The notes beneath the pieces are model-generated. The model saw only the letters and a list, made by a program, of their open reading frames with translations. It was not told the origin of the DNA and searched no databases. Of a stretch of DNA of 64,000 nt, positions 1 through 64,000 are shown piece after piece; positions within the stretch are counted from its first letter, which is position 1, and each line of letters starts with the position of its first letter. Origin of the DNA: an uncultured Granulosicoccus sp. GTDB lineage: Bacteria; Pseudomonadota; Gammaproteobacteria; Granulosicoccales; Granulosicoccaceae. The DNA is taken from assembly GCA_947495035.1 (NCBI GenBank), contig CANLXI010000001.1:124001-188000 (forward strand), in the 5' to 3' direction. The translations under genes and the position numbers were made by a program.

Positions 1-181
1 ACCCTACACAGAGGCGCGTGAGCAGGGCAGCCTGATTCTCTGGCCTTTCTCGACACTGGAGTTTCCCAAGCCTCTGCAATCCGAGTGGGAAGACAGCATC
101 ACCGGTTTTCTGCTGAATATCGACGAACCCAACGAAGAAACACTGCAACGCTGGGACTACACGATTGAAGACAATCTGTAA
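1..181 (+). CDS. C-terminal end of ABC sugar substrate-binding protein (partial)
   Basis: An open frame runs from the window edge (codons start at base 2) to TAA at 179-181 and gives about 59 residues ending in TIEDNL. The 5' part lies outside the window. The call rests mainly on position. Two MalF/MalG-type permease genes follow on the same strand, and family 1 solute-binding proteins are usually encoded just ahead of them. The acidic, Trp-containing tail fits such a protein but is not diagnostic. It would bind the imported sugar in the periplasm. A strong hairpin at 193-217 follows the stop codon. Confidence 0.55.
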   Translation, partial: PYTEAREQGSLILWPFSTLEFPKPLQSEWEDSITGFLLNIDEPNEETLQRWDYTIEDNL

Positions 182-192
182 TCCGATGATTG

Positions 193-217
193 CCCGGTGA
201 GCGTCAGGCTCACCGGG
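193..217. terminator. Intra-operon hairpin after the binding-protein gene
   Basis: A perfect 10-bp inverted repeat (193-202 with 208-217, 5-nt loop) lies between the binding-protein stop and the first permease start. It has no T-tract. Such hairpins commonly protect the upstream mRNA or attenuate read-through, so that binding protein exceeds permease. Confidence 0.5.
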
Positions 218-245
218 AGCCCCCTCAACCAGACAGGAGTGTCCG

Positions 246-1115
246 ATGCGTGCTCGCTATTCGCTGTACCTCTTCACATTGCCGGCGCTTGCCGTTCTGT
301 TTCTGTTCTTTGTTCATCCGATCATTCTGACGGCCGACATGAGCTTCACCAGCTTCAAGGGCATCGGTGAATCGAAGGATATCGGCTGGCGCAATTATGA
401 GCGTATCTTCTCGCGTGTGCGCTATCTGGATTCCATCTGGATCACGCTGTTCTATACCCTGATAGTGGTACCGGCGCTGACGGTCACCGGTCTGTTCTTT
501 GCGGCCATCCTTCATCGCTTGCCGGCCATCCGCAATTTCAGTCGTGCCGCACTCTATACACCGGCGATGATGAGTTTTGTGGTCATCGGCTATGTGTGGC
601 AGTTCCTGTACTCGCCACTCAATGGCGGTATCAATGTGGCATTGCGCGATCTGGGGCTGGGTGCGCTCGAGCAGAACTGGCTGGGCAATCCGGACATTGC
701 TCTGTTCTCGGTGGCTTTCGTGCAGGTGTGGATGTTCACCGGATTCACCTGCGCCATCTTTCTCGCAGGCTTTGCCGGTATTCCCGAAGAGATAGGCGAG
801 GCGGGCCGCCTGGAAGGTGCGAGCTCCTGGCAGCGGTTCCGCTACCTTGAACTGCCACTGCTGGGGCCGTCGATTACCGTGTCTGTCATGCTGACCACCA
901 TCGGTACGCTGAAGACGTTCGAGTTGCCCTTCATTCTGACCAACGGCGGGCCGGATGGGGCCACTCGAATGCTGTCGATCGAGATCATCGACAATCTGTT
1001 TGGTCAATACAAGTTCGGCTTCGCCAGTGCGTTGTCGATCATCATGCTGATCATCGTTCTGGCGGTGGCCTTTGTACAGAACACCGTACTGCGAGATCGG
1101 GAGCACACCTCATGA
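246..1115 (+). CDS. ABC sugar transporter permease, MalF/UgpA type
   Basis: A 289-residue inner-membrane protein with about six hydrophobic segments, the first at residues 8-28. The EAA loop typical of carbohydrate importer permeases is visible around residues 178-205 (PEEIGEAGRLEGASSW followed by a basic, aromatic stretch), where the ATPase docks. The ATG is preceded by an ACAGGAG ribosome site. Its TGA overlaps the next permease start (ATGA), so the two are translationally coupled. It should pair with the 1112-1996 permease and the ATPase at 2753-3838. The substrate is not shown by the sequence; the neighbouring catabolic genes suggest a galactose-type or sulfated sugar. Confidence 0.88.
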   Translation: MRARYSLYLFTLPALAVLFLFFVHPIILTADMSFTSFKGIGESKDIGWRNYERIFSRVRYLDSIWITLFYTLIVVPALTVTGLFFAAILHRLPAIRNFSRAALYTPAMMSFVVIGYVWQFLYSPLNGGINVALRDLGLGALEQNWLGNPDIALFSVAFVQVWMFTGFTCAIFLAGFAGIPEEIGEAGRLEGASSWQRFRYLELPLLGPSITVSVMLTTIGTLKTFELPFILTNGGPDGATRMLSIEIIDNLFGQYKFGFASALSIIMLIIVLAVAFVQNTVLRDREHTS

Positions 1116-1996
1116 ATGCACTCGGAAACAGCGTCAGGTCTGTTCGGCGTCAACGTGGCCTGAATCAGGAGTATTTTCTGAAGCGCTTGAGGTCTGTGCT
1201 GGCCCACGGCAGTGTGCTCATGCTGGTGCTGATCATGTTGCTGCCATTGTTCTATCTGGTGATGATGTCATTCAAGACATCCACCGAGATTGCCTCGGAC
1301 CCGCTCGGACTGCCATCGAGTCTCTACTGGGGCAACTACATGAAGGCATTGTCCTCCATGGGCTATGTACGTTCGGTGCTCAACTCGCTCGGCATCACGC
1401 TCTCGGTCATCGTGCTTGTCGTTCTGGCAGGAGCCATGGCGGCCTACCCGCTGGCGCGATTGCACAACCGGGTCAGTCGCACCATTGTCATGATCATGGC
1501 GCTGGGTCTGGCAACACCGAATTTCGTCACCATCACACCGATCTACGTCATCTTTCGTGACCTGGGGCTGCTCGACAGCTATCTGGGAATCGTGCTGGCA
1601 TTCACCGCCTTGAAGCTGCCTCTGGCCGTGTTCTTCTACACCAGCTTCATTGCGGCGATACCGATGGAACTGGAAGAGGCAGCTCGCCTGGATGATTGCT
1701 CCAACTGGCAGATCTTCTGGCACATCATCCGCCCCTTGCTGACACCGGTGACGGCCACATTGAGCCTGTTCGTCATGATCATGGTGTGGAACGATTTTGT
1801 CTATCCGCTGTTGCTGCTGACCGACAAGGACAAGCTGACAGTGATGATCGCGGTGTACAAGTTCGTCGGTAACACCGGCGTCGATCCGACCAAGCTGTTC
1901 CCGGCTGCGGTGCTGGGCTCCCTGCCTTTGTTGCTTCTCTTTGCATTCTTTCAGCGACAGATTCTCTCGGGTGCAACAGCCGGAGCAGTGAAATGA
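1112..1996 (+). CDS. ABC sugar transporter permease, MalG/UgpE type
   Basis: A 294-residue permease whose hydrophilic N-terminal extension (about 25 residues) precedes the first membrane segment. The EAA motif reads MELEEAARLDDCSNWQIFW and is followed by a C-terminal membrane helix ending in the [11 protein letters not shown] tail that MalG-type proteins typically have. It is the second half of the heterodimeric channel with the 246-1115 product. The start overlaps the previous stop by 4 bp, and its own stop overlaps the SDR start in the same ATGA fashion. Tight overlaps on both sides indicate a single transcript. Confidence 0.88.
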   Translation: MNALGNSVRSVRRQRGLNQEYFLKRLRSVLAHGSVLMLVLIMLLPLFYLVMMSFKTSTEIASDPLGLPSSLYWGNYMKALSSMGYVRSVLNSLGITLSVIVLVVLAGAMAAYPLARLHNRVSRTIVMIMALGLATPNFVTITPIYVIFRDLGLLDSYLGIVLAFTALKLPLAVFFYTSFIAAIPMELEEAARLDDCSNWQIFWHIIRPLLTPVTATLSLFVMIMVWNDFVYPLLLLTDKDKLTVMIAVYKFVGNTGVDPTKLFPAAVLGSLPLLLLFAFFQRQILSGATAGAVK

Positions 1997-2760
1997 GTCT
2001 GACGAATCGTCATGTCATCGTGACAGGGGCCGGTGCCGGGATCGGTCTGGGTATTGCGCGGCAGGCGCGCGCCGCCGGGGCCGAGGTCACCGGTTTCGAT
2101 ATCAGCGATGCCGGGAAGGCAAGACTGGATGAGATTGGCGCACGCTTCGAAAGGGTGGATGTGTGCGAGGTAGAGGCGTTTGTCGATGCCATCCATGGCG
2201 CAGCTGACAGAGTGGGTCGTCTCGATGGCCTGGTGAACAATGCGGGTGTGACCATCAAGGTGCCATTTCTGGACATGACACTCGAGCAGATGGAAACGCT
2301 CTGGCAGGTCAATCATCGTTCTGTGCTTGTTGGTTGCCAGGCTGCGGGCCGCATCATGACGGCAGCCAGGCAGGGTGCCATTGTCAATATCGCCTCGAAC
2401 CATGCACGTGCGACCAATCCCGGGCATGAAGCCTATGCCGGAACCAAGGGTGCCATAGTTGCAATGACTCGCGCCATGGCCTGGTCGCTGGGGCCTTACG
2501 GTGTCAGAGTCAATGCCTTGATGCCTGGCATGACACAGACCGAGATCGTCGTCGAGGCCATGCAGGATCCGGCCAATAGCGAGAACTTTCGGTCCTGGGC
2601 GGCCGACCATGAAGTCAGCACGGTCGAGGAAATTGGTGATGCTGCCGTGTTCCTGTTATCCAATGCGTCGAGTGCACTGAACGGTGCCGACGTCATGGCT
2701 GATCGCGCGATGTCTGCGCTACTCGGCGTCAATGATTCTAGAAGGAGAAACCATGTCTGA
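1993..2760 (+). CDS. Short-chain dehydrogenase/reductase (candidate sugar dehydrogenase)
   Basis: A 255-residue classical SDR. Visible features are the dinucleotide-binding TGAGAGIG near residue 12, NNAG near residue 83, the catalytic Ser in NIAS, and the catalytic YAGTK motif 13 residues later. SDRs oxidise or reduce alcohols with NAD(P). Inserted between permease and ATPase genes of a sugar importer and close to a lactonase, it is a good candidate for oxidising the imported aldose to an aldonolactone. The C-terminus is odd: the usual ending with a conserved VDGG is replaced by [16 protein letters not shown] plus a short basic tail, and the 3' end overlaps the ATPase ribosome site and start. 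Substrate is inferred only. Confidence 0.82.
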
Positions 2761-3838
2761 GCTTGCGCTGAAAGAGGTTGTCAAGGTATTTGGTCAGATA
2801 GAAGTCATTCACGGCGTTGATCTGACGGTCGAGGATGGTGACTTCTGTGTATTCGTTGGTCCTTCCGGCTGTGGAAAATCGACCTTGCTGCGCATGATTG
2901 CCGGTCTGGAGGAAACCTCGGCAGGCCAGATGACCATCGGCGAGCGCGATGTCACGCACTCGGATCCGGCCAAACGTGGCGTGGCGATGGTCTTCCAGAC
3001 GTACGCGCTCTATCCGCACATGACCGTGCGGGAGAACATGAGTTTCGGATTGAAGATCAGTGGTGCGGCGCCTGAGGAAATCAGAAGCAAGGTGGACAAG
3101 GCGGCCGGGATCCTGAAACTCGATGCCTATATGGATCGCAAGCCCAAGGCCTTGTCGGGTGGGCAACGACAACGTGTTGCCATTGGTCGTGCCATTGTCA
3201 GAGAGCCGGATGTGTTCCTGTTCGATGAGCCACTGTCGAATCTCGATGCCGAGCTGCGTGTGCAGATGCGGTTGGAGATCGCCAAGTTGCACAAGCAACT
3301 GGGAGCCACGATGATCTATGTCACCCATGATCAGGTAGAGGCGATGACCATGGCAGACAAGATAGTGGTGTTGCGAGACGGGCGCATCGAGCAGGCGGGA
3401 GCACCGGTGACGTTGTACGAAGACCCTGACAATGTATTCGTCGCAGGTTTCATCGGCTCGCCGCGCATGAACTTCTTCGAAGGTAGTGTGGTCAGGGTGG
3501 AGGCGGAGCATGCGCATATCAGCCTGCCTCGCCTCGGCGGTGTCGAAGTGCCGGTCAAGGTGGCTGAGCTGCCCAGGGAGGGGGATAGTGTCACACTGGG
3601 TATTCGGCCAGAGCATTTCGAAGAAGCGGCTTCGGTGCAGATCGATCTGCTCATCGACGTGATCGAGAACCTGGGCGGTGTGTCCTATGCCTACGCCTCG
3701 AGTGAAGGGGATGAATTGCCGGTCATCATCGAGCTGCGCGGCAAGGCACGTCCACGCGAAGGCGGCAGGATGACGGTAGGGTTCGACCCGAGTTCCACGC
3801 TTCTGTTCGACAGTGGGTCGGGCCGACGCATTCGTTGA
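2753..3838 (+). CDS. ABC sugar transporter ATPase, UgpC/MalK type
   Basis: A 361-residue ATPase with Walker [10 protein letters not shown], signature [15 protein letters not shown], Walker [13 protein letters not shown], the H-loop (YVTHD) and a C-terminal TOBE-like regulatory region (GIRPEHF). The ATG at 2753 is chosen because AGAAGGAGA precedes it; an upstream in-frame start at 2684 lies inside the SDR gene. It energises the 246-1996 permeases at the cytoplasmic face. It is the last gene of the importer operon and is followed by a hairpin at 3847-3873. Confidence 0.9.
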
Positions 3839-3846
3839 GGCCGGCA

Positions 3847-3873
3847 AGCAGATTTCTGTTGCAGAAATCTGCT
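3847..3873. terminator. Hairpin between convergent ATPase and lactonase genes
   Basis: A perfect 12-bp stem (3847-3858 with 3862-3873) with a 3-nt loop sits in the 52-bp gap between two convergent stop codons. There is no long T-run. It is probably a bidirectional terminator. Confidence 0.6.
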
Positions 3874-3890
3874 GCCATGGCTGGCTGCAA

Positions 3891-4745
3891 TCAGTGAGGC
3901 CAGCGTGCTTCATGAGCTGGCAGGCCGGGTACCGCCATACGGGCGGCGAACAATCCGCCAGCCATTGGGTTGGCCGCCTTCTCCTGCTCACTCATGCTGA
4001 AGGTGCCAGTGGTGATGTACAGGGTGCTCAGGTCGTGTCCGCCGAAACAGCAGCTGGTAACGATCTCGCAGGGCAGGTCGAACTGCGAGGTGATGGTGCC
4101 AGAGGGTTCCATGCTGATTACGCGACCGTGATCACAGATGGCGATCCACAAGGTGCCGTTGCTATCGACGGTCATGCCATCGGGTTTGCCGGTGGTTTCA
4201 TCAAAGCGATGCAACACCCGCCACTCATCATCCTCGCGTACGTACAGCACCCCCGGCACACTGTCGATGAAATACAATCGTGTCCCATCCGGGCTGAAAC
4301 CCAGGCCATTGGAGATGGTTGTGCCGGACATCTGGGTGCTGGTACCGGCACCGTCGAGGCGATACAGTGCACCGGTGGGTCCACGGACGCCTTCGGACAT
4401 GGTGCCGACCCAGAGCGCGCCATCGGGGCCTGCAATGATGTCGTTCAGGCGGTTGTCGGAGAGGCCCGGTTCGGGGTGCTCGAGTGGCGAGAGTTCGCCG
4501 GACCTGGTGTCCAGGCTCGCCATGCCACGCGCTGAGGCTATCAACAGACCTTCCGGTGCCAGCGCCAGAGAGCTGACCAGGCAGGGTGCATCGAACTGTC
4601 GGTTCTCCTTGTTGGCCGGATCGTGTGCATGAATGATTTCTCCGGCAATATCGACCCACCAGAGCAGGCCGCTACGATGATCCCAGAGCGGACCCTCGCC
4701 ACAACCAGCCCTGGCTGCGTGAATACATTCAACTGTAATCGGCAT
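3891..4745 (-). CDS. SMP-30/gluconolactonase family sugar lactonase
   Basis: A 284-residue six-bladed propeller of the SMP-30/regucalcin/gluconolactonase family. Family metal ligands are recognisable: Glu in CGEGPLW, Asn in RLNDI, and Asp in GKPDGMTVD. These enzymes hydrolyse aldonolactones to aldonic acids. In this setting it would open the lactone made by a sugar dehydrogenase (for example galactono-lactone to galactonate). It is divergent from the GntR gene at 4833, so the 87-bp gap between the two starts probably holds a shared promoter and operator. AAAGGGGAC upstream of the ATG can serve as ribosome site. No signal peptide is seen, so it acts in the cytoplasm. Confidence 0.87.
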   Translation of the reverse strand: MPITVECIHAARAGCGEGPLWDHRSGLLWWVDIAGEIIHAHDPANKENRQFDAPCLVSSLALAPEGLLIASARGMASLDTRSGELSPLEHPEPGLSDNRLNDIIAGPDGALWVGTMSEGVRGPTGALYRLDGAGTSTQMSGTTISNGLGFSPDGTRLYFIDSVPGVLYVREDDEWRVLHRFDETTGKPDGMTVDSNGTLWIAICDHGRVISMEPSGTITSQFDLPCEIVTSCCFGGHDLSTLYITTGTFSMSEQEKAANPMAGGLFAARMAVPGLPAHEARWPH

Positions 4746-4832
4746 AATCGTATGTCCCCTTTGTGTATGATTGTGGATATATCATGTGCGATAGCACTCA
4801 GTACCTGATTCCATGCAAACTCGACATTCTTG

Positions 4833-5534
4833 ATGGTTCCGACACTTTCTCTGACAGCGCTACCGGGCACTCAGCCGTCTTCCAATGCGATCTACGAGCG
4901 TATTCGTCACGATATTCTTTCAGGAGCGCTCGAGGCCAATGAGCGTCTGAAGGTGTCAGCACTGGCAAAACAGCTCGATTCATCCACCAATCCGGTGCGC
5001 GAGGCGCTGCAGCAGTTGCGTGGTGAGGGCCTGGTGCTGTTCACACCCAACCAGGGCGCTCGGGTACGTCCCATCGACATGGAGTTCGTTCGTGATGTCG
5101 CCGAGGTGGGTTATCTGCTGGAGCCATATCTGCTGGAACTGTTCGTCGAAACGGTCAGCGATGAGGATATCGCCGAGCTGGAACGCATCCAGAACGAGAT
5201 CGAGGCACTGAACTTCGAGGACAAGGCAAGACATACCCAGCTCAACAACACCTTCCATGAGAGCATGTACGAGCGACACTACAACCGTGTCGCTTTCAAT
5301 GTGTGGAAGCAGCATCGTGAGGTCATCGGCTCGATCAGCACGCGCATCCCCATAGCCATCGGTCGTCAGGAAGCCATCTTGCGGGAGCATCGTGCGCTGA
5401 TCGAGGCCGTTCGGAAACAGGATGTGGCCACGGCAGTGTCCGTGCTCAAACAACACATAGGCGATGCTGGCCGACATCTGGTCGACCAACTGAGAATCAT
5501 GCAGACGCGCGCTGCACGCAGTGCCGGTGACTAG
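4833..5534 (+). CDS. GntR-family transcriptional regulator, FCD (FadR/VanR) subfamily
   Basis: A 233-residue regulator. Residues about 15-80 form the winged helix (NPVREALQQLRGEGLV is the typical recognition-helix region). The all-alpha ligand-binding FCD domain follows. Regulators of this type commonly respond to sugar acids or other organic acids. Divergence from the lactonase and overlap with the formylglycine-generating enzyme gene suggest it controls this island, probably with a pathway acid as inducer. An in-frame TTG lies one codon upstream; the ATG at 4833 is taken. Confidence 0.87.
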   Translation: MVPTLSLTALPGTQPSSNAIYERIRHDILSGALEANERLKVSALAKQLDSSTNPVREALQQLRGEGLVLFTPNQGARVRPIDMEFVRDVAEVGYLLEPYLLELFVETVSDEDIAELERIQNEIEALNFEDKARHTQLNNTFHESMYERHYNRVAFNVWKQHREVIGSISTRIPIAIGRQEAILREHRALIEAVRKQDVATAVSVLKQHIGDAGRHLVDQLRIMQTRAARSAGD

Positions 5535-6477
5535 TCGGTCCTGTTGCACACCTCGCCGCGACGGTAGCGCGCTTGCCGAGGGCATGGTTTCTGCGCCGAC
5601 TGTCCAGTCGGTGGGGGCGCATGCGCCAGATTGCGTGGCCGTGCCCGGTGGTCGAGCACTGGTCGGCACGAAGAAGCCTTTGCTTGTGGCGGACGGCGAA
5701 GGCCCGCTGGTGATACAGCGAGTTCGGGACCTGTGGTGGGAACGAGGCGCCATCAGCATCGGACAATTCAGGCGCTTTGTCGAGGCCACGGGCCATACCA
5801 CGCTGGCGGAGCGTTATGGATGGTCCTTTGTGTTTCACACGCATGTGCCGGGTGGGGCAGAGGGGACTCTGGGTATCGAGGGGCTCGAATGGTGGCGCCG
5901 CATCGATGGGGCAAACTGGCAGTACCCGACAGGGCCGGAAGGGTCGCAGGGTAATGACGACATGCCGGCCACGCACATCGCTCTTGCCGATGCCGAAGCC
6001 TTCGCTGCGTGGGCCGGGGGACGGCTGCCGAGTGAAGCCGAATGGGAGCACGCCGCGCGGGGCGGACTGGGCGATGTGCCTTATCCCTGGGGTGATGAAG
6101 AGCCGGACGATATCGGCTTTTTCCCGTGCAATATCTGGCAGGGGCGTTTCCCGGATCAGGATACCGCCAGGGACGGATATGCCGGACCGGCACCCGTGAC
6201 GAGTCTGACCGCCAATGGCTATGGGCTTCACCACATGGTTGGCAATGTCTGGGAATGGACCGCTGCTCCCTTTCGCTTGCGGTCATCAACAAGCGCCGCA
6301 CGCAAGCGGAACCGGGAGATGAGGGGCCTGCATTTGCTGAAAGGTGGTTCATTTCTCTGTCACCGCAGCTATTGCCACCGCTACCGGATTGCCGCGCGAA
6401 CCGGCAATACGCCGGACAGCACCAGTGAGCACACCGGTTTTCGCGTGGTCTATGATCAGCCGCCTCACGCCGGATGA
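5521..6477 (+). CDS. Formylglycine-generating enzyme (sulfatase maturase, SUMF1 type)
   Basis: A 318-residue FGE-sulfatase domain protein. The signature region near the C-terminus contains CHRSYC (Cys280 and Cys285), matching the catalytic cysteine pair of aerobic FGE, followed by RYRIAARTGNTPDS and GFRVV. FGE oxidises the Cys of the sulfatase motif C-x-P-x-R to formylglycine using O2. Its client is almost certainly the convergent sulfatase, whose gene overlaps its 3' end by 13 bp. The first 14 bp overlap the GntR gene if the GTG at 5521 is used; an in-frame ATG at 5584 is an alternative start. There is no signal peptide, so maturation happens in the cytoplasm. Confidence 0.9.
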   Translation: MPVTSRSCCTPRRDGSALAEGMVSAPTVQSVGAHAPDCVAVPGGRALVGTKKPLLVADGEGPLVIQRVRDLWWERGAISIGQFRRFVEATGHTTLAERYGWSFVFHTHVPGGAEGTLGIEGLEWWRRIDGANWQYPTGPEGSQGNDDMPATHIALADAEAFAAWAGGRLPSEAEWEHAARGGLGDVPYPWGDEEPDDIGFFPCNIWQGRFPDQDTARDGYAGPAPVTSLTANGYGLHHMVGNVWEWTAAPFRLRSSTSAARKRNREMRGLHLLKGGSFLCHRSYCHRYRIAARTGNTPDSTSEHTGFRVVYDQPPHAG

Positions 6478-7874
6478 TGATGTTGCTCATCACGGCCGCG
6501 TCCGTCGATATAGCTGCCCACGGGTGGATGATGACCGGGCCCGGCCAGCCAGTCGCCTTCTTTTGACATCCAGTCGAACAGGCGTTTTTTCAATCGCGCA
6601 ACCGTGTCGGCACGGGCCGGGTCATTGGCGAGGTTGAGGCGCTCTCCGGGATCGCTCTGCAGATCGTAGAGTTCCTCGATATCGTGTGGACTCCAGGCAT
6701 ACTTGAACCGTGCTTCACGAATGCCGCGGAAGCGGAATTGCCTGCCCTGATAGGCATCATAGACATAGAAGGCGGCGTCAGCCTCGGTTCTGTAGAAGGA
6801 ACGCCCGGCATCGAGATCGCCACCGGCACGTTCGATCAGCGTGGGGAAGAGGTGGTGGAAACTGACGAATTCATCGCGTGTTGTGCCACTCTTGCAATTC
6901 GGTGTACGCAGCAGCATCGGAATGCGCATGACTTCCTCGTAGAAAAATGGCCCCTTGTCGAACCAGCCATGAGCACCGAGCATCTCGCCATGATCCGAGG
7001 TAAAGGCGAAGACCGAGTTGTCGTCGAGCCCGGCCTGGCTGGCCGCTTGACGAAAATTGCCGAACAGCTCGTCGGTGTAGGAACAGAAACCCCAATAATG
7101 TTGCGTCGTGCGTCGCCAGTCTTCGCTACTCAGATGAGAGGTATCGTGTACGGCGTGCCAGGGGCGTGATTGCGCCAGAGGTTTGTTCTCTTCAGTGAAT
7201 GGCTCGCAGTAGTTGTCCGGTACGAAATCGGCGGGCAGATCGTCGTAGAGAGCAACAAAGCGCTCCGGTACGTGGTGCGGAAAGTGCGGAGCATGCAGGG
7301 AAACCACCAGACAGAAAGGTTTTTCTGCCGCAGCCAGTTGCGGCAGCATGCGGATTGCTTCCTGCACGCGAATGCCATCCAGCGGCTCACCGTCGGTGAT
7401 CGTGCCATACCAGGGAGACTTGCGAGGTTCACCGATCGTCACATCGCCCTGTTCGGTCAGCGGTGTGCTGGCGCCGTCGGACAGGGTCACGTCCTTGATA
7501 CCACGCTCCAGAATCGTGCCATCACCCAGATGCCATTTGCCGATGAAGGCCACATGATAGCCATCGTCCTGAAGACGCTCGAGATAGGTGGTTTGTTCGG
7601 GATGCAATTTGCCGTGCGGGTAGAAGGCCTTGCCCTGCACATTGTCCAGCGTACCGTTCTGGTGGGGTAATCGACCAGTGAAAAGGCTGCCCCTGGCCGG
7701 TGTACATAGTGGCACCGTGGTGAAGGCATTGCGGAAGTTCTCGGCTTCTTCGCGAAACGCCTGCAGATTCGGCAGCTTTGCCGGGTTGCGTGGATCGTTC
7801 AAGGTATCCCATCGCCACTGATCGGTGATGAACAGAATGATGTTGTGCTTCTTGCTCGCGATGTCTGTGCTCAT
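6465..7874 (-). CDS. Type I (formylglycine) sulfatase without signal peptide
   Basis: A 469-residue arylsulfatase-type enzyme. The N-terminus carries the metal-binding TDQW (Asp18). The sulfatase signature CTPARGSLFTG places the Cys to be converted to formylglycine at residue 57, and SDHGEMLGAHG supplies further metal ligands. The family hydrolyses sulfate esters. The N-terminus is not a signal peptide, so desulfation should be intracellular, after import. The ATG at 7874 is preferred over an in-frame ATG at 7907 because AGGCAGGG lies just ahead of it. The adjacent FGE supports a working enzyme. The subfamily and substrate cannot be read from the motifs; context suggests a sulfated sugar. Confidence 0.9.
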   Translation of the reverse strand: MSTDIASKKHNIILFITDQWRWDTLNDPRNPAKLPNLQAFREEAENFRNAFTTVPLCTPARGSLFTGRLPHQNGTLDNVQGKAFYPHGKLHPEQTTYLERLQDDGYHVAFIGKWHLGDGTILERGIKDVTLSDGASTPLTEQGDVTIGEPRKSPWYGTITDGEPLDGIRVQEAIRMLPQLAAAEKPFCLVVSLHAPHFPHHVPERFVALYDDLPADFVPDNYCEPFTEENKPLAQSRPWHAVHDTSHLSSEDWRRTTQHYWGFCSYTDELFGNFRQAASQAGLDDNSVFAFTSDHGEMLGAHGWFDKGPFFYEEVMRIPMLLRTPNCKSGTTRDEFVSFHHLFPTLIERAGGDLDAGRSFYRTEADAAFYVYDAYQGRQFRFRGIREARFKYAWSPHDIEELYDLQSDPGERLNLANDPARADTVARLKKRLFDWMSKEGDWLAGPGHHPPVGSYIDGRGRDEQHHHPA

Positions 7875-8040
7875 GGCCCTGCCTGTGGCTGCTGCTTGCC
7901 TGATCATTCAAGTATAGAGTACTATATTTGAAAAATAATGTACGATATGGTTGAGATTGTGGATGAAGCACTCATGCCTTAGAGTCGAAGAGTGTCTTTG
8001 ATGCGGGAGCCTCTCGGGTGTCGCTCGGGATTCGCGCCAA

Positions 8041-8092
8041 GGGTCAGTACCAAGGGTCAGTACCAAGGGTCAGTACCAAGGGTCAGTACCAA
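8041..8092 (+). repeat. Four perfect tandem copies of a 13-bp unit
   Basis: GGGTCAGTACCAA is repeated four times head to tail without mismatch, preceded by a CCAA fragment. It lies in the divergent region between the sulfatase and aldehyde dehydrogenase genes, about 80 bp before the latter's start. It may be a slippage-prone repeat or iterated binding sites. Confidence 0.95.
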
Positions 8093-8170
8093 GGGGTTGC
8101 GCCCACTGTTCGCTCGGGAAGCTTCCTGCCGCAATCACGTTGAACTTCTCTGGTCATGAAGGAATTTTCG

Positions 8171-9613
8171 ATGTCGATGTTTGAAAAGAAGATGTACATC
8201 GCCGGTGAGATGAGTGACGGCGAAGGCCGTGTCGATGTCTTCAACCCGGCAACCGAAACCTGTGTGGCCAGTGTGCCCACGGCTGGCATTGCGGACGCAG
8301 ACAGGGCATTGGCGGCCGCAAAGGCAGCGTTCAAGAGCTGGTCACGAACGTCCATCACCGAACGGCAGGAGTGGATGCGCAAACTGCGCGACGCGGTGAT
8401 CGAGAATGAGGAGCATCTGCGTGACTGCATTCACCATGAGATGGGCAAGCCATGGGGCGGCACCCAGGAGGATGTCGACAGCCTGAAGAACGCTCTGGCT
8501 TTCTATGCCGAGGAAATCGCGCGGGTACACGACATCAGTTTGCCGGATCGCGCTGGTACGCACTCACACCGGTTGGTGCATGAACCGGCAGGCGTGGCGC
8601 TGGCCTACCTTGCCTGGAATTTCCCGCTTCTGAACCTTGCCTTCAAGATCGCTCCGGCGATGGCCGCGGGTTGTCCCGTCATCATTCGCCCCTCGGAGCA
8701 GACACCCATCTCGGCCTACGCCGTGGGCGAGCTCTGTCATCAGATCGGACTTCCCGCAGGCGTCGTGCAGATTCTGTGTACCGATGGTTATGATGTGGCC
8801 GACCACCTCTCGGCATCGCCAGTGCCGGCGCTCATCACGCTGATCGGTTCCAGCCGGACTGGCAGGCACATCATGCAAACCGGCGCCACGTCAATCAAAC
8901 GCTATTCCATGGAACTGGGGGGCAATGCACCGGTGCTGGTCTTCCCCGATGCCGATCTGGATCTGGCCGCCGATATCGTCTGTGGAGTCAAGTTCAGCAA
9001 TGCTGGCCAGATCTGCGTCTCACCCAATCGCGTCTTTGTGCATGCCGATGTCCTGGAGGCTTTCACCAAGCGTGTTGTCGAGAAGGCCGTCAATGCCGGA
9101 GTCGGTTGGGACAAGGGCGCCGATATCATGACCGGTCCGGTCATCGATCAGCGTGCCTGGACACGATTGAAACGCCTTGTCGATGACGCCGTGCAAGACG
9201 GTGCGACGCTGCTGGCCGGTGGTGACAGGCCGCAGGGTCTGGATACCGGACATTTCCTGGCGCCCACCGTGTTGTCTGGCATAACCGAAGAGATGGATGT
9301 CTACCGTCAGGAAACCTTCGGACCCATCATCAGTATCGTGCCCTTTGATGAGCACACGGAGCTGGAGCGCATGGCCAATGATTGTGACGAGGGTGGACTG
9401 ACTGCCTATGTATTCACCGCCGACCTTGCTCGTGCAGAGCGTTGGGCAGACACGCTGCGCTATGGTGAAATCCAGATCAATGGCGTGAAATACGATATCG
9501 ATCTGCCGCATGGTGGCATTGGAGAGTCCGGCATCGGGCATGATTGCTCGTATCTGGCGCTGCGTGACTATCTGGTGCTCAAGCGCATTACGCGTGCGGT
9601 CGAAGCGGCATGA
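8171..9613 (+). CDS. NAD(P)-dependent aldehyde dehydrogenase
   Basis: A 480-residue ALDH with the catalytic Cys282 in NAGQIC and general-base Glu248 in ELGG, plus the cofactor-binding PWNF-like region (AWNFPLLN) and GSSRTG. The start at 8171 is chosen because AAGGA at 8159-8163 is well spaced from it; an ATG at 8156 would encode that ribosome site instead. The gene overlaps dgoK by 4 bp (ATGA). In agar and carrageenan catabolism, ALDH-family enzymes oxidise 3,6-anhydrogalactose on the way to 2-keto-3-deoxygalactonate. That role fits this operon, but lactaldehyde or succinate-semialdehyde dehydrogenase cannot be excluded. Confidence 0.88.
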   Translation: MSMFEKKMYIAGEMSDGEGRVDVFNPATETCVASVPTAGIADADRALAAAKAAFKSWSRTSITERQEWMRKLRDAVIENEEHLRDCIHHEMGKPWGGTQEDVDSLKNALAFYAEEIARVHDISLPDRAGTHSHRLVHEPAGVALAYLAWNFPLLNLAFKIAPAMAAGCPVIIRPSEQTPISAYAVGELCHQIGLPAGVVQILCTDGYDVADHLSASPVPALITLIGSSRTGRHIMQTGATSIKRYSMELGGNAPVLVFPDADLDLAADIVCGVKFSNAGQICVSPNRVFVHADVLEAFTKRVVEKAVNAGVGWDKGADIMTGPVIDQRAWTRLKRLVDDAVQDGATLLAGGDRPQGLDTGHFLAPTVLSGITEEMDVYRQETFGPIISIVPFDEHTELERMANDCDEGGLTAYVFTADLARAERWADTLRYGEIQINGVKYDIDLPHGGIGESGIGHDCSYLALRDYLVLKRITRAVEAA

Positions 9614-10521
9614 GCGGGCACTGGATCGGTGTTGACTGGGGTACCACGAATCTGCGTGCGTGGATCTTCGATGATGACAACACGCCCTGCGCAAGCTTCA
9701 CCTCCGAACAGGGAGCCTCGTTGCTGACTGGCGCGGAATTCGAATCGGTTCTGCTGTCGCTGATCGGCGAACAGCTTCCGGCGCAGCCACAAATCGATGT
9801 CTTCTGCTGTGGCATGGTGGGCTCAAGGCAGGGATGGGTCGAGGCGGACTACCGCATGGTGCCCACCGAATTGCTGCCGGATGCTTCGCAACTGAAGGTC
9901 TTCGATGCTGCCTCGGGTCGTCTCAAGGTGCATATCGTGCCCGGGGTTGCACAACGCTCACCTTCGGATGTCATGCGAGGGGAAGAGACGCAGATCGCCG
10001 GTTTCTTCGCAGCGACACCGCGATCCGACACCGCATTGTGCTTGCCGGGGACGCATTCGAAATGGGTACGAGCCGATAGTGATGGGCTCAAACACTTCAA
10101 GACCTACCCCACGGGAGAGCTGTTCGCCCTGTTGTCGAAACAGTCCATCCTGCGACATTCCATGAAAGAGGGGCCCACGGACTCCAGCTCGTTCTCTGCA
10201 GCCGTGCAGGAAAGCATGGAATTTCCCGAGCGATTTCTGTCCGAATTGTTTCCGATCCGTGCGGTCGAGCTTCTCGGGTCGAGCGCAGGAGTCTCCGGTC
10301 GTGACCGCCTGTCGGGTCTTCTGATCGGGCTCGAACTCGTCAATGCACGAAACTTCCTCGATGGCAGGCCGGTTGCCGTCATCGGGGCTGACGCACTGTC
10401 AGAACTCTACCGTTCCGCCCTGGCGATTGCAGGAATCGATGCAGAGCTGCTGGATGGCGGAGAGATGGTCAGGGCAGGATTGATTGCCACCCGCCAACAT
10501 TATCAGGGAAAACAGACATGA
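9610..10521 (+). CDS. dgoK: 2-dehydro-3-deoxygalactonokinase
   Basis: A 303-residue kinase beginning with WIGVDWGTTNLRAW, the phosphate-1 motif characteristic of DgoK. Later motifs include CGMVGSRQGW and LCLPGTHSKW, also typical of the family. It phosphorylates 2-keto-3-deoxygalactonate with ATP at the 6-hydroxyl. It overlaps both neighbours by 4 bp, so aldehyde dehydrogenase, kinase and aldolase are made together. The missing upstream step (galactonate dehydratase or anhydrogalactonate cycloisomerase) is not in the window. Confidence 0.92.
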   Translation: MSGHWIGVDWGTTNLRAWIFDDDNTPCASFTSEQGASLLTGAEFESVLLSLIGEQLPAQPQIDVFCCGMVGSRQGWVEADYRMVPTELLPDASQLKVFDAASGRLKVHIVPGVAQRSPSDVMRGEETQIAGFFAATPRSDTALCLPGTHSKWVRADSDGLKHFKTYPTGELFALLSKQSILRHSMKEGPTDSSSFSAAVQESMEFPERFLSELFPIRAVELLGSSAGVSGRDRLSGLLIGLELVNARNFLDGRPVAVIGADALSELYRSALAIAGIDAELLDGGEMVRAGLIATRQHYQGKQT

Positions 10522-11150
10522 GCAGACCCCTAGTTGCCATATTGAGAGGCATCACGCCCGACGATGCCGTTACGGCCGGAGAAGTCCTGGTGGAGGCGGG
10601 CATCACGATGATCGAAGTGCCATTGAACTCGCCGCAGCCATTCGAGAGCATTCGCCGTCTTGCCGACTCCTGTGGACCCCATGTCACTATCGGCGCGGGG
10701 ACGGTGCTCAGCGCCGATGACGTAGACAGAGTGAGTGAAGCCGGAGGACGTCTGATCGTCTCACCTGACTGCAATGATGACGTCATTCAGCGGACCAAGG
10801 CGCTTGGCATGCTTTCCTATCCGGGGGTATTCACACCCAGCGAATGCTTTCGAGCATTGCGGCAGGGCGCAGATGTGCTGAAATTCTTTCCCGGATCCCT
10901 GATGGGGCCGGAAGGTTTGAAGGCGATCAGAGTCGTGTTGCCGGAATCGGCGCAGGTGTTTGCGGTGGGCGGTGCCGGAACCGGGAATTTTCGGGAATGG
11001 ATCATGGCGGGTGCTGCTGGATTCGGGTTGGGTAGCGCGCTGTATCGTGCCGGCGATACGATGGAAACACTGACCGCCAACGCCAGGGATATCGTTACTG
11101 CGTTCGATGAGGCTCATCGGGAAGGCCAGGCCGCGTTGACAAGCTCTTGA
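10518..11150 (+). CDS. dgoA: 2-dehydro-3-deoxy-6-phosphogalactonate aldolase
   Basis: A 210-residue class I aldolase of the KDPG/KDPGal family. The N-terminal ILRGITPDDA, EVPLNSPQP, GAGTV and the Schiff-base lysine in LKFFPGS are all present, and NSPQ after the catalytic Glu is typical of the galacto-specific branch. It splits 2-keto-3-deoxy-6-phosphogalactonate into pyruvate and glyceraldehyde-3-phosphate. It is the last gene of the three-gene operon starting at 8171. Confidence 0.92.
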   Translation: MSRPLVAILRGITPDDAVTAGEVLVEAGITMIEVPLNSPQPFESIRRLADSCGPHVTIGAGTVLSADDVDRVSEAGGRLIVSPDCNDDVIQRTKALGMLSYPGVFTPSECFRALRQGADVLKFFPGSLMGPEGLKAIRVVLPESAQVFAVGGAGTGNFREWIMAGAAGFGLGSALYRAGDTMETLTANARDIVTAFDEAHREGQAALTSS

Positions 11151-11483
11151 CTCTGCAGCCTGTCGGAAGGCTGATGGCAAGGTAAACGGGCTTCGGACAC
11201 GCTACCGTCCGGCAGGTGATGACCAAGCGTCCGCATTTGCGATACCACCTCGCCGGCGTCGAGTCCATTGCGTATCACGCCTTGCCGACGCAAGCCTCAA
11301 TGAGACATAAGCCCACGACCAGAAACCGCCTACGGCTCGCGCTATACCGGCGTCTACAGCCGCGTACTCGTTGTTTTCGGGGCGGCCTTCCGCAAACCTC
11401 ACTTGGAGTAACCAAGCCACGGTTCGGAAAACACTCCGTGCGCGACTGTATTCACCGGTCTATCGCGTTTCTGCTGCGCGTCT
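11151..11483. other. Gap between dgoA and lacI, no credible gene
   Basis: This 333-bp stretch between a plus-strand and a minus-strand gene has no convincing coding frame. It contains most of the inverted-repeat element 11293-11501 and a short 5-bp stem near 11194-11211 (CGGAC with GTCCG) that could help terminate dgoA transcription. Confidence 0.6.
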
Positions 11484-11501
11484 TTATGTCTCATTGAGGC
11501 T
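11293..11501. repeat. Inverted-repeat element abutting the lacI 3' end
   Basis: An 18-bp perfect inverted repeat (11293-11310 and 11484-11501) bounds a 209-bp segment. Inside it a compound hairpin (TTCCG/CGGAA, AACC/GGTT, CTTGG/CCAAG) spans about 11388-11429. The right arm contains the last codons and stop of lacI. There is no coding capacity for a transposase. It could be a MITE-like or other small structured element; the family is not recognised. Confidence 0.6.
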
Positions 11502-12512
11502 AGCCGAGGAATCACCGATCTTGAGGACAGGCGGAAAGATGTTGTCCGTGAATTCAGCGGCCGTGTTCGAGCCGTTCTGGCGTTGTTCTATCCGCTCCAG
11601 AATCAGCCTGGCGGTGGTTTGTGCCATGGCCTCGACAGGTTGAACGACCACGGTGATCTGCGGGCTGATCATGTGCATCCAGGGGACATCGTCGATGCCC
11701 GTCAGCGAGATATCACCCGGGCATTCGAGCCCCAGGTCGCGTATGGCCTGCAGAGCGGCCAGCGACATGACATTGCTGCAGGCCAGCAGAGCCGTCGGCG
11801 GCCTCTGCATGGTCAGCAGGCGACGGCTCTGGGCGTAACTGGCCTCGTAGGTGTAGCGGGCATCGACCATCAGTTCGCTGTCTATCTCCAGCCCGGAAGC
11901 CTGCATCCGGTCAACGAATCCTCGCTCACGCTCTCGGGCGGTGTACAGCCCTTCCACTCCTCCCAGAAATCCGATTCGTCGGTGCCCGAGTTGTATCAGA
12001 TGGTCAGTCAGGGTGGCGCTGGCCAGCTGATTGTCGGTGCCGACGAAATCGCAGCTCAGGCCCTCGTGTTTCTGATCGAACAGGATGAACGGCGTCTTCA
12101 GATCGTGCAGGTGAGCTGTTTCGGCCTCGTTCAGTCCGCAAGGTGAGACGATCATGCCGGCAACCCGCATGCTGCTCATGTGCCGCAATATCTTCTCTTC
12201 CCGTTCGTGCTCTGCGTTGGAATCCGAGACGATCACCAGATAGCCCCTGGCATGCGCGTGCAGTTCGACCTCGCGCAGCAGTTTGCCGAAAAAGGCGTTG
12301 CTGATATCTGCCTGAACCATGCCGATCAGCTGGCTGCGACCGCTGGACAGGGTCTGTGCCACCGGGTCCGGACTCTGGTAGTCGACGGAGGCTGCCGCCC
12401 GGGCGATGCGCTCGCGAGTCTCGGGGCTGACCCGCTCGGGCGAATTGAAGGCAAGGGAGACGGTGGACACGGATACGCCGGCCTCGCGCGCCACATCTCG
12501 AATGGTGCTCAT
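11484..12512 (-). CDS. LacI-family transcriptional regulator
   Basis: A 342-residue regulator. The N-terminal helix-turn-helix is canonical (TIRDVAREAGVSVSTVSLAFN) with the hinge helix near residues 50-57. The periplasmic-binding-protein-like sensor domain ends with GIDDVPWM and FPPVLKIG. It is divergent from the ABC importer starting at 12712, so it most likely represses that operon until the imported sugar or a derivative binds. The last few residues (SLNET) and the stop codon lie in the right arm of the inverted repeat, which suggests the element replaced the original 3' end. Confidence 0.9.
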   Translation of the reverse strand: MSTIRDVAREAGVSVSTVSLAFNSPERVSPETRERIARAAASVDYQSPDPVAQTLSSGRSQLIGMVQADISNAFFGKLLREVELHAHARGYLVIVSDSNAEHEREEKILRHMSSMRVAGMIVSPCGLNEAETAHLHDLKTPFILFDQKHEGLSCDFVGTDNQLASATLTDHLIQLGHRRIGFLGGVEGLYTARERERGFVDRMQASGLEIDSELMVDARYTYEASYAQSRRLLTMQRPPTALLACSNVMSLAALQAIRDLGLECPGDISLTGIDDVPWMHMISPQITVVVQPVEAMAQTTARLILERIEQRQNGSNTAAEFTDNIFPPVLKIGDSSASLNET

Positions 12513-12594
12513 GGCAGAAGAAGGGCTCCTTCGGTGGTTGCGGTTCTCATCAAGTCTTGACTGATTAATGATTTATGTGCAAGGCTATTATTCC

Positions 12595-12610
12595 ATCGAA
12601 CCGGTTCGAT
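12595..12610. promoter_or_regulatory. Candidate LacI-family operator (16-bp perfect palindrome)
   Basis: ATCGAACCGGTTCGAT is a perfect palindrome with a central CpG, the usual form of LacI/GalR-family operators. It lies between the divergent lacI and binding-protein genes, 83 bp before lacI and 102 bp before the importer start. Confidence 0.6.
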
Positions 12611-12711
12611 AGCAACTCGGCAGTGTTCGATCCGGGTGGCAACACGCCGCCGACGATCAGACCAGCCACGCAGATGGCGGTCTCGGACAGGCCACAACAG
12701 GAGTCTTGACA

Positions 12712-14037
12712 ATGATTGGACATGTGAACAACAGGAACCGGGCAGGGCTATGCCGCACACTGGTGAGCGGGGCTTTGGCACTGAGCACCCTGACAGTGGG
12801 TAGCAGCGCAGTGGCGGATGATCCCGTCACCTTGAAGATGTGGGCGCTGGTCAACGAGAATTACCCGGAGTTCATCCAGACGGCCACGGATGAATTCCGC
12901 GAGAGCAATCCGGGTATCGACATCGAACTGGAAAGCATTCCCAACGAGGCCTACAAGACAGCCATTCAGGTAGCGCTGGTCGGTTCCGAACCACCGGATA
13001 TCTTCTTCAACTGGTCGGGAGAGGACGCTGCTCGCCTTGCCCGCTCCGGTCTGGCGCTGGATATCACCGATCTCGGTGCCGCAGAAGGCAATTACAGAAA
13101 CGTGCTGTCCGAAGCCTGGCAACAGGCCTTCGCAGTCAATGGGCGTCAATACGGCATTCCGGTGGATGCCGTTTCCAAGTATTTCTACTACAACACGCGA
13201 TTCTTCGACGAACACGAGCTCGAGGTACCGGTCACTTTCGACGAGCTGCTGGGCTTGTGTGGCAAGGTACGGGAAATCGATCCGGAAATGGTACCTCTGC
13301 CACTGGGCAATTCCGAGCGCTGGAAGCTCAATCATCTGATCACCGTGGTCAACGAGCGTGTACTGGGTCTGGATGCAGTTCGCGCCGACTATGCACTGGA
13401 GGCGGCTGACGACAAACTGTTCACCAATCCGGATTATGAAAAGGCCTGGGAAAAGGTATTGGCCATGCAGGCGGCTGACTGTTTTCAGGATGCCCCGAAT
13501 GCCACGTCACCGGAGGTGTCTCGCAGCCTGTTCTCGGCCGAGATCTCGCCCATGATCTTCTGCGGCACCTGGTGCATGTCCATCTTCGACAAGGAAGGGT
13601 TTACCGACTATGCGCTCTTTCGCTTCCCACCAATGACCGATGGTGCGAGCGATGGCAGCACCAATATGGTCATCCCGCAGGGCTTGCAGATATCTGCCAA
13701 AACGGAACACCCGGAGGAAGCCGTGAAGTTTGCCAGCTTTCTGGTCACCGCCGACATGGCGAAGCTTTATGCCGAGCTTCGAGGAGCCATCCCGTCGAAT
13801 CCGGAGAAAGTGGGGGAGATGGACGCTACCGACCAGTTCAAATGGGTTGCTCAGGATGTCGCCTCTCTGTCCGAGTCGTTCAGTGTTCTGGATGTGATGC
13901 TCGAAGCCGGCGTCTCGGAAGCCTATCTCGACATGGGCGTGGAAGTGCTCAATGGGACGAAGACACCGGCGCAAGCGATGGATGTGATACGTGCTGCTGC
14001 CCAGGAGGGCAAGAAGAAACTGGCGGCCGGTCAATAG
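12712..14037 (+). CDS. ABC sugar transporter substrate-binding protein
   Basis: A 441-residue family 1 extracellular solute-binding protein. A signal peptide spans residues 1 to about 36, with a cleavage region near SSAVADDP. The mature part opens with VTLKMWALVNENYPEF and contains the typical DIFFNWSGEDAARLA and YGIPVDAVSKYFYYN segments. The ATG at 12712 follows AGGAG at suitable spacing; a TTG two codons upstream is less likely. It delivers a sugar or oligosaccharide to the 14077-15798 permeases. It is the first gene of the operon that ends with the glycosidase at 17074-19089. Confidence 0.9.
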   Translation: MIGHVNNRNRAGLCRTLVSGALALSTLTVGSSAVADDPVTLKMWALVNENYPEFIQTATDEFRESNPGIDIELESIPNEAYKTAIQVALVGSEPPDIFFNWSGEDAARLARSGLALDITDLGAAEGNYRNVLSEAWQQAFAVNGRQYGIPVDAVSKYFYYNTRFFDEHELEVPVTFDELLGLCGKVREIDPEMVPLPLGNSERWKLNHLITVVNERVLGLDAVRADYALEAADDKLFTNPDYEKAWEKVLAMQAADCFQDAPNATSPEVSRSLFSAEISPMIFCGTWCMSIFDKEGFTDYALFRFPPMTDGASDGSTNMVIPQGLQISAKTEHPEEAVKFASFLVTADMAKLYAELRGAIPSNPEKVGEMDATDQFKWVAQDVASLSESFSVLDVMLEAGVSEAYLDMGVEVLNGTKTPAQAMDVIRAAAQEGKKKLAAGQ

Positions 14038-14076
14038 GCCGCCTGGAACTGCTGACGAATCATCGGGACAAGCACC

Positions 14077-14970
14077 GTGTCAGACACCTCTCTTGACAAG
14101 CCCGTCACCGGGCCGGATGTCAGCACCTGGATATTGCTGACGCCGGCCCTCGGACTGGTCATCCTGTTCATCGTGATTCCGGCATTGCTGGCCATCGCGG
14201 GCTCCTTTTTCACCATTGGAATCGGTTCCACCAACTGGCAGTTTGCGGGTCTGTCCAATTATTCCCGCGCGCTGAACGACTCGATCTTCTGGCTGGCACT
14301 GCGCAACAATCTGATCATGGTGGGAGGTTCCATCGTGCTGCAGGTCGGTTTCGGTACGGTGCTGGCTGCGATTCTCGATCGTGGACTGCCGCGCGGCTCG
14401 ACGATATTCCGCACGATCATCTTCGCGCCCATGGTGATGTCCACCATTGCGGTGGCCTTGATCTGGCTGGTGATCATGGATCCGAATGTGGGCGCCCTGA
14501 ACTCGCTCGTCAAATCCCTGGGACTGCAACCCCCCACGCAGGGCTGGTTGGGTGATCCGGATATTGCCCTGTGGGTGATTCTGATCATTGCCATGTGGCA
14601 GTACACCGGCTTCATGATGGTATTGATTCTGGCGGGCTTGCAGGGTATTCCCCGGGAATTGTACGAGGCGGCTGCCCTGGACGGTGCCCGTGGACTGAAG
14701 GCCTTCCGATACATCACCTTGCCCGGCATACGCAATGTGCTGATCGTGGCCGTGTTGATCACGACCATTGGCGGGTTCAAGGTGTTCGATCTGATCTTTG
14801 CAACGACACGTGGCGGACCGGCCAATGCCACCCAGGTACTGGGTACCTACATCTACCAGCAGGCATTCAACCTCGGCAACATGGGATACGCCAATGCCAT
14901 TTCGGTGGTCCTGCTGTGCATCGCCGTACTGCTGGGCTGGTTGCAGCTGCAAGTATCTCGAAGGAGCTGA
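14077..14970 (+). CDS. ABC sugar transporter permease, MalF/UgpA type
   Basis: A 297-residue permease with six predicted membrane spans and the EAA loop (IPRELYEAAALDGARGLKAF). It is read from a GTG at 14077, since no ATG lies near the ribosome-site region. It sits 39 bp after the binding-protein stop with no hairpin between, unlike the first importer. The partner is the permease at 14977. Confidence 0.88.
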   Translation: MSDTSLDKPVTGPDVSTWILLTPALGLVILFIVIPALLAIAGSFFTIGIGSTNWQFAGLSNYSRALNDSIFWLALRNNLIMVGGSIVLQVGFGTVLAAILDRGLPRGSTIFRTIIFAPMVMSTIAVALIWLVIMDPNVGALNSLVKSLGLQPPTQGWLGDPDIALWVILIIAMWQYTGFMMVLILAGLQGIPRELYEAAALDGARGLKAFRYITLPGIRNVLIVAVLITTIGGFKVFDLIFATTRGGPANATQVLGTYIYQQAFNLGNMGYANAISVVLLCIAVLLGWLQLQVSRRS

Positions 14971-14976
14971 GCGAAC

Positions 14977-15798
14977 ATGGGTTCACGATTTCGTTGGGTA
15001 CTGGTGTTGCTGTATGGCTTCGTGTCGCTGTGGAGTCTGTTTGTCCTGCTGCCAACCGCGTGGATGGTCATCGGGGCATTCAAGACCAAGCGCGAGTTCT
15101 TTCTGGATCCGCTTGGTTTACCCGCAAGCTTCGCCCCCGATGCGTTCGAACGAGCCTGGGGTACCGGGGTTGGCGGATTCCTGCTGAACTCGATGTTCGT
15201 CACCGCCTTGTCCGTGCTGGTCATCGTGGTGGTGAGCGCCATGGCAGCCTATGTGCTGGCGAGAACGGACAGCCGCTGGATGCGTCTGGTCTATCTGGTC
15301 ATCGTGGCGGGCTTTGCCGTGCCGGTACAGGCCGTCATCATCCCCTTGTACCAGATGGTATCCGGCGCCGGCATGCTCAATTCGCTGTTTGCGATCGTGC
15401 TGCCCTATGCCGCCTACGGCATACCCTTCACCATCATTCTGTTCTATGCCTTCTTTCTGGATTTCCCGAAGGAACTGGAAGAGGCAGCTCTGCTTGATGG
15501 ATGCAGACCGGTCAAGACCTTCTTTCACATCGTGCTGCCACTGATGGGGCCGGCGGTTGCCAGCGCGGCGATCTTCCAGGCGGTATTCATCTGGAACGAG
15601 TTTCTGCTGGCGCTGCTGATGCTGACCAAACCGGCGGTAAAGACGCTGACGGTAGGGATACTGCAACTCGGGGGAGAATTCACTTCGGATTGGGCGGCCA
15701 TCATGGCCGGACTGTCCATTGCGGTTCTGCCGATTCTGACCATCTTCATTCTTGCACAGAAATACTTTGTCAGATCGCTGGCGGGGCTGGGCAAGTGA
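14977..15798 (+). CDS. ABC sugar transporter permease, MalG/UgpE type
   Basis: A 273-residue permease with an EAA loop (PKELEEAALLDGCRPVKTF) and six membrane segments. AAGGAGCTGAGCGAAC precedes its ATG, a strong ribosome site. The C-terminus ends in KYFVRSLAGLGK, typical for MalG-like proteins. It completes the channel with the 14077-14970 product. Confidence 0.88.
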   Translation: MGSRFRWVLVLLYGFVSLWSLFVLLPTAWMVIGAFKTKREFFLDPLGLPASFAPDAFERAWGTGVGGFLLNSMFVTALSVLVIVVVSAMAAYVLARTDSRWMRLVYLVIVAGFAVPVQAVIIPLYQMVSGAGMLNSLFAIVLPYAAYGIPFTIILFYAFFLDFPKELEEAALLDGCRPVKTFFHIVLPLMGPAVASAAIFQAVFIWNEFLLALLMLTKPAVKTLTVGILQLGGEFTSDWAAIMAGLSIAVLPILTIFILAQKYFVRSLAGLGK

Positions 15799-15836
15799 CC
15801 CGGCTCGGGCGCGACTGAACGAACAGGAATACCGAT

Positions 15837-17012
15837 ATGGCAAGTCTTCAAATACGCAATCTGATCAAGGACTATGGCAGCTTCAAGGCGATCCGGGATG
15901 TCAGCCTGGATGTGCCTTCAGGAGAGTTCGTGGTCATGGTGGGTCCATCAGGCTGTGGCAAGTCGACTCTGCTGCGTTCCATCGCCGGCCTTGAGAGTGT
16001 CACTTCCGGTGAGATATCCATCGATGGCAGGGATATCTCGCGGGTCGAACCCTTCGACCGTGGAGTTGCCATGGTGTTCCAGAACTACGCCCTGTACCCG
16101 CACATGACGGTTCGTCAGAATATGGGATTTGCGCTGAAGATCGGCGGTGCCTCGAAAGCGGAAGTGGAGGCGGCTGTTCAACGTGCCGCGGGAATCCTGC
16201 GGATCGAAAGTCAGCTGGACAAGAAACCGAAGTCACTCTCCGGCGGGCAGAAACAGCGCGTGGCAATAGGCCGAGCGATAACCCGTTCGCCGGATGTCTT
16301 CCTGTTCGATGAGCCCTTGTCGAATCTGGATGCGGCCCTGCGTTCGCAGATGCGTGTGGAGCTGGGACGCCTGCATGCCGAACTGGGTGCCACCATGGTG
16401 TACGTGACGCACGATCAGACCGAAGCCATGACCATGGCCAGTCGTATCGTGGTGCTGCGCGATGGTGTCATCGAGCAGGTGGGGGCGCCTCTGGAGCTCT
16501 ACAACTTCCCTGCCACGCGGTTCGTTGCCGGCTTTCTCGGCTCGCCCAGAATGAATTTCATCAAGGCTTCCGTGAAGGCCTGTGACTATGATCATCTGCA
16601 TCTGGAAGCTGCCGGGCTTGCCGGATGCCTGCGGGTGCCGCTGCTGCACGAGAACAATGCAACCGGCAACATGCAGGCCGGTGCCGAGGTGATCGTCGGT
16701 GTACGACCGGAAGGCTTCGTGAGTGACGATGTCGACGGCTACAGCGACTGGCGACTGGAGGGGCGTGTTGCCGTGGTGGAGAGTCTCGGGCGCGATACGC
16801 TGCTGTATCTGGATTGCGACGGCGTCCGGGCCTTCGATTCCGAGTCCCATGAAGGCTATTTCGCCATCCACCGTAGCTGCCAGTTGCCCGCTGTTCATGG
16901 GCAGAATCTGCAGATGGCGGTGGATCCTCGTGCCACCTATGTATTCGATTCCAGCGGCGCTACCTGTGTCTACCCACTGGCCCCGAATCATCTGCTGGCG
17001 GGCGCGGTCTGA
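15837..17012 (+). CDS. ABC sugar transporter ATPase, UgpC/MalK type
   Basis: A 391-residue ATPase with Walker [10 protein letters not shown], signature [15 protein letters not shown], Walker [13 protein letters not shown] and H-loop YVTHD. A C-terminal TOBE-like half contains GVRPEGF. It is about 30 residues longer than the ATPase at 2753, with extra sequence in the regulatory domain. It powers the second importer. Confidence 0.9.
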
Positions 17013-17073
17013 CGTCCTCGGACTGTCTGCCACTCGCCGCTTCATCAGCCAACATCAAGAGACAAGCCGACGC

Positions 17074-19089
17074 ATGCGATTTCGTCAGATACATCTGGAT
17101 TTTCATACCTCGGAGCTGATACCCGGTATCGGATCCCGTTTCGAAGCCGATGCCTTCGGCAAGGCGTTTTCCGATGCCCATGTCGACAGCGTCACCATCT
17201 TCTCCAAATGCCATCATGGCTACAGCTACCATCCGACCGAGGTCGGTCGCATGCATCCGCACCTGGAATTCGATCTGACTCGGGCGCAGCTGGACGCACT
17301 GCATGCACGCGGCATCAAGGCGCCTCTCTACACGACGGCCGGCTGGGATGAACTGGCTGCCCGAGAGCATCCCGAATGGCGCATCGTGTCTCCCGAAGGC
17401 GGCTCACCGAGATCCGGTACCACGCCCAATGGTGCCGGGTGGGCCTTTCTCGATTTTTCCTCACCCTATGTCGATCATCTGTGTCTGCAGATAGATGAGA
17501 TGATGCGCCTGTTTCCCGATTGTGATGGCATCTTCATCGATATCGCGCTGCAGCCGCTCAATGTCTCGGTTCATGCGCAGGCACAGATGGAGGCGGACGG
17601 GCTGGACTGGACGGATCCGGAGCACCAGTTGCAGTTCAGCACCTGGGCGCTGGAAAACCTGTTCGAGAAGACACATGCAGCAGTCCGCCGTCACGATGAG
17701 AAGATGCCCGTTTTCTACAACTCCGGTCATATCCAGCGTGGTGCCCGCCAACACTATCAGCGCTTCTTCACTCATCTGGAACTGGAGTCGCTGCCAACCG
17801 CGGGCTGGGGCTATGATCATTTTCCGATGAGTGCCCGCTATGCCGATACCCTGGGATTCGATTTTCTGGGAATGACCGGCAAGTTTCATTATCACTGGGG
17901 TGAGGTGGGCGGTTACAAGAAAGCCGAAGCGCTGATCTACGAATGCGGGGCCATGCTGGCGCAAGGGGCGCGTTGTTCCATTGGTGATCACCTGCATCCT
18001 ACCGGCGCCATCGACGCTTCCTCCATGGCAGTCATTGCACCGGCCTATGACTGGATACGCCAGCGTGAAGCCTGGGCCATCGACACTGTCAATTGCGCCG
18101 AGATCGGTCTGCTGTCATCCGAGGGAGTCAATGCGCGAACGCTGGCAGGTGTCATGGCGACCAGCAATCGTGCAAACCCTGCCGATACGGGTGCCGTGCG
18201 GGTACTGCTCGAAGGTCAGTTCACTTTCGATGTACTTGATCTGGACAGTCGGTTCGAGACCTATCGGCTGATCATTCTGCCCGATGACATCGTGGTGGAT
18301 GCGGCGCTGGAAAAACGCCTGCTGGACCATGTATCCGGCGGTGGTCATGTGCTTCTTACCGGGAACAGTGGTCTTGATGAACAGCGCGGGCTGATCTTTG
18401 ATGTCGGTGCCCGCTGGGAGTCGCAGTCTGCCAATGCCGGCGGAGACTATGTCCTGCCGATATCAGAGCTGCGCGCCGATGCCGTGAACGACCCCCTGTT
18501 CATGTACCAGCCTTGTCAGAAGATTCTACTGACCGATGGAGAATCACTGGGCGAGGTGTACGAGCCCTATATGGATCGCAGTGCCCGCCATTTCTCGGGG
18601 CATGTCAATGCACCCGGCAAGCCGGACCCGGAACAGCATGTTGCCGGTGCCAGCAAAGGGGGGTTCCATTACTTCGCCTTCCCCCTGTTTTCCTGCTATC
18701 AGCAGGCGGGTGCCGTGGCAATGCTGGAAATTGCCGAAAGGCTCATAGCCCGAGCCCTGCCGGAAGAGCGCATGATCAAGGCCGAGTTGCCCAGAGCAGG
18801 GCGGGTCACTCGTCGTCATCAGGCTGCGTCGAACCGCGATGTCGTTCATCTGCTGTACGCCACCCCGACCTTGCGTGGCAATCTGCATGGTGCCAATATC
18901 CAGCCTGTCCAGGATCTGCTGACCCTGAATGGCATCGAGGTGGATATGGCGGTCTCGGCAGATGTTGCAGAAGTGCGTACAGTGCCTGAAGGAAAGACGC
19001 TGGCATTCACCCGAGAAGGTGATCGCATCCGGTTCAGCGTTCCCGAGCTGACGGGGCATCAGATGGTGGAGGTGGTTTACGGCAATTGA
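17074..19089 (+). CDS. Intracellular glycosidase, GHL6/GH151-like with trimerisation domain
   Basis: A 671-residue protein without signal peptide. The N-terminal half resembles the GHL6 (hypothetical glycosyl hydrolase 6) TIM barrel: RQIHLDFHTSE start, FSKCHHGYSYHPT, a WAFLDFSSPYVD region, and a putative catalytic Asp in CDGIFIDI (Asp151 or Asp156). The second half has a beta-galactosidase-trimerisation-like domain (LIILPDDIVVD, GGHVLLTGNSG). This domain order is known from GH151 alpha-L-fucosidase-type enzymes. The ATG at 17074 is chosen over in-frame upstream starts inside the ATPase gene. As the terminal gene of an importer operon it probably hydrolyses the imported oligosaccharide in the cytoplasm. 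The actual sugar released is unknown. Confidence 0.7.
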   Translation: MRFRQIHLDFHTSELIPGIGSRFEADAFGKAFSDAHVDSVTIFSKCHHGYSYHPTEVGRMHPHLEFDLTRAQLDALHARGIKAPLYTTAGWDELAAREHPEWRIVSPEGGSPRSGTTPNGAGWAFLDFSSPYVDHLCLQIDEMMRLFPDCDGIFIDIALQPLNVSVHAQAQMEADGLDWTDPEHQLQFSTWALENLFEKTHAAVRRHDEKMPVFYNSGHIQRGARQHYQRFFTHLELESLPTAGWGYDHFPMSARYADTLGFDFLGMTGKFHYHWGEVGGYKKAEALIYECGAMLAQGARCSIGDHLHPTGAIDASSMAVIAPAYDWIRQREAWAIDTVNCAEIGLLSSEGVNARTLAGVMATSNRANPADTGAVRVLLEGQFTFDVLDLDSRFETYRLIILPDDIVVDAALEKRLLDHVSGGGHVLLTGNSGLDEQRGLIFDVGARWESQSANAGGDYVLPISELRADAVNDPLFMYQPCQKILLTDGESLGEVYEPYMDRSARHFSGHVNAPGKPDPEQHVAGASKGGFHYFAFPLFSCYQQAGAVAMLEIAERLIARALPEERMIKAELPRAGRVTRRHQAASNRDVVHLLYATPTLRGNLHGANIQPVQDLLTLNGIEVDMAVSADVAEVRTVPEGKTLAFTREGDRIRFSVPELTGHQMVEVVYGN

Positions 19090-19164
19090 TCGTCACGCAT
19101 CGTCAGAAAACCCGTTCGTCCGCTGTATTCTCACTCATGTCGACCTCTGGAATGACAGCCTGCC

Positions 19165-20079
19165 ATGATCACTTATCCGGACATTCGCGACCTGCAGATG
19201 CTGCTGGCGCTGGCGCGTCGCCGGCATTTCACCCAGGCTGCGGCCGATTGCGGAATCTCGCAGCCAGCCTTCTCTGCCAGAATCAGGCATCTGGAAGAGG
19301 ATCTGGGCGTTCCCATCGTGCGACGTGGCAATCGCTTTCTGGGGTTCACCCCGGACGGGGAGCGGGTGATTCGCTGGGCCAGCAAGTTGCTGGTGGATGC
19401 CGAGGGACTGCGCCAGGACATGGAGGTGGCGCGCGGCGAGTTGCGTGGCAAGCTGGTGCTGGGGGTCGTGCCCACGGCCTTGCCCTTTGCCGCTGACATA
19501 TCCACCCGACTGCGCAGCATGCATCCGGGGCTGGCCATCGAGATTGCGTCGCAGACCTCCTCGCAGATTGTACGGGCGCTGGGTGACTATTCGGTGGACG
19601 CAGGCATAGTCTACCGAGCGTACATGGAGGGGAGTTCATTGCGTTTCGAGCCCATCTATGAAGAACGGTATGTATTGCTGGTCAGCGCCGAGCTGGCTCC
19701 ACGCACCACGGGCACGGTCAGCTGGCGGGAAGCGGCTGGTCTGCCTCTGTGTCTGCTGGGCAAGGACATGCATTTCAGGCGAGTCGTGGATGATGCGTTT
19801 CTGGAGGCAGGAGTGCAGCCGGAGCCGGTGATGGAAACCAATGCCTTCACCGCGGTTCTGGCCCAGGTGGCCATCGGCACGGCTGCCACCATTGCCCCAC
19901 AATCGCTGGCCGACAGTCTGTTGCTGTCGGAACAGACCATCAGACTGCCACTGGTCGAGCCGGAGGCGGTGCAGGAAATCGGCATTGCCGTGCAGGACCA
20001 CGAACTGAGTTTGCCAGCCATTGCGGCATTGCACGAGGCGATTCGGGTTCACGATAGGCAAAACGAATTGCTTGATTGA
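19165..20079 (+). CDS. LysR-family regulator next to formate dehydrogenase
   Basis: A 304-residue LysR protein. The N-terminal winged helix (LQMLLALARRRHFTQAAADCGISQPAFSAR in outline) is followed by a periplasmic-binding-like sensor domain. It lies 64 bp upstream of and in the same direction as the formate dehydrogenase genes, the arrangement of FdsR-type regulators. It probably activates them in response to formate. The AT-rich stretch 20075-20105 just after it is the likely operon promoter and operator region. Confidence 0.85.
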   Translation: MITYPDIRDLQMLLALARRRHFTQAAADCGISQPAFSARIRHLEEDLGVPIVRRGNRFLGFTPDGERVIRWASKLLVDAEGLRQDMEVARGELRGKLVLGVVPTALPFAADISTRLRSMHPGLAIEIASQTSSQIVRALGDYSVDAGIVYRAYMEGSSLRFEPIYEERYVLLVSAELAPRTTGTVSWREAAGLPLCLLGKDMHFRRVVDDAFLEAGVQPEPVMETNAFTAVLAQVAIGTAATIAPQSLADSLLLSEQTIRLPLVEPEAVQEIGIAVQDHELSLPAIAALHEAIRVHDRQNELLD

Positions 20080-20143
20080 AAAATATGATTTGTAATTATT
20101 GACGTTTTGGATTCCCATGACACAAACGTATTGGAGAGAGGTC

Positions 20144-21835
20144 ATGACGTCGTCCAGCAGTGCAGCAGGAATCTGGAAATCGGGGAAGGGCAAGGGGCGC
20201 CATACGCCCAAGGGGCGTCAGGTCGATGATGCGGCGCTGACTGAGATCCGGCAGTTGCTGGGCGCGCGTGAGCGGCGAGCCGACCTGCTGATCGAGCATC
20301 TGCACCTCATACAGGATGCCCATGGTCATCTGTCCAGCGCGCATTTGCGGGCCCTGGCCGATGAGATGCGTCTGTCGCAGGCCGAAGTCTACGAAGTGGC
20401 GACCTTCTACGCCCACTTCGATGTGGTTCGGGAAGGGGAATCCCCCCCACCGCCGCTGACCATTCGTGTCTGTGACTCTCTGGCCTGTGAACTGGCCGGC
20501 GCGCAGCAGTTGTTGAGCCGCTTGCAGGCCGGCATGGATCCGGCGCAGGTGCGGGTGCTTCGAGCTCCCTGCATGGGACGCTGCGATAGCGCTCCGGTGC
20601 TGGAACTGGGGCACCATCACATCGATCACGCCAGCCCGGAGAAGGCAGAGGCGGCATTGGCTGCCGGCGATACCCACGCCCATCTACCGGACTATCAGAC
20701 GTTTGCCGAATACCGCCATCGCGGTGGCTACGAGCGTCTGCAAGCGCTTCGCAACGGTGAACAGACGCCGGATGAGGTGCAGGATGTCATTCTCGCCGCC
20801 GGATTGCGTGGGCTGGGAGGGGCCGGATTCCCTTCCGGCAAGAAGTGGTCGTTCGTGCGTGCCGAGCAGGGCCCGCGCTATCTGGCCGTCAACGGCGATG
20901 AAGGTGAGCCAGGCACATTCAAGGATCGCTATCACCTGGAGCGTGAGCCGCACCTGTTTCTCGAAGGCATGCTGATTGCCGCCTGGGCCATAGAGGCAGA
21001 CACCTGCTTCATCTACATGCGCGACGAGTACCCTGCGGTTCTGCAGATCCTGCGCCATGAAATCCTGGCCCTTGAACAGAGTGGCCTGGTAGCGCCCGGT
21101 CATATCGACCTGCGACGGGGAGCCGGGGCCTATATCTGCGGTGAGGAGAGCGCAATGATCGAGTCGATCGAGGGCAAGCGCGGCATCCCGCGACACCGTC
21201 CGCCTTTCGTGGCTCAGAAGGGAATATTCGATCGACCGACGCTGGTTCACAACATCGAGACACTGCACTGGATAGCGCGCATCTGCCGTGAAGGGCCGGA
21301 AATTCTCTCCGGTGTCGAGAAGAATGGTCGAGTCGGTTTGCGGTCGTTTTCCGTCTCCGGGCGGGTGAAGAACCCCGGGGTACATCTGTTGCCGGCAGGA
21401 TCCACCATCAGCGATCTGATCGAGGCGGCGGGTGGCATGCTCGATGGTCATGTGTTCAAGGCGTATCAGCCCGGTGGTCCGTCCGCCGGGCTGTTACCGG
21501 CAAGTATCAATGAGGTACCCATGGATTTCGATACCTTGCAGCCTTACGGTACCTTCATCGGCTCGGCCGCTGTGGTGATCCTGTCGGATCAGGACAGTGT
21601 TCGCGAGGCCGCCCTGAACATGCTGCGCTTCTTCGAGGACGAGAGCTGCGGGCAATGTACACCGTGTCGTGTCGGTTGCGGCAAGGCGGTCAAGCTGATG
21701 GAACAGGAGCGTTGGGACAAGCCACTGCTGGAAGATCTGTGTACGGTCATGGTGGATGCGTCCATCTGCGGTCTGGGGCAGGCAGCTCCGAACCCGATAC
21801 GCCTGACCATGAAGCACTTTGCGGATGAGGTATAG
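20144..21835 (+). CDS. NAD-dependent formate dehydrogenase beta subunit (fused NuoE/NuoF-like)
   Basis: A 563-residue fusion. The first ~165 residues are NuoE/FdsG-like, with [2Fe-2S] cysteines in CDSLAC and APCMGRC. The rest is NuoF/FdsB-like, with the NADH/FMN region GLGGAGFPSGKKW, GEPGTFKDR and the [4Fe-4S] motif ESCGQCTPC. It passes electrons from the catalytic subunit to NAD+. The ATG at 20144 has GGAGAGAGG just ahead; upstream in-frame starts at 20099 and 20117 lack one. The same fused two-subunit architecture is known from the tungsten-containing FDH1 of Methylobacterium extorquens. It is followed after 3 bp by the alpha-subunit gene. Confidence 0.9.
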   Translation: MTSSSSAAGIWKSGKGKGRHTPKGRQVDDAALTEIRQLLGARERRADLLIEHLHLIQDAHGHLSSAHLRALADEMRLSQAEVYEVATFYAHFDVVREGESPPPPLTIRVCDSLACELAGAQQLLSRLQAGMDPAQVRVLRAPCMGRCDSAPVLELGHHHIDHASPEKAEAALAAGDTHAHLPDYQTFAEYRHRGGYERLQALRNGEQTPDEVQDVILAAGLRGLGGAGFPSGKKWSFVRAEQGPRYLAVNGDEGEPGTFKDRYHLEREPHLFLEGMLIAAWAIEADTCFIYMRDEYPAVLQILRHEILALEQSGLVAPGHIDLRRGAGAYICGEESAMIESIEGKRGIPRHRPPFVAQKGIFDRPTLVHNIETLHWIARICREGPEILSGVEKNGRVGLRSFSVSGRVKNPGVHLLPAGSTISDLIEAAGGMLDGHVFKAYQPGGPSAGLLPASINEVPMDFDTLQPYGTFIGSAAVVILSDQDSVREAALNMLRFFEDESCGQCTPCRVGCGKAVKLMEQERWDKPLLEDLCTVMVDASICGLGQAAPNPIRLTMKHFADEV

Positions 21836-21838
21836 AGC

Positions 21839-24640
21839 ATGACTGATTCGAACAATGCAGGGATGGTCACTTTCACGCTCGATGGACAGACGGTGACGGC
21901 CGCAGTCGATGAGTCACTGTGGGAAATCGCCAAACGTCAGGGCACGCTGATTCCGCATCTGTGCCACAAGGATGCCAGCGGTTACCGTGCCGATGGCAAC
22001 TGTCGGGCCTGCATGGTGGAGATTGAAGGCGAGCGAACGCTGGCTGCATCCTGTATCCGCACGCCCACCGAAGGTATGGTCGTCAACACGCAGAGCGATC
22101 GGGCCAGTCACTCCCGGCGCATGGTGGTCGAGATGCTGATGGCCGATCAGCCGGCCAGGAACGAGGCGCATGACCAGTCATCGCACTTCTGGGACATGGC
22201 GGCAATGCAGGATATTTCGGTCAGTCGATTCCCGCCGATCGATGCGTCGCGGCGACCCGCACCGGATGCATCGCATCTTGCCATGAGCGTCAATCTGGAC
22301 GCCTGCATTCACTGCAATCTATGCGTCAGAGCCTGTCGTGAAGTACAGGTCAACGATGTCATCGGCATGTCGGATCGAGGCCACGATGCCCGGATCACCT
22401 TCGATTTTGATGATCCCATGGGGCAGTCCACCTGTGTGGCCTGTGGCGAATGCGTGCAAGCCTGTCCCACCGGCGCACTGATGCCGGCCGTGCTGCTGGA
22501 TGAGCAGGGCGTGGGCGACAGTCAGTCCTTCGACCGGGAGGTCAAGAGCGTCTGTCCGTATTGCGGGGTAGGTTGTCAGGTGTCGTTCAAGGTCAAGGAA
22601 GAGAAGATTCTCTGGGTGGACGGTATAGCCGGACCGTCCAATGAAAATCGCCTGTGCGTGAAAGGCCGGTTCGGGTTCGACTACATCTCCCACCCGCATC
22701 GGCTCACCAAACCGTTGATCAGGCGTGAGGATGCACCACCCAAGGGACTGAACGTGGATCCGGCCGATCCGCTGACTCATTTTCGCGAAGCCGAATGGGA
22801 TGAGGCGCTGGCTTTCGCCGCCGGTGGCATGGCCAGATTGCGTGATGATACCGGCCAGCGTATCGCCGGCTTCGGATCGGCCAAGTGCTCCAATGAGGAG
22901 GCCTATCTGTTTCAGAAGCTGATCCGCCAGGGCTTTGGCCATAACAACGTGGATCACTGTACCCGTCTTTGCCATGCATCATCGGTAGCAGCCTTGCTGG
23001 AAAATGTCGGTGGTGGCGGCGTCACCGCGACATTCAACGAGATAGAGCATGCCGACGTGGCCATTGTCATCGGGGCCAATCCGGTGGAGAACCATCCGGT
23101 TGCCGCAACCTATCTGAAGCAGTTTGCCAGGCGCGGTGGCAAGTTGATTGTCATGGATCCGCGCGGTGTCGGGCTCAAGCGGCATGCCTCGCACATGTTG
23201 CAGTTTCGGCCGGGTACCGATGTGGCCATGCTCAATGCCATCATGAACGTGATCGTGGAGGAGGAGCTGTACGACAAACAGTACATTGCCGGGTTCACCG
23301 AGAACTGGGAAGCCATGAAGGCGCATCTGTCCGAATTTCCGGTGGCGAAGATGTCGGCCCTGTGTGGCATCGAGGAGTCGGTGCTGCGCGATGTGGCCAG
23401 GACCTTTGCCGGAGCACGGGCCGCCCTCATCTTCTGGGGCATGGGGATATCCCAGCACATTCATGGCACGGACAATTCACGTTGCCTGATATCGCTGGCC
23501 CTGATGACCGGCCAGATTGGCCGTCCTGGTGCGGGTCTGCATCCCTTGCGAGGGCAGAACAATGTACAGGGCGCATCCGATGCCGGTCTGATCCCGATGT
23601 TCCTGCCCGACTATCAATCCGTCACCGATGAGGGGGTACGGTCCGCCTTCAATGACATCTGGGGCTCGGACAACATCGATGAGCGGAAAGGTCTGACGGT
23701 GGTCGAGATCATGGATGCGATTCACGAAGGGCAGGTGCGTGGCATGTACATTCTGGGAGAGAACCCCGCCATGTCGGACCCGGATGTCACGCATGCACGG
23801 GATGCGCTGGCGAAACTGGAGCATCTGGTTGTGCAGGATATCTTCCTGACGGAAACGGCCAACTATGCCGATGTCATTCTGCCCTCATCGGCCTGGCCCG
23901 AGAAAACCGGTACGGTCACCAACACCAATCGCCAGGTGCAGATGGGACGCCCAGCCGTCTCGCCACCGGGTGAGGCGAAAGAGGATTGGTGGATTACCGT
24001 TGAACTGGCAAAGCGTCTGGGACTAAATTGGACCTATACCCATCCCTCGCAGGTCTTTGCCGAGATGAAGCGTTCCATGCCTTCACTGGACAACATCAGC
24101 TGGGAGCGACTGGAAAAGACTGCGGTAACCTACCCGTCATTGTCTCCGGACGATCCAGGTCAGCCGATCCTGTTCGCCGACGGTTATCCCAGGCCGGAAG
24201 GAAGGGCCCGCTTCACACCTGCACAGGTCACCTCACCGGCCGAAGTGCCCGATGATCAGTACCCCATGATACTGACTACCGGGCGACAGCTGGAGCACTG
24301 GCACACCGGTTCCATGACGCGTCGGGCGTCAGTACTGGATTGGGCGGAGCCGGAGGCCAATGCGTCACTGCATCCGAAGACCTTGCGTCGCCTTGGTATC
24401 GCACCCGGTGACATGATGAGTCTGGAGACGCGTCGTGGCACCATCACGATCATGGCACGTGCCGATCGGGCGGTGGCAGAGGACATGGTCTTTCTGCCCT
24501 TTGCCTACGTGGAAGCCGCCGCCAATGTGCTGACCAATCCGCAACTGGATCCCTATGGCAAGATTCCGGAATTCAAGTTCTCCGCGTGCCGGGTGTCGGC
24601 GATCGAGTCCAGAGTCACAGAACCGCTCGCCCGAGCGTGA
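21839..24640 (+). CDS. fdsA: NAD-dependent formate dehydrogenase alpha (catalytic) subunit
   Basis: A 933-residue Mo/W-bis-pterin oxidoreductase. In order: an N-terminal [2Fe-2S] ferredoxin domain (CRACMVEIEG), two [4Fe-4S] clusters (CIHCNLCVRAC and CVACGECVQAC), the [4Fe-4S] of the catalytic core (CPYCGVGC from Cys239), and the active-site metal ligand in CTRLCH (Cys378, followed by His379). Cys rather than selenocysteine is used. There is no Tat signal, so it acts in the cytoplasm, oxidising formate to CO2. Accessory genes such as fdhD/fdsC and fdsD do not follow in the window, so cofactor insertion must be encoded elsewhere. Confidence 0.92.
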   Translation: MTDSNNAGMVTFTLDGQTVTAAVDESLWEIAKRQGTLIPHLCHKDASGYRADGNCRACMVEIEGERTLAASCIRTPTEGMVVNTQSDRASHSRRMVVEMLMADQPARNEAHDQSSHFWDMAAMQDISVSRFPPIDASRRPAPDASHLAMSVNLDACIHCNLCVRACREVQVNDVIGMSDRGHDARITFDFDDPMGQSTCVACGECVQACPTGALMPAVLLDEQGVGDSQSFDREVKSVCPYCGVGCQVSFKVKEEKILWVDGIAGPSNENRLCVKGRFGFDYISHPHRLTKPLIRREDAPPKGLNVDPADPLTHFREAEWDEALAFAAGGMARLRDDTGQRIAGFGSAKCSNEEAYLFQKLIRQGFGHNNVDHCTRLCHASSVAALLENVGGGGVTATFNEIEHADVAIVIGANPVENHPVAATYLKQFARRGGKLIVMDPRGVGLKRHASHMLQFRPGTDVAMLNAIMNVIVEEELYDKQYIAGFTENWEAMKAHLSEFPVAKMSALCGIEESVLRDVARTFAGARAALIFWGMGISQHIHGTDNSRCLISLALMTGQIGRPGAGLHPLRGQNNVQGASDAGLIPMFLPDYQSVTDEGVRSAFNDIWGSDNIDERKGLTVVEIMDAIHEGQVRGMYILGENPAMSDPDVTHARDALAKLEHLVVQDIFLTETANYADVILPSSAWPEKTGTVTNTNRQVQMGRPAVSPPGEAKEDWWITVELAKRLGLNWTYTHPSQVFAEMKRSMPSLDNISWERLEKTAVTYPSLSPDDPGQPILFADGYPRPEGRARFTPAQVTSPAEVPDDQYPMILTTGRQLEHWHTGSMTRRASVLDWAEPEANASLHPKTLRRLGIAPGDMMSLETRRGTITIMARADRAVAEDMVFLPFAYVEAAANVLTNPQLDPYGKIPEFKFSACRVSAIESRVTEPLARA

Positions 24641-24710
24641 CAGATCACTGAAAAGCGTCTGGCCAGGCACTGACTGATTGGTGTCTGGACGGATTCCTGC
24701 AGGGCATTGC

Positions 24711-24747
24711 GCGCTCCGATAGAGACCTGACTGCTCGGCCGGAGCGC
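24711..24747. terminator. Weak hairpin after formate dehydrogenase operon
   Basis: GCGCTCCG at 24711-24718 pairs with CGGAGCGC at 24740-24747 across a 21-nt loop. The long loop and absence of a T-run make it only a possible terminator or mRNA end structure. Confidence 0.3.
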
Positions 24748-24785
24748 CTTCGCCATTCAGCCACGCTCCTTCAGCTTTCGCAATC

Positions 24786-26234
24786 ATGATGACTCTGTCG
24801 AGAACGGCGGCAGCCGGCCTGCTGCTGTTCCTGTCCATGCCGCTACCGGTCTCCCCGGATGCGGCCGTATCGGCCCAGGCGGCCATTGCCTCGGGCGCGC
24901 ATTGTGCAGGCGATGCATCACTGCCTGTCGACTGCCTGGCGGAGGCGGCGATGCCCGTCAGCGATGCCAGGCTCGACAGGATCCCGTCGCGCATGGACAA
25001 CCTCTATCGCTACAATGTGAATTCCGATAGTGATCTTGTCACCTTCTACAACCGGGCCGAGCACAAGCTGCAGCAGGTACTGACCTTCTACAATGAGCAG
25101 CGGCGCCTGGCGATCGTGATACGTGATTTTCCGAACGGATCCTGGAGCGAGGCCGTGGACATTCACCAGCACATCGGCAATGAGGCGCTCGAATACGACA
25201 GTCACAACTACACGGCCTTCGGCGTTGCAGCCGACGGTACCCTGTTTGCCACCGCCAATCATCATGTCGATCCGCTGCGCATGGCGATATCCTTGAGACC
25301 CTATGATATCACCTCGTTCAGGCAACTGCCCGAGCGGTCGATCAACCCGCAGGACGATGACCGGGTAACCTATCCTTCATTCAGCTATCTGGGAGAGGAG
25401 TTGTATTTCTCCTACAGGGAACAGGAAGTGGGTGGTGGCAAGCCCGCCTTTCGCTGGTTGCTGAAGCGCTGGAATACGTCTTCGCGTTACTGGGAGGATG
25501 TGGCTCAACTGAACACGGGAACGCATTTGCGTCTGTATGTCAGCAACATTGCCTGGAATACGGATGGTACGCAATTGCACTTGTCGGCCTTGTGGCGTGA
25601 TGATCGACCTGAGGTACTGTCGAGAAGTACCGAACAGCAGCATGACCTGTTTCATCTGTACAGCGATGACGGACGGCAATGGAAGCAGTACGGTGAGGGG
25701 GAGGTGGCATTGCCCTTGTTGTGGAGTGGTGCAGGTCAGAGTACGGTTCCGCAACTGATCTGGAACACCGGCAAGGGCGATCCCGTTCCCGGAAACGCGG
25801 GTTCCATTGCCGTAGACAGTGACTCCCATCCACACATCCTGAACACGGCCAGAGACGGAAGACTGTTTTACCATCATTTCGATGGCAGACAGTGGGTATC
25901 GCTTGGCGATGTGTTCCGATCAGGTACGGATGATGTGTTTCAACTGCCTGATGGCATGGGAGCGGTATCCGCCAGAGGGGATTCCCTGTATTTTCACCGT
26001 CTCTCTCCCGAGCTGGACAGGAAAGGCGTGTTGTTGGCCAAGGGGTATGTGACGAGGTATTACCATGCCAGTGTGGACAAGAATGCCATCGAGCATGGCT
26101 GGCTGTCGATGATGCTGACCCTGAACCAGCACCACGCTGTTGGCAGCAAGCGCGGCAATCATGCTGTCGAGGCTTACGTCTTGAGCATACCCCTGTCCGA
26201 GCTGGACGATTTTTCAACGCCCTATCTGAAGTAG
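24786..26234 (+). CDS. Secreted BNR_4-type beta-propeller, candidate ulvan-lyase-like protein
   Basis: A 482-residue exported protein with an N-terminal signal peptide (about 25-30 residues). The middle shows the BNR_4-type signature SHNYTAFGVAADGTLF and ANHHVD, repeated WNT/SDDGRQW blade motifs and HPHILN. In PL24 and PL25 ulvan lyases (seven-bladed propellers of this fold) two catalytic histidines lie about 20 residues apart. Here His140 and His159/160 have that spacing. It is therefore a candidate polysaccharide lyase acting outside the cytoplasm on uronate-containing algal polymer. Catalysis is not shown; a non-enzymatic BNR protein is the alternative. The preceding 145-bp gap argues for separate transcription. 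Confidence 0.6.
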   Translation: MMTLSRTAAAGLLLFLSMPLPVSPDAAVSAQAAIASGAHCAGDASLPVDCLAEAAMPVSDARLDRIPSRMDNLYRYNVNSDSDLVTFYNRAEHKLQQVLTFYNEQRRLAIVIRDFPNGSWSEAVDIHQHIGNEALEYDSHNYTAFGVAADGTLFATANHHVDPLRMAISLRPYDITSFRQLPERSINPQDDDRVTYPSFSYLGEELYFSYREQEVGGGKPAFRWLLKRWNTSSRYWEDVAQLNTGTHLRLYVSNIAWNTDGTQLHLSALWRDDRPEVLSRSTEQQHDLFHLYSDDGRQWKQYGEGEVALPLLWSGAGQSTVPQLIWNTGKGDPVPGNAGSIAVDSDSHPHILNTARDGRLFYHHFDGRQWVSLGDVFRSGTDDVFQLPDGMGAVSARGDSLYFHRLSPELDRKGVLLAKGYVTRYYHASVDKNAIEHGWLSMMLTLNQHHAVGSKRGNHAVEAYVLSIPLSELDDFSTPYLK

Positions 26235-26294
26235 ATTCGGGCCTTTCCCGTAATGAGTGCCGCTGCCTTGCCAGCCAGTGTCCTGGTGGCCGTG

Positions 26295-26325
26295 GCAGGC
26301 TTGCAGTCGGGTTCCGCAAGCCTGC
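26295..26325. terminator. Hairpin downstream of the BNR_4 gene
   Basis: A perfect 10-bp stem, GCAGGCTTGC (26295-26304) with GCAAGCCTGC (26316-26325), and an 11-nt loop, 60 bp after the stop codon. No T-run follows, so termination strength is uncertain. Confidence 0.45.
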
Positions 26326-26619
26326 GGTCAGGTCAATATGTTATTTCCGGTTACATGCTCTGAACGGGTCTCCGAGGCTGAATGTGACTTGTCCGCGACC
26401 GTGTTGTCATGTTCCATGGCGTTGCTGCCATCGACCAGGCAGCCCTGAGCAGGAATAGTCGATACAGCAGACAGCCGATCTGCGCTCGGTGACGGTTTTT
26501 AGCGGCTCTGGCGATATAGTCAATGAAATCAGCTGTCTACAAGGCGTGGTGGGTGGTGATCCCGCGGTACTGCAGAAAACCATCTCCGACTTGTATTGAT
26601 AATCTGCGCAATCCGTGTC

Positions 26620-26651
26620 AAAAAACAAGCGCGTTTACCGGCGTGTTTTTT
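26620..26651 (+). terminator. A-tract/T-tract hairpin resembling an intrinsic terminator
   Basis: AAAAAAC (26620-26626) pairs with GTTTTTT (26645-26651) around an imperfect GC-rich inner stem. On the plus strand it ends in a six-T run, the only hairpin in the window with such a tail. It would end a transcript read from the left, 380 bp after the nearest gene. Confidence 0.4.
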
Positions 26652-26812
26652 CATTCGATTTCCGGATGCCGGATTCTCCAGAAGGGACGCAGATGTATTA
26701 ACGCGTGAGGGCTTTTCAAGCTGTTGGCAAATTGCGTTATTGCTCAGACGCTATATGATCGGCTCGTCGTCAAGAAGCGAAAACACCTGTAAAAATAGGG
26801 GGCGACTTATTG

Positions 26813-28606
26813 ATGATCGTTGAACCGAAGCCAACCTGGAAACCATTCATGAGACTACTTTCGGCCTCTTTTCTGTTTTTCGCATTGACAACATCTGCTC
26901 TTGCAGCCAATCAACATTACAAGTCTGGTGATCTGATATCGGTTCATTGGGACAGCAGCTACGATTATGACGACCTGCAGTCCATGCCGGCTACGCGTGA
27001 GGTATTCGATACGTATTCCGGCCTGAATGTACTTGCCATCAACGGAACCAAGAGTGATCGAAACTCCGGAATACTGAAGGGGAGCTCCGACATCATGCGA
27101 ATGGTGTTTCCCGATGGTCTGGACGCGTTCCACGACAGGAGCAATACATTGCATCAGGCTGCCGACCGGTGGCAGCAGACCCTGCGCTCGGGCGGGACGG
27201 TACATGTCGCCGAGAGTGGACCCAGTGATTTCACCGCAGATGTGATTCGCGAACTCAAGGCGCGCAATGTCAGCGCACTGAAGAACATTCGTGTCGTGCA
27301 GCATTCCGAGTGGAACGAGGAACATACCAGCAGTGGCAATCTGGCACTGGTCAAGTCGGCGACCAGTTACCGCAAGATCGACGACGGCAATCGTCAGAAC
27401 GCGACTGCCTGGCTCAGAACGAACCGGAAGAATGCGTCGGATTTCCAGGATCTGACCAGCAAGAGTCGCTATGCGCATGTCTGGGACACGGCATTCCAGG
27501 CGGTGACCAACTCGAACCGGGTGGTCGACTTTTCTGATGTGGTGGAAATTCTGGAGATACTCGACGTGTCCACGAATCGCGTGGCTGATGCCTTCGACTT
27601 CGGGCAGGTCTACTTCGGGGCAGCAAGCGTTGAAGTGCCGGCACCCGCTTTGCCAACCGAGCCTGAGGCACCGTCTCAACCACGGCCGAATGACGAGCAG
27701 AGTACCGGTCGCGTTGCGGTGTATGGCAGTTCGTTGGGGAACGCACGAGCACTGTATCGAAGTGCCACGTCACTGAGACGAGTTGACTGTGATCCTGCCG
27801 GCGGTGGTTATGTCTGTGCCAGTTTCCAGAATCCGACGCTGGCAGATACACAGGGCAATGCGAGCACGGACCCGGTGACGAATGACGAACCATCGCAAGT
27901 GGTGGTACCCACACAGCCTGACACAACTGTTGTCAGCAGCGGTCGGGTTGCCGTCTATGGCGGCAGTCTGTCGGCTGCCAGACGGGCCTATGCACAGATC
28001 ACCAGTCTGCCACGGGTTGATTGCGATCCGAGTGGCAGTGGCTACATCTGTGCAAGCTTCCGGAATCCGACGCTGGCCGATATCGATGGTTCGGTGCAAG
28101 ACAGCGCGCCATCGGAACCCTCGACTTCGCCGTCAGACAGTGCCGCCGAGACCACTACAGGAAACTCCCTTCGTATCGAGGTGGAAAATCATCCGCTGGG
28201 TAGCGGCTGGGTGAAGGACACCCAGCGTGCCGGCTATTCGGGAAATGGCTATATTCGCTGGTCCGGCGCAAATCTGTACAACGTGCGACAGGCCGGCAAG
28301 GGAATCATGTCATTTACGGTAACGCCCGGCAGCACGGGGAAATACACCTTGCAGCTACGCAGTCGGGCCCTGAACCCTGCTGCCAGTGATCTGAACAACG
28401 ATGTCTGGTTGCGCATGAACGGATCTTCCTGGATGAAGATCTTCAACAAGGGCAAGGATCAATGGATCGTGGGCGGCAAGGTCGATGCACACGGCAAGCG
28501 CTATGTCCTGAAGCAGAACCTGACTGCCGGCAAGACGTATCAGCTGGAGATATCCGGCCGTAGCCATGGCTTTGCCATCGACTACATCGAACTGGTCAGG
28601 AACTGA
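26813..28606 (+). CDS. Secreted multidomain protein: hydrolase-like domain, duplicated Cys repeat, C-terminal CBM
   Basis: A 597-residue exported protein; AGGGGG precedes the ATG at 26813 (ATG 26849 is an alternative, directly before the signal peptide). After the signal peptide comes a ~230-residue domain with an acidic cluster (DSSYDYDDLQSM) reminiscent of nucleoside-hydrolase-like folds. Residues 299-345 and 377-423 are near-identical 47-residue repeats beginning GRVAVYG, with VDCDP, two Cys and NPTLAD. Residues about 452-597 look like a beta-sandwich carbohydrate-binding module (RIEVENHPLGSGW to AIDYIELVRN). Linkers are rich in Pro, Ser and Thr. Function is unknown; binding a glycan outside the cell is the safest inference. 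Confidence 0.6.
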   Translation: MIVEPKPTWKPFMRLLSASFLFFALTTSALAANQHYKSGDLISVHWDSSYDYDDLQSMPATREVFDTYSGLNVLAINGTKSDRNSGILKGSSDIMRMVFPDGLDAFHDRSNTLHQAADRWQQTLRSGGTVHVAESGPSDFTADVIRELKARNVSALKNIRVVQHSEWNEEHTSSGNLALVKSATSYRKIDDGNRQNATAWLRTNRKNASDFQDLTSKSRYAHVWDTAFQAVTNSNRVVDFSDVVEILEILDVSTNRVADAFDFGQVYFGAASVEVPAPALPTEPEAPSQPRPNDEQSTGRVAVYGSSLGNARALYRSATSLRRVDCDPAGGGYVCASFQNPTLADTQGNASTDPVTNDEPSQVVVPTQPDTTVVSSGRVAVYGGSLSAARRAYAQITSLPRVDCDPSGSGYICASFRNPTLADIDGSVQDSAPSEPSTSPSDSAAETTTGNSLRIEVENHPLGSGWVKDTQRAGYSGNGYIRWSGANLYNVRQAGKGIMSFTVTPGSTGKYTLQLRSRALNPAASDLNNDVWLRMNGSSWMKIFNKGKDQWIVGGKVDAHGKRYVLKQNLTAGKTYQLEISGRSHGFAIDYIELVRN

Positions 28607-28613
28607 AAACAGA

Positions 28614-28640
28614 TGCCGGCCATCAGGACCATGGCCGGCA
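28614..28640. terminator. Hairpin after the CBM protein gene
   Basis: A perfect 10-bp stem (28614-28623 with 28631-28640, 7-nt loop) starts 8 bp after the plus-strand stop. It is probably the terminator for that gene, though no T-run follows. Confidence 0.55.
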
Positions 28641-28649
28641 AGTACGAGC

Positions 28650-28676
28650 CGGGCAGTGCGGGTACCGCACTGCCCG
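28650..28676. terminator. Hairpin after sucD
   Basis: A perfect 11-12-bp GC-rich stem (28650-28660 with 28666-28676, loop GGTAC) lies 10 bp beyond the minus-strand sucD stop codon. With the hairpin at 28614 it forms a back-to-back pair between two convergent genes. Confidence 0.6.
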
Positions 28677-28686
28677 CAAGGCTTCC

Positions 28687-29598
28687 TCAGCCGATGGCCT
28701 GAAGCAGAGCCTCACCCAGCTTGGCAGGGGAGCGAGATACGACAATGCCGGCACTTTCCATGGCCGCGATCTTGTCTTCAGCGCCACCCTTGCCACCGGA
28801 GATGACCGCACCGGCGTGGCCCATGGTACGGCCCGGAGGTGCTGTGCGACCCGCGATGAAACCAGCCATTGGCTTCTTGCGACCTTGTTTGGCCTGTTCG
28901 ATCAGCCACTCGGCCGCTTCTTCCTCGGCAGACCCACCGATCTCACCGATCATGATGATGGATTTGGTTTCCTCGTCGTCAAGGAACAGGTCCAGCACGT
29001 CGATGAACTCGGTACCCTTGACCGGGTCGCCGCCGATACCGACAGCTGTTGTCTGGCCCAGACCTGCCTGTGTGGTCTGATACACCGCTTCGTAGGTCAA
29101 GGTACCTGAACGAGACACAACGCCAACGCTGCCGTCCATGAAGATGCTGCCGGGCATGATGCCGATCTTGCAGGCATTGGGCGTCAGGATGCCGGGGCAG
29201 TTGGGACCGACCAGACGGGAGCTGGAGTCCTGCAGTCGCGCCTTGACTTCGACCATGTCACGTACGGGTACACCTTCGGTGATGCAGATGATCAGTTCGA
29301 TCTCGGCATCGATGGCTTCGGTGATGGCGGCAGCCGCACCCGCAGGTGGGACATACACGACAGAGGCCGTCGCACCGGTCTCGGCCTTGCCTTCCTTGAC
29401 GGTTGCAAAGATGGGCAGTTCCTGACCTTCGGCATCGCCTGCGCCGCACGTCCAGACGCTACCGCCTTTCTTGGGGTGGATGCCGCCAACCATCTTGGTA
29501 CCGTGATAGGCCAGCGCCTGTTCGGTGTGGAAGGTACCGGTCTTGCCGGTCAAGCCCTGGACGAGGACCTTGGTGTTTTCGTTGATCAATATTGACAT
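28687..29598 (-). CDS. sucD: Succinyl-CoA synthetase alpha subunit
   Basis: A 303-residue protein, slightly longer than the usual ~290. It has the CoA-binding [10 protein letters not shown] region, VGPNCPG and the phosphorylated active-site His in [11 protein letters not shown]. Together with SucC it interconverts succinyl-CoA and succinate with substrate-level phosphorylation in the TCA cycle. It follows sucC by 6 bp in one operon. Confidence 0.95.
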
Positions 29599-29604
29599 GT
29601 CTGC

Positions 29605-30798
29605 TTATCCCTTGACCGCGTTGACAACTTTCTGGGCGGCATCGTCCAGATCGTCTGCGGCAATGACGTTCAGGCCGCTTGAATTGATGATGGCCTTGCC
29701 TTCTTCGACCTTGGTGCCTTCGAGGCGGACAACCAGAGGTACCTGCAAACCGACTTCCTTCACTGCCGTGACCACCCCTTCGGCAATGACGTCACAACGC
29801 ATGATGCCTCCGAAGATGTTGACCAGAATGCCCTTGACGTTCGGGTCAGAGGTGATGATCTTGAAGGCAGCCGTGACTTTCTCCGCGGTCGCGCCGCCCC
29901 CGACGTCCAGGAAGTTGGCAGGAGAGGCACCGTACAGCTTGATGATATCCATGGTGGCCATGGCCAGGCCTGCACCATTGACCATGCAGCCGATGTCGCC
30001 ATCGAGTGCGATATAGGCCAGGTCGTATTTGGAGGCTTCGATCTCCTTGTCGTCTTCTTCGGTCTTGTCGCGCAGTTCGACAATCTCGGGATGCCGGAAC
30101 AGGGCATTGCCGTCAAAGGATACCTTGGCATCCAGAACACGCAGATGACCGTCCTTGAGCACGACCAGCGGGTTGATTTCCAGCAGGCTCATGTCGGTAT
30201 CGACAAATGCCTTGTAGAGCAGGGGAAACAGGGTCTTGCCATCTTCGGCTGCTGCACCGTCGAGTTCGAAAGCCGAATTCAGTGCGTCGATGTCGGCGTC
30301 GACCATGCCTTTCAGGCAATCGATGGCGACGGTATGAATCTTCTCGGGGGTGTCGTGGGCAACGGTTTCGATGTCCATGCCACCTTCGGTGGATGCCACG
30401 AATGACACCTTGCTGTTGTCGCGGTCCACCAGGATGGACAGATACAGTTCACGCGCGATGTCTGCGCCGTCTTCCAGGTACAGGCGGTTGACTTGCTTGC
30501 CGGCAGGGCCGGTCTGCGCGGTAACCAGCGTCTTGCCGAACATTTCCTGAGCATTGCTGCGGGCTTCGTCCGCCGAAAAGCAGACACGTACACCGCCCTT
30601 GGCGTCGCTGGACAGCTCCTTGAAGGTTCCCTTGCCGCGTCCACCGGCGTGAATCTGGCTCTTTACCACGTAGACGGGACCAGGCAAGGTCGATACCGCA
30701 GAATCGATATCATCGAGTGACAGAATGGGCACTCCTTCGGATACGGGGGCGCCGAATGATTTCAGCAGCGCCTTTGCCTGATATTCATGAATATTCAT
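29605..30798 (-). CDS. sucC: Succinyl-CoA synthetase beta subunit (ADP/GDP-forming)
   Basis: A 397-residue ATP-grasp protein starting [16 protein letters not shown], with [20 protein letters not shown] and the GGGATAEKV stretch near the C-terminus. It binds nucleotide and forms the alpha-beta enzyme with SucD. It is a little longer than the common 388 residues. sucAB is not adjacent, so this is a stand-alone sucCD operon. Confidence 0.95.
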
Positions 30799-31227
30799 AG
30801 AAGCAAGGTCTCATGGATGGACTGTTACAAGGGTCGGGAGCCGCAGCATCGCTGCCGGTGGCGACCGGATAATCGGTGACGGGAGTGTTCATGGACAGAC
30901 ACCTTCCGCCAGATAGGTGATCAGTGGAGGTCGTGCCGGGACTCCGGGTCCGTGGCCGCTCTGAAACGCGTGCGCAAGCGCTTGTTGCCCGTCGTCACTG
31001 ACTAGCATGGAAGCAATTGGCCGTCTGAGCACCTGTCTCTCCGTGGGTCTTTTCCGATCAGGGACCGACTCTGGTGCCGTTGTCATCGGCTTCGAATCGG
31101 ACACTGCATTGGAAATAGTGGCGGCTGAACAGCCACCAGAATGAAATTGACGCCCCAAAAATCTGCTATATGGTATACCACCGAGCGCCAAGTGTGACGA
31201 AATCGCGAATGTTGGTGGGGTGTCAGA
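30799..31227. other. 429-bp gap upstream of sucCD, no credible gene
   Basis: No frame here has convincing coding features. The segment should hold the sucCD promoter. It contains a 10-bp palindrome at 31171-31180. A 100-codon minus-strand frame at 30889-31191 was judged spurious. Confidence 0.5.
31171..31180. promoter_or_regulatory. Palindrome resembling a GntR/FCD operator
   Basis: TGGTATACCA is a perfect 10-bp palindrome of the TGGT-ACCA type bound by several GntR/FCD regulators. It lies between the SDR stop and sucC. Which regulator, if any, binds is unknown; short palindromes also arise by chance. Confidence 0.25.
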
Positions 31228-32058
31228 CTAGCGGGACAGCACCCGATCCAGCCACCGGGTGCTGAGGATTCGTTTCAGAATACCCGCGACGCGAGTGGGT
31301 GTCGTCACGTAGTAACGTGGGCGTGCCTGCCGGCTTTCCAGCGCGTGAACCAGCTTGTCGCTCACTGCACTGCATGGCAGCTCGAACCGGTCCTTCTTCA
31401 GCTTCGGCTCGTACAGTCGCGGGCGCAGCTGGTTTTCATAGGCGTCGCGTCGCGCAGAGGTTTGCCAGTCTATCCAGCGCTCGAAGTGAGGAATGGAATT
31501 TTCCCGTATGCGAGTGCCTATCGGGCCGGGTTCGATCAGCACGACCTGGATTCCCGTGTCACGCATTTCCAGCCGCAATGTGTCGCTCAGGCCTTCCATC
31601 GCGAACTTGCTGGCCACATACGCACCACGAAAGGGCATGGCTGCAAAGCCCAGTACTGACGAGCAATTGACGATTCGGCCGTGCCCCTGTGCCCGCATGG
31701 CGGGCAGAATGGCGTTGATCAGCTCGAACTGGCCAAACAGATTGGTCTCGAACAGTGTTCGGAGGGCATCCCTTGGCAGATCCTCCACCAGGCCGGGGAT
31801 GGCGAAGGCACCATTGTTGAACAGAGCGTCCAGTCGGCCATGGGTCATATCCAGCGCCTGTCGGGCGCCCGCTTGCACGCTATCGCTGCTGGCGTAATCC
31901 AGGACAAAGGATTCCAGCCCTTCAGCGTTGAGGCGTTCACAGTCTGCGGCTTGCCTGCAGGTGGCCAGTACCCGCCAGCCGCGCGCTTGCAGAGTACGGG
32001 CTGCATCCAGACCGATGCCAGACGAGCAGCCGGTAATCAGAACGGAGCGTTGATTCAT
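31228..32058 (-). CDS. Short-chain dehydrogenase/reductase
   Basis: A 276-residue classical SDR: LITGCSSGIG at the N-terminus, NNGAF in place of NNAG, catalytic Ser in NCSS, and YVASK. The C-terminal third is longer and more basic than usual (RRDAYENQLRPRLYEPKLKK), as in SDRs that act on lipophilic or steroid-like substrates. The start ATG at 32058 gives the common MNQRSVLITG opening; a GTG at 32070 is possible and neither has a clear ribosome site. It follows the glycosyltransferase gene by 78 bp. Substrate is unknown. Confidence 0.82.
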   Translation of the reverse strand: MNQRSVLITGCSSGIGLDAARTLQARGWRVLATCRQAADCERLNAEGLESFVLDYASSDSVQAGARQALDMTHGRLDALFNNGAFAIPGLVEDLPRDALRTLFETNLFGQFELINAILPAMRAQGHGRIVNCSSVLGFAAMPFRGAYVASKFAMEGLSDTLRLEMRDTGIQVVLIEPGPIGTRIRENSIPHFERWIDWQTSARRDAYENQLRPRLYEPKLKKDRFELPCSAVSDKLVHALESRQARPRYYVTTPTRVAGILKRILSTRWLDRVLSR

Positions 32059-32135
32059 GCAACAGGCCACATTGATGGTAAGGGGGAGGTTTCGAACCCT
32101 GACAGTACTGCATCACACTGGCAGGTCGAGTGATT

Positions 32136-33467
32136 CTACCCGTTTGCCAGTGTCAGGGTGTCGGGCTCCTGCCACAGGGAATCGTCGCTGGTCAGCGCTG
32201 CCTGTGTCATTGGCAGCTCGATCAATGACAACAGCGACCGCACGTAGTCGCGCAGTTGATGGTGTTCCCGCATATACGCTTGCCGCTGCCGGGCTTGCTC
32301 TGGCGAATCGGTGAAAACGGCCGTGCGTAAGGCGCTGTCGATCGCGTCATTGTCGTCGATATCCGCTTGCTGCAGCAGCGACAGCAAGGGCTCATCGAAT
32401 CCGGTAGCGCCTTCATGGATCACGACCGGCTTGCCCAGACTCAGGGCCTGCAGGACATCGCGCGGGTAGGCGTCAATGCGTGAGGAGAGGTACAGAGCAT
32501 CGGCCGCCGATAGCCACGAGTCGGTGTATGGGGCACGATCAAGCAGATGAAGTCGCCCTTTCAGTGTCTGGCGAGGCAGGCTGCGAAACCACTGTTTCAT
32601 TTCCCGTGAGCTGCCGCCAATCCAGCAGAAATGCAGGTTGTCGTGCTCGGCACACAGGCGTTGGGCAGCCATCACGAAGCGGTCGAAACCTCGTCGGCGG
32701 GTGCCGCGACCGGTGCCGATGACCAGTCGGTCTTCCTTGCGCAGACCGAGCTGGCGACGCAGGGTGTCGCTGTTGTTGCTCATCCGGCTGTCTGCATATT
32801 CCAGTCCCGGAGCCTTGACCTGCACAGAGCCGCGGATATAGGGCTCGTGGTATTCGAACTCGGTCCGCACGGTTGCCGAGGAAAAGACAAGATGCCTGGC
32901 CAGATGCGCTATCTCATTGGCCTGTGGCTGCAGGCAATCTGCCTGAATGATGGCCGATGGTTCATGCAACAGTGCCACGCAGGACAAGCCAGCCTGTTGC
33001 GCGGCTTCCAGCAGATCGCCCGTGTTGCAGCCATTGAAGATGGCATGTCGACAACCAGAGTCATGAAACAGGTTCTGCGGGTCCTGTTCGAAGTCGGCTT
33101 TCAGTACGACCGTCTCGGCGATGTCCATGAAGCGGGGCAGAAGGGCACCACCCTGCCTGAGCAGGATCCGCACGTCGATATCGAACTCTCGGGACAGCAC
33201 GCGTGCCAGTGACAGCAGCAGTCGGCTAGCGTCGCTCGCATGGGCGTTCTGCCCGACCAGCAGAACCGACCTCGCGGTACCGGGGCCGAATGGTGGTCTG
33301 TCATGAACGGTTGTCGATCTGGCCAGACGACGCAGAGCCTGACGTTGTTGACAGCGGTGCCATCGGCGAACCGATGCACGAATCATTTGCTGCCCCCATT
33401 GGCGACAGATTTGCCACACCCCCTCCCTGGTGTTCGGCGTAGACAGCTTGGCAGAGTGCTTGTTCAT
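32136..33467 (-). CDS. Glycosyltransferase, GT4 (group 1) type
   Basis: A 443-residue protein with two Rossmann-like halves. The C-terminal half shows the GT4 hallmarks: VIGTGRGTRRRGFDRF, FCWIGGS, and a donor-site stretch LSSRIDAYPRDVLQALSLGKPVV. The N-terminal half contains a basic ~50-residue leader and LLHEPSAI. Retaining GT4 enzymes transfer sugars from nucleotide-sugar donors to polysaccharides, lipids or proteins. The ATG at 33467 is chosen over a TTG at 33491. No other polysaccharide genes are adjacent, so the acceptor is unknown. Confidence 0.75.
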   Translation of the reverse strand: MNKHSAKLSTPNTREGVWQICRQWGQQMIRASVRRWHRCQQRQALRRLARSTTVHDRPPFGPGTARSVLLVGQNAHASDASRLLLSLARVLSREFDIDVRILLRQGGALLPRFMDIAETVVLKADFEQDPQNLFHDSGCRHAIFNGCNTGDLLEAAQQAGLSCVALLHEPSAIIQADCLQPQANEIAHLARHLVFSSATVRTEFEYHEPYIRGSVQVKAPGLEYADSRMSNNSDTLRRQLGLRKEDRLVIGTGRGTRRRGFDRFVMAAQRLCAEHDNLHFCWIGGSSREMKQWFRSLPRQTLKGRLHLLDRAPYTDSWLSAADALYLSSRIDAYPRDVLQALSLGKPVVIHEGATGFDEPLLSLLQQADIDDNDAIDSALRTAVFTDSPEQARQRQAYMREHHQLRDYVRSLLSLIELPMTQAALTSDDSLWQEPDTLTLANG

Positions 33468-33578
33468 GACAGGGAGTCGTATGTCGGGCAATCACTGGTT
33501 TTCAGGTGGATAGGCGAGATAGCGGTGTACGAAACCGGCAACTTGAGCGAATGGGTGGTCACTGGATCAGATGAGAGG

Positions 33579-34859
33579 TCAGCTGAAGAGCAATGATGGG
33601 ATGAACAGGGAGATACCTGGTATGTAGGTGATGATCATCAGTACCACGAGGTTGGCCAGTACAAAGGGCCAGACGCCGCTGATGATGGTGGCAACCGGCT
33701 TGTTCAGCGTCGAAGAGGCGACAAAGATATCCAGGCCGAAGGGCGGTGTGATCATGCCGAGGCCTATGTTGAGAGAGACGATCATGCCGAAATGCACGGG
33801 ATCCACTCCCAGGGAAGTAGCTACCGGGAACAGCGGCGGCACCAGTATCAGCAGAGCCGAATTCGGGTCGATGAACATGCCGGCGATCAGGAAGCACAGG
33901 TTGACGGCGAGCAGGAAGGTAACAGGGCCGGCGTCGATGGCGACCAGGAATTCACTGATATGCTGCGGCACCTGGGCCAGGGTCACGAAGAAGGAGAGCA
34001 TGCCGCCCATGGCCAGCAACACGAAGATGATGGCGGTGGACAGCGCACTGGCTTCCACGATGTCTGCGAGCTGCCGCAGGCTCAGATTCCGGTAGACCAG
34101 CATTTCCACCACGATGGCATAGACCACACTGACGGCAGCTGCCTCGGTAGGCGTGAAGATGCCGGAGTAGATGCCACCGAGAATGATCACCGGCATGCCG
34201 AGGGCCCAGGTGGCTGATCGCAGTGCGGCAAATCGTTCGGCAGTCGTGGCCCGGCCCGCAGCGGGCAAGCCCTGGCGGCGTGCCTCCCAGGAGACCAGCA
34301 AGGCAAAGGCGATGCCCAGAACCAGGCCGATGGCCAGGCCGCCGGCAAACAGTCTGGCAATGGAGGTGCCGGTCATCCAGCCATAGATGATGAAGGTGAT
34401 GGATGGAGGTATCAGCAGCGCCGTTTCGGCACTGGCGACCAGCAGACCCAGACTGAATCGTTCCGAGAATCCGTTGCTGCGCATTTCCGGATAGACCATG
34501 CGGCCCATCGCTGCCACGGTGGCAGGGGCTGAACCCGATACCGAGCCGAAAGCCATGGAGCCGCCGATGACCGTATGCCCCATACCACCGCGTGAATGAC
34601 CCAGCAGGCTCTTGACCAGGTGTGTCAGACGGTTGGCTATCTGTCCCGAGCCCATGAGTTCGGCGGCCAGGATGAAGAAGGGCACGGCCAGCAGGGTCGA
34701 ATGATTGATACCGCCGACCATCTTCTGGATCAGGGCAACATCCGGCAGATTGGCGTAGAACAGGGTCTTGGTGGCCAGTGCCGGTACCAGTAGCACCAGA
34801 AACATCTCGAAGCCCAGCACCAGCAGGGCCAGGGCGATCAGTACGATGAGCGCGATCAT
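33579..34859 (-). CDS. TRAP transporter large permease (DctM type)
   Basis: A 426-residue, 12-helix membrane protein starting MIALIVLIALALLVLGFEMF, with family motifs VPFFILAAELM, GSMAFGSVSGSAPATVAA and GMITPPFGLD. The ATG at 34859 is chosen because it overlaps the DctQ stop by 4 bp and matches the family N-terminus; the frame stays open further upstream. It is the ion-coupled translocation subunit working with the 34856-35383 and 35403-36446 products. Confidence 0.93.
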   Translation of the reverse strand: MIALIVLIALALLVLGFEMFLVLLVPALATKTLFYANLPDVALIQKMVGGINHSTLLAVPFFILAAELMGSGQIANRLTHLVKSLLGHSRGGMGHTVIGGSMAFGSVSGSAPATVAAMGRMVYPEMRSNGFSERFSLGLLVASAETALLIPPSITFIIYGWMTGTSIARLFAGGLAIGLVLGIAFALLVSWEARRQGLPAAGRATTAERFAALRSATWALGMPVIILGGIYSGIFTPTEAAAVSVVYAIVVEMLVYRNLSLRQLADIVEASALSTAIIFVLLAMGGMLSFFVTLAQVPQHISEFLVAIDAGPVTFLLAVNLCFLIAGMFIDPNSALLILVPPLFPVATSLGVDPVHFGMIVSLNIGLGMITPPFGLDIFVASSTLNKPVATIISGVWPFVLANLVVLMIITYIPGISLFIPSLLFS

Positions 34860-35383
34860 TGTGCGGCAGCGGGCGAGCTGGGTGAGGAGTCCGCCTGTGC
34901 ACCTTGCGGGCGGCGATCGATACGGCTGGTGAGACTCAGACCATAACGCAGGGCCAGCAGGCAGAATCCTCCCAGTGGTGCGGCATAGATCCAGCCCATG
35001 GGAATATCCAGCGTCGGGCTGCGTTGTCCGGTGGCCAGCACGAACCGCACGAGCTTGAAGGACAGCCAGGCCATGTACAGCGAGGCCAGCAGTCCGATTG
35101 CGTCGATACACCGGTATAGCGCGCGACGCAGCGTGGGCCTCAGCTTCTCGCGCAGACTGTCGATGCTGACATGGCGCCCCCGTTCCAGCGCCAGACCGAG
35201 CCCGCCGAAGACCAGAAAGATGTTCAGCAGGCGCACGGCCTCCTCGGTCCAGGCCAGGTCACTGGCATGCTGAGGTGCGAAGGTGCGCACCAGAACATTA
35301 GCGAAGAACAGCACGACCATGCCCAGAAAGATCGTGATCAGCCAGACGCGCTCCATGCGCCTGATCAGCGAGAGGATAGTCAC
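34856..35383 (-). CDS. TRAP transporter small permease (DctQ type)
   Basis: A 175-residue four-helix membrane protein. The DctQ pattern is seen in FFANVLVRTF, WTEEAVRLLNIFLVFGGLGLALERGRHVSID and the last helix near DIPMGWIYAAPLGG. The C-terminal ~25 residues are hydrophilic, rich in Ser, Ala and Pro. A GTG start at 35383 is used; ATG 35356 is an alternative. It lies between the binding-protein gene (19 bp) and DctM (4-bp overlap). Confidence 0.88.
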   Translation of the reverse strand: MTILSLIRRMERVWLITIFLGMVVLFFANVLVRTFAPQHASDLAWTEEAVRLLNIFLVFGGLGLALERGRHVSIDSLREKLRPTLRRALYRCIDAIGLLASLYMAWLSFKLVRFVLATGQRSPTLDIPMGWIYAAPLGGFCLLALRYGLSLTSRIDRRPQGAQADSSPSSPAAAQ

Positions 35384-35402
35384 GGCAAGGACGGGGCTGT
35401 GG

Positions 35403-36446
35403 CTACAGAGTGTTGTAGGCTTCGTCGTAGACCTGCATCAGCGCGGTACCATCTTCGCCGGCGCGTTCCAGATAGGCATCGCGTGCCTTGTCGAACATCA
35501 GCGCGCGCATGCTCGAGCGTTCTTCATCGCTGATTTCACGAATGTCGATATCGCTCTGACGGATGACATCGAGAGCGGCGTTCACGGCATCGGCCTTGTG
35601 ACTGCCGAGTTCGGGAATGACGGCATGAAAGGCCTCGATGATGATGGACTGGTTTTCCTCACCGATACTCTGCCACCAGCCGGGATTGAACAGCACGACA
35701 TCTTCCATGGCACCGTGATTGGATAGCACCAGATATTTCTGTACCTCGTGGAATTTCATGCGCTGGATCGTATCCAGCGGGTTTTCCTGTCCGTCGACCA
35801 CACCGGTCTGCAGGGAGGTATAGAGCTCGCCGAATGGCAGGGCAATGGCGCTGGCATTCAGGGCGTCGAACTGTTCGATCAGGATCTTCGAGTCCATGAC
35901 ACGAAATTTCTGGCCGTTGAAGGCGTCGATGCTGGCCAGCGGTTTGTTGGATGTGAAATTCTTGCGGCCGTTGGGCCAAAGCGCGATGGCCTTGACACCT
36001 TTCGCATCGAAGGAATCGAGCAGGGCTTGCCCGAAGGGACCATCACGCAGACTTTGCGCAGCAGATTCATCAGCCGGCAGCAAAAAGGGGATATCCAGAA
36101 TCGATACGGCGGCATTGAAGCCGCCGAGAAAGGCAGCCGGTGACACGGTGGCTTCCAGCGTGCCCAACTGCACGCTTTCTGTCATTTCACGTTGTCCGCC
36201 CAGTTGGCCTTGCGGGAAGATCTGGAACTCCACGGCTCCAGCAGTGCGCTCCGCTACCAGGTCGGCGACTTTCTGCAGGTGCACATGACGGGATTGCTGG
36301 TCCGATTCGAGATGGCCTATGCGAGCAGTGAAGTCGGCCGCAAGGGCGCTGCCACTGGCCATCAGGCTTGCTGCAAGAATACCGGCGGTCGAGAAGATTC
36401 CCATGGCTGCCAGTGGCCTGGACAAGAGCATCCGTCGTGTGGTCAT
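35403..36446 (-). CDS. TRAP transporter substrate-binding protein (DctP type)
   Basis: A 347-residue exported binding protein. The signal peptide (MTTRRMLLSRPLAAMG and on) ends near GSALA. The family features KVADLVAERTAGAVEFQIFPQGQLG, FRVMDSKI and GVVDGQENPLDTI are present; an Arg in the FRVM segment normally binds a substrate carboxylate. The substrate is therefore probably an organic acid. It is the first gene of a three-gene operon, with its promoter in 36447-36600. Confidence 0.92.
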   Translation of the reverse strand: MTTRRMLLSRPLAAMGIFSTAGILAASLMASGSALAADFTARIGHLESDQQSRHVHLQKVADLVAERTAGAVEFQIFPQGQLGGQREMTESVQLGTLEATVSPAAFLGGFNAAVSILDIPFLLPADESAAQSLRDGPFGQALLDSFDAKGVKAIALWPNGRKNFTSNKPLASIDAFNGQKFRVMDSKILIEQFDALNASAIALPFGELYTSLQTGVVDGQENPLDTIQRMKFHEVQKYLVLSNHGAMEDVVLFNPGWWQSIGEENQSIIIEAFHAVIPELGSHKADAVNAALDVIRQSDIDIREISDEERSSMRALMFDKARDAYLERAGEDGTALMQVYDEAYNTL

Positions 36447-36607
36447 GAGTTGCTGTTCCGAAGAGGGGCGTCGGGTAATGACTGCAGATTACCCGATGGA
36501 AGTCGTGTAGTTAACCCCTGCTACCATACCAGCGCATCGGACTATTTCAAGAGAAATATGTCATGGGTATGACAGTGATTGCCGTTCGTCACAGACCAGT
36601 CGATCGC

Positions 36608-36642
36608 TCGAATCCGCACACCGGTGTGGTGTGCGGATTCGA
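36608..36642. terminator. Strong hairpin after the RND operon
   Basis: A perfect 15-bp stem (36608-36622 with 36628-36642) and 5-nt loop lies 10 bp beyond the RND transporter stop and before the TRAP promoter. There is no T-run, but it is the longest perfect stem in the window. Confidence 0.65.
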
Positions 36643-36652
36643 GGTGGTGCAA

Positions 36653-39600
36653 TCACACGGCCTGGCCCATGACCGCCTTGCCACGGTTGACTCGCTGCAG
36701 TTCTTCGGTCAGTTGACGATTCGCCGCACCTTTGGAGGTCGAGAATCCCGCAAGCAGACGGTAGGCTACGGGAGTCAGGAACAGGGTGAAGAAGGTGGCA
36801 ATGCCCAGTCCGCCAACGATGACCCAGCCCAGGGCCGTTCTGGCTTCCGCGCCGGCACCCGATGCCAGTACCAGAGGTACGCCACCCAGTACGGTCGAGA
36901 ACAGCGTCATGGCAACAGGGCGCAATCGGATCGTGGCGGCCTGCAATGATGCCTCGGCCACGCTCATGCCTTCATCACGCAGCTGGTTGGCGAATTCGAC
37001 AATCAGAATGCCGTTCTTGGCCATGATGCCTACCAGCAGCACCAGCCCGATCTGACTGTAGACGTTCAGACTGGTGCCGGTCAGGTACAGCGCGAAGACC
37101 GCACTGGCCAGGCCGAAGGGCACCGTGAACATGATGATGAGCGCGCTGACGAAGCTCTCGAACTGCGCCGCCAGCACCAGGAACACGATGACAATGGCGA
37201 AGCCGAAGGTCAGGGCCAGGCCACTGGAGGTCTCGTTCAGGGAAGCCGCTTCAGCCAGCGGAATCAGACGCATGTCGCTCTCCAGCAGCGGTGTTGCAAT
37301 GCTCTCGAATTCCTGCATCGCGGTACGCAATGCCATCTCCGGTGTCAGACCTGCGGTGATGGTCACTGCTCGCGATCGCTCTTCACGCGGCAGGGAAGGC
37401 GCTATGGCCGACTCGGTAAGCGAGGCGATGGTGGACATCGGTACGATGCGGCCGTCGGATGTTCGCAGAAACAGATTGGCCAGATCGGTCGGGTCGTTCA
37501 CCGGCTGGGTCGTGGACAGCAACTTCACGGCCACGGCACGATCTTCGATGAACACATCGCCGATGTCACGTCCATCCAGCACCGATTGCATGGCTGCTGC
37601 CAGCCCGGTGATGTCGATGCCGAGGTCGGCAGCGCGTTCCCGGTCGATGCTGATGGAAAGCTGAGCCTGGTTGGTCTCGTAGCCCAGTTCCACCCGCCCG
37701 AAGCGCGGATCCTGTTCCAGTTGTTCGACGATGCTGTCGGCCGTGGCAGCCAGCGTCTGGTAACTGCTGCCCGCAATGGCCACTTTCAGGCCCGAGCCTG
37801 CACCGCGAATGCCCAGACTGTTGGGCTGGATGGCAAAGGCGCGCACGCCGGGAATGGTGCGCAGACCGGCGTTGATGTCATCAACGATGTCCTGCTGTGA
37901 ACGGTCTCTGTCTTCCCAGGGTTTCAGTGTCACCACCATGAAGCCGCTGTTGCTGCTGCCGCCTCGACCCGCCAGTGAGAACACGTTTTCCGCCTCGCCG
38001 TTTTCCACCAGGGGCTGCACAACGTCCTCGATCTTGCGTAGCTGGGCAGCGGTGTAGTCCAGGCTGACGCCCTGCGGTGCGGAGATGCGCAGCAGGGCAA
38101 CGGAGCGATCTTCGCGCGGAATGAGTTCCTCGGGGACCGATGCCAGAGTGAACCACGCCAGTGCTGCCATCAGCAGGCTGCCACCGACCACGAGCCAGGG
38201 CATGCGCAGGCAACCCTTGAGAACGCTGGCATACAGGTCGGCGCACAGATTGCCAAAGCGTCTGACGGGGTTGCGCGAGGCGCTCTCCTGGCTCCGCTGC
38301 GCCGCTTCTGCATTGCCTGGCACCGGTGTGTCCTTGAGCAGGCGGGAAGCCAGCATGGGGCACAGTGTCAGGGCGACCATGGATGAGATGGTGACTGCAA
38401 TGGCGAGTACGAAGCCGAACTCGCGAAACAGACCGCCAGCCTTGCCCGGCAGAAACGACAGTGGAACGAACACCGCGGCCAGTACAGCCGTGGTGGTGAT
38501 GACGGCAAAGAATACCTGACGTGTACCGATGACAGCCGCCGCCTTGGGGCCGGCACCGTCATTGCGTCGGTTGACGATGTTCTCCAGTACCACGATGGCG
38601 TCATCGACCACCATGCCGGTAGCCAGCAGCAGGGCCAGCAAGGTCAGGATGTTGATGGAAAAACCGGCAAGCCAGATACCGGCCACCGTGCCGATCAAGG
38701 CAACGGGCAGGGTGATCGCCGGGATCAGTGTGGCGCGCCAGTTGAGCAGAAAGACGTAGATGATCGAGATGACGATGGCGATGGCCAGCGAGATCGACAG
38801 CAGGACTTCCTTGATGGAGCCACGAATGAACACGGCATCATCACTGGTGACACGGACTTCCATGCCTTCAGGCAGACTCTGGTTGAGGCGCTCGGTGACG
38901 GCTCTTACACTGTCGGATATCTCCAGCGTATTGGAGCCGGCCTGACGAATGATACCCATGCCGATACCGGTGCGGCCATTGGCGCGTAGGGAACTGGAAC
39001 CGATGTCGGCGCCCAGCGTTACCGTGGCGATATCCCCGATGCGGGTGCGTTCATCGATCAGCAGTGTCTCGAACTCGGCGGCTGAATTCACGGTAGCCGT
39101 GGCCCGTACAGACAGATCCTGAGTATCACTGGAGAGCGAACCTGCCGGCGTATCGAAGGCGGCATCCTCCAGTGCCCCGGCCAGGTCTGCGATGCTCAGA
39201 CCGCGACTGGCCAGTTTCGTCTGGTCCACATCCACTCGAAATACCTGCTCTCGATCGCCATAGACCTGGACATCGGCAACGCCGTTGACCGCCGTGTAGT
39301 TGTCGACGATCTGGTTCTCGACGATGATGGTCATCTCCTCGGCACTCAGTCGGTCCGAGGTGACGGCCAGGCGCATGACCGCCTCGGCATCACTGTCCGC
39401 CTTGACGATACGTGGATCGTCGACATCCTCCGGCAAGTCGCGTGACACCCGCGCAATGGCATCGCGCATGTCGGAGGCGGCAACGTCCAGATCGGTTGAT
39501 TCCTTGAAGTCAACGGTCACCCGGCTACTGCCGAACGAGGAGGAGGAGGAAATGGACTGCACGCCCGGTACCCGCCCCGCGGCAGATTCGATCACGGCGG

Positions 39601-39853
39601 TTACCTCGCGATCGATGGTCTCCGGTGACGCACCGGAGTAGGTGGTGGTCACGCTGATGACGGGGCTGTCGACAGCCGGCAGTTCACGAATTTCCACACC
39701 GACGATGGCAGCGAGACCGGCGACAATGACCAGCAGGCTCAGTACGGTGGACAGTACCGGTCGGCGTACGAACAGAGAGGTGAAGTCATTCTTGCTGGAT
39801 GTCAGTGAGCTGTCATCCGATGGCGTCAATTGCCCTTGCGTGTCGTTGCTCAT
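36653..39853 (-). CDS. RND-family efflux pump inner-membrane transporter (HAE-1 type)
   Basis: A 1066-residue transporter with the RND layout: helix 1 (FVRRPVLSTVLSLLVIVAG), large porter domain, helices 2-6, second porter domain and last six helices. The proton-relay Asp pair is seen in GMVVDDAIVVLENI of helix 4. It exports drugs, detergents or metabolites using the proton gradient, in complex with the 39850-41073 adaptor and an outer-membrane channel encoded elsewhere. The start overlaps the adaptor stop (ATGA). No outer-membrane gene or TetR-type regulator accompanies it. Confidence 0.93.
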   Translation of the reverse strand: MSNDTQGQLTPSDDSSLTSSKNDFTSLFVRRPVLSTVLSLLVIVAGLAAIVGVEIRELPAVDSPVISVTTTYSGASPETIDREVTAVIESAAGRVPGVQSISSSSSFGSSRVTVDFKESTDLDVAASDMRDAIARVSRDLPEDVDDPRIVKADSDAEAVMRLAVTSDRLSAEEMTIIVENQIVDNYTAVNGVADVQVYGDREQVFRVDVDQTKLASRGLSIADLAGALEDAAFDTPAGSLSSDTQDLSVRATATVNSAAEFETLLIDERTRIGDIATVTLGADIGSSSLRANGRTGIGMGIIRQAGSNTLEISDSVRAVTERLNQSLPEGMEVRVTSDDAVFIRGSIKEVLLSISLAIAIVISIIYVFLLNWRATLIPAITLPVALIGTVAGIWLAGFSINILTLLALLLATGMVVDDAIVVLENIVNRRNDGAGPKAAAVIGTRQVFFAVITTTAVLAAVFVPLSFLPGKAGGLFREFGFVLAIAVTISSMVALTLCPMLASRLLKDTPVPGNAEAAQRSQESASRNPVRRFGNLCADLYASVLKGCLRMPWLVVGGSLLMAALAWFTLASVPEELIPREDRSVALLRISAPQGVSLDYTAAQLRKIEDVVQPLVENGEAENVFSLAGRGGSSNSGFMVVTLKPWEDRDRSQQDIVDDINAGLRTIPGVRAFAIQPNSLGIRGAGSGLKVAIAGSSYQTLAATADSIVEQLEQDPRFGRVELGYETNQAQLSISIDRERAADLGIDITGLAAAMQSVLDGRDIGDVFIEDRAVAVKLLSTTQPVNDPTDLANLFLRTSDGRIVPMSTIASLTESAIAPSLPREERSRAVTITAGLTPEMALRTAMQEFESIATPLLESDMRLIPLAEAASLNETSSGLALTFGFAIVIVFLVLAAQFESFVSALIIMFTVPFGLASAVFALYLTGTSLNVYSQIGLVLLVGIMAKNGILIVEFANQLRDEGMSVAEASLQAATIRLRPVAMTLFSTVLGGVPLVLASGAGAEARTALGWVIVGGLGIATFFTLFLTPVAYRLLAGFSTSKGAANRQLTEELQRVNRGKAVMGQAV

Positions 39854-41073
39854 GGTTGTGCAGCCTGTGTCGTGGCAGCGTCGGCTGAAGCTGTGCTCTG
39901 TCCCGATGCCGGCTGGCTGCCGGGGCCCTGTCCGCCAGGCGCATTGCGCGGGGCACCCTGCTTGCGTATCCGGGAGCCGGGGCGCAAGGTCAGCAGACCT
40001 TCTGTAATCACTTCATCGCCTGCGGCCAGTTCACTGGCCACCAGCACCGACTCGGGGTTGCGTTGTATGATCTTCACCGGAACGCGCTCAGCCTTGTCCT
40101 CGCTGGCTCGCCATACGAAGGAGCCGGTGGAATCCCACTGGATGGCCAGAGGGTCGACAGCCGGGTAGGTCTCGCCATTGAATGCCAGAGACAGGTTGAA
40201 CGACATGCCGGGTCGCAGGGTGTCACTCTGGTTGTCCAGTTGCGCCTCGACTGGCAGGGTTCGGCTGTCACTTTCGACACGACTGCTGATACCGGTGATG
40301 AGACCCTGGTGAACGCGTGAGGGGTTGGCTTGAGCCGTGGCCTCGATAGCCTGGCCAACCGCTATCTGGTTGGCGAATCGTTCAGGCACCCAGAATTCGA
40401 GCACGATGGTTTCACGGTTGTCGATCGTGACGATTTCGGTCTGTGTTGTGACATAGTTTCCAGAGTCCACAGCAACCAGTCCGACGATGCCGTCGATGGG
40501 GGCGGTGATCTTTCTGCGAGCCAGTGCCAGCTCCGCTTCACGCAGCGCCAGATTGGCGTCGGCCAGATCGGCGCGGCTTCTGATCAGTTCCGCCTCCGTC
40601 GTGGTGCGAGTGCGATAGAGTTGTGCCAGGCGAGCCTCATCCACAGCTGCATTTTCGGCGGTACGTGCGGCACGGTCTCGGGCGAGACTCTGTTCATCGT
40701 CATCGAGCAGGGCCAGCACATCTCCCTTGCTGACCCGCTGGCCGGACTTCACCAGTACATCGGTCAGCAGGCCACTGGACAAGGGAACGACGCTGACCGA
40801 AGCGAGTGCCTTGCCGCTGCCGACAGCCTTCAGTCGATCATTGATGACGGCGTCCACCACCGGCCGCACAACGACCAGTGCTGCCGACGGACCTCTGCCA
40901 CCAGGGCCGCCTCCACCGGCTCGACCACCCGGACCCGCTTGCGCCGTTTGCGCCCCATCGGAGGGCGTCGTGCCCTGAGACTGGGACCACCAGTAAGCTG
41001 CGGCCGCAACAACGACTATCACGGCCAGGCCGCCGAATTTCCAGGATTTCATGCTGGTGAAAATCTCATGCAT
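39850..41073 (-). CDS. RND efflux periplasmic adaptor (membrane fusion protein)
   Basis: A 407-residue adaptor with one N-terminal membrane anchor (FGGLAVIVVVAAAAYWW), then a Gly/Pro-rich linker, lipoyl halves (VSVVPLSSGLLTDVLVKSGQRVSKGDVLALLDD and KITAPIDGIVG in outline), a coiled-coil hairpin and a beta-barrel. The C-terminus is rich in Gly, Ala and Gln. ATG 41073 is taken as start; ATG 41052, just before the anchor, is equally possible. It bridges the RND pump to the outer membrane. It is divergent from the alkaline phosphatase at 41226. Confidence 0.88.
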   Translation of the reverse strand: MHEIFTSMKSWKFGGLAVIVVVAAAAYWWSQSQGTTPSDGAQTAQAGPGGRAGGGGPGGRGPSAALVVVRPVVDAVINDRLKAVGSGKALASVSVVPLSSGLLTDVLVKSGQRVSKGDVLALLDDDEQSLARDRAARTAENAAVDEARLAQLYRTRTTTEAELIRSRADLADANLALREAELALARRKITAPIDGIVGLVAVDSGNYVTTQTEIVTIDNRETIVLEFWVPERFANQIAVGQAIEATAQANPSRVHQGLITGISSRVESDSRTLPVEAQLDNQSDTLRPGMSFNLSLAFNGETYPAVDPLAIQWDSTGSFVWRASEDKAERVPVKIIQRNPESVLVASELAAGDEVITEGLLTLRPGSRIRKQGAPRNAPGGQGPGSQPASGQSTASADAATTQAAQP

Positions 41074-41100
41074 TTTTTGAAGATCATGACAAAACTCGCC

Positions 41101-41117
41101 CTTGTAAATGTAACAAG
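41101..41117. promoter_or_regulatory. Inverted repeat upstream of the RND adaptor gene
   Basis: CTTGT (41101-41105) and ACAAG (41113-41117) form an inverted repeat 28 bp upstream of the adaptor start. The layout resembles TetR-type operators found before efflux genes. Arms are only 5 bp, so it may be chance. Confidence 0.2.
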
Positions 41118-41163
41118 TTGTATTTGACACAATGGGGCCGCTCCCCGCGGCTTTGACAATCAG

Positions 41164-41181
41164 CCGTCACGATAGTTTCAT
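41164..41181 (+). promoter_or_regulatory. Candidate Pho box before the first alkaline phosphatase
   Basis: CCGTCAC (41164-41170) and GTTTCAT (41175-41181) match the 7-4-7 layout of PhoB sites (consensus CTGTCAT halves) at 10 of 14 positions. It lies 45 bp before the start codon of an alkaline phosphatase, the classic Pho target. No good -10 element follows at the usual distance, which weakens it. Confidence 0.35.
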
Positions 41182-41225
41182 TTGCAGCAGGCAGACTCCG
41201 TGCACACCCAGGCAGCACCGGTATC

Positions 41226-42842
41226 ATGAAAAGCAGATTATCAATGGCTACGTGCATCAGCACCTTCGCCACGGTATTGACGTTATCCACGCAGGCCCAT
41301 GCACAGGCCGTACCCGCGGGCCAGGCCAACAGTGCCTGGTTCACCGATGCTCAGGCCGTGCAATTGCAGCGTCTGCAGCGACAATCCAACGGCAGCGCCA
41401 GGAACGTCATTCTGTTCGTCGGAGACGGCATGGGCGTATCGACGCTGACCGCAGCCAGAATCCTGGCAGGACAACGTGAGGGTCAACCCGGGGAAGAGGG
41501 GTATCTGAGTTTTGAACGATTCCCCTACACCTCGCTGGTAAAGACCTACAACGTCGATGCACAGACTCCCGATTCCGCCGGCACCATGACCGCGATGATT
41601 TCCGGTATCAAGACCGATGTCGGCGTCATCGGCGTGGATGAGGACATCGTGCGCGGCGACTGCTCGACGGTGTCCGGCAATGAAGTGGTGACGGCGCTCG
41701 AACTGGCCGAACTCAAGGGGCTTGCCACCGGCATCATCAGTACGGCTCGCATTACGCATGCCACACCTGCAGCTACCTATGCCAAGTCGGCTGATCGGAA
41801 CTGGGAAGATATCTCGGACATGCCGGAAGAGGCCGTTGCAGCGGGTTGCGAGGATATCGCCTCGCAGCTGATCAATTTCGAAGCGAATCTGGAAGCCCGT
41901 TTCACCGCTGCCGATGTCGATGGTCTGGAGGTCGTCTTCGGCGGTGGCCGTCGGCATTTTCTGCCCAAGGATGCATCAGCCAACAGTGCGGATGCCGCCA
42001 GTGAGGTGGAGGGTGATCGTAGTGATGAGCGCAACCTGATCGATGAGTGGGCGGCACAGTACCCGGCAGGCAGCTACGTTTTCGACCAGGCCGGTTTTGA
42101 TGCCCTGGATGATTCTGCAACTCCGGTACTGGGTTTGTTCAATGAATCCCATATGCAATACGAGGCGGACCGCGGCAACGATATCGCTGGCGAGCCTTCG
42201 CTGAGTCAGATGACCGACAAGGCCATCAGTCTGCTCAAGCAGAATGAGGCAGGCTTCTTCCTCACGGTGGAATCAGGTCGGATCGATCATGCTCACCATG
42301 CCGGCAATGCCTACAACGCCTTGAATGACACGATCGAACTGTCCAATGCAGTCCGGGCAGCCTACGAGGCCACTGATCCGAACGACACACTGATCCTGGT
42401 AACGGCGGATCATGGTCATGTCTTCACCATCGCGGGGTATCCGAAACGCGGTAATCCGATTCTGGGCAAGGTGGTCGCGGTAGGCGAGACCGAGCCAACG
42501 CTGGCAGATGATGGTTTTCCCTATACCACTCTGGGCTACAGCAACGGACTGGGATTTCGTGATCTGGGGGCCGAGACCGATGCGGATGCCGGCTACAGCC
42601 TGGACGGTGCCGCCGGTCGACAGGACCTCAGCGCGGTGGACACGCTGACACCGGGTTTCCATCAGGAGGCTCTGATTCCTCTGGGCTCCGAAACTCACGC
42701 CGGTGAAGATGTCGCCCTGCATGCAACGGGTCCGGGCGCGTATCGCGTCAATGGTGTGATCGAGCAGAACCTCATCTTTCATGTCATCGATCAGGCTCTG
42801 GATCTGAGTACCCAGAGTTTTCCATCCAGCGTCAGCAACTGA
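41226..42842 (+). CDS. Alkaline phosphatase, PhoA type (copy 1)
   Basis: A 538-residue exported enzyme with signal peptide ending near AHAQA. Visible active-site elements: metal-binding Asp67 in DGMG, the phosphorylated Ser117 in TPDSAGT, ITHATPAA, the ESGRIDHAHHAGN metal site, DHGH and the late ETHAGED histidine. It hydrolyses phosphate monoesters in the periplasm. It is clearly homologous to the next gene over its whole length. The two are 25 bp apart and probably co-transcribed. The ribosome site is weak. Confidence 0.93.
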   Translation: MKSRLSMATCISTFATVLTLSTQAHAQAVPAGQANSAWFTDAQAVQLQRLQRQSNGSARNVILFVGDGMGVSTLTAARILAGQREGQPGEEGYLSFERFPYTSLVKTYNVDAQTPDSAGTMTAMISGIKTDVGVIGVDEDIVRGDCSTVSGNEVVTALELAELKGLATGIISTARITHATPAATYAKSADRNWEDISDMPEEAVAAGCEDIASQLINFEANLEARFTAADVDGLEVVFGGGRRHFLPKDASANSADAASEVEGDRSDERNLIDEWAAQYPAGSYVFDQAGFDALDDSATPVLGLFNESHMQYEADRGNDIAGEPSLSQMTDKAISLLKQNEAGFFLTVESGRIDHAHHAGNAYNALNDTIELSNAVRAAYEATDPNDTLILVTADHGHVFTIAGYPKRGNPILGKVVAVGETEPTLADDGFPYTTLGYSNGLGFRDLGAETDADAGYSLDGAAGRQDLSAVDTLTPGFHQEALIPLGSETHAGEDVALHATGPGAYRVNGVIEQNLIFHVIDQALDLSTQSFPSSVSN

Positions 42843-42867
42843 ACCGATACACAGGATATAGAAGACA

Positions 42868-44514
42868 ATGACTATTCGATTGATCACCCTGTCCCTGTTG
42901 GCAGCGATGACTCTGGCAGCCTGCAGCGATGATGATGACCCTGTGCAACAGGACGATGCGACCGGGGATGCGGCCCTGTTGAGCAATACCACCAGCAATG
43001 ACTGGTTCGTGCAGGCGGCAGCCAGCATTGCCGATGCGCAGGACTACGCAGAGACTCGCGGTGCCGCGAAGAATGTCATCCTGTTTGTCGGCGACGGCAT
43101 GGGCATTTCCACCGTGACAGCTGCACGCATTCTGGAAGGGCAGCAGCGTGGTGAGCAGGGAGAGGACAATACGCTCAGCTTCGGCAACATGCCGTTTGTC
43201 GGCCTTGCCAAGACCTATAACGTTGATGCTCAGACTCCGGATTCGGCCGGCACCATGTCGGCATTGATGAGCGGCGTGAAGACGGATGTCGGTGTCATCG
43301 GTGTCGGTGAAGATGTGGTGCGCGGCGATTGCTCCAGTGTTGCAGGCAACGAGCTGGTCACGGCGCTGGAGCTGGCTGAAATGGCCGGCATGTCTACCGG
43401 CGTGGTATCCACGGCGCGTATAACCCATGCGACCCCGGCGGCAACGTATGCCAAGTCGGCGGATCGCAACTGGGAAGACGTCTCGGACATGCCAGAGGAG
43501 GCGGCGACAGTCTGCGAGGACATCGCCTCACAGATGATCAATTTCGAAGCGCGGCTGGAAGGACGTTACGACGGTCTGGATGTTGATGGCATTGAAGTCA
43601 TGTTCGGCGGCGGACGGCGCCATTTCCTTCCCAGGGATGCCAGTTTCAACAGCCCGGATGCCAGCAGTGAGGTCGAAGGTGATCGCACCGATGAGCGCGA
43701 TCTGACGGCGGAATGGAAGGCGCTGTATACCGATGGCAACTATGTCATGGACCAGGCGGGATTCGATGCCATCGATCCCGAAGTGACACCGCATGTACTG
43801 GGACTGTTCAACGAGTCGCACATGCAGTACGAGGCCGACCGCGGCAATGATATTGCCGGTGAGCCGAGCCTGTCCGAAATGACCGAGAAGGCCATTGCCA
43901 TACTGGACAACAACGACAAGGGCTTTTTTCTGAGTGTCGAATCAGGCCGTATCGATCATGCTCACCACGCAGGTAATGCCTCCGGAGCGCTGACCGAGAC
44001 GATCGAGTTTGCTGCTGCCGTCCAGGCTGCCATGGACGTCACTGACCCGGCTGACACGCTGATCATCGTGACCGCTGATCACAGCCATGTATTCACGATT
44101 GCCGGTTACCCGAAGCGGGGCAATCCGATTCTGGGCAAGGTGGTGTCGGTTGGATCCGATGAACCGGCTCTGGCAGCCGACGATATGCCGTACACCACGC
44201 TGGGGTATGCCAACGGACTCGGTTTTCGCGATCTGCAATCCGAAACAGATGCAGACGCCGGCTACGGTCTGCCTGCAGCCAATGGTCGTCAGGATCTGAC
44301 ACTGGTGGATACCACGGCACCCGGGTTTCATCAGGAAGCACTGATCCCGCTGGGCTCGGAGACACATGCCGGTGAAGATGTCGGTATCTACTCGCAAGGT
44401 CCGGCCGCTTCGCTGCTCACCGGTACACTGGAGCAGAACCAGATCTTTCATGCAATGGACTTTGCAGCGGATCTGATCGGCAAGGCCAATACGGCACTGG
44501 GTGTCATCAATTGA
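42868..44514 (+). CDS. Alkaline phosphatase, PhoA type, lipoprotein (copy 2)
   Basis: A 548-residue paralogue of the preceding protein with the same DGMG, TPDSAGT, ITHATPAA, ESGRIDHAHHAGN and ETHAGED elements. Its N-terminus differs: a lipobox LAAC (Cys19) followed by an Asp-rich stretch (SDDDD). It should therefore be lipid-anchored, and Asp after the Cys favours inner-membrane retention if E. coli-type sorting rules hold. Tandem duplication has thus produced a soluble periplasmic form and a tethered form. The stop overlaps the next start. Confidence 0.93.
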   Translation: MTIRLITLSLLAAMTLAACSDDDDPVQQDDATGDAALLSNTTSNDWFVQAAASIADAQDYAETRGAAKNVILFVGDGMGISTVTAARILEGQQRGEQGEDNTLSFGNMPFVGLAKTYNVDAQTPDSAGTMSALMSGVKTDVGVIGVGEDVVRGDCSSVAGNELVTALELAEMAGMSTGVVSTARITHATPAATYAKSADRNWEDVSDMPEEAATVCEDIASQMINFEARLEGRYDGLDVDGIEVMFGGGRRHFLPRDASFNSPDASSEVEGDRTDERDLTAEWKALYTDGNYVMDQAGFDAIDPEVTPHVLGLFNESHMQYEADRGNDIAGEPSLSEMTEKAIAILDNNDKGFFLSVESGRIDHAHHAGNASGALTETIEFAAAVQAAMDVTDPADTLIIVTADHSHVFTIAGYPKRGNPILGKVVSVGSDEPALAADDMPYTTLGYANGLGFRDLQSETDADAGYGLPAANGRQDLTLVDTTAPGFHQEALIPLGSETHAGEDVGIYSQGPAASLLTGTLEQNQIFHAMDFAADLIGKANTALGVIN

Positions 44515-45314
44515 GCGGCCTGATTCATTCGCGGACTCTGTCTGCTCTGGCGGCCGGTACGGCCCTGCTTCTGGGGTTCATCTCACCGCGTGCCGTGCTG
44601 GCCGATGAATCCCAGGTGTCGTGTGATGCGCTCCGCGAGGCTCTGGGAGCCAGCTATACGATATCGTCCAATGGCCGGCAGGACGTGAGCCTGGATTTCT
44701 GGCGAGCGGGCAATCAGGTGATGTACCACTACCCTGACAGGGATGTGGCTGATCAGTGGACACGGACCCGCAACGGGTATCTGAAGCCGGTGCGTTATTT
44801 CACTGCTGACGAAAGAGCCATCGAGTACGATGCCTTCGATATCAACGGTGGCAAGGGGTCGAAGGATTGGGAGTCACGATCACGCTGGATCAGCCAGGAC
44901 CGTCTGGATTCGATGCAGCTGATGGGGTCGGAAGGGGAAGGTTGCCTGAGAACCGAAACCTATGAAGTCACCCCGACGGATCGGATGGGCAAGCCTTTGC
45001 CGTTCTCGAAAACCAGCCTGACATGGTTGCCGGAATTGCAACTGGTGGAACGCTATCTGGTGCGTAGCACCGATTCACTGGGGCAGCGCCGCATCACCCA
45101 GTGGCGCATGGATGAACTGAAGACCGACAAGGCGTTGGTGCAACGCTCGTTGCAAGCCTTCGATGATTTTGCCGCAACGGACTATGCCGATGTCGGTGAC
45201 AATGAGTCCGACCCCTTTCTGATGAAGATGATCAGGTTGGGATTCGTGCAACACGGTGCATCGGGATTCTACAATGCCGACGGTTCCCCGCTGTCTGGCG
45301 GGCACGTTCACTGA
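44511..45314 (+). CDS. Exported protein of unknown function, coupled to alkaline phosphatase
   Basis: A 267-residue protein not recognised. It starts with TTG at 44511, overlapping the phosphatase stop (TTGA), and no ATG is available nearby. Residues 1-31 look like a signal peptide (ALAAGTALLLGFISPRAVLA). The mature part is rich in Trp, Tyr and charged residues (DVSLDFWRAGNQVMYHY, KDWESRSRWIS) with a predicted beta-rich pattern, two Cys (near residues 38 and 144), and a His-containing end (GGHVH). Translational coupling suggests a role linked to phosphatase function or phosphate scavenging. Confidence 0.7.
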   Translation: MSGLIHSRTLSALAAGTALLLGFISPRAVLADESQVSCDALREALGASYTISSNGRQDVSLDFWRAGNQVMYHYPDRDVADQWTRTRNGYLKPVRYFTADERAIEYDAFDINGGKGSKDWESRSRWISQDRLDSMQLMGSEGEGCLRTETYEVTPTDRMGKPLPFSKTSLTWLPELQLVERYLVRSTDSLGQRRITQWRMDELKTDKALVQRSLQAFDDFAATDYADVGDNESDPFLMKMIRLGFVQHGASGFYNADGSPLSGGHVH

Positions 45315-45397
45315 TTCGATCCGGCCGTTCGAGCGTCATTGCCTCAATGCTCCAGCGGCCTTGACATCGTTTTTGTTTCCTATCCGGTATGCGAGTT

Positions 45398-45415
45398 GTT
45401 ACAGCAATGTGACAG
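45398..45415 (-). promoter_or_regulatory. Possible Pho box, minus orientation
   Basis: Read on the minus strand, CTGTCAC-attg-CTGTAAC matches the PhoB half-site layout at 11 of 14 positions. It lies 150 bp before the hydrolase gene but points the other way, where no gene starts. Function is doubtful. Confidence 0.2.
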
Positions 45416-45564
45416 TTCCGGGCAAGTCTGTGTGCCCTGTTGAAAACTGGGTACACTGACTGCAGGCCCTTTCTGTCTGGCCGTAGCACTACCGCGGAGG
45501 TGTGATCTCCAGCTGAATGCCGTGCAACGTCTGACAGCGCCTGATTCATCTTGATCCGACGATA

Positions 45565-48027
45565 GTGGGAGAGGCCGTCATTCGCAGAACATTTCAACGA
45601 TTCGCTTGTCTGGCAGCACTCGGCCTGAGCCTGTTCTGCTTCACGTCACCGCTACGTGCGGAATCTCTGCAAGTCAGCGTGGGAGAGCTGGGCGAGGCCA
45701 TCGACAGGCTGGACAGCGAGCCTGACGCCGTGCAAAGGCTGGTTCTGCAGAAGATCCGCGATGAGTTGTCTGCTGCGGATCTGACGCTGCGCGAAGGTGA
45801 ATTGCTGTTCAGCGATGTCGCCACAGATCTCGTGGCCAGCGGTAGTTGCAACCGCACCGAGGTACGCACGCTGAACACGAATGTGACGTTGGCCTCGAAT
45901 ACGCATCTGTATCTGTCGCTGGAGTCCATCGATCAGCCCATTACACTGGGGCTGGAGCTGGATGCGCAAATCGTGGCACAGGGGCGGGCGAAGCAGGTCT
46001 TCGGTGTTCGCCTTGGTGGCTGTCAGGAGCTGGCCAGCGACAGTTTCAGTTTCGACGCCAGTGGTACTGCCTCCTTGTCGCTGCAACTGGAACTGCAGCT
46101 CAATCCCGTGCTGGAAGCCGACAGGCAGCGCTTGATTCTGCGCCCCGACATCAACTTGAGCGGCAATCTGATCCGGCATGATATCCGCGCCGACGTGGAT
46201 GATTCACTACTGCGCGATGTGCTGGAAAGTGTGCTGGAGGACGAGATCGAAGATGCGCTGGATCAGGGGGAGATCAGACGCATGGTGGATCAGTTGCAGC
46301 AGGATCTGCTCTCGGCGCTGGATGCCGAACTGGGCAACGGCTTGCTGATTGTCGATCTGCCGGACCCGTCCGATGAGCAGATCAATCGGCTGTACACCCT
46401 TCTGTCTCCGGAGGGGGACTTTTCACTGTCCCTCGGCTATCTTCGAACGCATCGTCAGGAGCTGCTGGCGGCTCTGATACTTGGTGATGACGAGCGTCTG
46501 GAAGAGCTCTTCGGCGGCGCTGCGCAGTGCGAAGCTGCCGGTATCCTGCAGGTGCCATTGTTGCATCAGCCGGTTTATGCCCTTGATGAGGCAGGGTGTT
46601 CGGCTGTGCAGATTCCCGCCACTGCAGGCCCTGATGAGGAGCTGCTGGTCGAACAGATCAACACCACCACCTGGTACGCCGACGAGTCCTGTCAATTACC
46701 TGTGGATTTCAAGGCGAGCAGCACCGTGGATTATTGCCAGGCAGTACTCGATCCGCTGCGTCTGGGCAATGCGGCCTCATTCAGTAATGAGCTGGAACGC
46801 TGGACGCTGTCCCCCGGAACGCGCTTCGACATCGGCGCCGTGCCGCTTGACGGCAAATTGCAGCCCTTCACCCAGCGTGTGAACTACAAGAGTGTCAGCA
46901 CGGACATGGGCCAGTGCGAACTGGAAATGCGTATCCATGCACCACAACCCACGCCTGACGACCAGTCTGTCCAGACTTCGGCGTTGCGTCCCTTGATCGC
47001 GTTTCACGGCGGCAGCTGGCAGCGGCGTTCATCCGGTGCGCTGGGTATCGAGTCGTTTGCCACGCAGCTGGTCAACCAGGGATTTGTGGTGTTCGCACCG
47101 TTCTATCGGCTTATCGGTGATGCAGAAGGCACGATGGAGTGCAACAACGCCACGCTCGAACAGTTGCTGCAGGATGCCAGTGACGCACTGACCTGGGTGT
47201 TGCAGAACGGCTCGGCCTACGGTGTCAGTGGCAAACCGGTGCTGTTCGGTCAATCGGCCGGTGGCCATCTGGCCGGGGTGCTGGCCGTGGAACGCGCCGC
47301 AGAGATTGCCAGTGCCGTACTGTTCTATGCACCGGTGGACTTCAGTGACTTCGTGAGACAACTGCTCGAAGGAGAAATCGACACCCGGACGGGGCAGCGT
47401 ATTCTGGAAGCCGTTGTCGGGCAGACGCTGGAGAACGTGGATGTGACTGCGCCCCTGATTCAACGCAATACGCTGCCGGATCGCGTGCTTATCGATTCGG
47501 CTGCCAGCCCACCCAAACCTCTACCGCCGTTCTTTCTGCTGCATGGTGAACAGGATACGGTATTGCCCTATCAGCAGTCGGTTCGACTGTGCAATGCGCT
47601 GGCAGACATCTCTCTGGATACACCGGCAGTGCTGCCATCGGCCACTGGTGAGTTGCGACGCATACGCCAGTGCGGGACCTCAGGCAGTCAGTTGCATCTG
47701 ATTGCCGAAGGTGAACATGCCCTGGATTTGTGCATTGCCGACGAGCTGTGCCTGGCCGGCAGCCCTGCCAGCGCAGAGCTGACCCGGGATTCGATCGAAC
47801 AGATGCTCGACTGGATCACGACAGTGGCCGAGACCTCGGTTGCCGATGATGTCCCTGCGGATGATGATGCCAGTGGTGCGGGGGCAGGGCAGTTGGCCGG
47901 TATATCCAGTGGTGGGGGGAGTCTGTCCACAGGATTGTGCGGCGGGTTGCTGTTGCTGCTTGCCGGGCGACGACTGGCTGGGCGTGGTCATCGCAGACCA
48001 CCTGCCCGCAATACAGCCACCCGCTGA
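45565..48027 (+). CDS. Exported alpha/beta hydrolase with large N-terminal region and GlyGly-CTERM-like tail
   Basis: An 820-residue protein read from GTG 45565. A signal peptide ends near LRAES. Residues ~30-410 are an unrecognised region, acidic and Leu-rich, with scattered Cys. From about residue 470 an esterase/lipase-type alpha/beta hydrolase is evident: oxyanion motif FHGGSW (His481), nucleophile Ser564 in GQSAGG, Asp in HGEQD and His in EGEHALD. The C-terminus has GGGS near residue 783, a Leu-rich helix and Arg-rich end (LLLLLAGRRLAGRGHRR), resembling GlyGly-CTERM signals processed by rhombosortase during export. Substrate is unknown; an ester of extracellular origin is likely. Confidence 0.75.
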   Translation: MGEAVIRRTFQRFACLAALGLSLFCFTSPLRAESLQVSVGELGEAIDRLDSEPDAVQRLVLQKIRDELSAADLTLREGELLFSDVATDLVASGSCNRTEVRTLNTNVTLASNTHLYLSLESIDQPITLGLELDAQIVAQGRAKQVFGVRLGGCQELASDSFSFDASGTASLSLQLELQLNPVLEADRQRLILRPDINLSGNLIRHDIRADVDDSLLRDVLESVLEDEIEDALDQGEIRRMVDQLQQDLLSALDAELGNGLLIVDLPDPSDEQINRLYTLLSPEGDFSLSLGYLRTHRQELLAALILGDDERLEELFGGAAQCEAAGILQVPLLHQPVYALDEAGCSAVQIPATAGPDEELLVEQINTTTWYADESCQLPVDFKASSTVDYCQAVLDPLRLGNAASFSNELERWTLSPGTRFDIGAVPLDGKLQPFTQRVNYKSVSTDMGQCELEMRIHAPQPTPDDQSVQTSALRPLIAFHGGSWQRRSSGALGIESFATQLVNQGFVVFAPFYRLIGDAEGTMECNNATLEQLLQDASDALTWVLQNGSAYGVSGKPVLFGQSAGGHLAGVLAVERAAEIASAVLFYAPVDFSDFVRQLLEGEIDTRTGQRILEAVVGQTLENVDVTAPLIQRNTLPDRVLIDSAASPPKPLPPFFLLHGEQDTVLPYQQSVRLCNALADISLDTPAVLPSATGELRRIRQCGTSGSQLHLIAEGEHALDLCIADELCLAGSPASAELTRDSIEQMLDWITTVAETSVADDVPADDDASGAGAGQLAGISSGGGSLSTGLCGGLLLLLAGRRLAGRGHRRPPARNTATR

Positions 48028-48035
48028 TTTTCCAG

Positions 48036-48119
48036 CAGTTCTTCAGGCAGTTCTTCAGGCAGTTTTTCAGGCAGTTTTTCAGGCAGTTTTTCAGGCAGTT
48101 TTTCAGGCAGTTTTTCAGG
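48036..48119. repeat. Seven tandem copies of a 12-bp unit
   Basis: CAGTTTTTCAGG is repeated seven times in direct succession; the first two copies have C at position 6. It fills the gap between the convergent hydrolase and DoeA-like genes. Being a multiple of three it keeps frames open on both strands, but it is not part of a credible gene. Its role may be transcription termination or none. Confidence 0.95.
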
Positions 48120-48155
48120 CAGGCGCTGTGGCGCTGGCGAGATGATTGCCAGCTG

Positions 48156-49322
48156 CTATTTGACGGTAAGGCCACCGGGGGTGGTGCACAGGCATTCCAC
48201 ACCGTTCTCGGTGATGAGTATGGGTTCGGTCATTTCGATGCCACCATCGTCGAGCCACAGCGCCGGCATGAAATGAAAGACCATGCCTGCTTGCAACAGA
48301 GTGCGATCACCGCGACGAAACGACATGGTGCGCTCACCCCAGTCAGGCGGGTAGGACAGTCCGATGGAGTAGCCGCAGCGGCTGTCCTTTTCGAAACCCA
48401 GCCTGTTCAGCGTGTCATTGAAGGCATTGGCAATGTCTTCACAGTAGTTGCCCGGTCGGGCCATCGCCAGGCCGGCACTGACCGCTTCCTGCACGGCATT
48501 CTCGGCCGCTCGATATCTGGCCGGCGGTTCGCCGAAGAACAGGGTGCGTGATTGCGGACAGTGATAGCGGCGGTAGACGCCGGCGATTTCGAAGAACGTG
48601 CATTCACCGGCCTTAAGGGGGCTGTCATCCCAGGTCAGGTGAGGAGCGGTCGCATCCATGCCGGATGGGGTCAGTGGGACAATGGCCGGGTAGTCTCCCC
48701 AGCAATCATCCACGCCCTTGATGCCTGCCGCGTAGATGGACGCCACCAGTTCATTCTTGCGCAGACCCGGTTCGGCCTGTTCGACGATGGTCTGGTGCAT
48801 ATGCTCGACGATGCGTGCAGCGCGGCGCATGCAGTCGATCTCTGCCGTGCTCTTGACCGCCCTTTGCCAGTTGACCAGTCCGGTTGCGTCCACGAAGCGA
48901 TGTTCCTTCAGCCGAGTGCTGAGGCAGGCGTGGGCGGCAGCCGAGTAGTAGTAGTTGTCCAGTTCCACCCCGATGCTTTCCGCCTTCCAGCCCCGCTCCA
49001 GAATCAGGGCGGCCAGAGTCTCCATCGGATGCTTGTCCGGGTTCTGTACATAGCTGTCTTCGTACCCGACGACATTGTCATCGCTCATGATGACGGTTCG
49101 CAATGCGCCCAGAGCATCCATGGAGCGACCCCACCAGACGGGTTCTCCCGATGGTGCGATCAGCACGGCCTGATGCACATAGAAGGACCAGCCGTCATAG
49201 CCGGTGAGCCAGGCCATGTTGGATGGGTCCGAGATCACCAGCAGGTCGATACCTTGCGCCTGCATTGCCTGGCGTGTGGCACTCAGGCGAGCAGCGTATT
49301 CAGCGGGTGTGAAAAAGGCCAT
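48156..49322 (-). CDS. doeA: Ectoine hydrolase-like M24 (creatinase-type) enzyme
   Basis: A 388-residue two-domain pita-bread protein close to DoeA/EutD in remembered sequence: MAWLTGYDGWSFYVHQ, VNWQRAVKS, WGDYPAIVPL, HLTWDD, GLSYPPDWGERT. DoeA opens the ectoine ring to N-acetyl-diaminobutyrates. M24 metal ligands are missing (FFEIAG and HCPQSRT replace the two Asp motifs), as in metal-independent creatinase-type members, which supports DoeA over an aminopeptidase or DddP. GGAG precedes the ATG. It is the last gene of the Pot-like ABC operon. Partner genes doeB, doeC and doeD are not in the window. Confidence 0.82.
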   Translation of the reverse strand: MAFFTPAEYAARLSATRQAMQAQGIDLLVISDPSNMAWLTGYDGWSFYVHQAVLIAPSGEPVWWGRSMDALGALRTVIMSDDNVVGYEDSYVQNPDKHPMETLAALILERGWKAESIGVELDNYYYSAAAHACLSTRLKEHRFVDATGLVNWQRAVKSTAEIDCMRRAARIVEHMHQTIVEQAEPGLRKNELVASIYAAGIKGVDDCWGDYPAIVPLTPSGMDATAPHLTWDDSPLKAGECTFFEIAGVYRRYHCPQSRTLFFGEPPARYRAAENAVQEAVSAGLAMARPGNYCEDIANAFNDTLNRLGFEKDSRCGYSIGLSYPPDWGERTMSFRRGDRTLLQAGMVFHFMPALWLDDGGIEMTEPILITENGVECLCTTPGGLTVK

Positions 49323-49361
49323 GATGGTATCTCCAGGTCAGCCGCTGTGTGTGGCAGTTGC

Positions 49362-50219
49362 TCAGTTGGGACTGAGTCCGCGCAATCTTTCGGATCGACG
49401 CCGCAGCATTTCGAGCACGCTCAGCAAGACAATGGAGATGGCAACCATGATGGTGGCCACCGCCAGAATGGTTGGTGATATCTGCTCCCGGAGTCCGGTG
49501 AACATCTGCCAGGGCAGGGTTTTCTGCCCTGCCGACCCCAGAAACAGCACGACCACCACTTCATCGAAGGATGTGATGAAGGCGAACAGGGCGCCGGAGA
49601 CGACACCGGGTATGATCAGTGGCATCTGCACCTTGAAGAAGGTCGTGACAGGGTCTGCCCCCATGCTGGCAGCAGCCCGTGTCAGGGAGCGATCGAAGCC
49701 GACCATGGTGGCCGTGACCGTGATGATGACAAAGGGTGTGCCCAGCGCTGCATGGGCCAGCACAACGCCCCAGTAGGTGCCCTGCAATCCGATGCGGGAA
49801 TAGAAGAAGTACATGCCGGCGGCGGAGATGATCAGCGGCACGATCATCGGGGAGATGAGGATGGCCATGATCGCCCGGCGAAAGGGTACATGGCTCTGAG
49901 ACAGACCGATGGCGGCCAGAGTACCCAGAGCCGTGGACAGGATGGTGGCAGCCGGGGCGATCAGAAACGAATTCTTCAGCGCCTGCTGCCAGTCACTGTT
50001 GGTGAAGAAGTCATGATAGTGCTTGAGCGAATAACCTTCCGGGCTCAATGACAGCATCGCCGGGGTGAATGTGAAGAAGTTCTCGGCGTTGAATGACAGC
50101 GGAATGATGGTCAGTATCGGTGCAATCAGAAAGAACAGGATGAACCCACAGATGACGTAGCGGAAGGTGTAATGCCAGATACGTTGTCCGGTCGAGGCAT
50201 AGGGAGGAAGTGCGCTCAT
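49362..50219 (-). CDS. ABC transporter permease, PotC type
   Basis: A 285-residue permease with six membrane helices and a PotC-like EAA region (FDRSLTRAAASMGADPVTTFFKVQMPL in outline). It begins 3 bp after the PotB-type gene stop and ends 39 bp before doeA. It forms the channel with the 50223-51839 product. The presence of doeA suggests ectoine, hydroxyectoine or a related zwitterion as substrate; polyamine is the default for the family. Confidence 0.87.
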   Translation of the reverse strand: MSALPPYASTGQRIWHYTFRYVICGFILFFLIAPILTIIPLSFNAENFFTFTPAMLSLSPEGYSLKHYHDFFTNSDWQQALKNSFLIAPAATILSTALGTLAAIGLSQSHVPFRRAIMAILISPMIVPLIISAAGMYFFYSRIGLQGTYWGVVLAHAALGTPFVIITVTATMVGFDRSLTRAAASMGADPVTTFFKVQMPLIIPGVVSGALFAFITSFDEVVVVLFLGSAGQKTLPWQMFTGLREQISPTILAVATIMVAISIVLLSVLEMLRRRSERLRGLSPN

Positions 50220-50222
50220 GGA

Positions 50223-51839
50223 TTACCCCAGCTTCACGTTGTCGATGCCCACGATACGATCGTAGGTCCAGTAGAGTGCCAATACCAGAATCAGCAGAAT
50301 CGAACCCAGTGCGGCTGCCAGACCCCAGTTGAGTGACGAACTGATGTGATACGCGATCCGGTTCGAGATGAAGACTCCCGTGGTACCACCCACCAGTTCG
50401 GGTGTGATGTAGTAACCGATGGACAGGATGAATACCAGGATGGAGCCGGCACCGATGCCGGGGACGGTATTGGGAAAATAGACTCGCCAGAATGCCAGTG
50501 AATCGCTGGCTCCCATGGACTTGGCGGCTCTCATGTAGGTGGGCGAGATGGTCTTCATGACCGAGAACAGCGGCAGAATCATGAACGGCAGCAGGATATG
50601 CGTCATGGCTATGATGGTGCCGGTCATGTTGTTGATCATGACCAGTCTGCCGGCTTCGTTGATCACGCCCGCCCAGACCAGCAAGTCATTGATGACCCCC
50701 TGTTGCTGCAGCAGCACTTTCCAGGCGCTGGTTCTGACCAGCAGTGACGTCCAGAATGGCAGCAGCACCAGTATCAGAACCATGTTGGATGCACGTACCG
50801 ACAGATTGGCCAGAAGATAGGCCACCGGGTAACCCAGCAGTATGCAAGTGCCCGTGATGACCAGACTCATGAAAATGGTGCGCACGAAGAGCTTCAGGTA
50901 GAGGCGTTCGTTGTCCGGTTTGCTTTCGATGCCGTCTGCGGTGCGCTCGGCATCGATGGCGGCCAGAAAATAGCTGTCCACGATGGGAGGGGACAGTCGC
51001 TGCATGGCCTGCCAGTTGTCGATGTCGGCCCAGCCTTTCTCGATGTCGGCAAACTGCGCCTTGAAATCATCGCTGGGAATGGTGTCGATCTGACCGAGCA
51101 GATTCCTGAACAAGGCTGCGGCTTCGGTATTGCTGCTGTTGGCAAAGGCCTCGATAGCGGAAGCCGGCTGGCTCGCAAGATCGTGGTACAGCGCTGCGTA
51201 GGTGAACCCGTGGGGCACCGTGGTGGATGGGTCAAGAGGCTCCTTTTCCTCGGATTCGTACCAGGCATTCCAGTTTTGCCATGACTGGGCCGTGGCCGGA
51301 AATTTTCCTGGCCAGGCCTTCATGTTGCGCAGGGTGGTCCAGGCTTCAGGCGTCCCCCAGGCGGGGTCGATGGCAATGAATCCTGCCATGGCAGCTTCGT
51401 TGTCCAGGCCCTTGATTCTGCGTCCGCTCTTGCGGAATACGCTGGAAATGCCGGGTTGGTCGTAGTTGAGACGGCTGCCCAGTCGGGTATGTATCTTGAC
51501 TTCCTGCGCCAGCATCATGTCATCGGCGAGGGCGGCGAAAACCGCTTCGTCGGGAAGCTCTCCGCTGTCGGCGTCCCAGCTGGCCAGCGCTCGCACGGTA
51601 CCGGGAAGGGTCTGTTCCACGATCTTGTTCTCGACGGAGCGGAACAGCATGTCACCGATCGGCAGCACGAAACTGACGAGAATGAAAACCAGCAACGGAG
51701 CGATGAGTAGCAGTGCGCGAAGCTTTTCGCGGCGCAGGGCGCGGGCCAGACTGCGTTTGAGAGGTTGTCCATCCTTGGTCAGTGGGTCTGACTCCTGGCT
51801 GGATCCGGAATTTGACGATACCGTGGTAGATGCGCTCAA
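50223..51839 (-). CDS. ABC transporter permease, PotB type, with large periplasmic insertion
   Basis: A 538-residue protein, nearly twice the usual PotB length. TM1 is at about residues 42-62. The other membrane segments and the EAA region (YMRAAKSMGASDSLAFWRVYFP) lie after residue 318. Between them are about 250 hydrophilic residues predicted to be periplasmic, rich in Trp, Asp and Ala, with no motif I recognise. A TTG at 51839 is used as start, with GAGGAAA upstream; there is no ATG alternative before TM1. The insertion may form an extra receptor or docking domain for the binding protein. Confidence 0.85.
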   Translation of the reverse strand: MSASTTVSSNSGSSQESDPLTKDGQPLKRSLARALRREKLRALLLIAPLLVFILVSFVLPIGDMLFRSVENKIVEQTLPGTVRALASWDADSGELPDEAVFAALADDMMLAQEVKIHTRLGSRLNYDQPGISSVFRKSGRRIKGLDNEAAMAGFIAIDPAWGTPEAWTTLRNMKAWPGKFPATAQSWQNWNAWYESEEKEPLDPSTTVPHGFTYAALYHDLASQPASAIEAFANSSNTEAAALFRNLLGQIDTIPSDDFKAQFADIEKGWADIDNWQAMQRLSPPIVDSYFLAAIDAERTADGIESKPDNERLYLKLFVRTIFMSLVITGTCILLGYPVAYLLANLSVRASNMVLILVLLPFWTSLLVRTSAWKVLLQQQGVINDLLVWAGVINEAGRLVMINNMTGTIIAMTHILLPFMILPLFSVMKTISPTYMRAAKSMGASDSLAFWRVYFPNTVPGIGAGSILVFILSIGYYITPELVGGTTGVFISNRIAYHISSSLNWGLAAALGSILLILVLALYWTYDRIVGIDNVKLG

Positions 51840-51930
51840 GGCCGGGGTTTCCTCATTCCGATTTCAGTATTGGGGCTGACCATGAAGGCATTGTCCGGTC
51901 GCCGCGGCGAGGCAGAACGACCGGTCTGGT

Positions 51931-51964
51931 CAGGGTGTGTATCAACTGTCGGATACACACCCTG
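51931..51964. terminator. Intra-operon hairpin between binding-protein and PotB-type genes
   Basis: A perfect 13-bp stem (51931-51943 with 51952-51964) and 8-nt loop follows the binding-protein stop by 25 bp. As at 193-217, it probably stabilises the binding-protein mRNA or limits expression of the permeases downstream. Confidence 0.6.
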
Positions 51965-51989
51965 AATCCTTCCACCAGATGGTGAGGTT

Positions 51990-53120
51990 TTACTGAGACA
52001 ACCAGGACTGGAACTTGGCGTCCAGATCATCGCGGTTGTCAGCCCACCATTCGTAGTTGTACAGGAAGGTATTGGTCGCATTGGCCGGGTCGGTTGGCAT
52101 GTGTGGTGCCATGTCGATACCCAGATCGGCATGCTGTCCTACCAGTGGTGCCGAGGATTTTCGTGCCGGACCATAGGAGATGTACTTGGACTGATCGGCC
52201 AGACGCTGCGTGTCGGTCGCGAACATGATGTAGTGCAGTGCGCGGTTTCTGCGCTCTTCACTCAGGCCTTCCGGAATGATCCAGCCGTCGAGATCGAATA
52301 CCTGGGCGTCCCACAGCATTGCGACCGGTTGCTTCTGTTCCTCGATCACCGAAAACAGACGGCCATTGTAGGTGGAACCGATGACCGCTTCACCATCTGC
52401 CAGCAGTTGCGGAGTTTCCGCACCGGCGGACCACCAGATGACGTCGTCCTTGATGGTAGCGAGCTTGTCCAGTGCCTGAGTGACACCTTCATCGGTGGAC
52501 AACACATCATAGACGTCGTCCTTGGCAACGCCGTCGCAGATCAGTGCCCATTCCATGTTGTTGATGGGCCGCTTTTCCAGCGCTCGCTTGCCGGGGTAGG
52601 TGGCTGTGTCGAAGACGGCACAGACATTTTCCGGAGTCTTGCCACCCCAGGCTTCGACGTCGGTTCGATAGCCGAATGTCGTGGAATAGACGATCTGTGG
52701 AATGAAACACTCGGATACCAGCAGGTCGCCGAAATCTTCCGATGCAGGGGTTCCATCCGGCGCTGCAGCCAGTTGCTCGTCCGGATCGATTTCCATCGCC
52801 AGTCCTTCATCGCACAGGCGAATGGCGTCGGAAGCCACCACGTCGACGATGTCCCAGGTGACATTGTTGGCTTCGTTCATGGCGCGCAGTTTCGGCACTG
52901 CTTCATTCGATGATTCATCGTTGATGATCTTGACGCCGGTCAGGGCCTCATACGGCTTGCTGTAAGCCTGGATCTGAGAGTTGGAGTAAGCGCCTCCCCA
53001 GGAGACGATGGTCAGTTCGTCCACACAGTTTTCGCAGGGAGGGAGCTCGTCTGCTGCCGAAGCAGTCAGAGCAACTGCACTCAGCGCAAAGGCGCCGGTG
53101 AGTCCGTATATGATCTTCAT
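51990..53120 (-). CDS. ABC transporter substrate-binding protein, PotD/PotF type
   Basis: A 376-residue exported protein with a signal peptide ending near LTASA. The mature part starts with ELTIVSWGGAYSNSQIQAY, typical of the spermidine/putrescine-binding class, and contains IYSTTFGYRTDVEAWGG-type and VIGSTYNGRLF segments. Two Cys pair closely at the mature N-terminus (PPCENC). GAGGAA precedes the ATG at 53120; the frame is open further upstream without support. It determines the substrate of the importer; sequence alone does not say whether this is a polyamine or an ectoine-like compound. Confidence 0.87.
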   Translation of the reverse strand: MKIIYGLTGAFALSAVALTASAADELPPCENCVDELTIVSWGGAYSNSQIQAYSKPYEALTGVKIINDESSNEAVPKLRAMNEANNVTWDIVDVVASDAIRLCDEGLAMEIDPDEQLAAAPDGTPASEDFGDLLVSECFIPQIVYSTTFGYRTDVEAWGGKTPENVCAVFDTATYPGKRALEKRPINNMEWALICDGVAKDDVYDVLSTDEGVTQALDKLATIKDDVIWWSAGAETPQLLADGEAVIGSTYNGRLFSVIEEQKQPVAMLWDAQVFDLDGWIIPEGLSEERRNRALHYIMFATDTQRLADQSKYISYGPARKSSAPLVGQHADLGIDMAPHMPTDPANATNTFLYNYEWWADNRDDLDAKFQSWLSQ

Positions 53121-53340
53121 GCAGTAATTCCTCGTTGAATTCATACAAAAGCCTAACATAGCCGGCACGACTGTCGTGAATCGTGCGCACCAATCAGGGG
53201 CGTTATCGCGCCCTGAAACATTGTTTTGCGAACCCGTTTGGTGCAATCGACCAAAAAACCGGAAATTTCATATCAGTTGTTCCATGTAGCCGGCTGTCGA
53301 TCAGTGATTTGGGATAGTCAGACCATCATTCAGCGGAACA

Positions 53341-54456
53341 TCAGCTGACCGGATCCAGTGCCTTGGCATCGAGCGCACTCCAGCCCAGTTTGTAGACCTC
53401 GCCTTCCACCGGAAGCGTGCTGCGGCCCCCGTTGGGTACCTTGACAATGAATTCGTCATTGCCCGCGACACTCATGACGATGCGCAGGTGATCCCCCAGA
53501 TAGAGCACTTCCTTGACCACGCCATCGACGAGATTGTCGCGGTTCTCCGACGGCTGCAGTTCGATGCGTTCCGGCCTCAGGGAAATGGTGGAACGGGAAC
53601 CCGGTTCACCGATATTGACCGCTTCGGCCTCGATCTGCGTCCCGTCATCCAGCGTCAGACTGCACAGATTGCCGTTGCGTGCCGTCACCTTGCCGGAAAG
53701 CTTGTTGTTTTCGCCGATGAACTGGGCAACGAAGGAGTTCTGCGGGCTCTCGTACAGTGCATCGGGCGATGACAGCTGCTGGATGACACCATCCTGGAAG
53801 ACGGCGACCCGGTCGGACATGGTCAGCGCTTCGGTCTGGTCGTGCGTGACATAGACCACGCTGACACCCAGGCTCTCGTGGATGTGCTTGATTTCATACT
53901 GCATCTGCTCGCGCAGCTGCTTGTCCAGAGCCCCCAGTGGTTCGTCCATCAACACCAGATCGGGGTCGAAAACCAGTGCCCGAGCCACGGCGACGCGCTG
54001 CTGCTGGCCCCCTGAGAGCTGGGCCGGGCGGCGATTACCGAAGGCACCGAGTTCTACCATGTCCAGGGCACGCTTGACCTTGGCATCGCGTTCGCTCTTG
54101 CCCAGTTTGCGTATTTCCAGTGGAAATGCCAGATTTTCGGCCACGCTCATGTGCGGGAACAGCGCGTAGTTCTGGAAGACCATGCCGATGCCCCGTTTTC
54201 GAGGTGGCACGTTGTTGATGGGTTTGTCGTTGAGAAAGATTTCCCCGTGGGTCGCTGGCTCGAAGCCGGCCAGCATCATCAGACAGGTGGTCTTTCCCGA
54301 ACCCGACGGGCCGAGCATGGTGACGAATTCACCCGGGGCGATATCCAGGTTCAGATCCTTGACGACGAGTGTGATCCCATCGTAGCTTTTTTGCACGTGG
54401 TCGAAGCGCACCGCCGCGCCGCGTACCTCCGTGGAGGTCTGGGCTGTTGCATTCAT
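53341..54456 (-). CDS. ABC transporter ATPase, PotA type
   Basis: A 371-residue ATPase with Walker [10 protein letters not shown], signature [15 protein letters not shown], Walker [14 protein letters not shown]-loop YVTHD and a C-terminal TOBE domain (SLRPERIEL). It is the first gene of the operon potA-potD-potB-potC-doeA. A 220-bp gap separates it from the binding-protein gene, so a second promoter there is possible. Confidence 0.9.
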
Positions 54457-54647
54457 GGTGTCTGTCAGTCTGCTATTGCTGGAATATCAGGAACTACGGG
54501 AGATACCATACCGGCTTCGAAAAGGAATTACATGCTCCCGTGTGATCCCGGACAAGTACGAATACTTGAACCGATGATGCAGTGCACTTCACCATGGGTC
54601 AAGTGCTCCAGCCACTTTGATCAGGTAACGTGTCGTTGCGCACACTC

Positions 54648-54662
54648 GCCTCGATGAGACAT
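54648..54662 (+). repeat. 15-bp near-copy of the inverted-repeat arm
   Basis: GCCTCGATGAGACAT matches 11294-11308 (arm of the inverted-repeat element) at 14 of 15 positions. It lies between the histidine kinase stop and the PotA-type gene start. Similarity does not extend further, so kinship is tentative. Confidence 0.3.
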
Positions 54663-54726
54663 GGAGGTCAGCTCTGTCTGCTGTGGAGTGCACGGTGGAC
54701 AGAGAAGCCCGGGGGACGCAGTTTTC

Positions 54727-56544
54727 TTATTGATGTTCCGTCACTGTACTGCCGAGTTCTCTGTCCGGGGTCTGCTCGCTGTTTACCAGGTAGTCCAGCA
54801 ACTCCAGCAGATCATGGTTGTTGACCGGCTTTTGCAGCAGCAGAACATCCGGATACTCTCGGGCAACCTCTCCCTCGGCCAGAGATTCTCCGGTCACGAT
54901 GGCGATCGGCAGATCGGGCCTGTGCTCATTCACCCAGTCGACGACCTTCAAGCCCGAGTCGTGGTTCTGCAGCCTCAGGTCGATCAGCATGACATCAGGG
55001 GTCTGCTGAACCAGAAACTCCAGAGTGCTGCTCGAGCTGGCCGTGATCGTCACCTTGCAACCGACCGATTGCAGGAACATCTCGACGCTTCTCTGTACGG
55101 CTTCTTCATCCTCGACCAGGTGGACCCAGATGCCCGGCTGCAAGGTGATGTCCGGGCTCGAAGGTGACTCTGCTGCCACTGCTGCCGCGACCTGGCTCTG
55201 CGTGCAGCGTTTCAGGCAGATGGTCACGTCAGTACCCTTGCCGACGCGAGACGTCAGCTTGATCGTATGGCCCAGATTGCGAATCAGACGCTCGACGATG
55301 GACAACCCCAGTCCCATGCCGCGCCCCTTGTCCCGTCCCGGGTTGGAGACCTGGTAGAACTCTTCGAAGACCTTGTCGCAGTCCGCGTCGTCAATGCCGA
55401 TACCGGTATCGCTGATGGACAGAGTGACCGTTGATGGGCTGGCCGATGCCTGTATGCGGACATGACCCGTGAACGTGTACTTGATGGCATTGCCACACAG
55501 ATTGCGGATGATCTGAGACAACATGGCCGCATCGGTCCTGACATACAGATCAGACGGAAGATCGCAGATGAGCTCGATACGCTTGTCGGCAGCCAGTTGC
55601 TGCATTTCCAGTTTCAGCTTGTCGGCCAGAGCGGACAGATTGACGGAGCGAATGACCGGTTTGACGGAGCCGGAGTCAAGCTCCGAGATATCCAGAAGCG
55701 CGTTGAGCTGCGAGGACAGTGACGTGACGGCGATATTCATGTTCTCGACGATATCACTGGCACGCGGACTCATCTTCTCTCTGGCAATGGCGGCGCCCAG
55801 CATATTGAGCACATGCACCGGCTGGCGCAGATCGTGGCTGGCCGCGGCGATGAATCGCGTCTTGGACTGGCTGCTGGCCTCGGCCTCGCTCTTGGCCTGT
55901 TCGGCAAGCTGCAGCGCATCCGACAGGTGTCGCGACTGTTCCTCCAGTTTGATGGATGATTCGATGGACAGGGCAAACACATCGAACATGAACTTTCCGT
56001 TCAGCAGCATCGTGAGTCCGACTATCAGCACCGAAACGCCCACGGCCACTGCCAGGGCAGGGTGCATGAGCTGATCGATATTGGCTATCCACAGGATTCC
56101 GAGGGTACCCAACAGTGGGCCGATATAGCTCAGCAGAATGGGACGATAGCCGAAGTTGGTGCTATGGGAAATGGTGCACAGGCCCAGCAGAATGGCGGTC
56201 AACATGGCTCTTTCAAAGGTGCCGACATGAGGGTAGAAGTACAATACAGACCCTATGGTGCAACCGAGCACCAGCGTCAGCAAGGTGGCTACCACCCGTT
56301 TTCCTGCCTCACTGAGATCGGCATGTCGAGTGACTGCGCGCAGCAGGATGACACGCACCACAATGACACTGCAACTGGCAAAAACCCAGAGTTGCAGAAG
56401 TCGATTGTCAACCTTGTTGGTCAGAACCAGTGACGTGAACAGGATGGCGAGCATCAGGGGGATTGCAGCTCGGGCACTGTTCCGACTGCATATCCGCAAT
56501 AGCTGTTCGCTGACTCGATCGGATATCCGGAAATGGAGCATCAT
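54727..56544 (-). CDS. Membrane hybrid histidine kinase with C-terminal receiver domain
   Basis: A 605-residue sensor. Residues ~25-180 contain about six membrane helices forming an integral sensor with no large periplasmic domain. A short coiled coil (~195-225) leads to HisKA with the phospho-accepting His237 in ASHDLRQPVH. The HATPase domain shows NLCGNAIKYT, DTGIGI and GMGLGLSIV. A receiver domain starts at about 470 with Asp522 as the phosphorylation site (LIDLRL) and KPV near the end. The ATG at 56544 is one of two adjacent ATGs. No response regulator with an output domain is adjacent, so the target is unknown; the Pot-like operon downstream is a candidate. Confidence 0.9.
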   Translation of the reverse strand: MMLHFRISDRVSEQLLRICSRNSARAAIPLMLAILFTSLVLTNKVDNRLLQLWVFASCSVIVVRVILLRAVTRHADLSEAGKRVVATLLTLVLGCTIGSVLYFYPHVGTFERAMLTAILLGLCTISHSTNFGYRPILLSYIGPLLGTLGILWIANIDQLMHPALAVAVGVSVLIVGLTMLLNGKFMFDVFALSIESSIKLEEQSRHLSDALQLAEQAKSEAEASSQSKTRFIAAASHDLRQPVHVLNMLGAAIAREKMSPRASDIVENMNIAVTSLSSQLNALLDISELDSGSVKPVIRSVNLSALADKLKLEMQQLAADKRIELICDLPSDLYVRTDAAMLSQIIRNLCGNAIKYTFTGHVRIQASASPSTVTLSISDTGIGIDDADCDKVFEEFYQVSNPGRDKGRGMGLGLSIVERLIRNLGHTIKLTSRVGKGTDVTICLKRCTQSQVAAAVAAESPSSPDITLQPGIWVHLVEDEEAVQRSVEMFLQSVGCKVTITASSSSTLEFLVQQTPDVMLIDLRLQNHDSGLKVVDWVNEHRPDLPIAIVTGESLAEGEVAREYPDVLLLQKPVNNHDLLELLDYLVNSEQTPDRELGSTVTEHQ

Positions 56545-56681
56545 TGCAATACCGTGCGTATGCTGGCCAGCACTAGTATTGCACACGGCAAGCATGCTGT
56601 GGGCCGAAGCCGCCACCTGCTACTCGATTGTACAGGTGGTGCTGGCATGCTGGCGTTCAGCGGTCCCGGTCATCCGTGCCG

Positions 56682-56704
56682 GTTGCCGGGGCCGCTCCGG
56701 CAAC
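56682..56704. terminator. Hairpin after the 83-residue gene
   Basis: A perfect 8-bp stem GTTGCCGG/CCGGCAAC (56682-56689 with 56697-56704), 7-nt loop, lies 50 bp beyond the minus-strand stop at 56755 and upstream of the histidine kinase. A second 7-bp stem is at 56613-56639. Confidence 0.45.
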
Positions 56705-56754
56705 ATCACCTCCGTGTCATGATGCTGCCGGTCGGGCTGTCTTCTGCGCGCTGT

Positions 56755-57006
56755 CTAGCGCCAGTGATGGCGGTTGCCGCCGCTGAAATTCTCGCTGTCG
56801 TACCAGTCGGACGGCAACTGCTGCGAGCCGTGAGAGTAGTGTCTGGCAGAGTGGTCGCGTTTGCTGCGTTTGCCCTTGCGGCGTCTGGCCGACGTATCCA
56901 GCAGCAAGGAATCCATTTCGTCATCGAGTTCCACTTCATCCAGGTCATAGCTGGCAAAGTCGTCGATGAAATATTCGTCAGGCAGAGTCTTGTAGGTTTT
57001 TCCCAT
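56755..57006 (-). CDS. Small charged protein of unknown function
   Basis: An 83-residue protein not recognised. The ATG at 57006 is chosen because GGAG lies seven bases ahead; an ATG two codons earlier sits too close to it. Residues 9-37 are acidic and aromatic (DEYFIDDFASYDLDEVELDDE). Residues ~43-52 are strongly basic (RRRKGKRSKR). The tail is rich in His, Ser, Gln and Trp and ends NRHHWR. No membrane segment or signal peptide. The sharp charge separation suggests a nucleic-acid or protein-binding partner, but this is speculation. Confidence 0.6.
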   Translation of the reverse strand: MGKTYKTLPDEYFIDDFASYDLDEVELDDEMDSLLLDTSARRRKGKRSKRDHSARHYSHGSQQLPSDWYDSENFSGGNRHHWR

Positions 57007-57166
57007 GTCCATACTCCAAGAAAATGTGCGCTCGCACGAATGCAATATCGGCTGGGGCGGGGTCGGGGTCAAGCACCCGACATGGGTTGAAAACGACAGG
57101 AGTTAGCTAACTGCGACCTTTGCGGCAAGCCGGGCGTTTCATGGGCTTGCGATACCGATGGGAAGA

Positions 57167-57184
57167 GGCGGGGTGCGCTCCGCC
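57167..57184. terminator. Hairpin after the SLC13 gene
   Basis: GGCGGGG (57167-57173) pairs with CTCCGCC (57178-57184, one G-T pair) around a 4-nt loop, 13 bp beyond the minus-strand stop at 57197. Likely terminator without T-run. Confidence 0.45.
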
Positions 57185-57196
57185 GCCGGTGATCCG

Positions 57197-59050
57197 TTAC
57201 ATGAACAGATTCATGACCACCAGGCTGACCACGAGGTACAGCACGGTCATGATGCCGCCGACGCGCATGAAGTCGGCCACACTGTAACCACCCGGACCCA
57301 TGATCAGGGCGTTGACCTGATTGGTCGGAATCAGGAAAGCGTTGGACGTGGAGATGGCCACCGTCAGGGCGAACATGGCCGGGTCGGCACCGATGGTCAC
57401 CGCGATATTGACGGCCAGTGGCACCAGCAGCACCGTTGCGCCGATATTCGACATCACCAGAGTGAAGAAGGTCGCAAGGCCAGCGATGACTGTCTGCATG
57501 ACCCAGATGGGCACGTCGCCGATGACTGTCAACAGATGATTGGCTATCCAGATGGCCGCGCCCGAGTGATCAACGGCAATACCCAGCGGAATCAGGCAGG
57601 CGAGCAGAAAGACCGTCTGCAGGCTGACGGCATCGTAGGCTTCATCGATGGTCAGTACGCCAGACAGGATCATGCCCAGCGCACCGGCCAGCAGCGAGAT
57701 GGAGAGGGTGTCCGTGAGCAGGAACAGGACCAGCGACAGAACGAAGAAGATGATGGCCGGCCGCAGCTTGTTGGTGCGGATGTCCTCGTATTTGACATCG
57801 GTGGCGACCACCACATCGCGGTTGCTTTTCAGCTTGTGCAGGTCTTTCCAGCTGGAGTGCACGACCAGCGTGTCACCTGCCTGCAGGACCGTATCGCGAA
57901 AGCCACTCTTGATGACGTGATCGGCGCGGTAGATCTGCAGGATGTTGGCGCCAAAATTGCGCCGTGGCTTGATTTCGCCAATGGCCTTTCCGACCAGCGT
58001 GGAAGCAGGGGGGATGACCACCTCTCCGATGCCGCTGTATTGCTGGTTGAGAACCTTGGCAAATCGATCCGGTTCACCGCGCAATGTCCAATGGTATTCC
58101 TTGCAGAAGGCCTCCACCTCTTCCGGATCGCCCAGCAGGCCCAGACGCGTATTCACCCAGACGGTCTCTTCCCTGTCGGGCGGGATCTTGACGACATCAC
58201 CGCTGTACAGTGCCAGGATGAAGGGTGTGTTTTCGTAGGTCTCCTCGATCTGGTGGATGCTCAGGCCCACCATGGGACTGTCAACCGTTACCTGTGCCTC
58301 CAGCAGGTCTCCACTGATGCCGTACAGGCTCTGGAAATAGTCATCCGTTCGTGATGTCCGGTTGGAGTCGGGATCGTCCTTGGGTAGCACGAATCGTCCG
58401 GCCAGAACGAAGTAGAGCACGCCGGTAATGCTCAGGGCGATACCGACCGGCAAGACCGAAAACAGGCCGAAACTCTTCATCTGCTGGTCGGCAGGCAGCT
58501 GCTGGTTGGACGACAGCAGCAGATCGTTGAGCAGGATCAGTGGGCTGGAGCCGATCATGGTGGCGGTTCCACCCAGGATGATGCAGAAACCGACCGGCAT
58601 CAGCAGGCGGCTCATGGGAATGCCGGTACGCGTCGAAACGCGACTGACCACTGGCAGGAACAGGGCGGCAACGCCGATGTTCTGCATGAAGCTGGAAGCC
58701 AGAGCTGCGATACCCGACATGAGCGGGCTGATACGGTTTTCGGTCTTGCCTCCGATGGAGAGTATCAGCTGGGCCAGTTTGCCCATGAGGCCGGTCTTGT
58801 CCAGACCCTTGCCGATGATCATGACGGCGATGATGGAGATCACCGCGTTACTTGAAAATCCCGAGAACAGTTCAGTCAGACTGAGGATGGGATCCAGACC
58901 GGGTACGCGGGAAACCAGTCCGAGTGTCACCATGATCATCAGGGCGGCGACATCGACCCGCACGACCGAAAATGCAAACAGATAGACCGTCGCGGCAAGC
59001 AAGAACAGCACAATTGCCATTTCTGCCGTTAGGACTACCATATCGGTCAT
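57197..59050 (-). CDS. SLC13/DASS-family transporter with TrkA-C (RCK_C) domains
   Basis: A 617-residue membrane protein. The two halves of a divalent-anion/Na+ symporter-like fold contain SFMQNIGVAALFLPV, GGTATMIGSSP, LVMSNIGATVLLVPL and SNAFLIPTNQVNALIMGPGGY. Between them, residues ~230-400 form two TrkA-C-like cytosolic domains (VVIPPASTLVGKAIGEIKPRRNFGANILQIYR in outline). Such proteins are known or suspected sulfate, dicarboxylate or other anion transporters. Single gene; substrate not predictable. Confidence 0.88.
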   Translation of the reverse strand: MTDMVVLTAEMAIVLFLLAATVYLFAFSVVRVDVAALMIMVTLGLVSRVPGLDPILSLTELFSGFSSNAVISIIAVMIIGKGLDKTGLMGKLAQLILSIGGKTENRISPLMSGIAALASSFMQNIGVAALFLPVVSRVSTRTGIPMSRLLMPVGFCIILGGTATMIGSSPLILLNDLLLSSNQQLPADQQMKSFGLFSVLPVGIALSITGVLYFVLAGRFVLPKDDPDSNRTSRTDDYFQSLYGISGDLLEAQVTVDSPMVGLSIHQIEETYENTPFILALYSGDVVKIPPDREETVWVNTRLGLLGDPEEVEAFCKEYHWTLRGEPDRFAKVLNQQYSGIGEVVIPPASTLVGKAIGEIKPRRNFGANILQIYRADHVIKSGFRDTVLQAGDTLVVHSSWKDLHKLKSNRDVVVATDVKYEDIRTNKLRPAIIFFVLSLVLFLLTDTLSISLLAGALGMILSGVLTIDEAYDAVSLQTVFLLACLIPLGIAVDHSGAAIWIANHLLTVIGDVPIWVMQTVIAGLATFFTLVMSNIGATVLLVPLAVNIAVTIGADPAMFALTVAISTSNAFLIPTNQVNALIMGPGGYSVADFMRVGGIMTVLYLVVSLVVMNLFM

Positions 59051-59468
59051 AGTGAATTCAGGTTTCCAGATACTGTGGTTGGCAAGCGTACAGAGACAAC
59101 GGACGCTGTGGTGACTGGCAGATGAAGCGTCAGTGCCACCGAATGATCAGGGCAAAAAGCACGCCATCCATGACACCGGAAGCGATGGGATAATGCCGGA
59201 GACTGGTCTATAGTCTAGCCAGAAGGACTCGCATTCCGAGATGATCGACTTGTCCGGAGCGCTTGCAGCCAGTGTACCAGCAGGGCCGGGCGGTTTGGCT
59301 ACTGTCAAGTGTCAGCAATCTGTTAATTCTTACTATTGCGCCCGTATATCCTGTTTTCTTCGTCGCCCGAACATGATTGATCAGAATTCGAACTATATTC
59401 AACCCTAAGTCTGGCCCGCAACTGTCGTTCAATGACGGTAACGAACAGTCGTCTTCCGAATCGGATAC
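59051..59468. other. 418-bp intergenic gap between divergent genes, no credible gene
   Basis: The gap holds the promoters of the SLC13 gene (minus) and the 59469 gene (plus). It is AT-richer from 59300 onward. I see no strong operator or hairpin. A long minus-strand frame covering 59208-59759 is the shadow of the plus-strand gene and is not annotated. Confidence 0.5.
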
Positions 59469-60041
59469 ATGAAAATACAACTCTCCAGTACTCTCCCGTT
59501 TACCCCGGTGCAACTCGACTCTCGGCATGACGCGCCGCGCCGGGCGGTTGGCCAGCTGTTCGGGTTCGACGGAACACGAGAATTCCGCACCGCCGTCTAC
59601 GAATTCAGCCACGGAGATGACGATCGCATCCAGTACCAGATCGATCCGCGGGAACGCGTCTATCTGGATGATGTGGCCGCCAATGATGCCGATGCGCCGG
59701 CCTTGCCAGTGGACACTTCGGACAACGAGCCCGACGGTTCGCTGGAATGGGTCACGCACGACGAGTCACTCACCTACAAGCCTTACGCGTTTCTGGTCAT
59801 GAACGCCATGACGAAGCTGGTCGGGCAGTGGGATGGTGTCGTCTACCAGGCGCCCAGTGGCGAACGTCTGCGAGATTCCGTCTGGAACGCTACCTTGCAG
59901 GTGGTGGACGCCTGCGTCTGCAACAAGCTGGGTCTGTGGGTCAAGGTCGACATGGCGGCCGACAAGGGGACTGCGAATGAAACGGTGCAGGCCGCATCCC
60001 GCTCACTGGGTTGGGTACCCTTGCAGGCGACTGCCAGCTGA
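59469..60041 (+). CDS. Conserved-looking hypothetical protein
   Basis: A 190-residue protein not recognised. It has no signal peptide or membrane segment. Residues 35-60 (REFRTAVYEFSHGDDDRIQYQIDPRE in outline) and 95-130 (WVTHDESLTYKPYAFLV) look like a globular alpha/beta domain. Two Cys (VDACVC) lie near residue 150. It stands alone between divergent and convergent neighbours and ends in a hairpin. It is accepted because the frame is complete, begins with ATG, and has better amino-acid composition than the opposite strand. Function unknown. Confidence 0.6.
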   Translation: MKIQLSSTLPFTPVQLDSRHDAPRRAVGQLFGFDGTREFRTAVYEFSHGDDDRIQYQIDPRERVYLDDVAANDADAPALPVDTSDNEPDGSLEWVTHDESLTYKPYAFLVMNAMTKLVGQWDGVVYQAPSGERLRDSVWNATLQVVDACVCNKLGLWVKVDMAADKGTANETVQAASRSLGWVPLQATAS

Positions 60042-60056
60042 CAGTCTTGCAGCGCG

Positions 60057-60077
60057 CGCCGCACGAGCTGTGCGGCG
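60057..60077. terminator. Hairpin between convergent genes
   Basis: A perfect 8-bp stem (60057-60064 with 60070-60077), loop GAGCT, sits between stops at 60041 (plus) and 60091 (minus). Probably a shared terminator. Confidence 0.5.
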
Positions 60078-60090
60078 ACGCCTCAGCGAC

Positions 60091-60435
60091 TCATTTTGCC
60101 GCAACGACCATCATTTCCACCCTGAACTCGGCAGTCGCCAGTCTGGGGGATTCGACACAGGCGCGAGCGGGCGGGTTCTCAGGGTCGATCCAGGCATCCC
60201 AGACTTCGTTGAGCTCGGCAAAATCGTCCATGCTGCACAGCCAGATGGTGGTTGTAAGCACCTTCGATTTGTCCGTGCCGGCCTTGGCCAGCAAGGCATC
60301 CACTTGAGCCAGAATGCCGGCTGACTGCTCGGCGACCGTCTCGCCCGAGGCGACCTGGCCTGCCAGGTAGACCGTATCGCCGTGTACCACGACCTGTGCC
60401 ATGCGCTGGTTGGCGTCCATTCGGGTAATGCTCAT
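60091..60435 (-). CDS. RidA/YjgF-family protein
   Basis: A 114-residue protein of the RidA (Rid) superfamily. It has TVYLAGQVA, QVDALLAKAGTDKSKV, TIWL and the region PARACVESPRLA, where Arg and Glu normally bind and activate water for enamine/imine hydrolysis. RidA proteins deaminate reactive 2-aminoacrylate-type intermediates from PLP enzymes. Some paralogues act in specific catabolic routes. It stands alone here. Confidence 0.9.
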   Translation of the reverse strand: MSITRMDANQRMAQVVVHGDTVYLAGQVASGETVAEQSAGILAQVDALLAKAGTDKSKVLTTTIWLCSMDDFAELNEVWDAWIDPENPPARACVESPRLATAEFRVEMMVVAAK

Positions 60436-60489
60436 CGTCTTGTCCCTATCCTGTCATTGCTGTTGTTGCCGAGCGGGCGATGATACACC

Positions 60490-60521
60490 GGGTCATGATG
60501 CTGTCACTGCGTCTCTATAGG
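60490..60521 (+). promoter_or_regulatory. Candidate Pho box and -10 before the nuclease gene
   Basis: GGGTCAT (60490-60496), four bases, then CTGTCAC (60501-60507) match PhoB half-sites at 11 of 14 positions. TATAGG at 60516-60521 lies 8 bp downstream, where a -10 is expected when a Pho box replaces the -35. The start codon of an extracellular nuclease is 72 bp further. A fit to phosphate-starvation control, unproven. Confidence 0.4.
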
Positions 60522-60592
60522 CTGTGGACGCGAAATTGGGCATCATGTAACTTCCGGACCAGGGTCCGGCAAGCTGCGAGGGAAAAAAACGG

Positions 60593-63058
60593 ATGAAACA
60601 GTACTACATACCGACATCGTTTCTGTTACTGGTTGCGGCCGCCTGGGTGCCATCATTGCGCGCAGCGGGTCAATGCGGTGAGGACACCGCCATCTTCGAG
60701 ATCCAGGGGGCGACGCATGTCTCCGTCTTGCAGGGGCAAACGGTGGATACCTGCGGTGTGGTCACTGCCACCGCCTTCAACGGCTACTATCTGCAGGATG
60801 CAATCGGTGATGGGGATGACGCCACGTCTGATGGCATCTTTGTCCTGAACAGTGGCGAGCAGCCGCCGGTGGGAAGCGTGCTGGAACTGCGGGCCACGGT
60901 TGCGGAATTCATCGCGGGCGGCGTGTCGAGCGGAAATCTGTCCACGACCACACTGGTTGATGTCGAGGAAGTGAGCATTCAGGGCGAAGCCGAGTTGCCA
61001 GCGCCGGTGTTGCTGGGTCTGGATGGACGGCATCCTTCATCGACTGTCGTGATCAGTGACAGTGAAACGCTCACGGACATCAACCTGCAGCTGGCAAGCG
61101 ATGCCGCGGAGACGCCTTTCAATCCGGATGTCGATGCCATCGACTTCATGGAGTCGCTCGAGGGCATGCTGGTCAGCGTGTCGAATCCGGTGGCTGTCTC
61201 CGGCGTGCGTCAGTTTGGCCGCTTCAGTGCCGAGGTTGTTGTGTTAGCCGATCGTGGCGCCCTGGTGGAGCCGGTGGAAGCGCTGGGCGAGCGTGGCGTT
61301 CTGTTCCTGCAGCCAGATATCGACAACCGAGGCGATCAGAACCCGGAGCGCATTCAGATCCAGTTCGACGGCACCCTCTACGGCAGTACCGATTACCCGA
61401 ACATCAAGGTGGGCGACACGCTGGAAACCATCACCGGTGTCGTGGGGTACAGTTTCGGCAACTATGAAGTCAATGCACTTGGACCGGTAACGAGCGTTGA
61501 TGGAGGTCTGCAGGCCGAACGCAGTACACTGGTGGGCAGCCCGTCCGACCTGTTGCTGGCCAGCTACAATGTACTCAACCTCAGCGCCGTGGAGGCCGAT
61601 GCCGAGCAGCGACAGGCCATCGCCAGCCAGATTGTCGATTCACTGAACGGGCCGGATATCATTGCCTTGCAGGAAGTGCAGGACAACAATGGTGATATCG
61701 GCGATTGCAGCGGTGATGACACCTCCGACTGTGCCGGTGTGCTGGATGCCTCCGACACCTTGCAGGCGCTGGCCGATGCCATCGAGGAACAGGGCGGACC
61801 CGCCTACGCCTTTGTCAATGTCGATCCGCTGGTGGAAACCACGGATGACAACCGCGATGACATCGATACCTTCGGTGGCGCCTCGCTGGGCAATATCCGC
61901 AACGCCTTTCTATACAACCCGGAACGTGTCACCTTGCTGGACCATCAGGGCATTACCCGGGAACAGCTGGCCGAGCGAGGCTCGAGCGTGCCTGATGCCT
62001 TCGATACCTCGCGTGACCCGCTGGAGGCTGTCTTCGAGTTCAATGGTCGCCGTATCACGCTGCTCAACAATCACTTTTCCTCGCGCTTCGGGTCAAGCCC
62101 GATCTTTGGCGGACCGCAGCCCTTCGTGCAGGCCGGTGAAGAGGCGCGCGCGGCGCAGGCCCTGGCCATGCATGAACTGGTTGCCGCAGAGCTCGACGCC
62201 GATCCGGATGCCAGAGTCGTGGTTCTCGGCGATCTGAATACCTTTCAGTTCACGGATGAGCTCAGTGAGGTTCTGCCTGCTGCCAGTGATTCGCGGCTGT
62301 TGCACAACCTCATCGAGACGGTGCCCGGTGGTCAGGCGTATTCATTCAACTTCGAAGGCAATGCGCAGGCTCTGGATCATGTGTTCGTGACCGACTCCTT
62401 GTTGCAGGGCGCTCAGGCAGATTATGTCAACGTCAATGTCGATTTTGCACGGCTGTTCGATTCCGTGGTGGCCAGTGACCATGAGCCGGTGCTTGTCCGG
62501 GTCGACATGAGCGGTGCCGTGCAAGCCGAGACGCTGGCCTTGACCGGCGCGGTGTACTCCAGTACCGCCCTGGAGCTGTTCTGGAATTACGATGACCTGC
62601 AGACAAGCCCTGTTGGTGTCGACATCCTGCGAGACGGGGTTCGGATCGCGGGTAATGATGGCCGCAGTTTCTTTCAGGAGGGGCTGTCCCCGGACACGGT
62701 ATATCACTATGAGGTCTCGGCCTTCGATGCCCGGGGTGACATCGTGGCGAGCGGCAGCATCAGTCTGCAAACAGCCGTGGGCTATCCCGTTGCGCCGGCA
62801 GTGCAGGTGGCCAGCCTCACCGGCCTGGTGTATTCCTCTTCCGCACTGGAACTGTTCTGGCAGCCGCCGGCGGACAGCGATGAGTATTACCTGTACCAGG
62901 TGGTGCGCGATGGTCACTTGCTGGAGACCAATGACGGACGCAGCTTCTTCGATTCCGGATTGCAAGCGGATACCGACTACGCCTACGAAGTGCTCACCGT
63001 GGATCGGCAAGGCATGGCCGGACCGGCGGTGTCCCTGTCGCTGAAGACCAACCCCTGA
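60593..63058 (+). CDS. ExeM/NucH-type extracellular nuclease with C-terminal Fn3-like repeats
   Basis: An 821-residue secreted protein. After a signal peptide (cleavage near LRAAG) comes a ~270-residue OB/lamin-tail-like region (GYYLQDAIGDGDDATSDGIFV). An endonuclease/exonuclease/phosphatase domain follows (LLLASYNVLNL, IIALQEVQDN, LNNHFSSRFG, VVVLGDLNTFQ, LDHVFVTDSL, SDHEPVLVRVD). At the end are two ~85-residue Fn3-like repeats, each with YSS-ALELFW and NDGRSFF. It degrades extracellular DNA for phosphorus, nitrogen or carbon. The likely Pho box fits the phosphate role, alongside the alkaline phosphatases. Confidence 0.87.
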   Translation: MKQYYIPTSFLLLVAAAWVPSLRAAGQCGEDTAIFEIQGATHVSVLQGQTVDTCGVVTATAFNGYYLQDAIGDGDDATSDGIFVLNSGEQPPVGSVLELRATVAEFIAGGVSSGNLSTTTLVDVEEVSIQGEAELPAPVLLGLDGRHPSSTVVISDSETLTDINLQLASDAAETPFNPDVDAIDFMESLEGMLVSVSNPVAVSGVRQFGRFSAEVVVLADRGALVEPVEALGERGVLFLQPDIDNRGDQNPERIQIQFDGTLYGSTDYPNIKVGDTLETITGVVGYSFGNYEVNALGPVTSVDGGLQAERSTLVGSPSDLLLASYNVLNLSAVEADAEQRQAIASQIVDSLNGPDIIALQEVQDNNGDIGDCSGDDTSDCAGVLDASDTLQALADAIEEQGGPAYAFVNVDPLVETTDDNRDDIDTFGGASLGNIRNAFLYNPERVTLLDHQGITREQLAERGSSVPDAFDTSRDPLEAVFEFNGRRITLLNNHFSSRFGSSPIFGGPQPFVQAGEEARAAQALAMHELVAAELDADPDARVVVLGDLNTFQFTDELSEVLPAASDSRLLHNLIETVPGGQAYSFNFEGNAQALDHVFVTDSLLQGAQADYVNVNVDFARLFDSVVASDHEPVLVRVDMSGAVQAETLALTGAVYSSTALELFWNYDDLQTSPVGVDILRDGVRIAGNDGRSFFQEGLSPDTVYHYEVSAFDARGDIVASGSISLQTAVGYPVAPAVQVASLTGLVYSSSALELFWQPPADSDEYYLYQVVRDGHLLETNDGRSFFDSGLQADTDYAYEVLTVDRQGMAGPAVSLSLKTNP

Positions 63059-63067
63059 TGCTGATGG

Positions 63068-63100
63068 CCGAGCCACCGTGCCTTGTTGACGGTGGCTCGG
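63068..63100. terminator. Strong hairpin between convergent genes
   Basis: A perfect 12-bp stem (63068-63079 with 63089-63100), 9-nt loop, fills most of the 45-bp gap between the nuclease stop and the minus-strand stop at 63104. Likely bidirectional terminator. Confidence 0.6.
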
Positions 63101-63103
63101 TGC

Positions 63104-64000
63104 TCAGGCAACCGTGGAGAAGACGGTTCCCGGTCGTGCCTTGATATCCAGGGTCAGAAATTCCAGGCCTGCCTGGAAGGTATCGCCGCCATTACCGGGC
63201 TTGCAATACCGAACCTGACAGATGGCTGTCAGGAGACTGGTTTCCAAAAGCACCTTTGCATTGCCTGTCAGTGCCTGCGCGCAGCCAATGGCACAGCCCG
63301 CCAGGGACAGGTCCTGCAGATTGCCGGTTATGGCAATATCCTTCGGCCAGCGTGTCCAGAGCGTTACCGTATCCCTGACATCGTGACGGTAGATGCGCCG
63401 AAGTTCGTCGGACAGGGATTGTGGCAGTTCTTCCATTGGCAGCGATGGAGCCGCACAGCGCAGACAGTATTTGGTGGCTCCGTAGGGCTGACGTCCAAGC
63501 GTGGCATTGGCTCGGGTGGCGCCACAGAACTGGCAGTGAGGTCGGGCGGGCAGGCTGCTGAATGTCGTTGCAGCCCGGTCTTCGTCGGTGTGCTGTCGCT
63601 GTCCGTTCGTCTGCCGGTAATGCGCCTTGCCCGAGTCTCCGGTTGGGCGGTTCGGCGAGTCATGCGGAGAGCTCGCTCGTGATTCCCGGGAGGTTTCATC
63701 GGTGGATTCGCGTGATTCGCGTGATTCGTGTGATTCGTGTGATTCGTGTGATTCGTGCGAAGCCTTGTTCGCGGAACCGCGCGACGCATCTTCCGTCGTG
63801 TGCGAGCCGGGCCGCTCCGCTGCCTGTGGGCGCGGAGTGCCGCCTGCGTTCTCCGAGGACGGTCGAGTGCCGGCAGCCGCTGGTGCGGACTGAGCTGCGG
63901 CCCGTCTGGCCATATCGCGCAGCTGCTCATCGTAGCGGGCACGGCGTTCCGGATCGCACAGAGTGTCGGCCGCCAGATTCAGCAACTGGGCCAGTGACGG
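63104..64000 (-). CDS. J-domain / zinc-ribbon / PilZ-like fusion protein (partial, N-terminus outside)
   Basis: The frame runs in from the right window edge; 298 residues are visible. The first ~20 (LNLAADTLCDPERRARYDEQL) match the last helix of a DnaJ J-domain. A ~100-residue disordered stretch follows, rich in Ala, Ser, Glu, His and Arg, with consecutive His-Glu-Ser and Arg-Glu-Ser triplets. Next a CQFCG and CLRCA pair looks like a zinc ribbon. The C-terminal ~100 residues (WPKDIAITGNLQDLSLAGCAIG, QAGLEFLTLD) resemble a PilZ-type beta-barrel. The canonical RxxxR cyclic-di-GMP motif is not obvious. The combination suggests a chaperone-adaptor tied to envelope or motility signalling; no function is known to me. 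Confidence 0.65.
   Translation of the reverse strand, partial: PSLAQLLNLAADTLCDPERRARYDEQLRDMARRAAAQSAPAAAGTRPSSENAGGTPRPQAAERPGSHTTEDASRGSANKASHESHESHESHESRESRESTDETSRESRASSPHDSPNRPTGDSGKAHYRQTNGQRQHTDEDRAATTFSSLPARPHCQFCGATRANATLGRQPYGATKYCLRCAAPSLPMEELPQSLSDELRRIYRHDVRDTVTLWTRWPKDIAITGNLQDLSLAGCAIGCAQALTGNAKVLLETSLLTAICQVRYCKPGNGGDTFQAGLEFLTLDIKARPGTVFSTVA
63705..63758. repeat. Six tandem copies of a 9-bp unit inside a coding region
   Basis: GATTCGYGT is repeated six times with C/T variation at position 7 and a final-base change in the last copy. On the minus strand it encodes the HES/RES triplets in the disordered linker of the J-domain fusion. Copy number changes would keep the reading frame. 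Confidence 0.9.

Follow-up and report, generated by a model that had tools for sequence, protein, structure and literature searches.

The gene and its domains

The window, a stretch of 64,000 nucleotides comprising positions 124001-188000 of G000:C1 (a contig of 618 kb in a genome of 7.16 Mb), ends inside a minus-strand gene whose frame stays open up to the window edge. With the adjoining contig DNA added, the gene runs 126 bases beyond the window end, to G000:C1:188126 (window-equivalent 64126), and its full-length product has 340 residues and a GTG start; the C-terminal 298 residues and the stop lie within the window (Table 1). In L021 coordinates the full gene occupies L021:7105-8127 on the minus strand, inside a stop-to-stop frame of L021:7105-8133, with the GTG at L021:8127. 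The GTG start is supported by the homologues, because 13 of 15 have GTG at the corresponding codon and one has ATG there; in one of the 15 an ATG follows one codon later. The spacing between a Shine-Dalgarno-like stretch and the GTG is unusually short.

Table 1. Features of the gene in window coordinates, with strand and basis or detail
Feature	Position	Strand	Basis or detail
J-domain / zinc knuckle / PilZ gene, in-window part	63104..64000	-	residues 43-340 + stop
J-domain, C-terminal part (residues 43-66)	63929..64000	-	PF00226, AlphaFold of L022
J-domain residues 6-42, HPD at 36-38	window equivalents 64001-64111	-	beyond window
Low-complexity, predicted disordered linker (~residues 85-190)	63557..63874	-	L022 pLDDT, alignment
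9-bp tandem repeat GATTCGTGT, 5.9 copies, codes HES/RES run	63705..63757	.	TRF score 92
Four-Cys zinc knuckle/ribbon (putative), C198-x-F-C201 ... C221-x-x-C224	63455..63535	-	alignments
PilZ beta-barrel domain (~residues 236-335)	63122..63421	-	PF07238, AlphaFold, Foldseek, hhalign
RxxxR predicted c-di-GMP-binding motif, R243-R247, RRIYR	63386..63400	-	alignments
[DN]xSxxG predicted c-di-GMP-binding motif, D272-G277, DLSLAG	63296..63313	-	alignments

Residues 6-66 match the Pfam DnaJ model (PF00226) with an E-value of 9.1e-9, exceeding the curated cut-off. The HPD motif is encoded by bases 13-21 past the window end and is invariant in 15/15 Granulosicoccaceae proteins, our own included, which were aligned after a whole-protein search of 57 related genomes that found the protein in 15. 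The Arg/Lys/Gln residues of helix II are conserved in an alignment of 42 non-redundant rows. An AlphaFold model was made on L022, a homologue of 73% identity, with a 43-row alignment, and pLDDT exceeds 90 for most of its J-domain and PilZ barrel. The J-domain helices are present in this model, where most ten-residue blocks between residues 11 and 80 score 89-97 and the region around the HPD loop 72, and a Foldseek search of the PDB also returns J-domains, e.g. those of CbpA and Tid1. The N-terminal domain has the fold that defines J-domain proteins, with the HPD between helices II and III, and from what is known of this family it is strongly predicted to recruit DnaK. Pfam gave no match to DnaJ_C domains, CxxCxGxG repeats or HSP70 in the 340 residues, and matches to the NCBIfam DnaJ models are confined to the J-domain end and lie far under the cut-off.

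The linker that follows varies in length and sequence in the 15-row alignment, and its counterpart in L022 has a pLDDT of about 42-53. The HES/RES-rich run of this linker, to which the preliminary description had drawn attention, is real; it is encoded by the tandem repeat found by TRF, and since this repeat is missing from the nearest relatives in the alignment, the run is not a conserved part of the protein and was rejected as a functional element. Downstream, C198-x-F-C201 and C221-x-x-C224 are a zinc-knuckle-like pair that may form a zinc site. The four cysteines (198, 201, 221 and 224) and the phenylalanine of C-x-F-C are invariant in 15/15 rows and in the 42 non-redundant rows; the pair has no confident Pfam zinc-ribbon match, and the AlphaFold confidence for this part of L022 is moderate.

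The C-terminal domain matches the PilZ model PF07238 over residues 266-330 at 20.3 bits in hmmscan, just under the cut-off of 22.5; in a search of its own genome the score is 23.1 bits, over the same cut-off. In L022 this domain is a barrel of six strands with pLDDT mostly 95-97. PilZ proteins head the Foldseek list, with c-di-GMP-bound PilZ structures at a probability of 1.00: VCA0042 with c-di-GMP (2rde) superposes with an r.m.s.d. of 1.6 Å over 89 columns, and other matches are PP4397 with c-di-GMP (3kyf), BcsA and MotI, with Alg44 lower in the list. Comparison with stand-alone gammaproteobacterial PilZ proteins by hhalign (98.7%, E 2e-16) places the RxxxR and DxSxxG motifs in register. Both arginines of RxxxR (243-247) are invariant (15/15 and 42/42), as are D, S and G of DxSxxG (272-277) in the 15 rows; among the 42 non-redundant rows the latter motif reads [DN]xSxxG, with D/N in 42/42, S in 40/42 and G in 42/42. 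By conservation, the ligand positions, five in all, take ranks 4, 6, 7, 10 and 13 among the 104 columns of the PilZ part in these 42 rows, and alignment rows include members of only about 25% identity. The domain has the beta-barrel and both motifs by which c-di-GMP-binding PilZ domains are recognised. Motif-bearing PilZ domains constitute the c-di-GMP-binding class, and motif-less ones the pilus-assembly class. Family knowledge strongly predicts that this barrel binds c-di-GMP.

The preliminary description had placed a J-domain, a linker, a four-Cys motif and a PilZ-like barrel in one chain, and the full 340-residue gene bears this out: the HPD was found past base 64000, and the C-terminal fold is that of PilZ by Pfam, hhalign, AlphaFold and Foldseek alike. 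Its proposal that the PilZ-like end ties chaperone recruitment to c-di-GMP is strengthened by the conservation of the complete ligand motif. The proposed tie to pilus or envelope assembly gained no support, the domain being of the motif-bearing class and the neighbourhood offering no consistent partner. A motif-less type IV pilus assembly PilZ (a partner of PilB/FimX) was likewise rejected, as the ligand motif is present and no pilus operon was seen adjoining the gene in this genus.

Distribution, integrity and genome setting

A scan of a species-genome collection gave 49 loci, whose titles span Granulosicoccaceae, Nitrosomonas, Ectothiorhodospiraceae, Chromatiaceae, Thiotrichaceae and Woeseiaceae; the scan used peptide patterns that included HPD, and the invariance of HPD among these loci is partly by construction. 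The whole-protein search and a search with a C-terminal profile do not have this bias. When 369 gammaproteobacterial genomes were searched with a profile of the zinc knuckle and PilZ domain alone, 16 strong matches in 13 families were obtained, and a J-domain with HPD is present in 16/16, our own genome included. No strong zinc-knuckle-PilZ protein devoid of a J-domain was found among the 369 genomes, and eight weak matches fit the PilZ part of the profile only. With a J-domain and its HPD in every strong match, the three modules stay together as a unit.

A chance fusion or a frameshift artefact was rejected, the same three-module chain being found in 13 gammaproteobacterial families. Assembly contamination, estimated at 6.9%, is an unlikely source of the gene, because the contig is 618 kb long and the neighbouring genes are syntenic in other Granulosicoccus genomes. 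A phylum-wide draw of 398 genomes contained no member outside the class, and a search of PLSDB for spread by plasmids gave no match. Two members on MAG contigs, L044 (titled Acidobacteria) and L045 (Rhodospirillales), may be misbinned or may reflect horizontal transfer. In L051, L052, L059, L061 and L069 a family-like J-domain start is followed by the end of the frame after 109-147 residues, before the zinc knuckle; these are candidates for short J-proteins, disrupted genes or frameshifts of the assembly.

In 18 members (L031, L032, L034, L036, L038, L040, L041, L043, L046, L057, L058, L060, L062-L066 and L068) a second J-like domain lies between the first J-domain and the zinc knuckle. This second domain has lost the HPD loop and kept its N-RN-Y-R and YD ends, and the first J-domain keeps HPD in all 18. 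In a maximum-likelihood tree of the C-terminal part the two-J members, Nitrosomonas included, form one clade with a support of 100/98. The structure model of a two-J protein is less confident, with a mean pLDDT of 66, and the HPD-less copy possibly has a regulatory or dimerisation role.

Within the genus the gene stands alone, flanked on both sides by genes that are typically oppositely oriented, and these neighbours are syntenic. In the gene neighbourhoods compared, no partner gene is common across the family. Of the 49 loci, 11 (including four close relatives) have a GGDEF protein in the flanking DNA examined, which in GGDEF-rich genomes is not clearly more than expected. An HDOD-like protein gene directly adjoins the J-PilZ gene in L037, L054 and L060, which belong to three separate lineages. 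The convergent neighbour in the window (60593-63058, plus strand) encodes an 821-residue secreted protein that resembles extracellular endonuclease/exonuclease-phosphatases and has two similar C-terminal repeats; homologues are found at the corresponding site in four further Granulosicoccus genomes.

The genome itself encodes one canonical DnaK, next to which lies a DnaJ match, further Hsp70-family matches, among them a second full-length Hsp70, and seven J-domain matches. From its J-partner-like neighbour we infer that the second Hsp70 is HscA-like. There are 45 GGDEF matches and only four PilZ matches; therefore most c-di-GMP receptors must either belong to other types or have diverged beyond the reach of the PilZ model. 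All 21 of the 21 carrier genomes tested have GGDEF matches, between 13 and 51 each, an abundance that fits a c-di-GMP receptor, although genome size and kinship are confounders. Of 114 genomes drawn from the class, 98 have any GGDEF match and about 64 have 13 or more.

Relation to described chaperones and PilZ proteins

The closest known arrangements come from Myxococcus xanthus, where the PilZ-DnaK chaperones CsdK1 and CsdK2 enable accumulation of the PilZ protein CdbS, e.g. under heat stress (PMC10313047). As in the present protein, PilZ and a part of the Hsp70 system share one chain, which suggests a tie between c-di-GMP and proteostasis. However, the PilZ domain of CsdK1 and CsdK2 is N-terminal and fused to Hsp70 itself rather than to its J-domain partner, CsdK1 is without the first ligand half-motif, no zinc knuckle is reported for either, and the lineage is different (PMC10313047). 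The nucleotide- and substrate-binding domains of Hsp70 that characterise the CsdK proteins are absent from the 340-residue chain. A 2021 paper in J. Bacteriol. (PMC8316039) counts four M. xanthus PilZ proteins that have a DnaK or DnaJ domain; it lists them by domain content, which implies that at least one combines PilZ and a J-domain. Since such proteins have been described or counted, a coupling of c-di-GMP to chaperones has precedent.

Among J-proteins, canonical DnaJ and CbpA (classes A and B) share the N-terminal J-domain with HPD, and DnaJ also has a cysteine-rich zinc part, but the J-PilZ protein lacks their DnaJ_C client-binding domains and the CxxCxGxG repeats. With a PilZ barrel in place of the DnaJ_C parts, it is therefore a J-protein of the class C type. 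AtcJ of Shewanella oneidensis resembles it as a specialised J-protein that is devoted to a single process and has a C-terminus unlike that of DnaJ; in contrast, AtcJ is short, with a 21-residue C-terminal extension and without PilZ or zinc knuckle, and acts in cold adaptation (PMC6715715). Among PilZ proteins, VCA0042, YcgR, BcsA and Alg44 have the barrel with RxxxR and [DN]xSxxG and provide the closest solved folds, but the output of the J-PilZ protein is a J-domain and not a flagellar, cellulose or alginate function.

Phrase searches of 5.39 million non-subscription papers returned no description of a J-PilZ fusion, and in the literature so covered the family of J-domain, zinc knuckle and PilZ appears undescribed. 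The earlier remark that no described protein of this order was known to its author is thus nearly right: no paper found in these searches describes the three modules together, and the M. xanthus PilZ proteins with a DnaK or DnaJ domain are counted in PMC8316039 with no J-PilZ protein among them singled out for closer study. The J-PilZ family differs from the M. xanthus chaperones in that the predicted sensor sits on the J-protein, that a zinc knuckle is added and that the hosts are gammaproteobacterial.

Possible coupling of c-di-GMP to DnaK

Could c-di-GMP act on the Hsp70 machine through this protein? The conservation of the J-zinc knuckle-PilZ order in many gammaproteobacteria, together with the complete ligand motif, suggests that c-di-GMP can steer DnaK (Hsp70). 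We hypothesize, with a probability of about 60%, that this protein of a Granulosicoccus-like gammaproteobacterium is a J-domain co-chaperone responsive to c-di-GMP, which brings DnaK to a specific partner in a ligand-gated manner. The N-terminal J-domain would dock DnaK and trigger its ATPase via the HPD, while a flexible tether and the zinc knuckle would join it to the PilZ barrel, which would bind c-di-GMP via RxxxR and DxSxxG. A partner probably sits on the zinc knuckle and barrel; bound c-di-GMP may alter which partner this end holds or exposes, and only certain levels of c-di-GMP would then allow DnaK to be loaded onto a specific client or complex. The identity of the J-domain and of the ligand site is established from sequence and structure models, stimulation of DnaK and binding of the ligand are predicted from family knowledge, and the gating of chaperone action by c-di-GMP is less certain than these. 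Against this explanation, no conserved operon partner in the loci compared points to a client.

The main rival, which we consider rather unlikely, differs from ligand-gated recruitment only in the point at which the ligand acts: c-di-GMP-bound PilZ would set location or partner and nothing else, and the J-domain would recruit DnaK constitutively. No localisation signal was noticed in the protein, which counts against this rival; in its favour, the long, variable and disordered linker argues against tight allostery between the two ends. Moreover, the PilZ domain and motif of CsdK2 are dispensable for the client interaction tested (PMC10313047), and therefore PilZ and chaperone parts can act separately. 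We give still less weight to the view that the barrel has lost c-di-GMP sensing and serves as a structural or protein-binding module in a specialised constitutive J-protein. The PilZ Pfam score near threshold agrees with such a role, non-canonical PilZ domains can serve as scaffolds (review PMC10333796), and intact motifs do not guarantee binding, since M. xanthus PlpA has them and is reported as non-binding (cited in PMC8316039). However, ligand residues that are near-invariant across distant lineages are hard to explain without ligand binding. That the J-domain is a degenerate interaction domain without DnaK engagement seems very improbable: the second J-like domain of many relatives, which is without HPD, indicates that the fold is tolerated without DnaK contact, but the HPD of the first J-domain is intact in all members obtained with the C-terminal profile and in 18/18 two-J members, and the conserved Arg/Lys/Gln of helix II speak against degeneration as well.

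The outputs known for c-di-GMP lie mostly in motility, exopolysaccharide, transcription and the cell cycle, and a direct hand-over of c-di-GMP to the Hsp70 machine has so far only been hinted at, in Myxococcus. As a small, soluble, two-ended protein, the J-PilZ protein makes the targeting of a general chaperone by a second messenger directly testable, by ligand binding and DnaK ATPase. We regard the odds as even that this is a widespread, undescribed gammaproteobacterial family through which c-di-GMP directly controls where or when DnaK acts, with the HPD-less J-like domain of the second clade perhaps serving as a regulator within the same chain.

In four related two-J loci (L043, L057, L065 and L068), a pseudopilin-like gene and a gene for a GGDEF protein with an EAL-like end adjoin the J-PilZ gene; both lie on the opposite strand, about 0.6 to 3.6 kb upstream.
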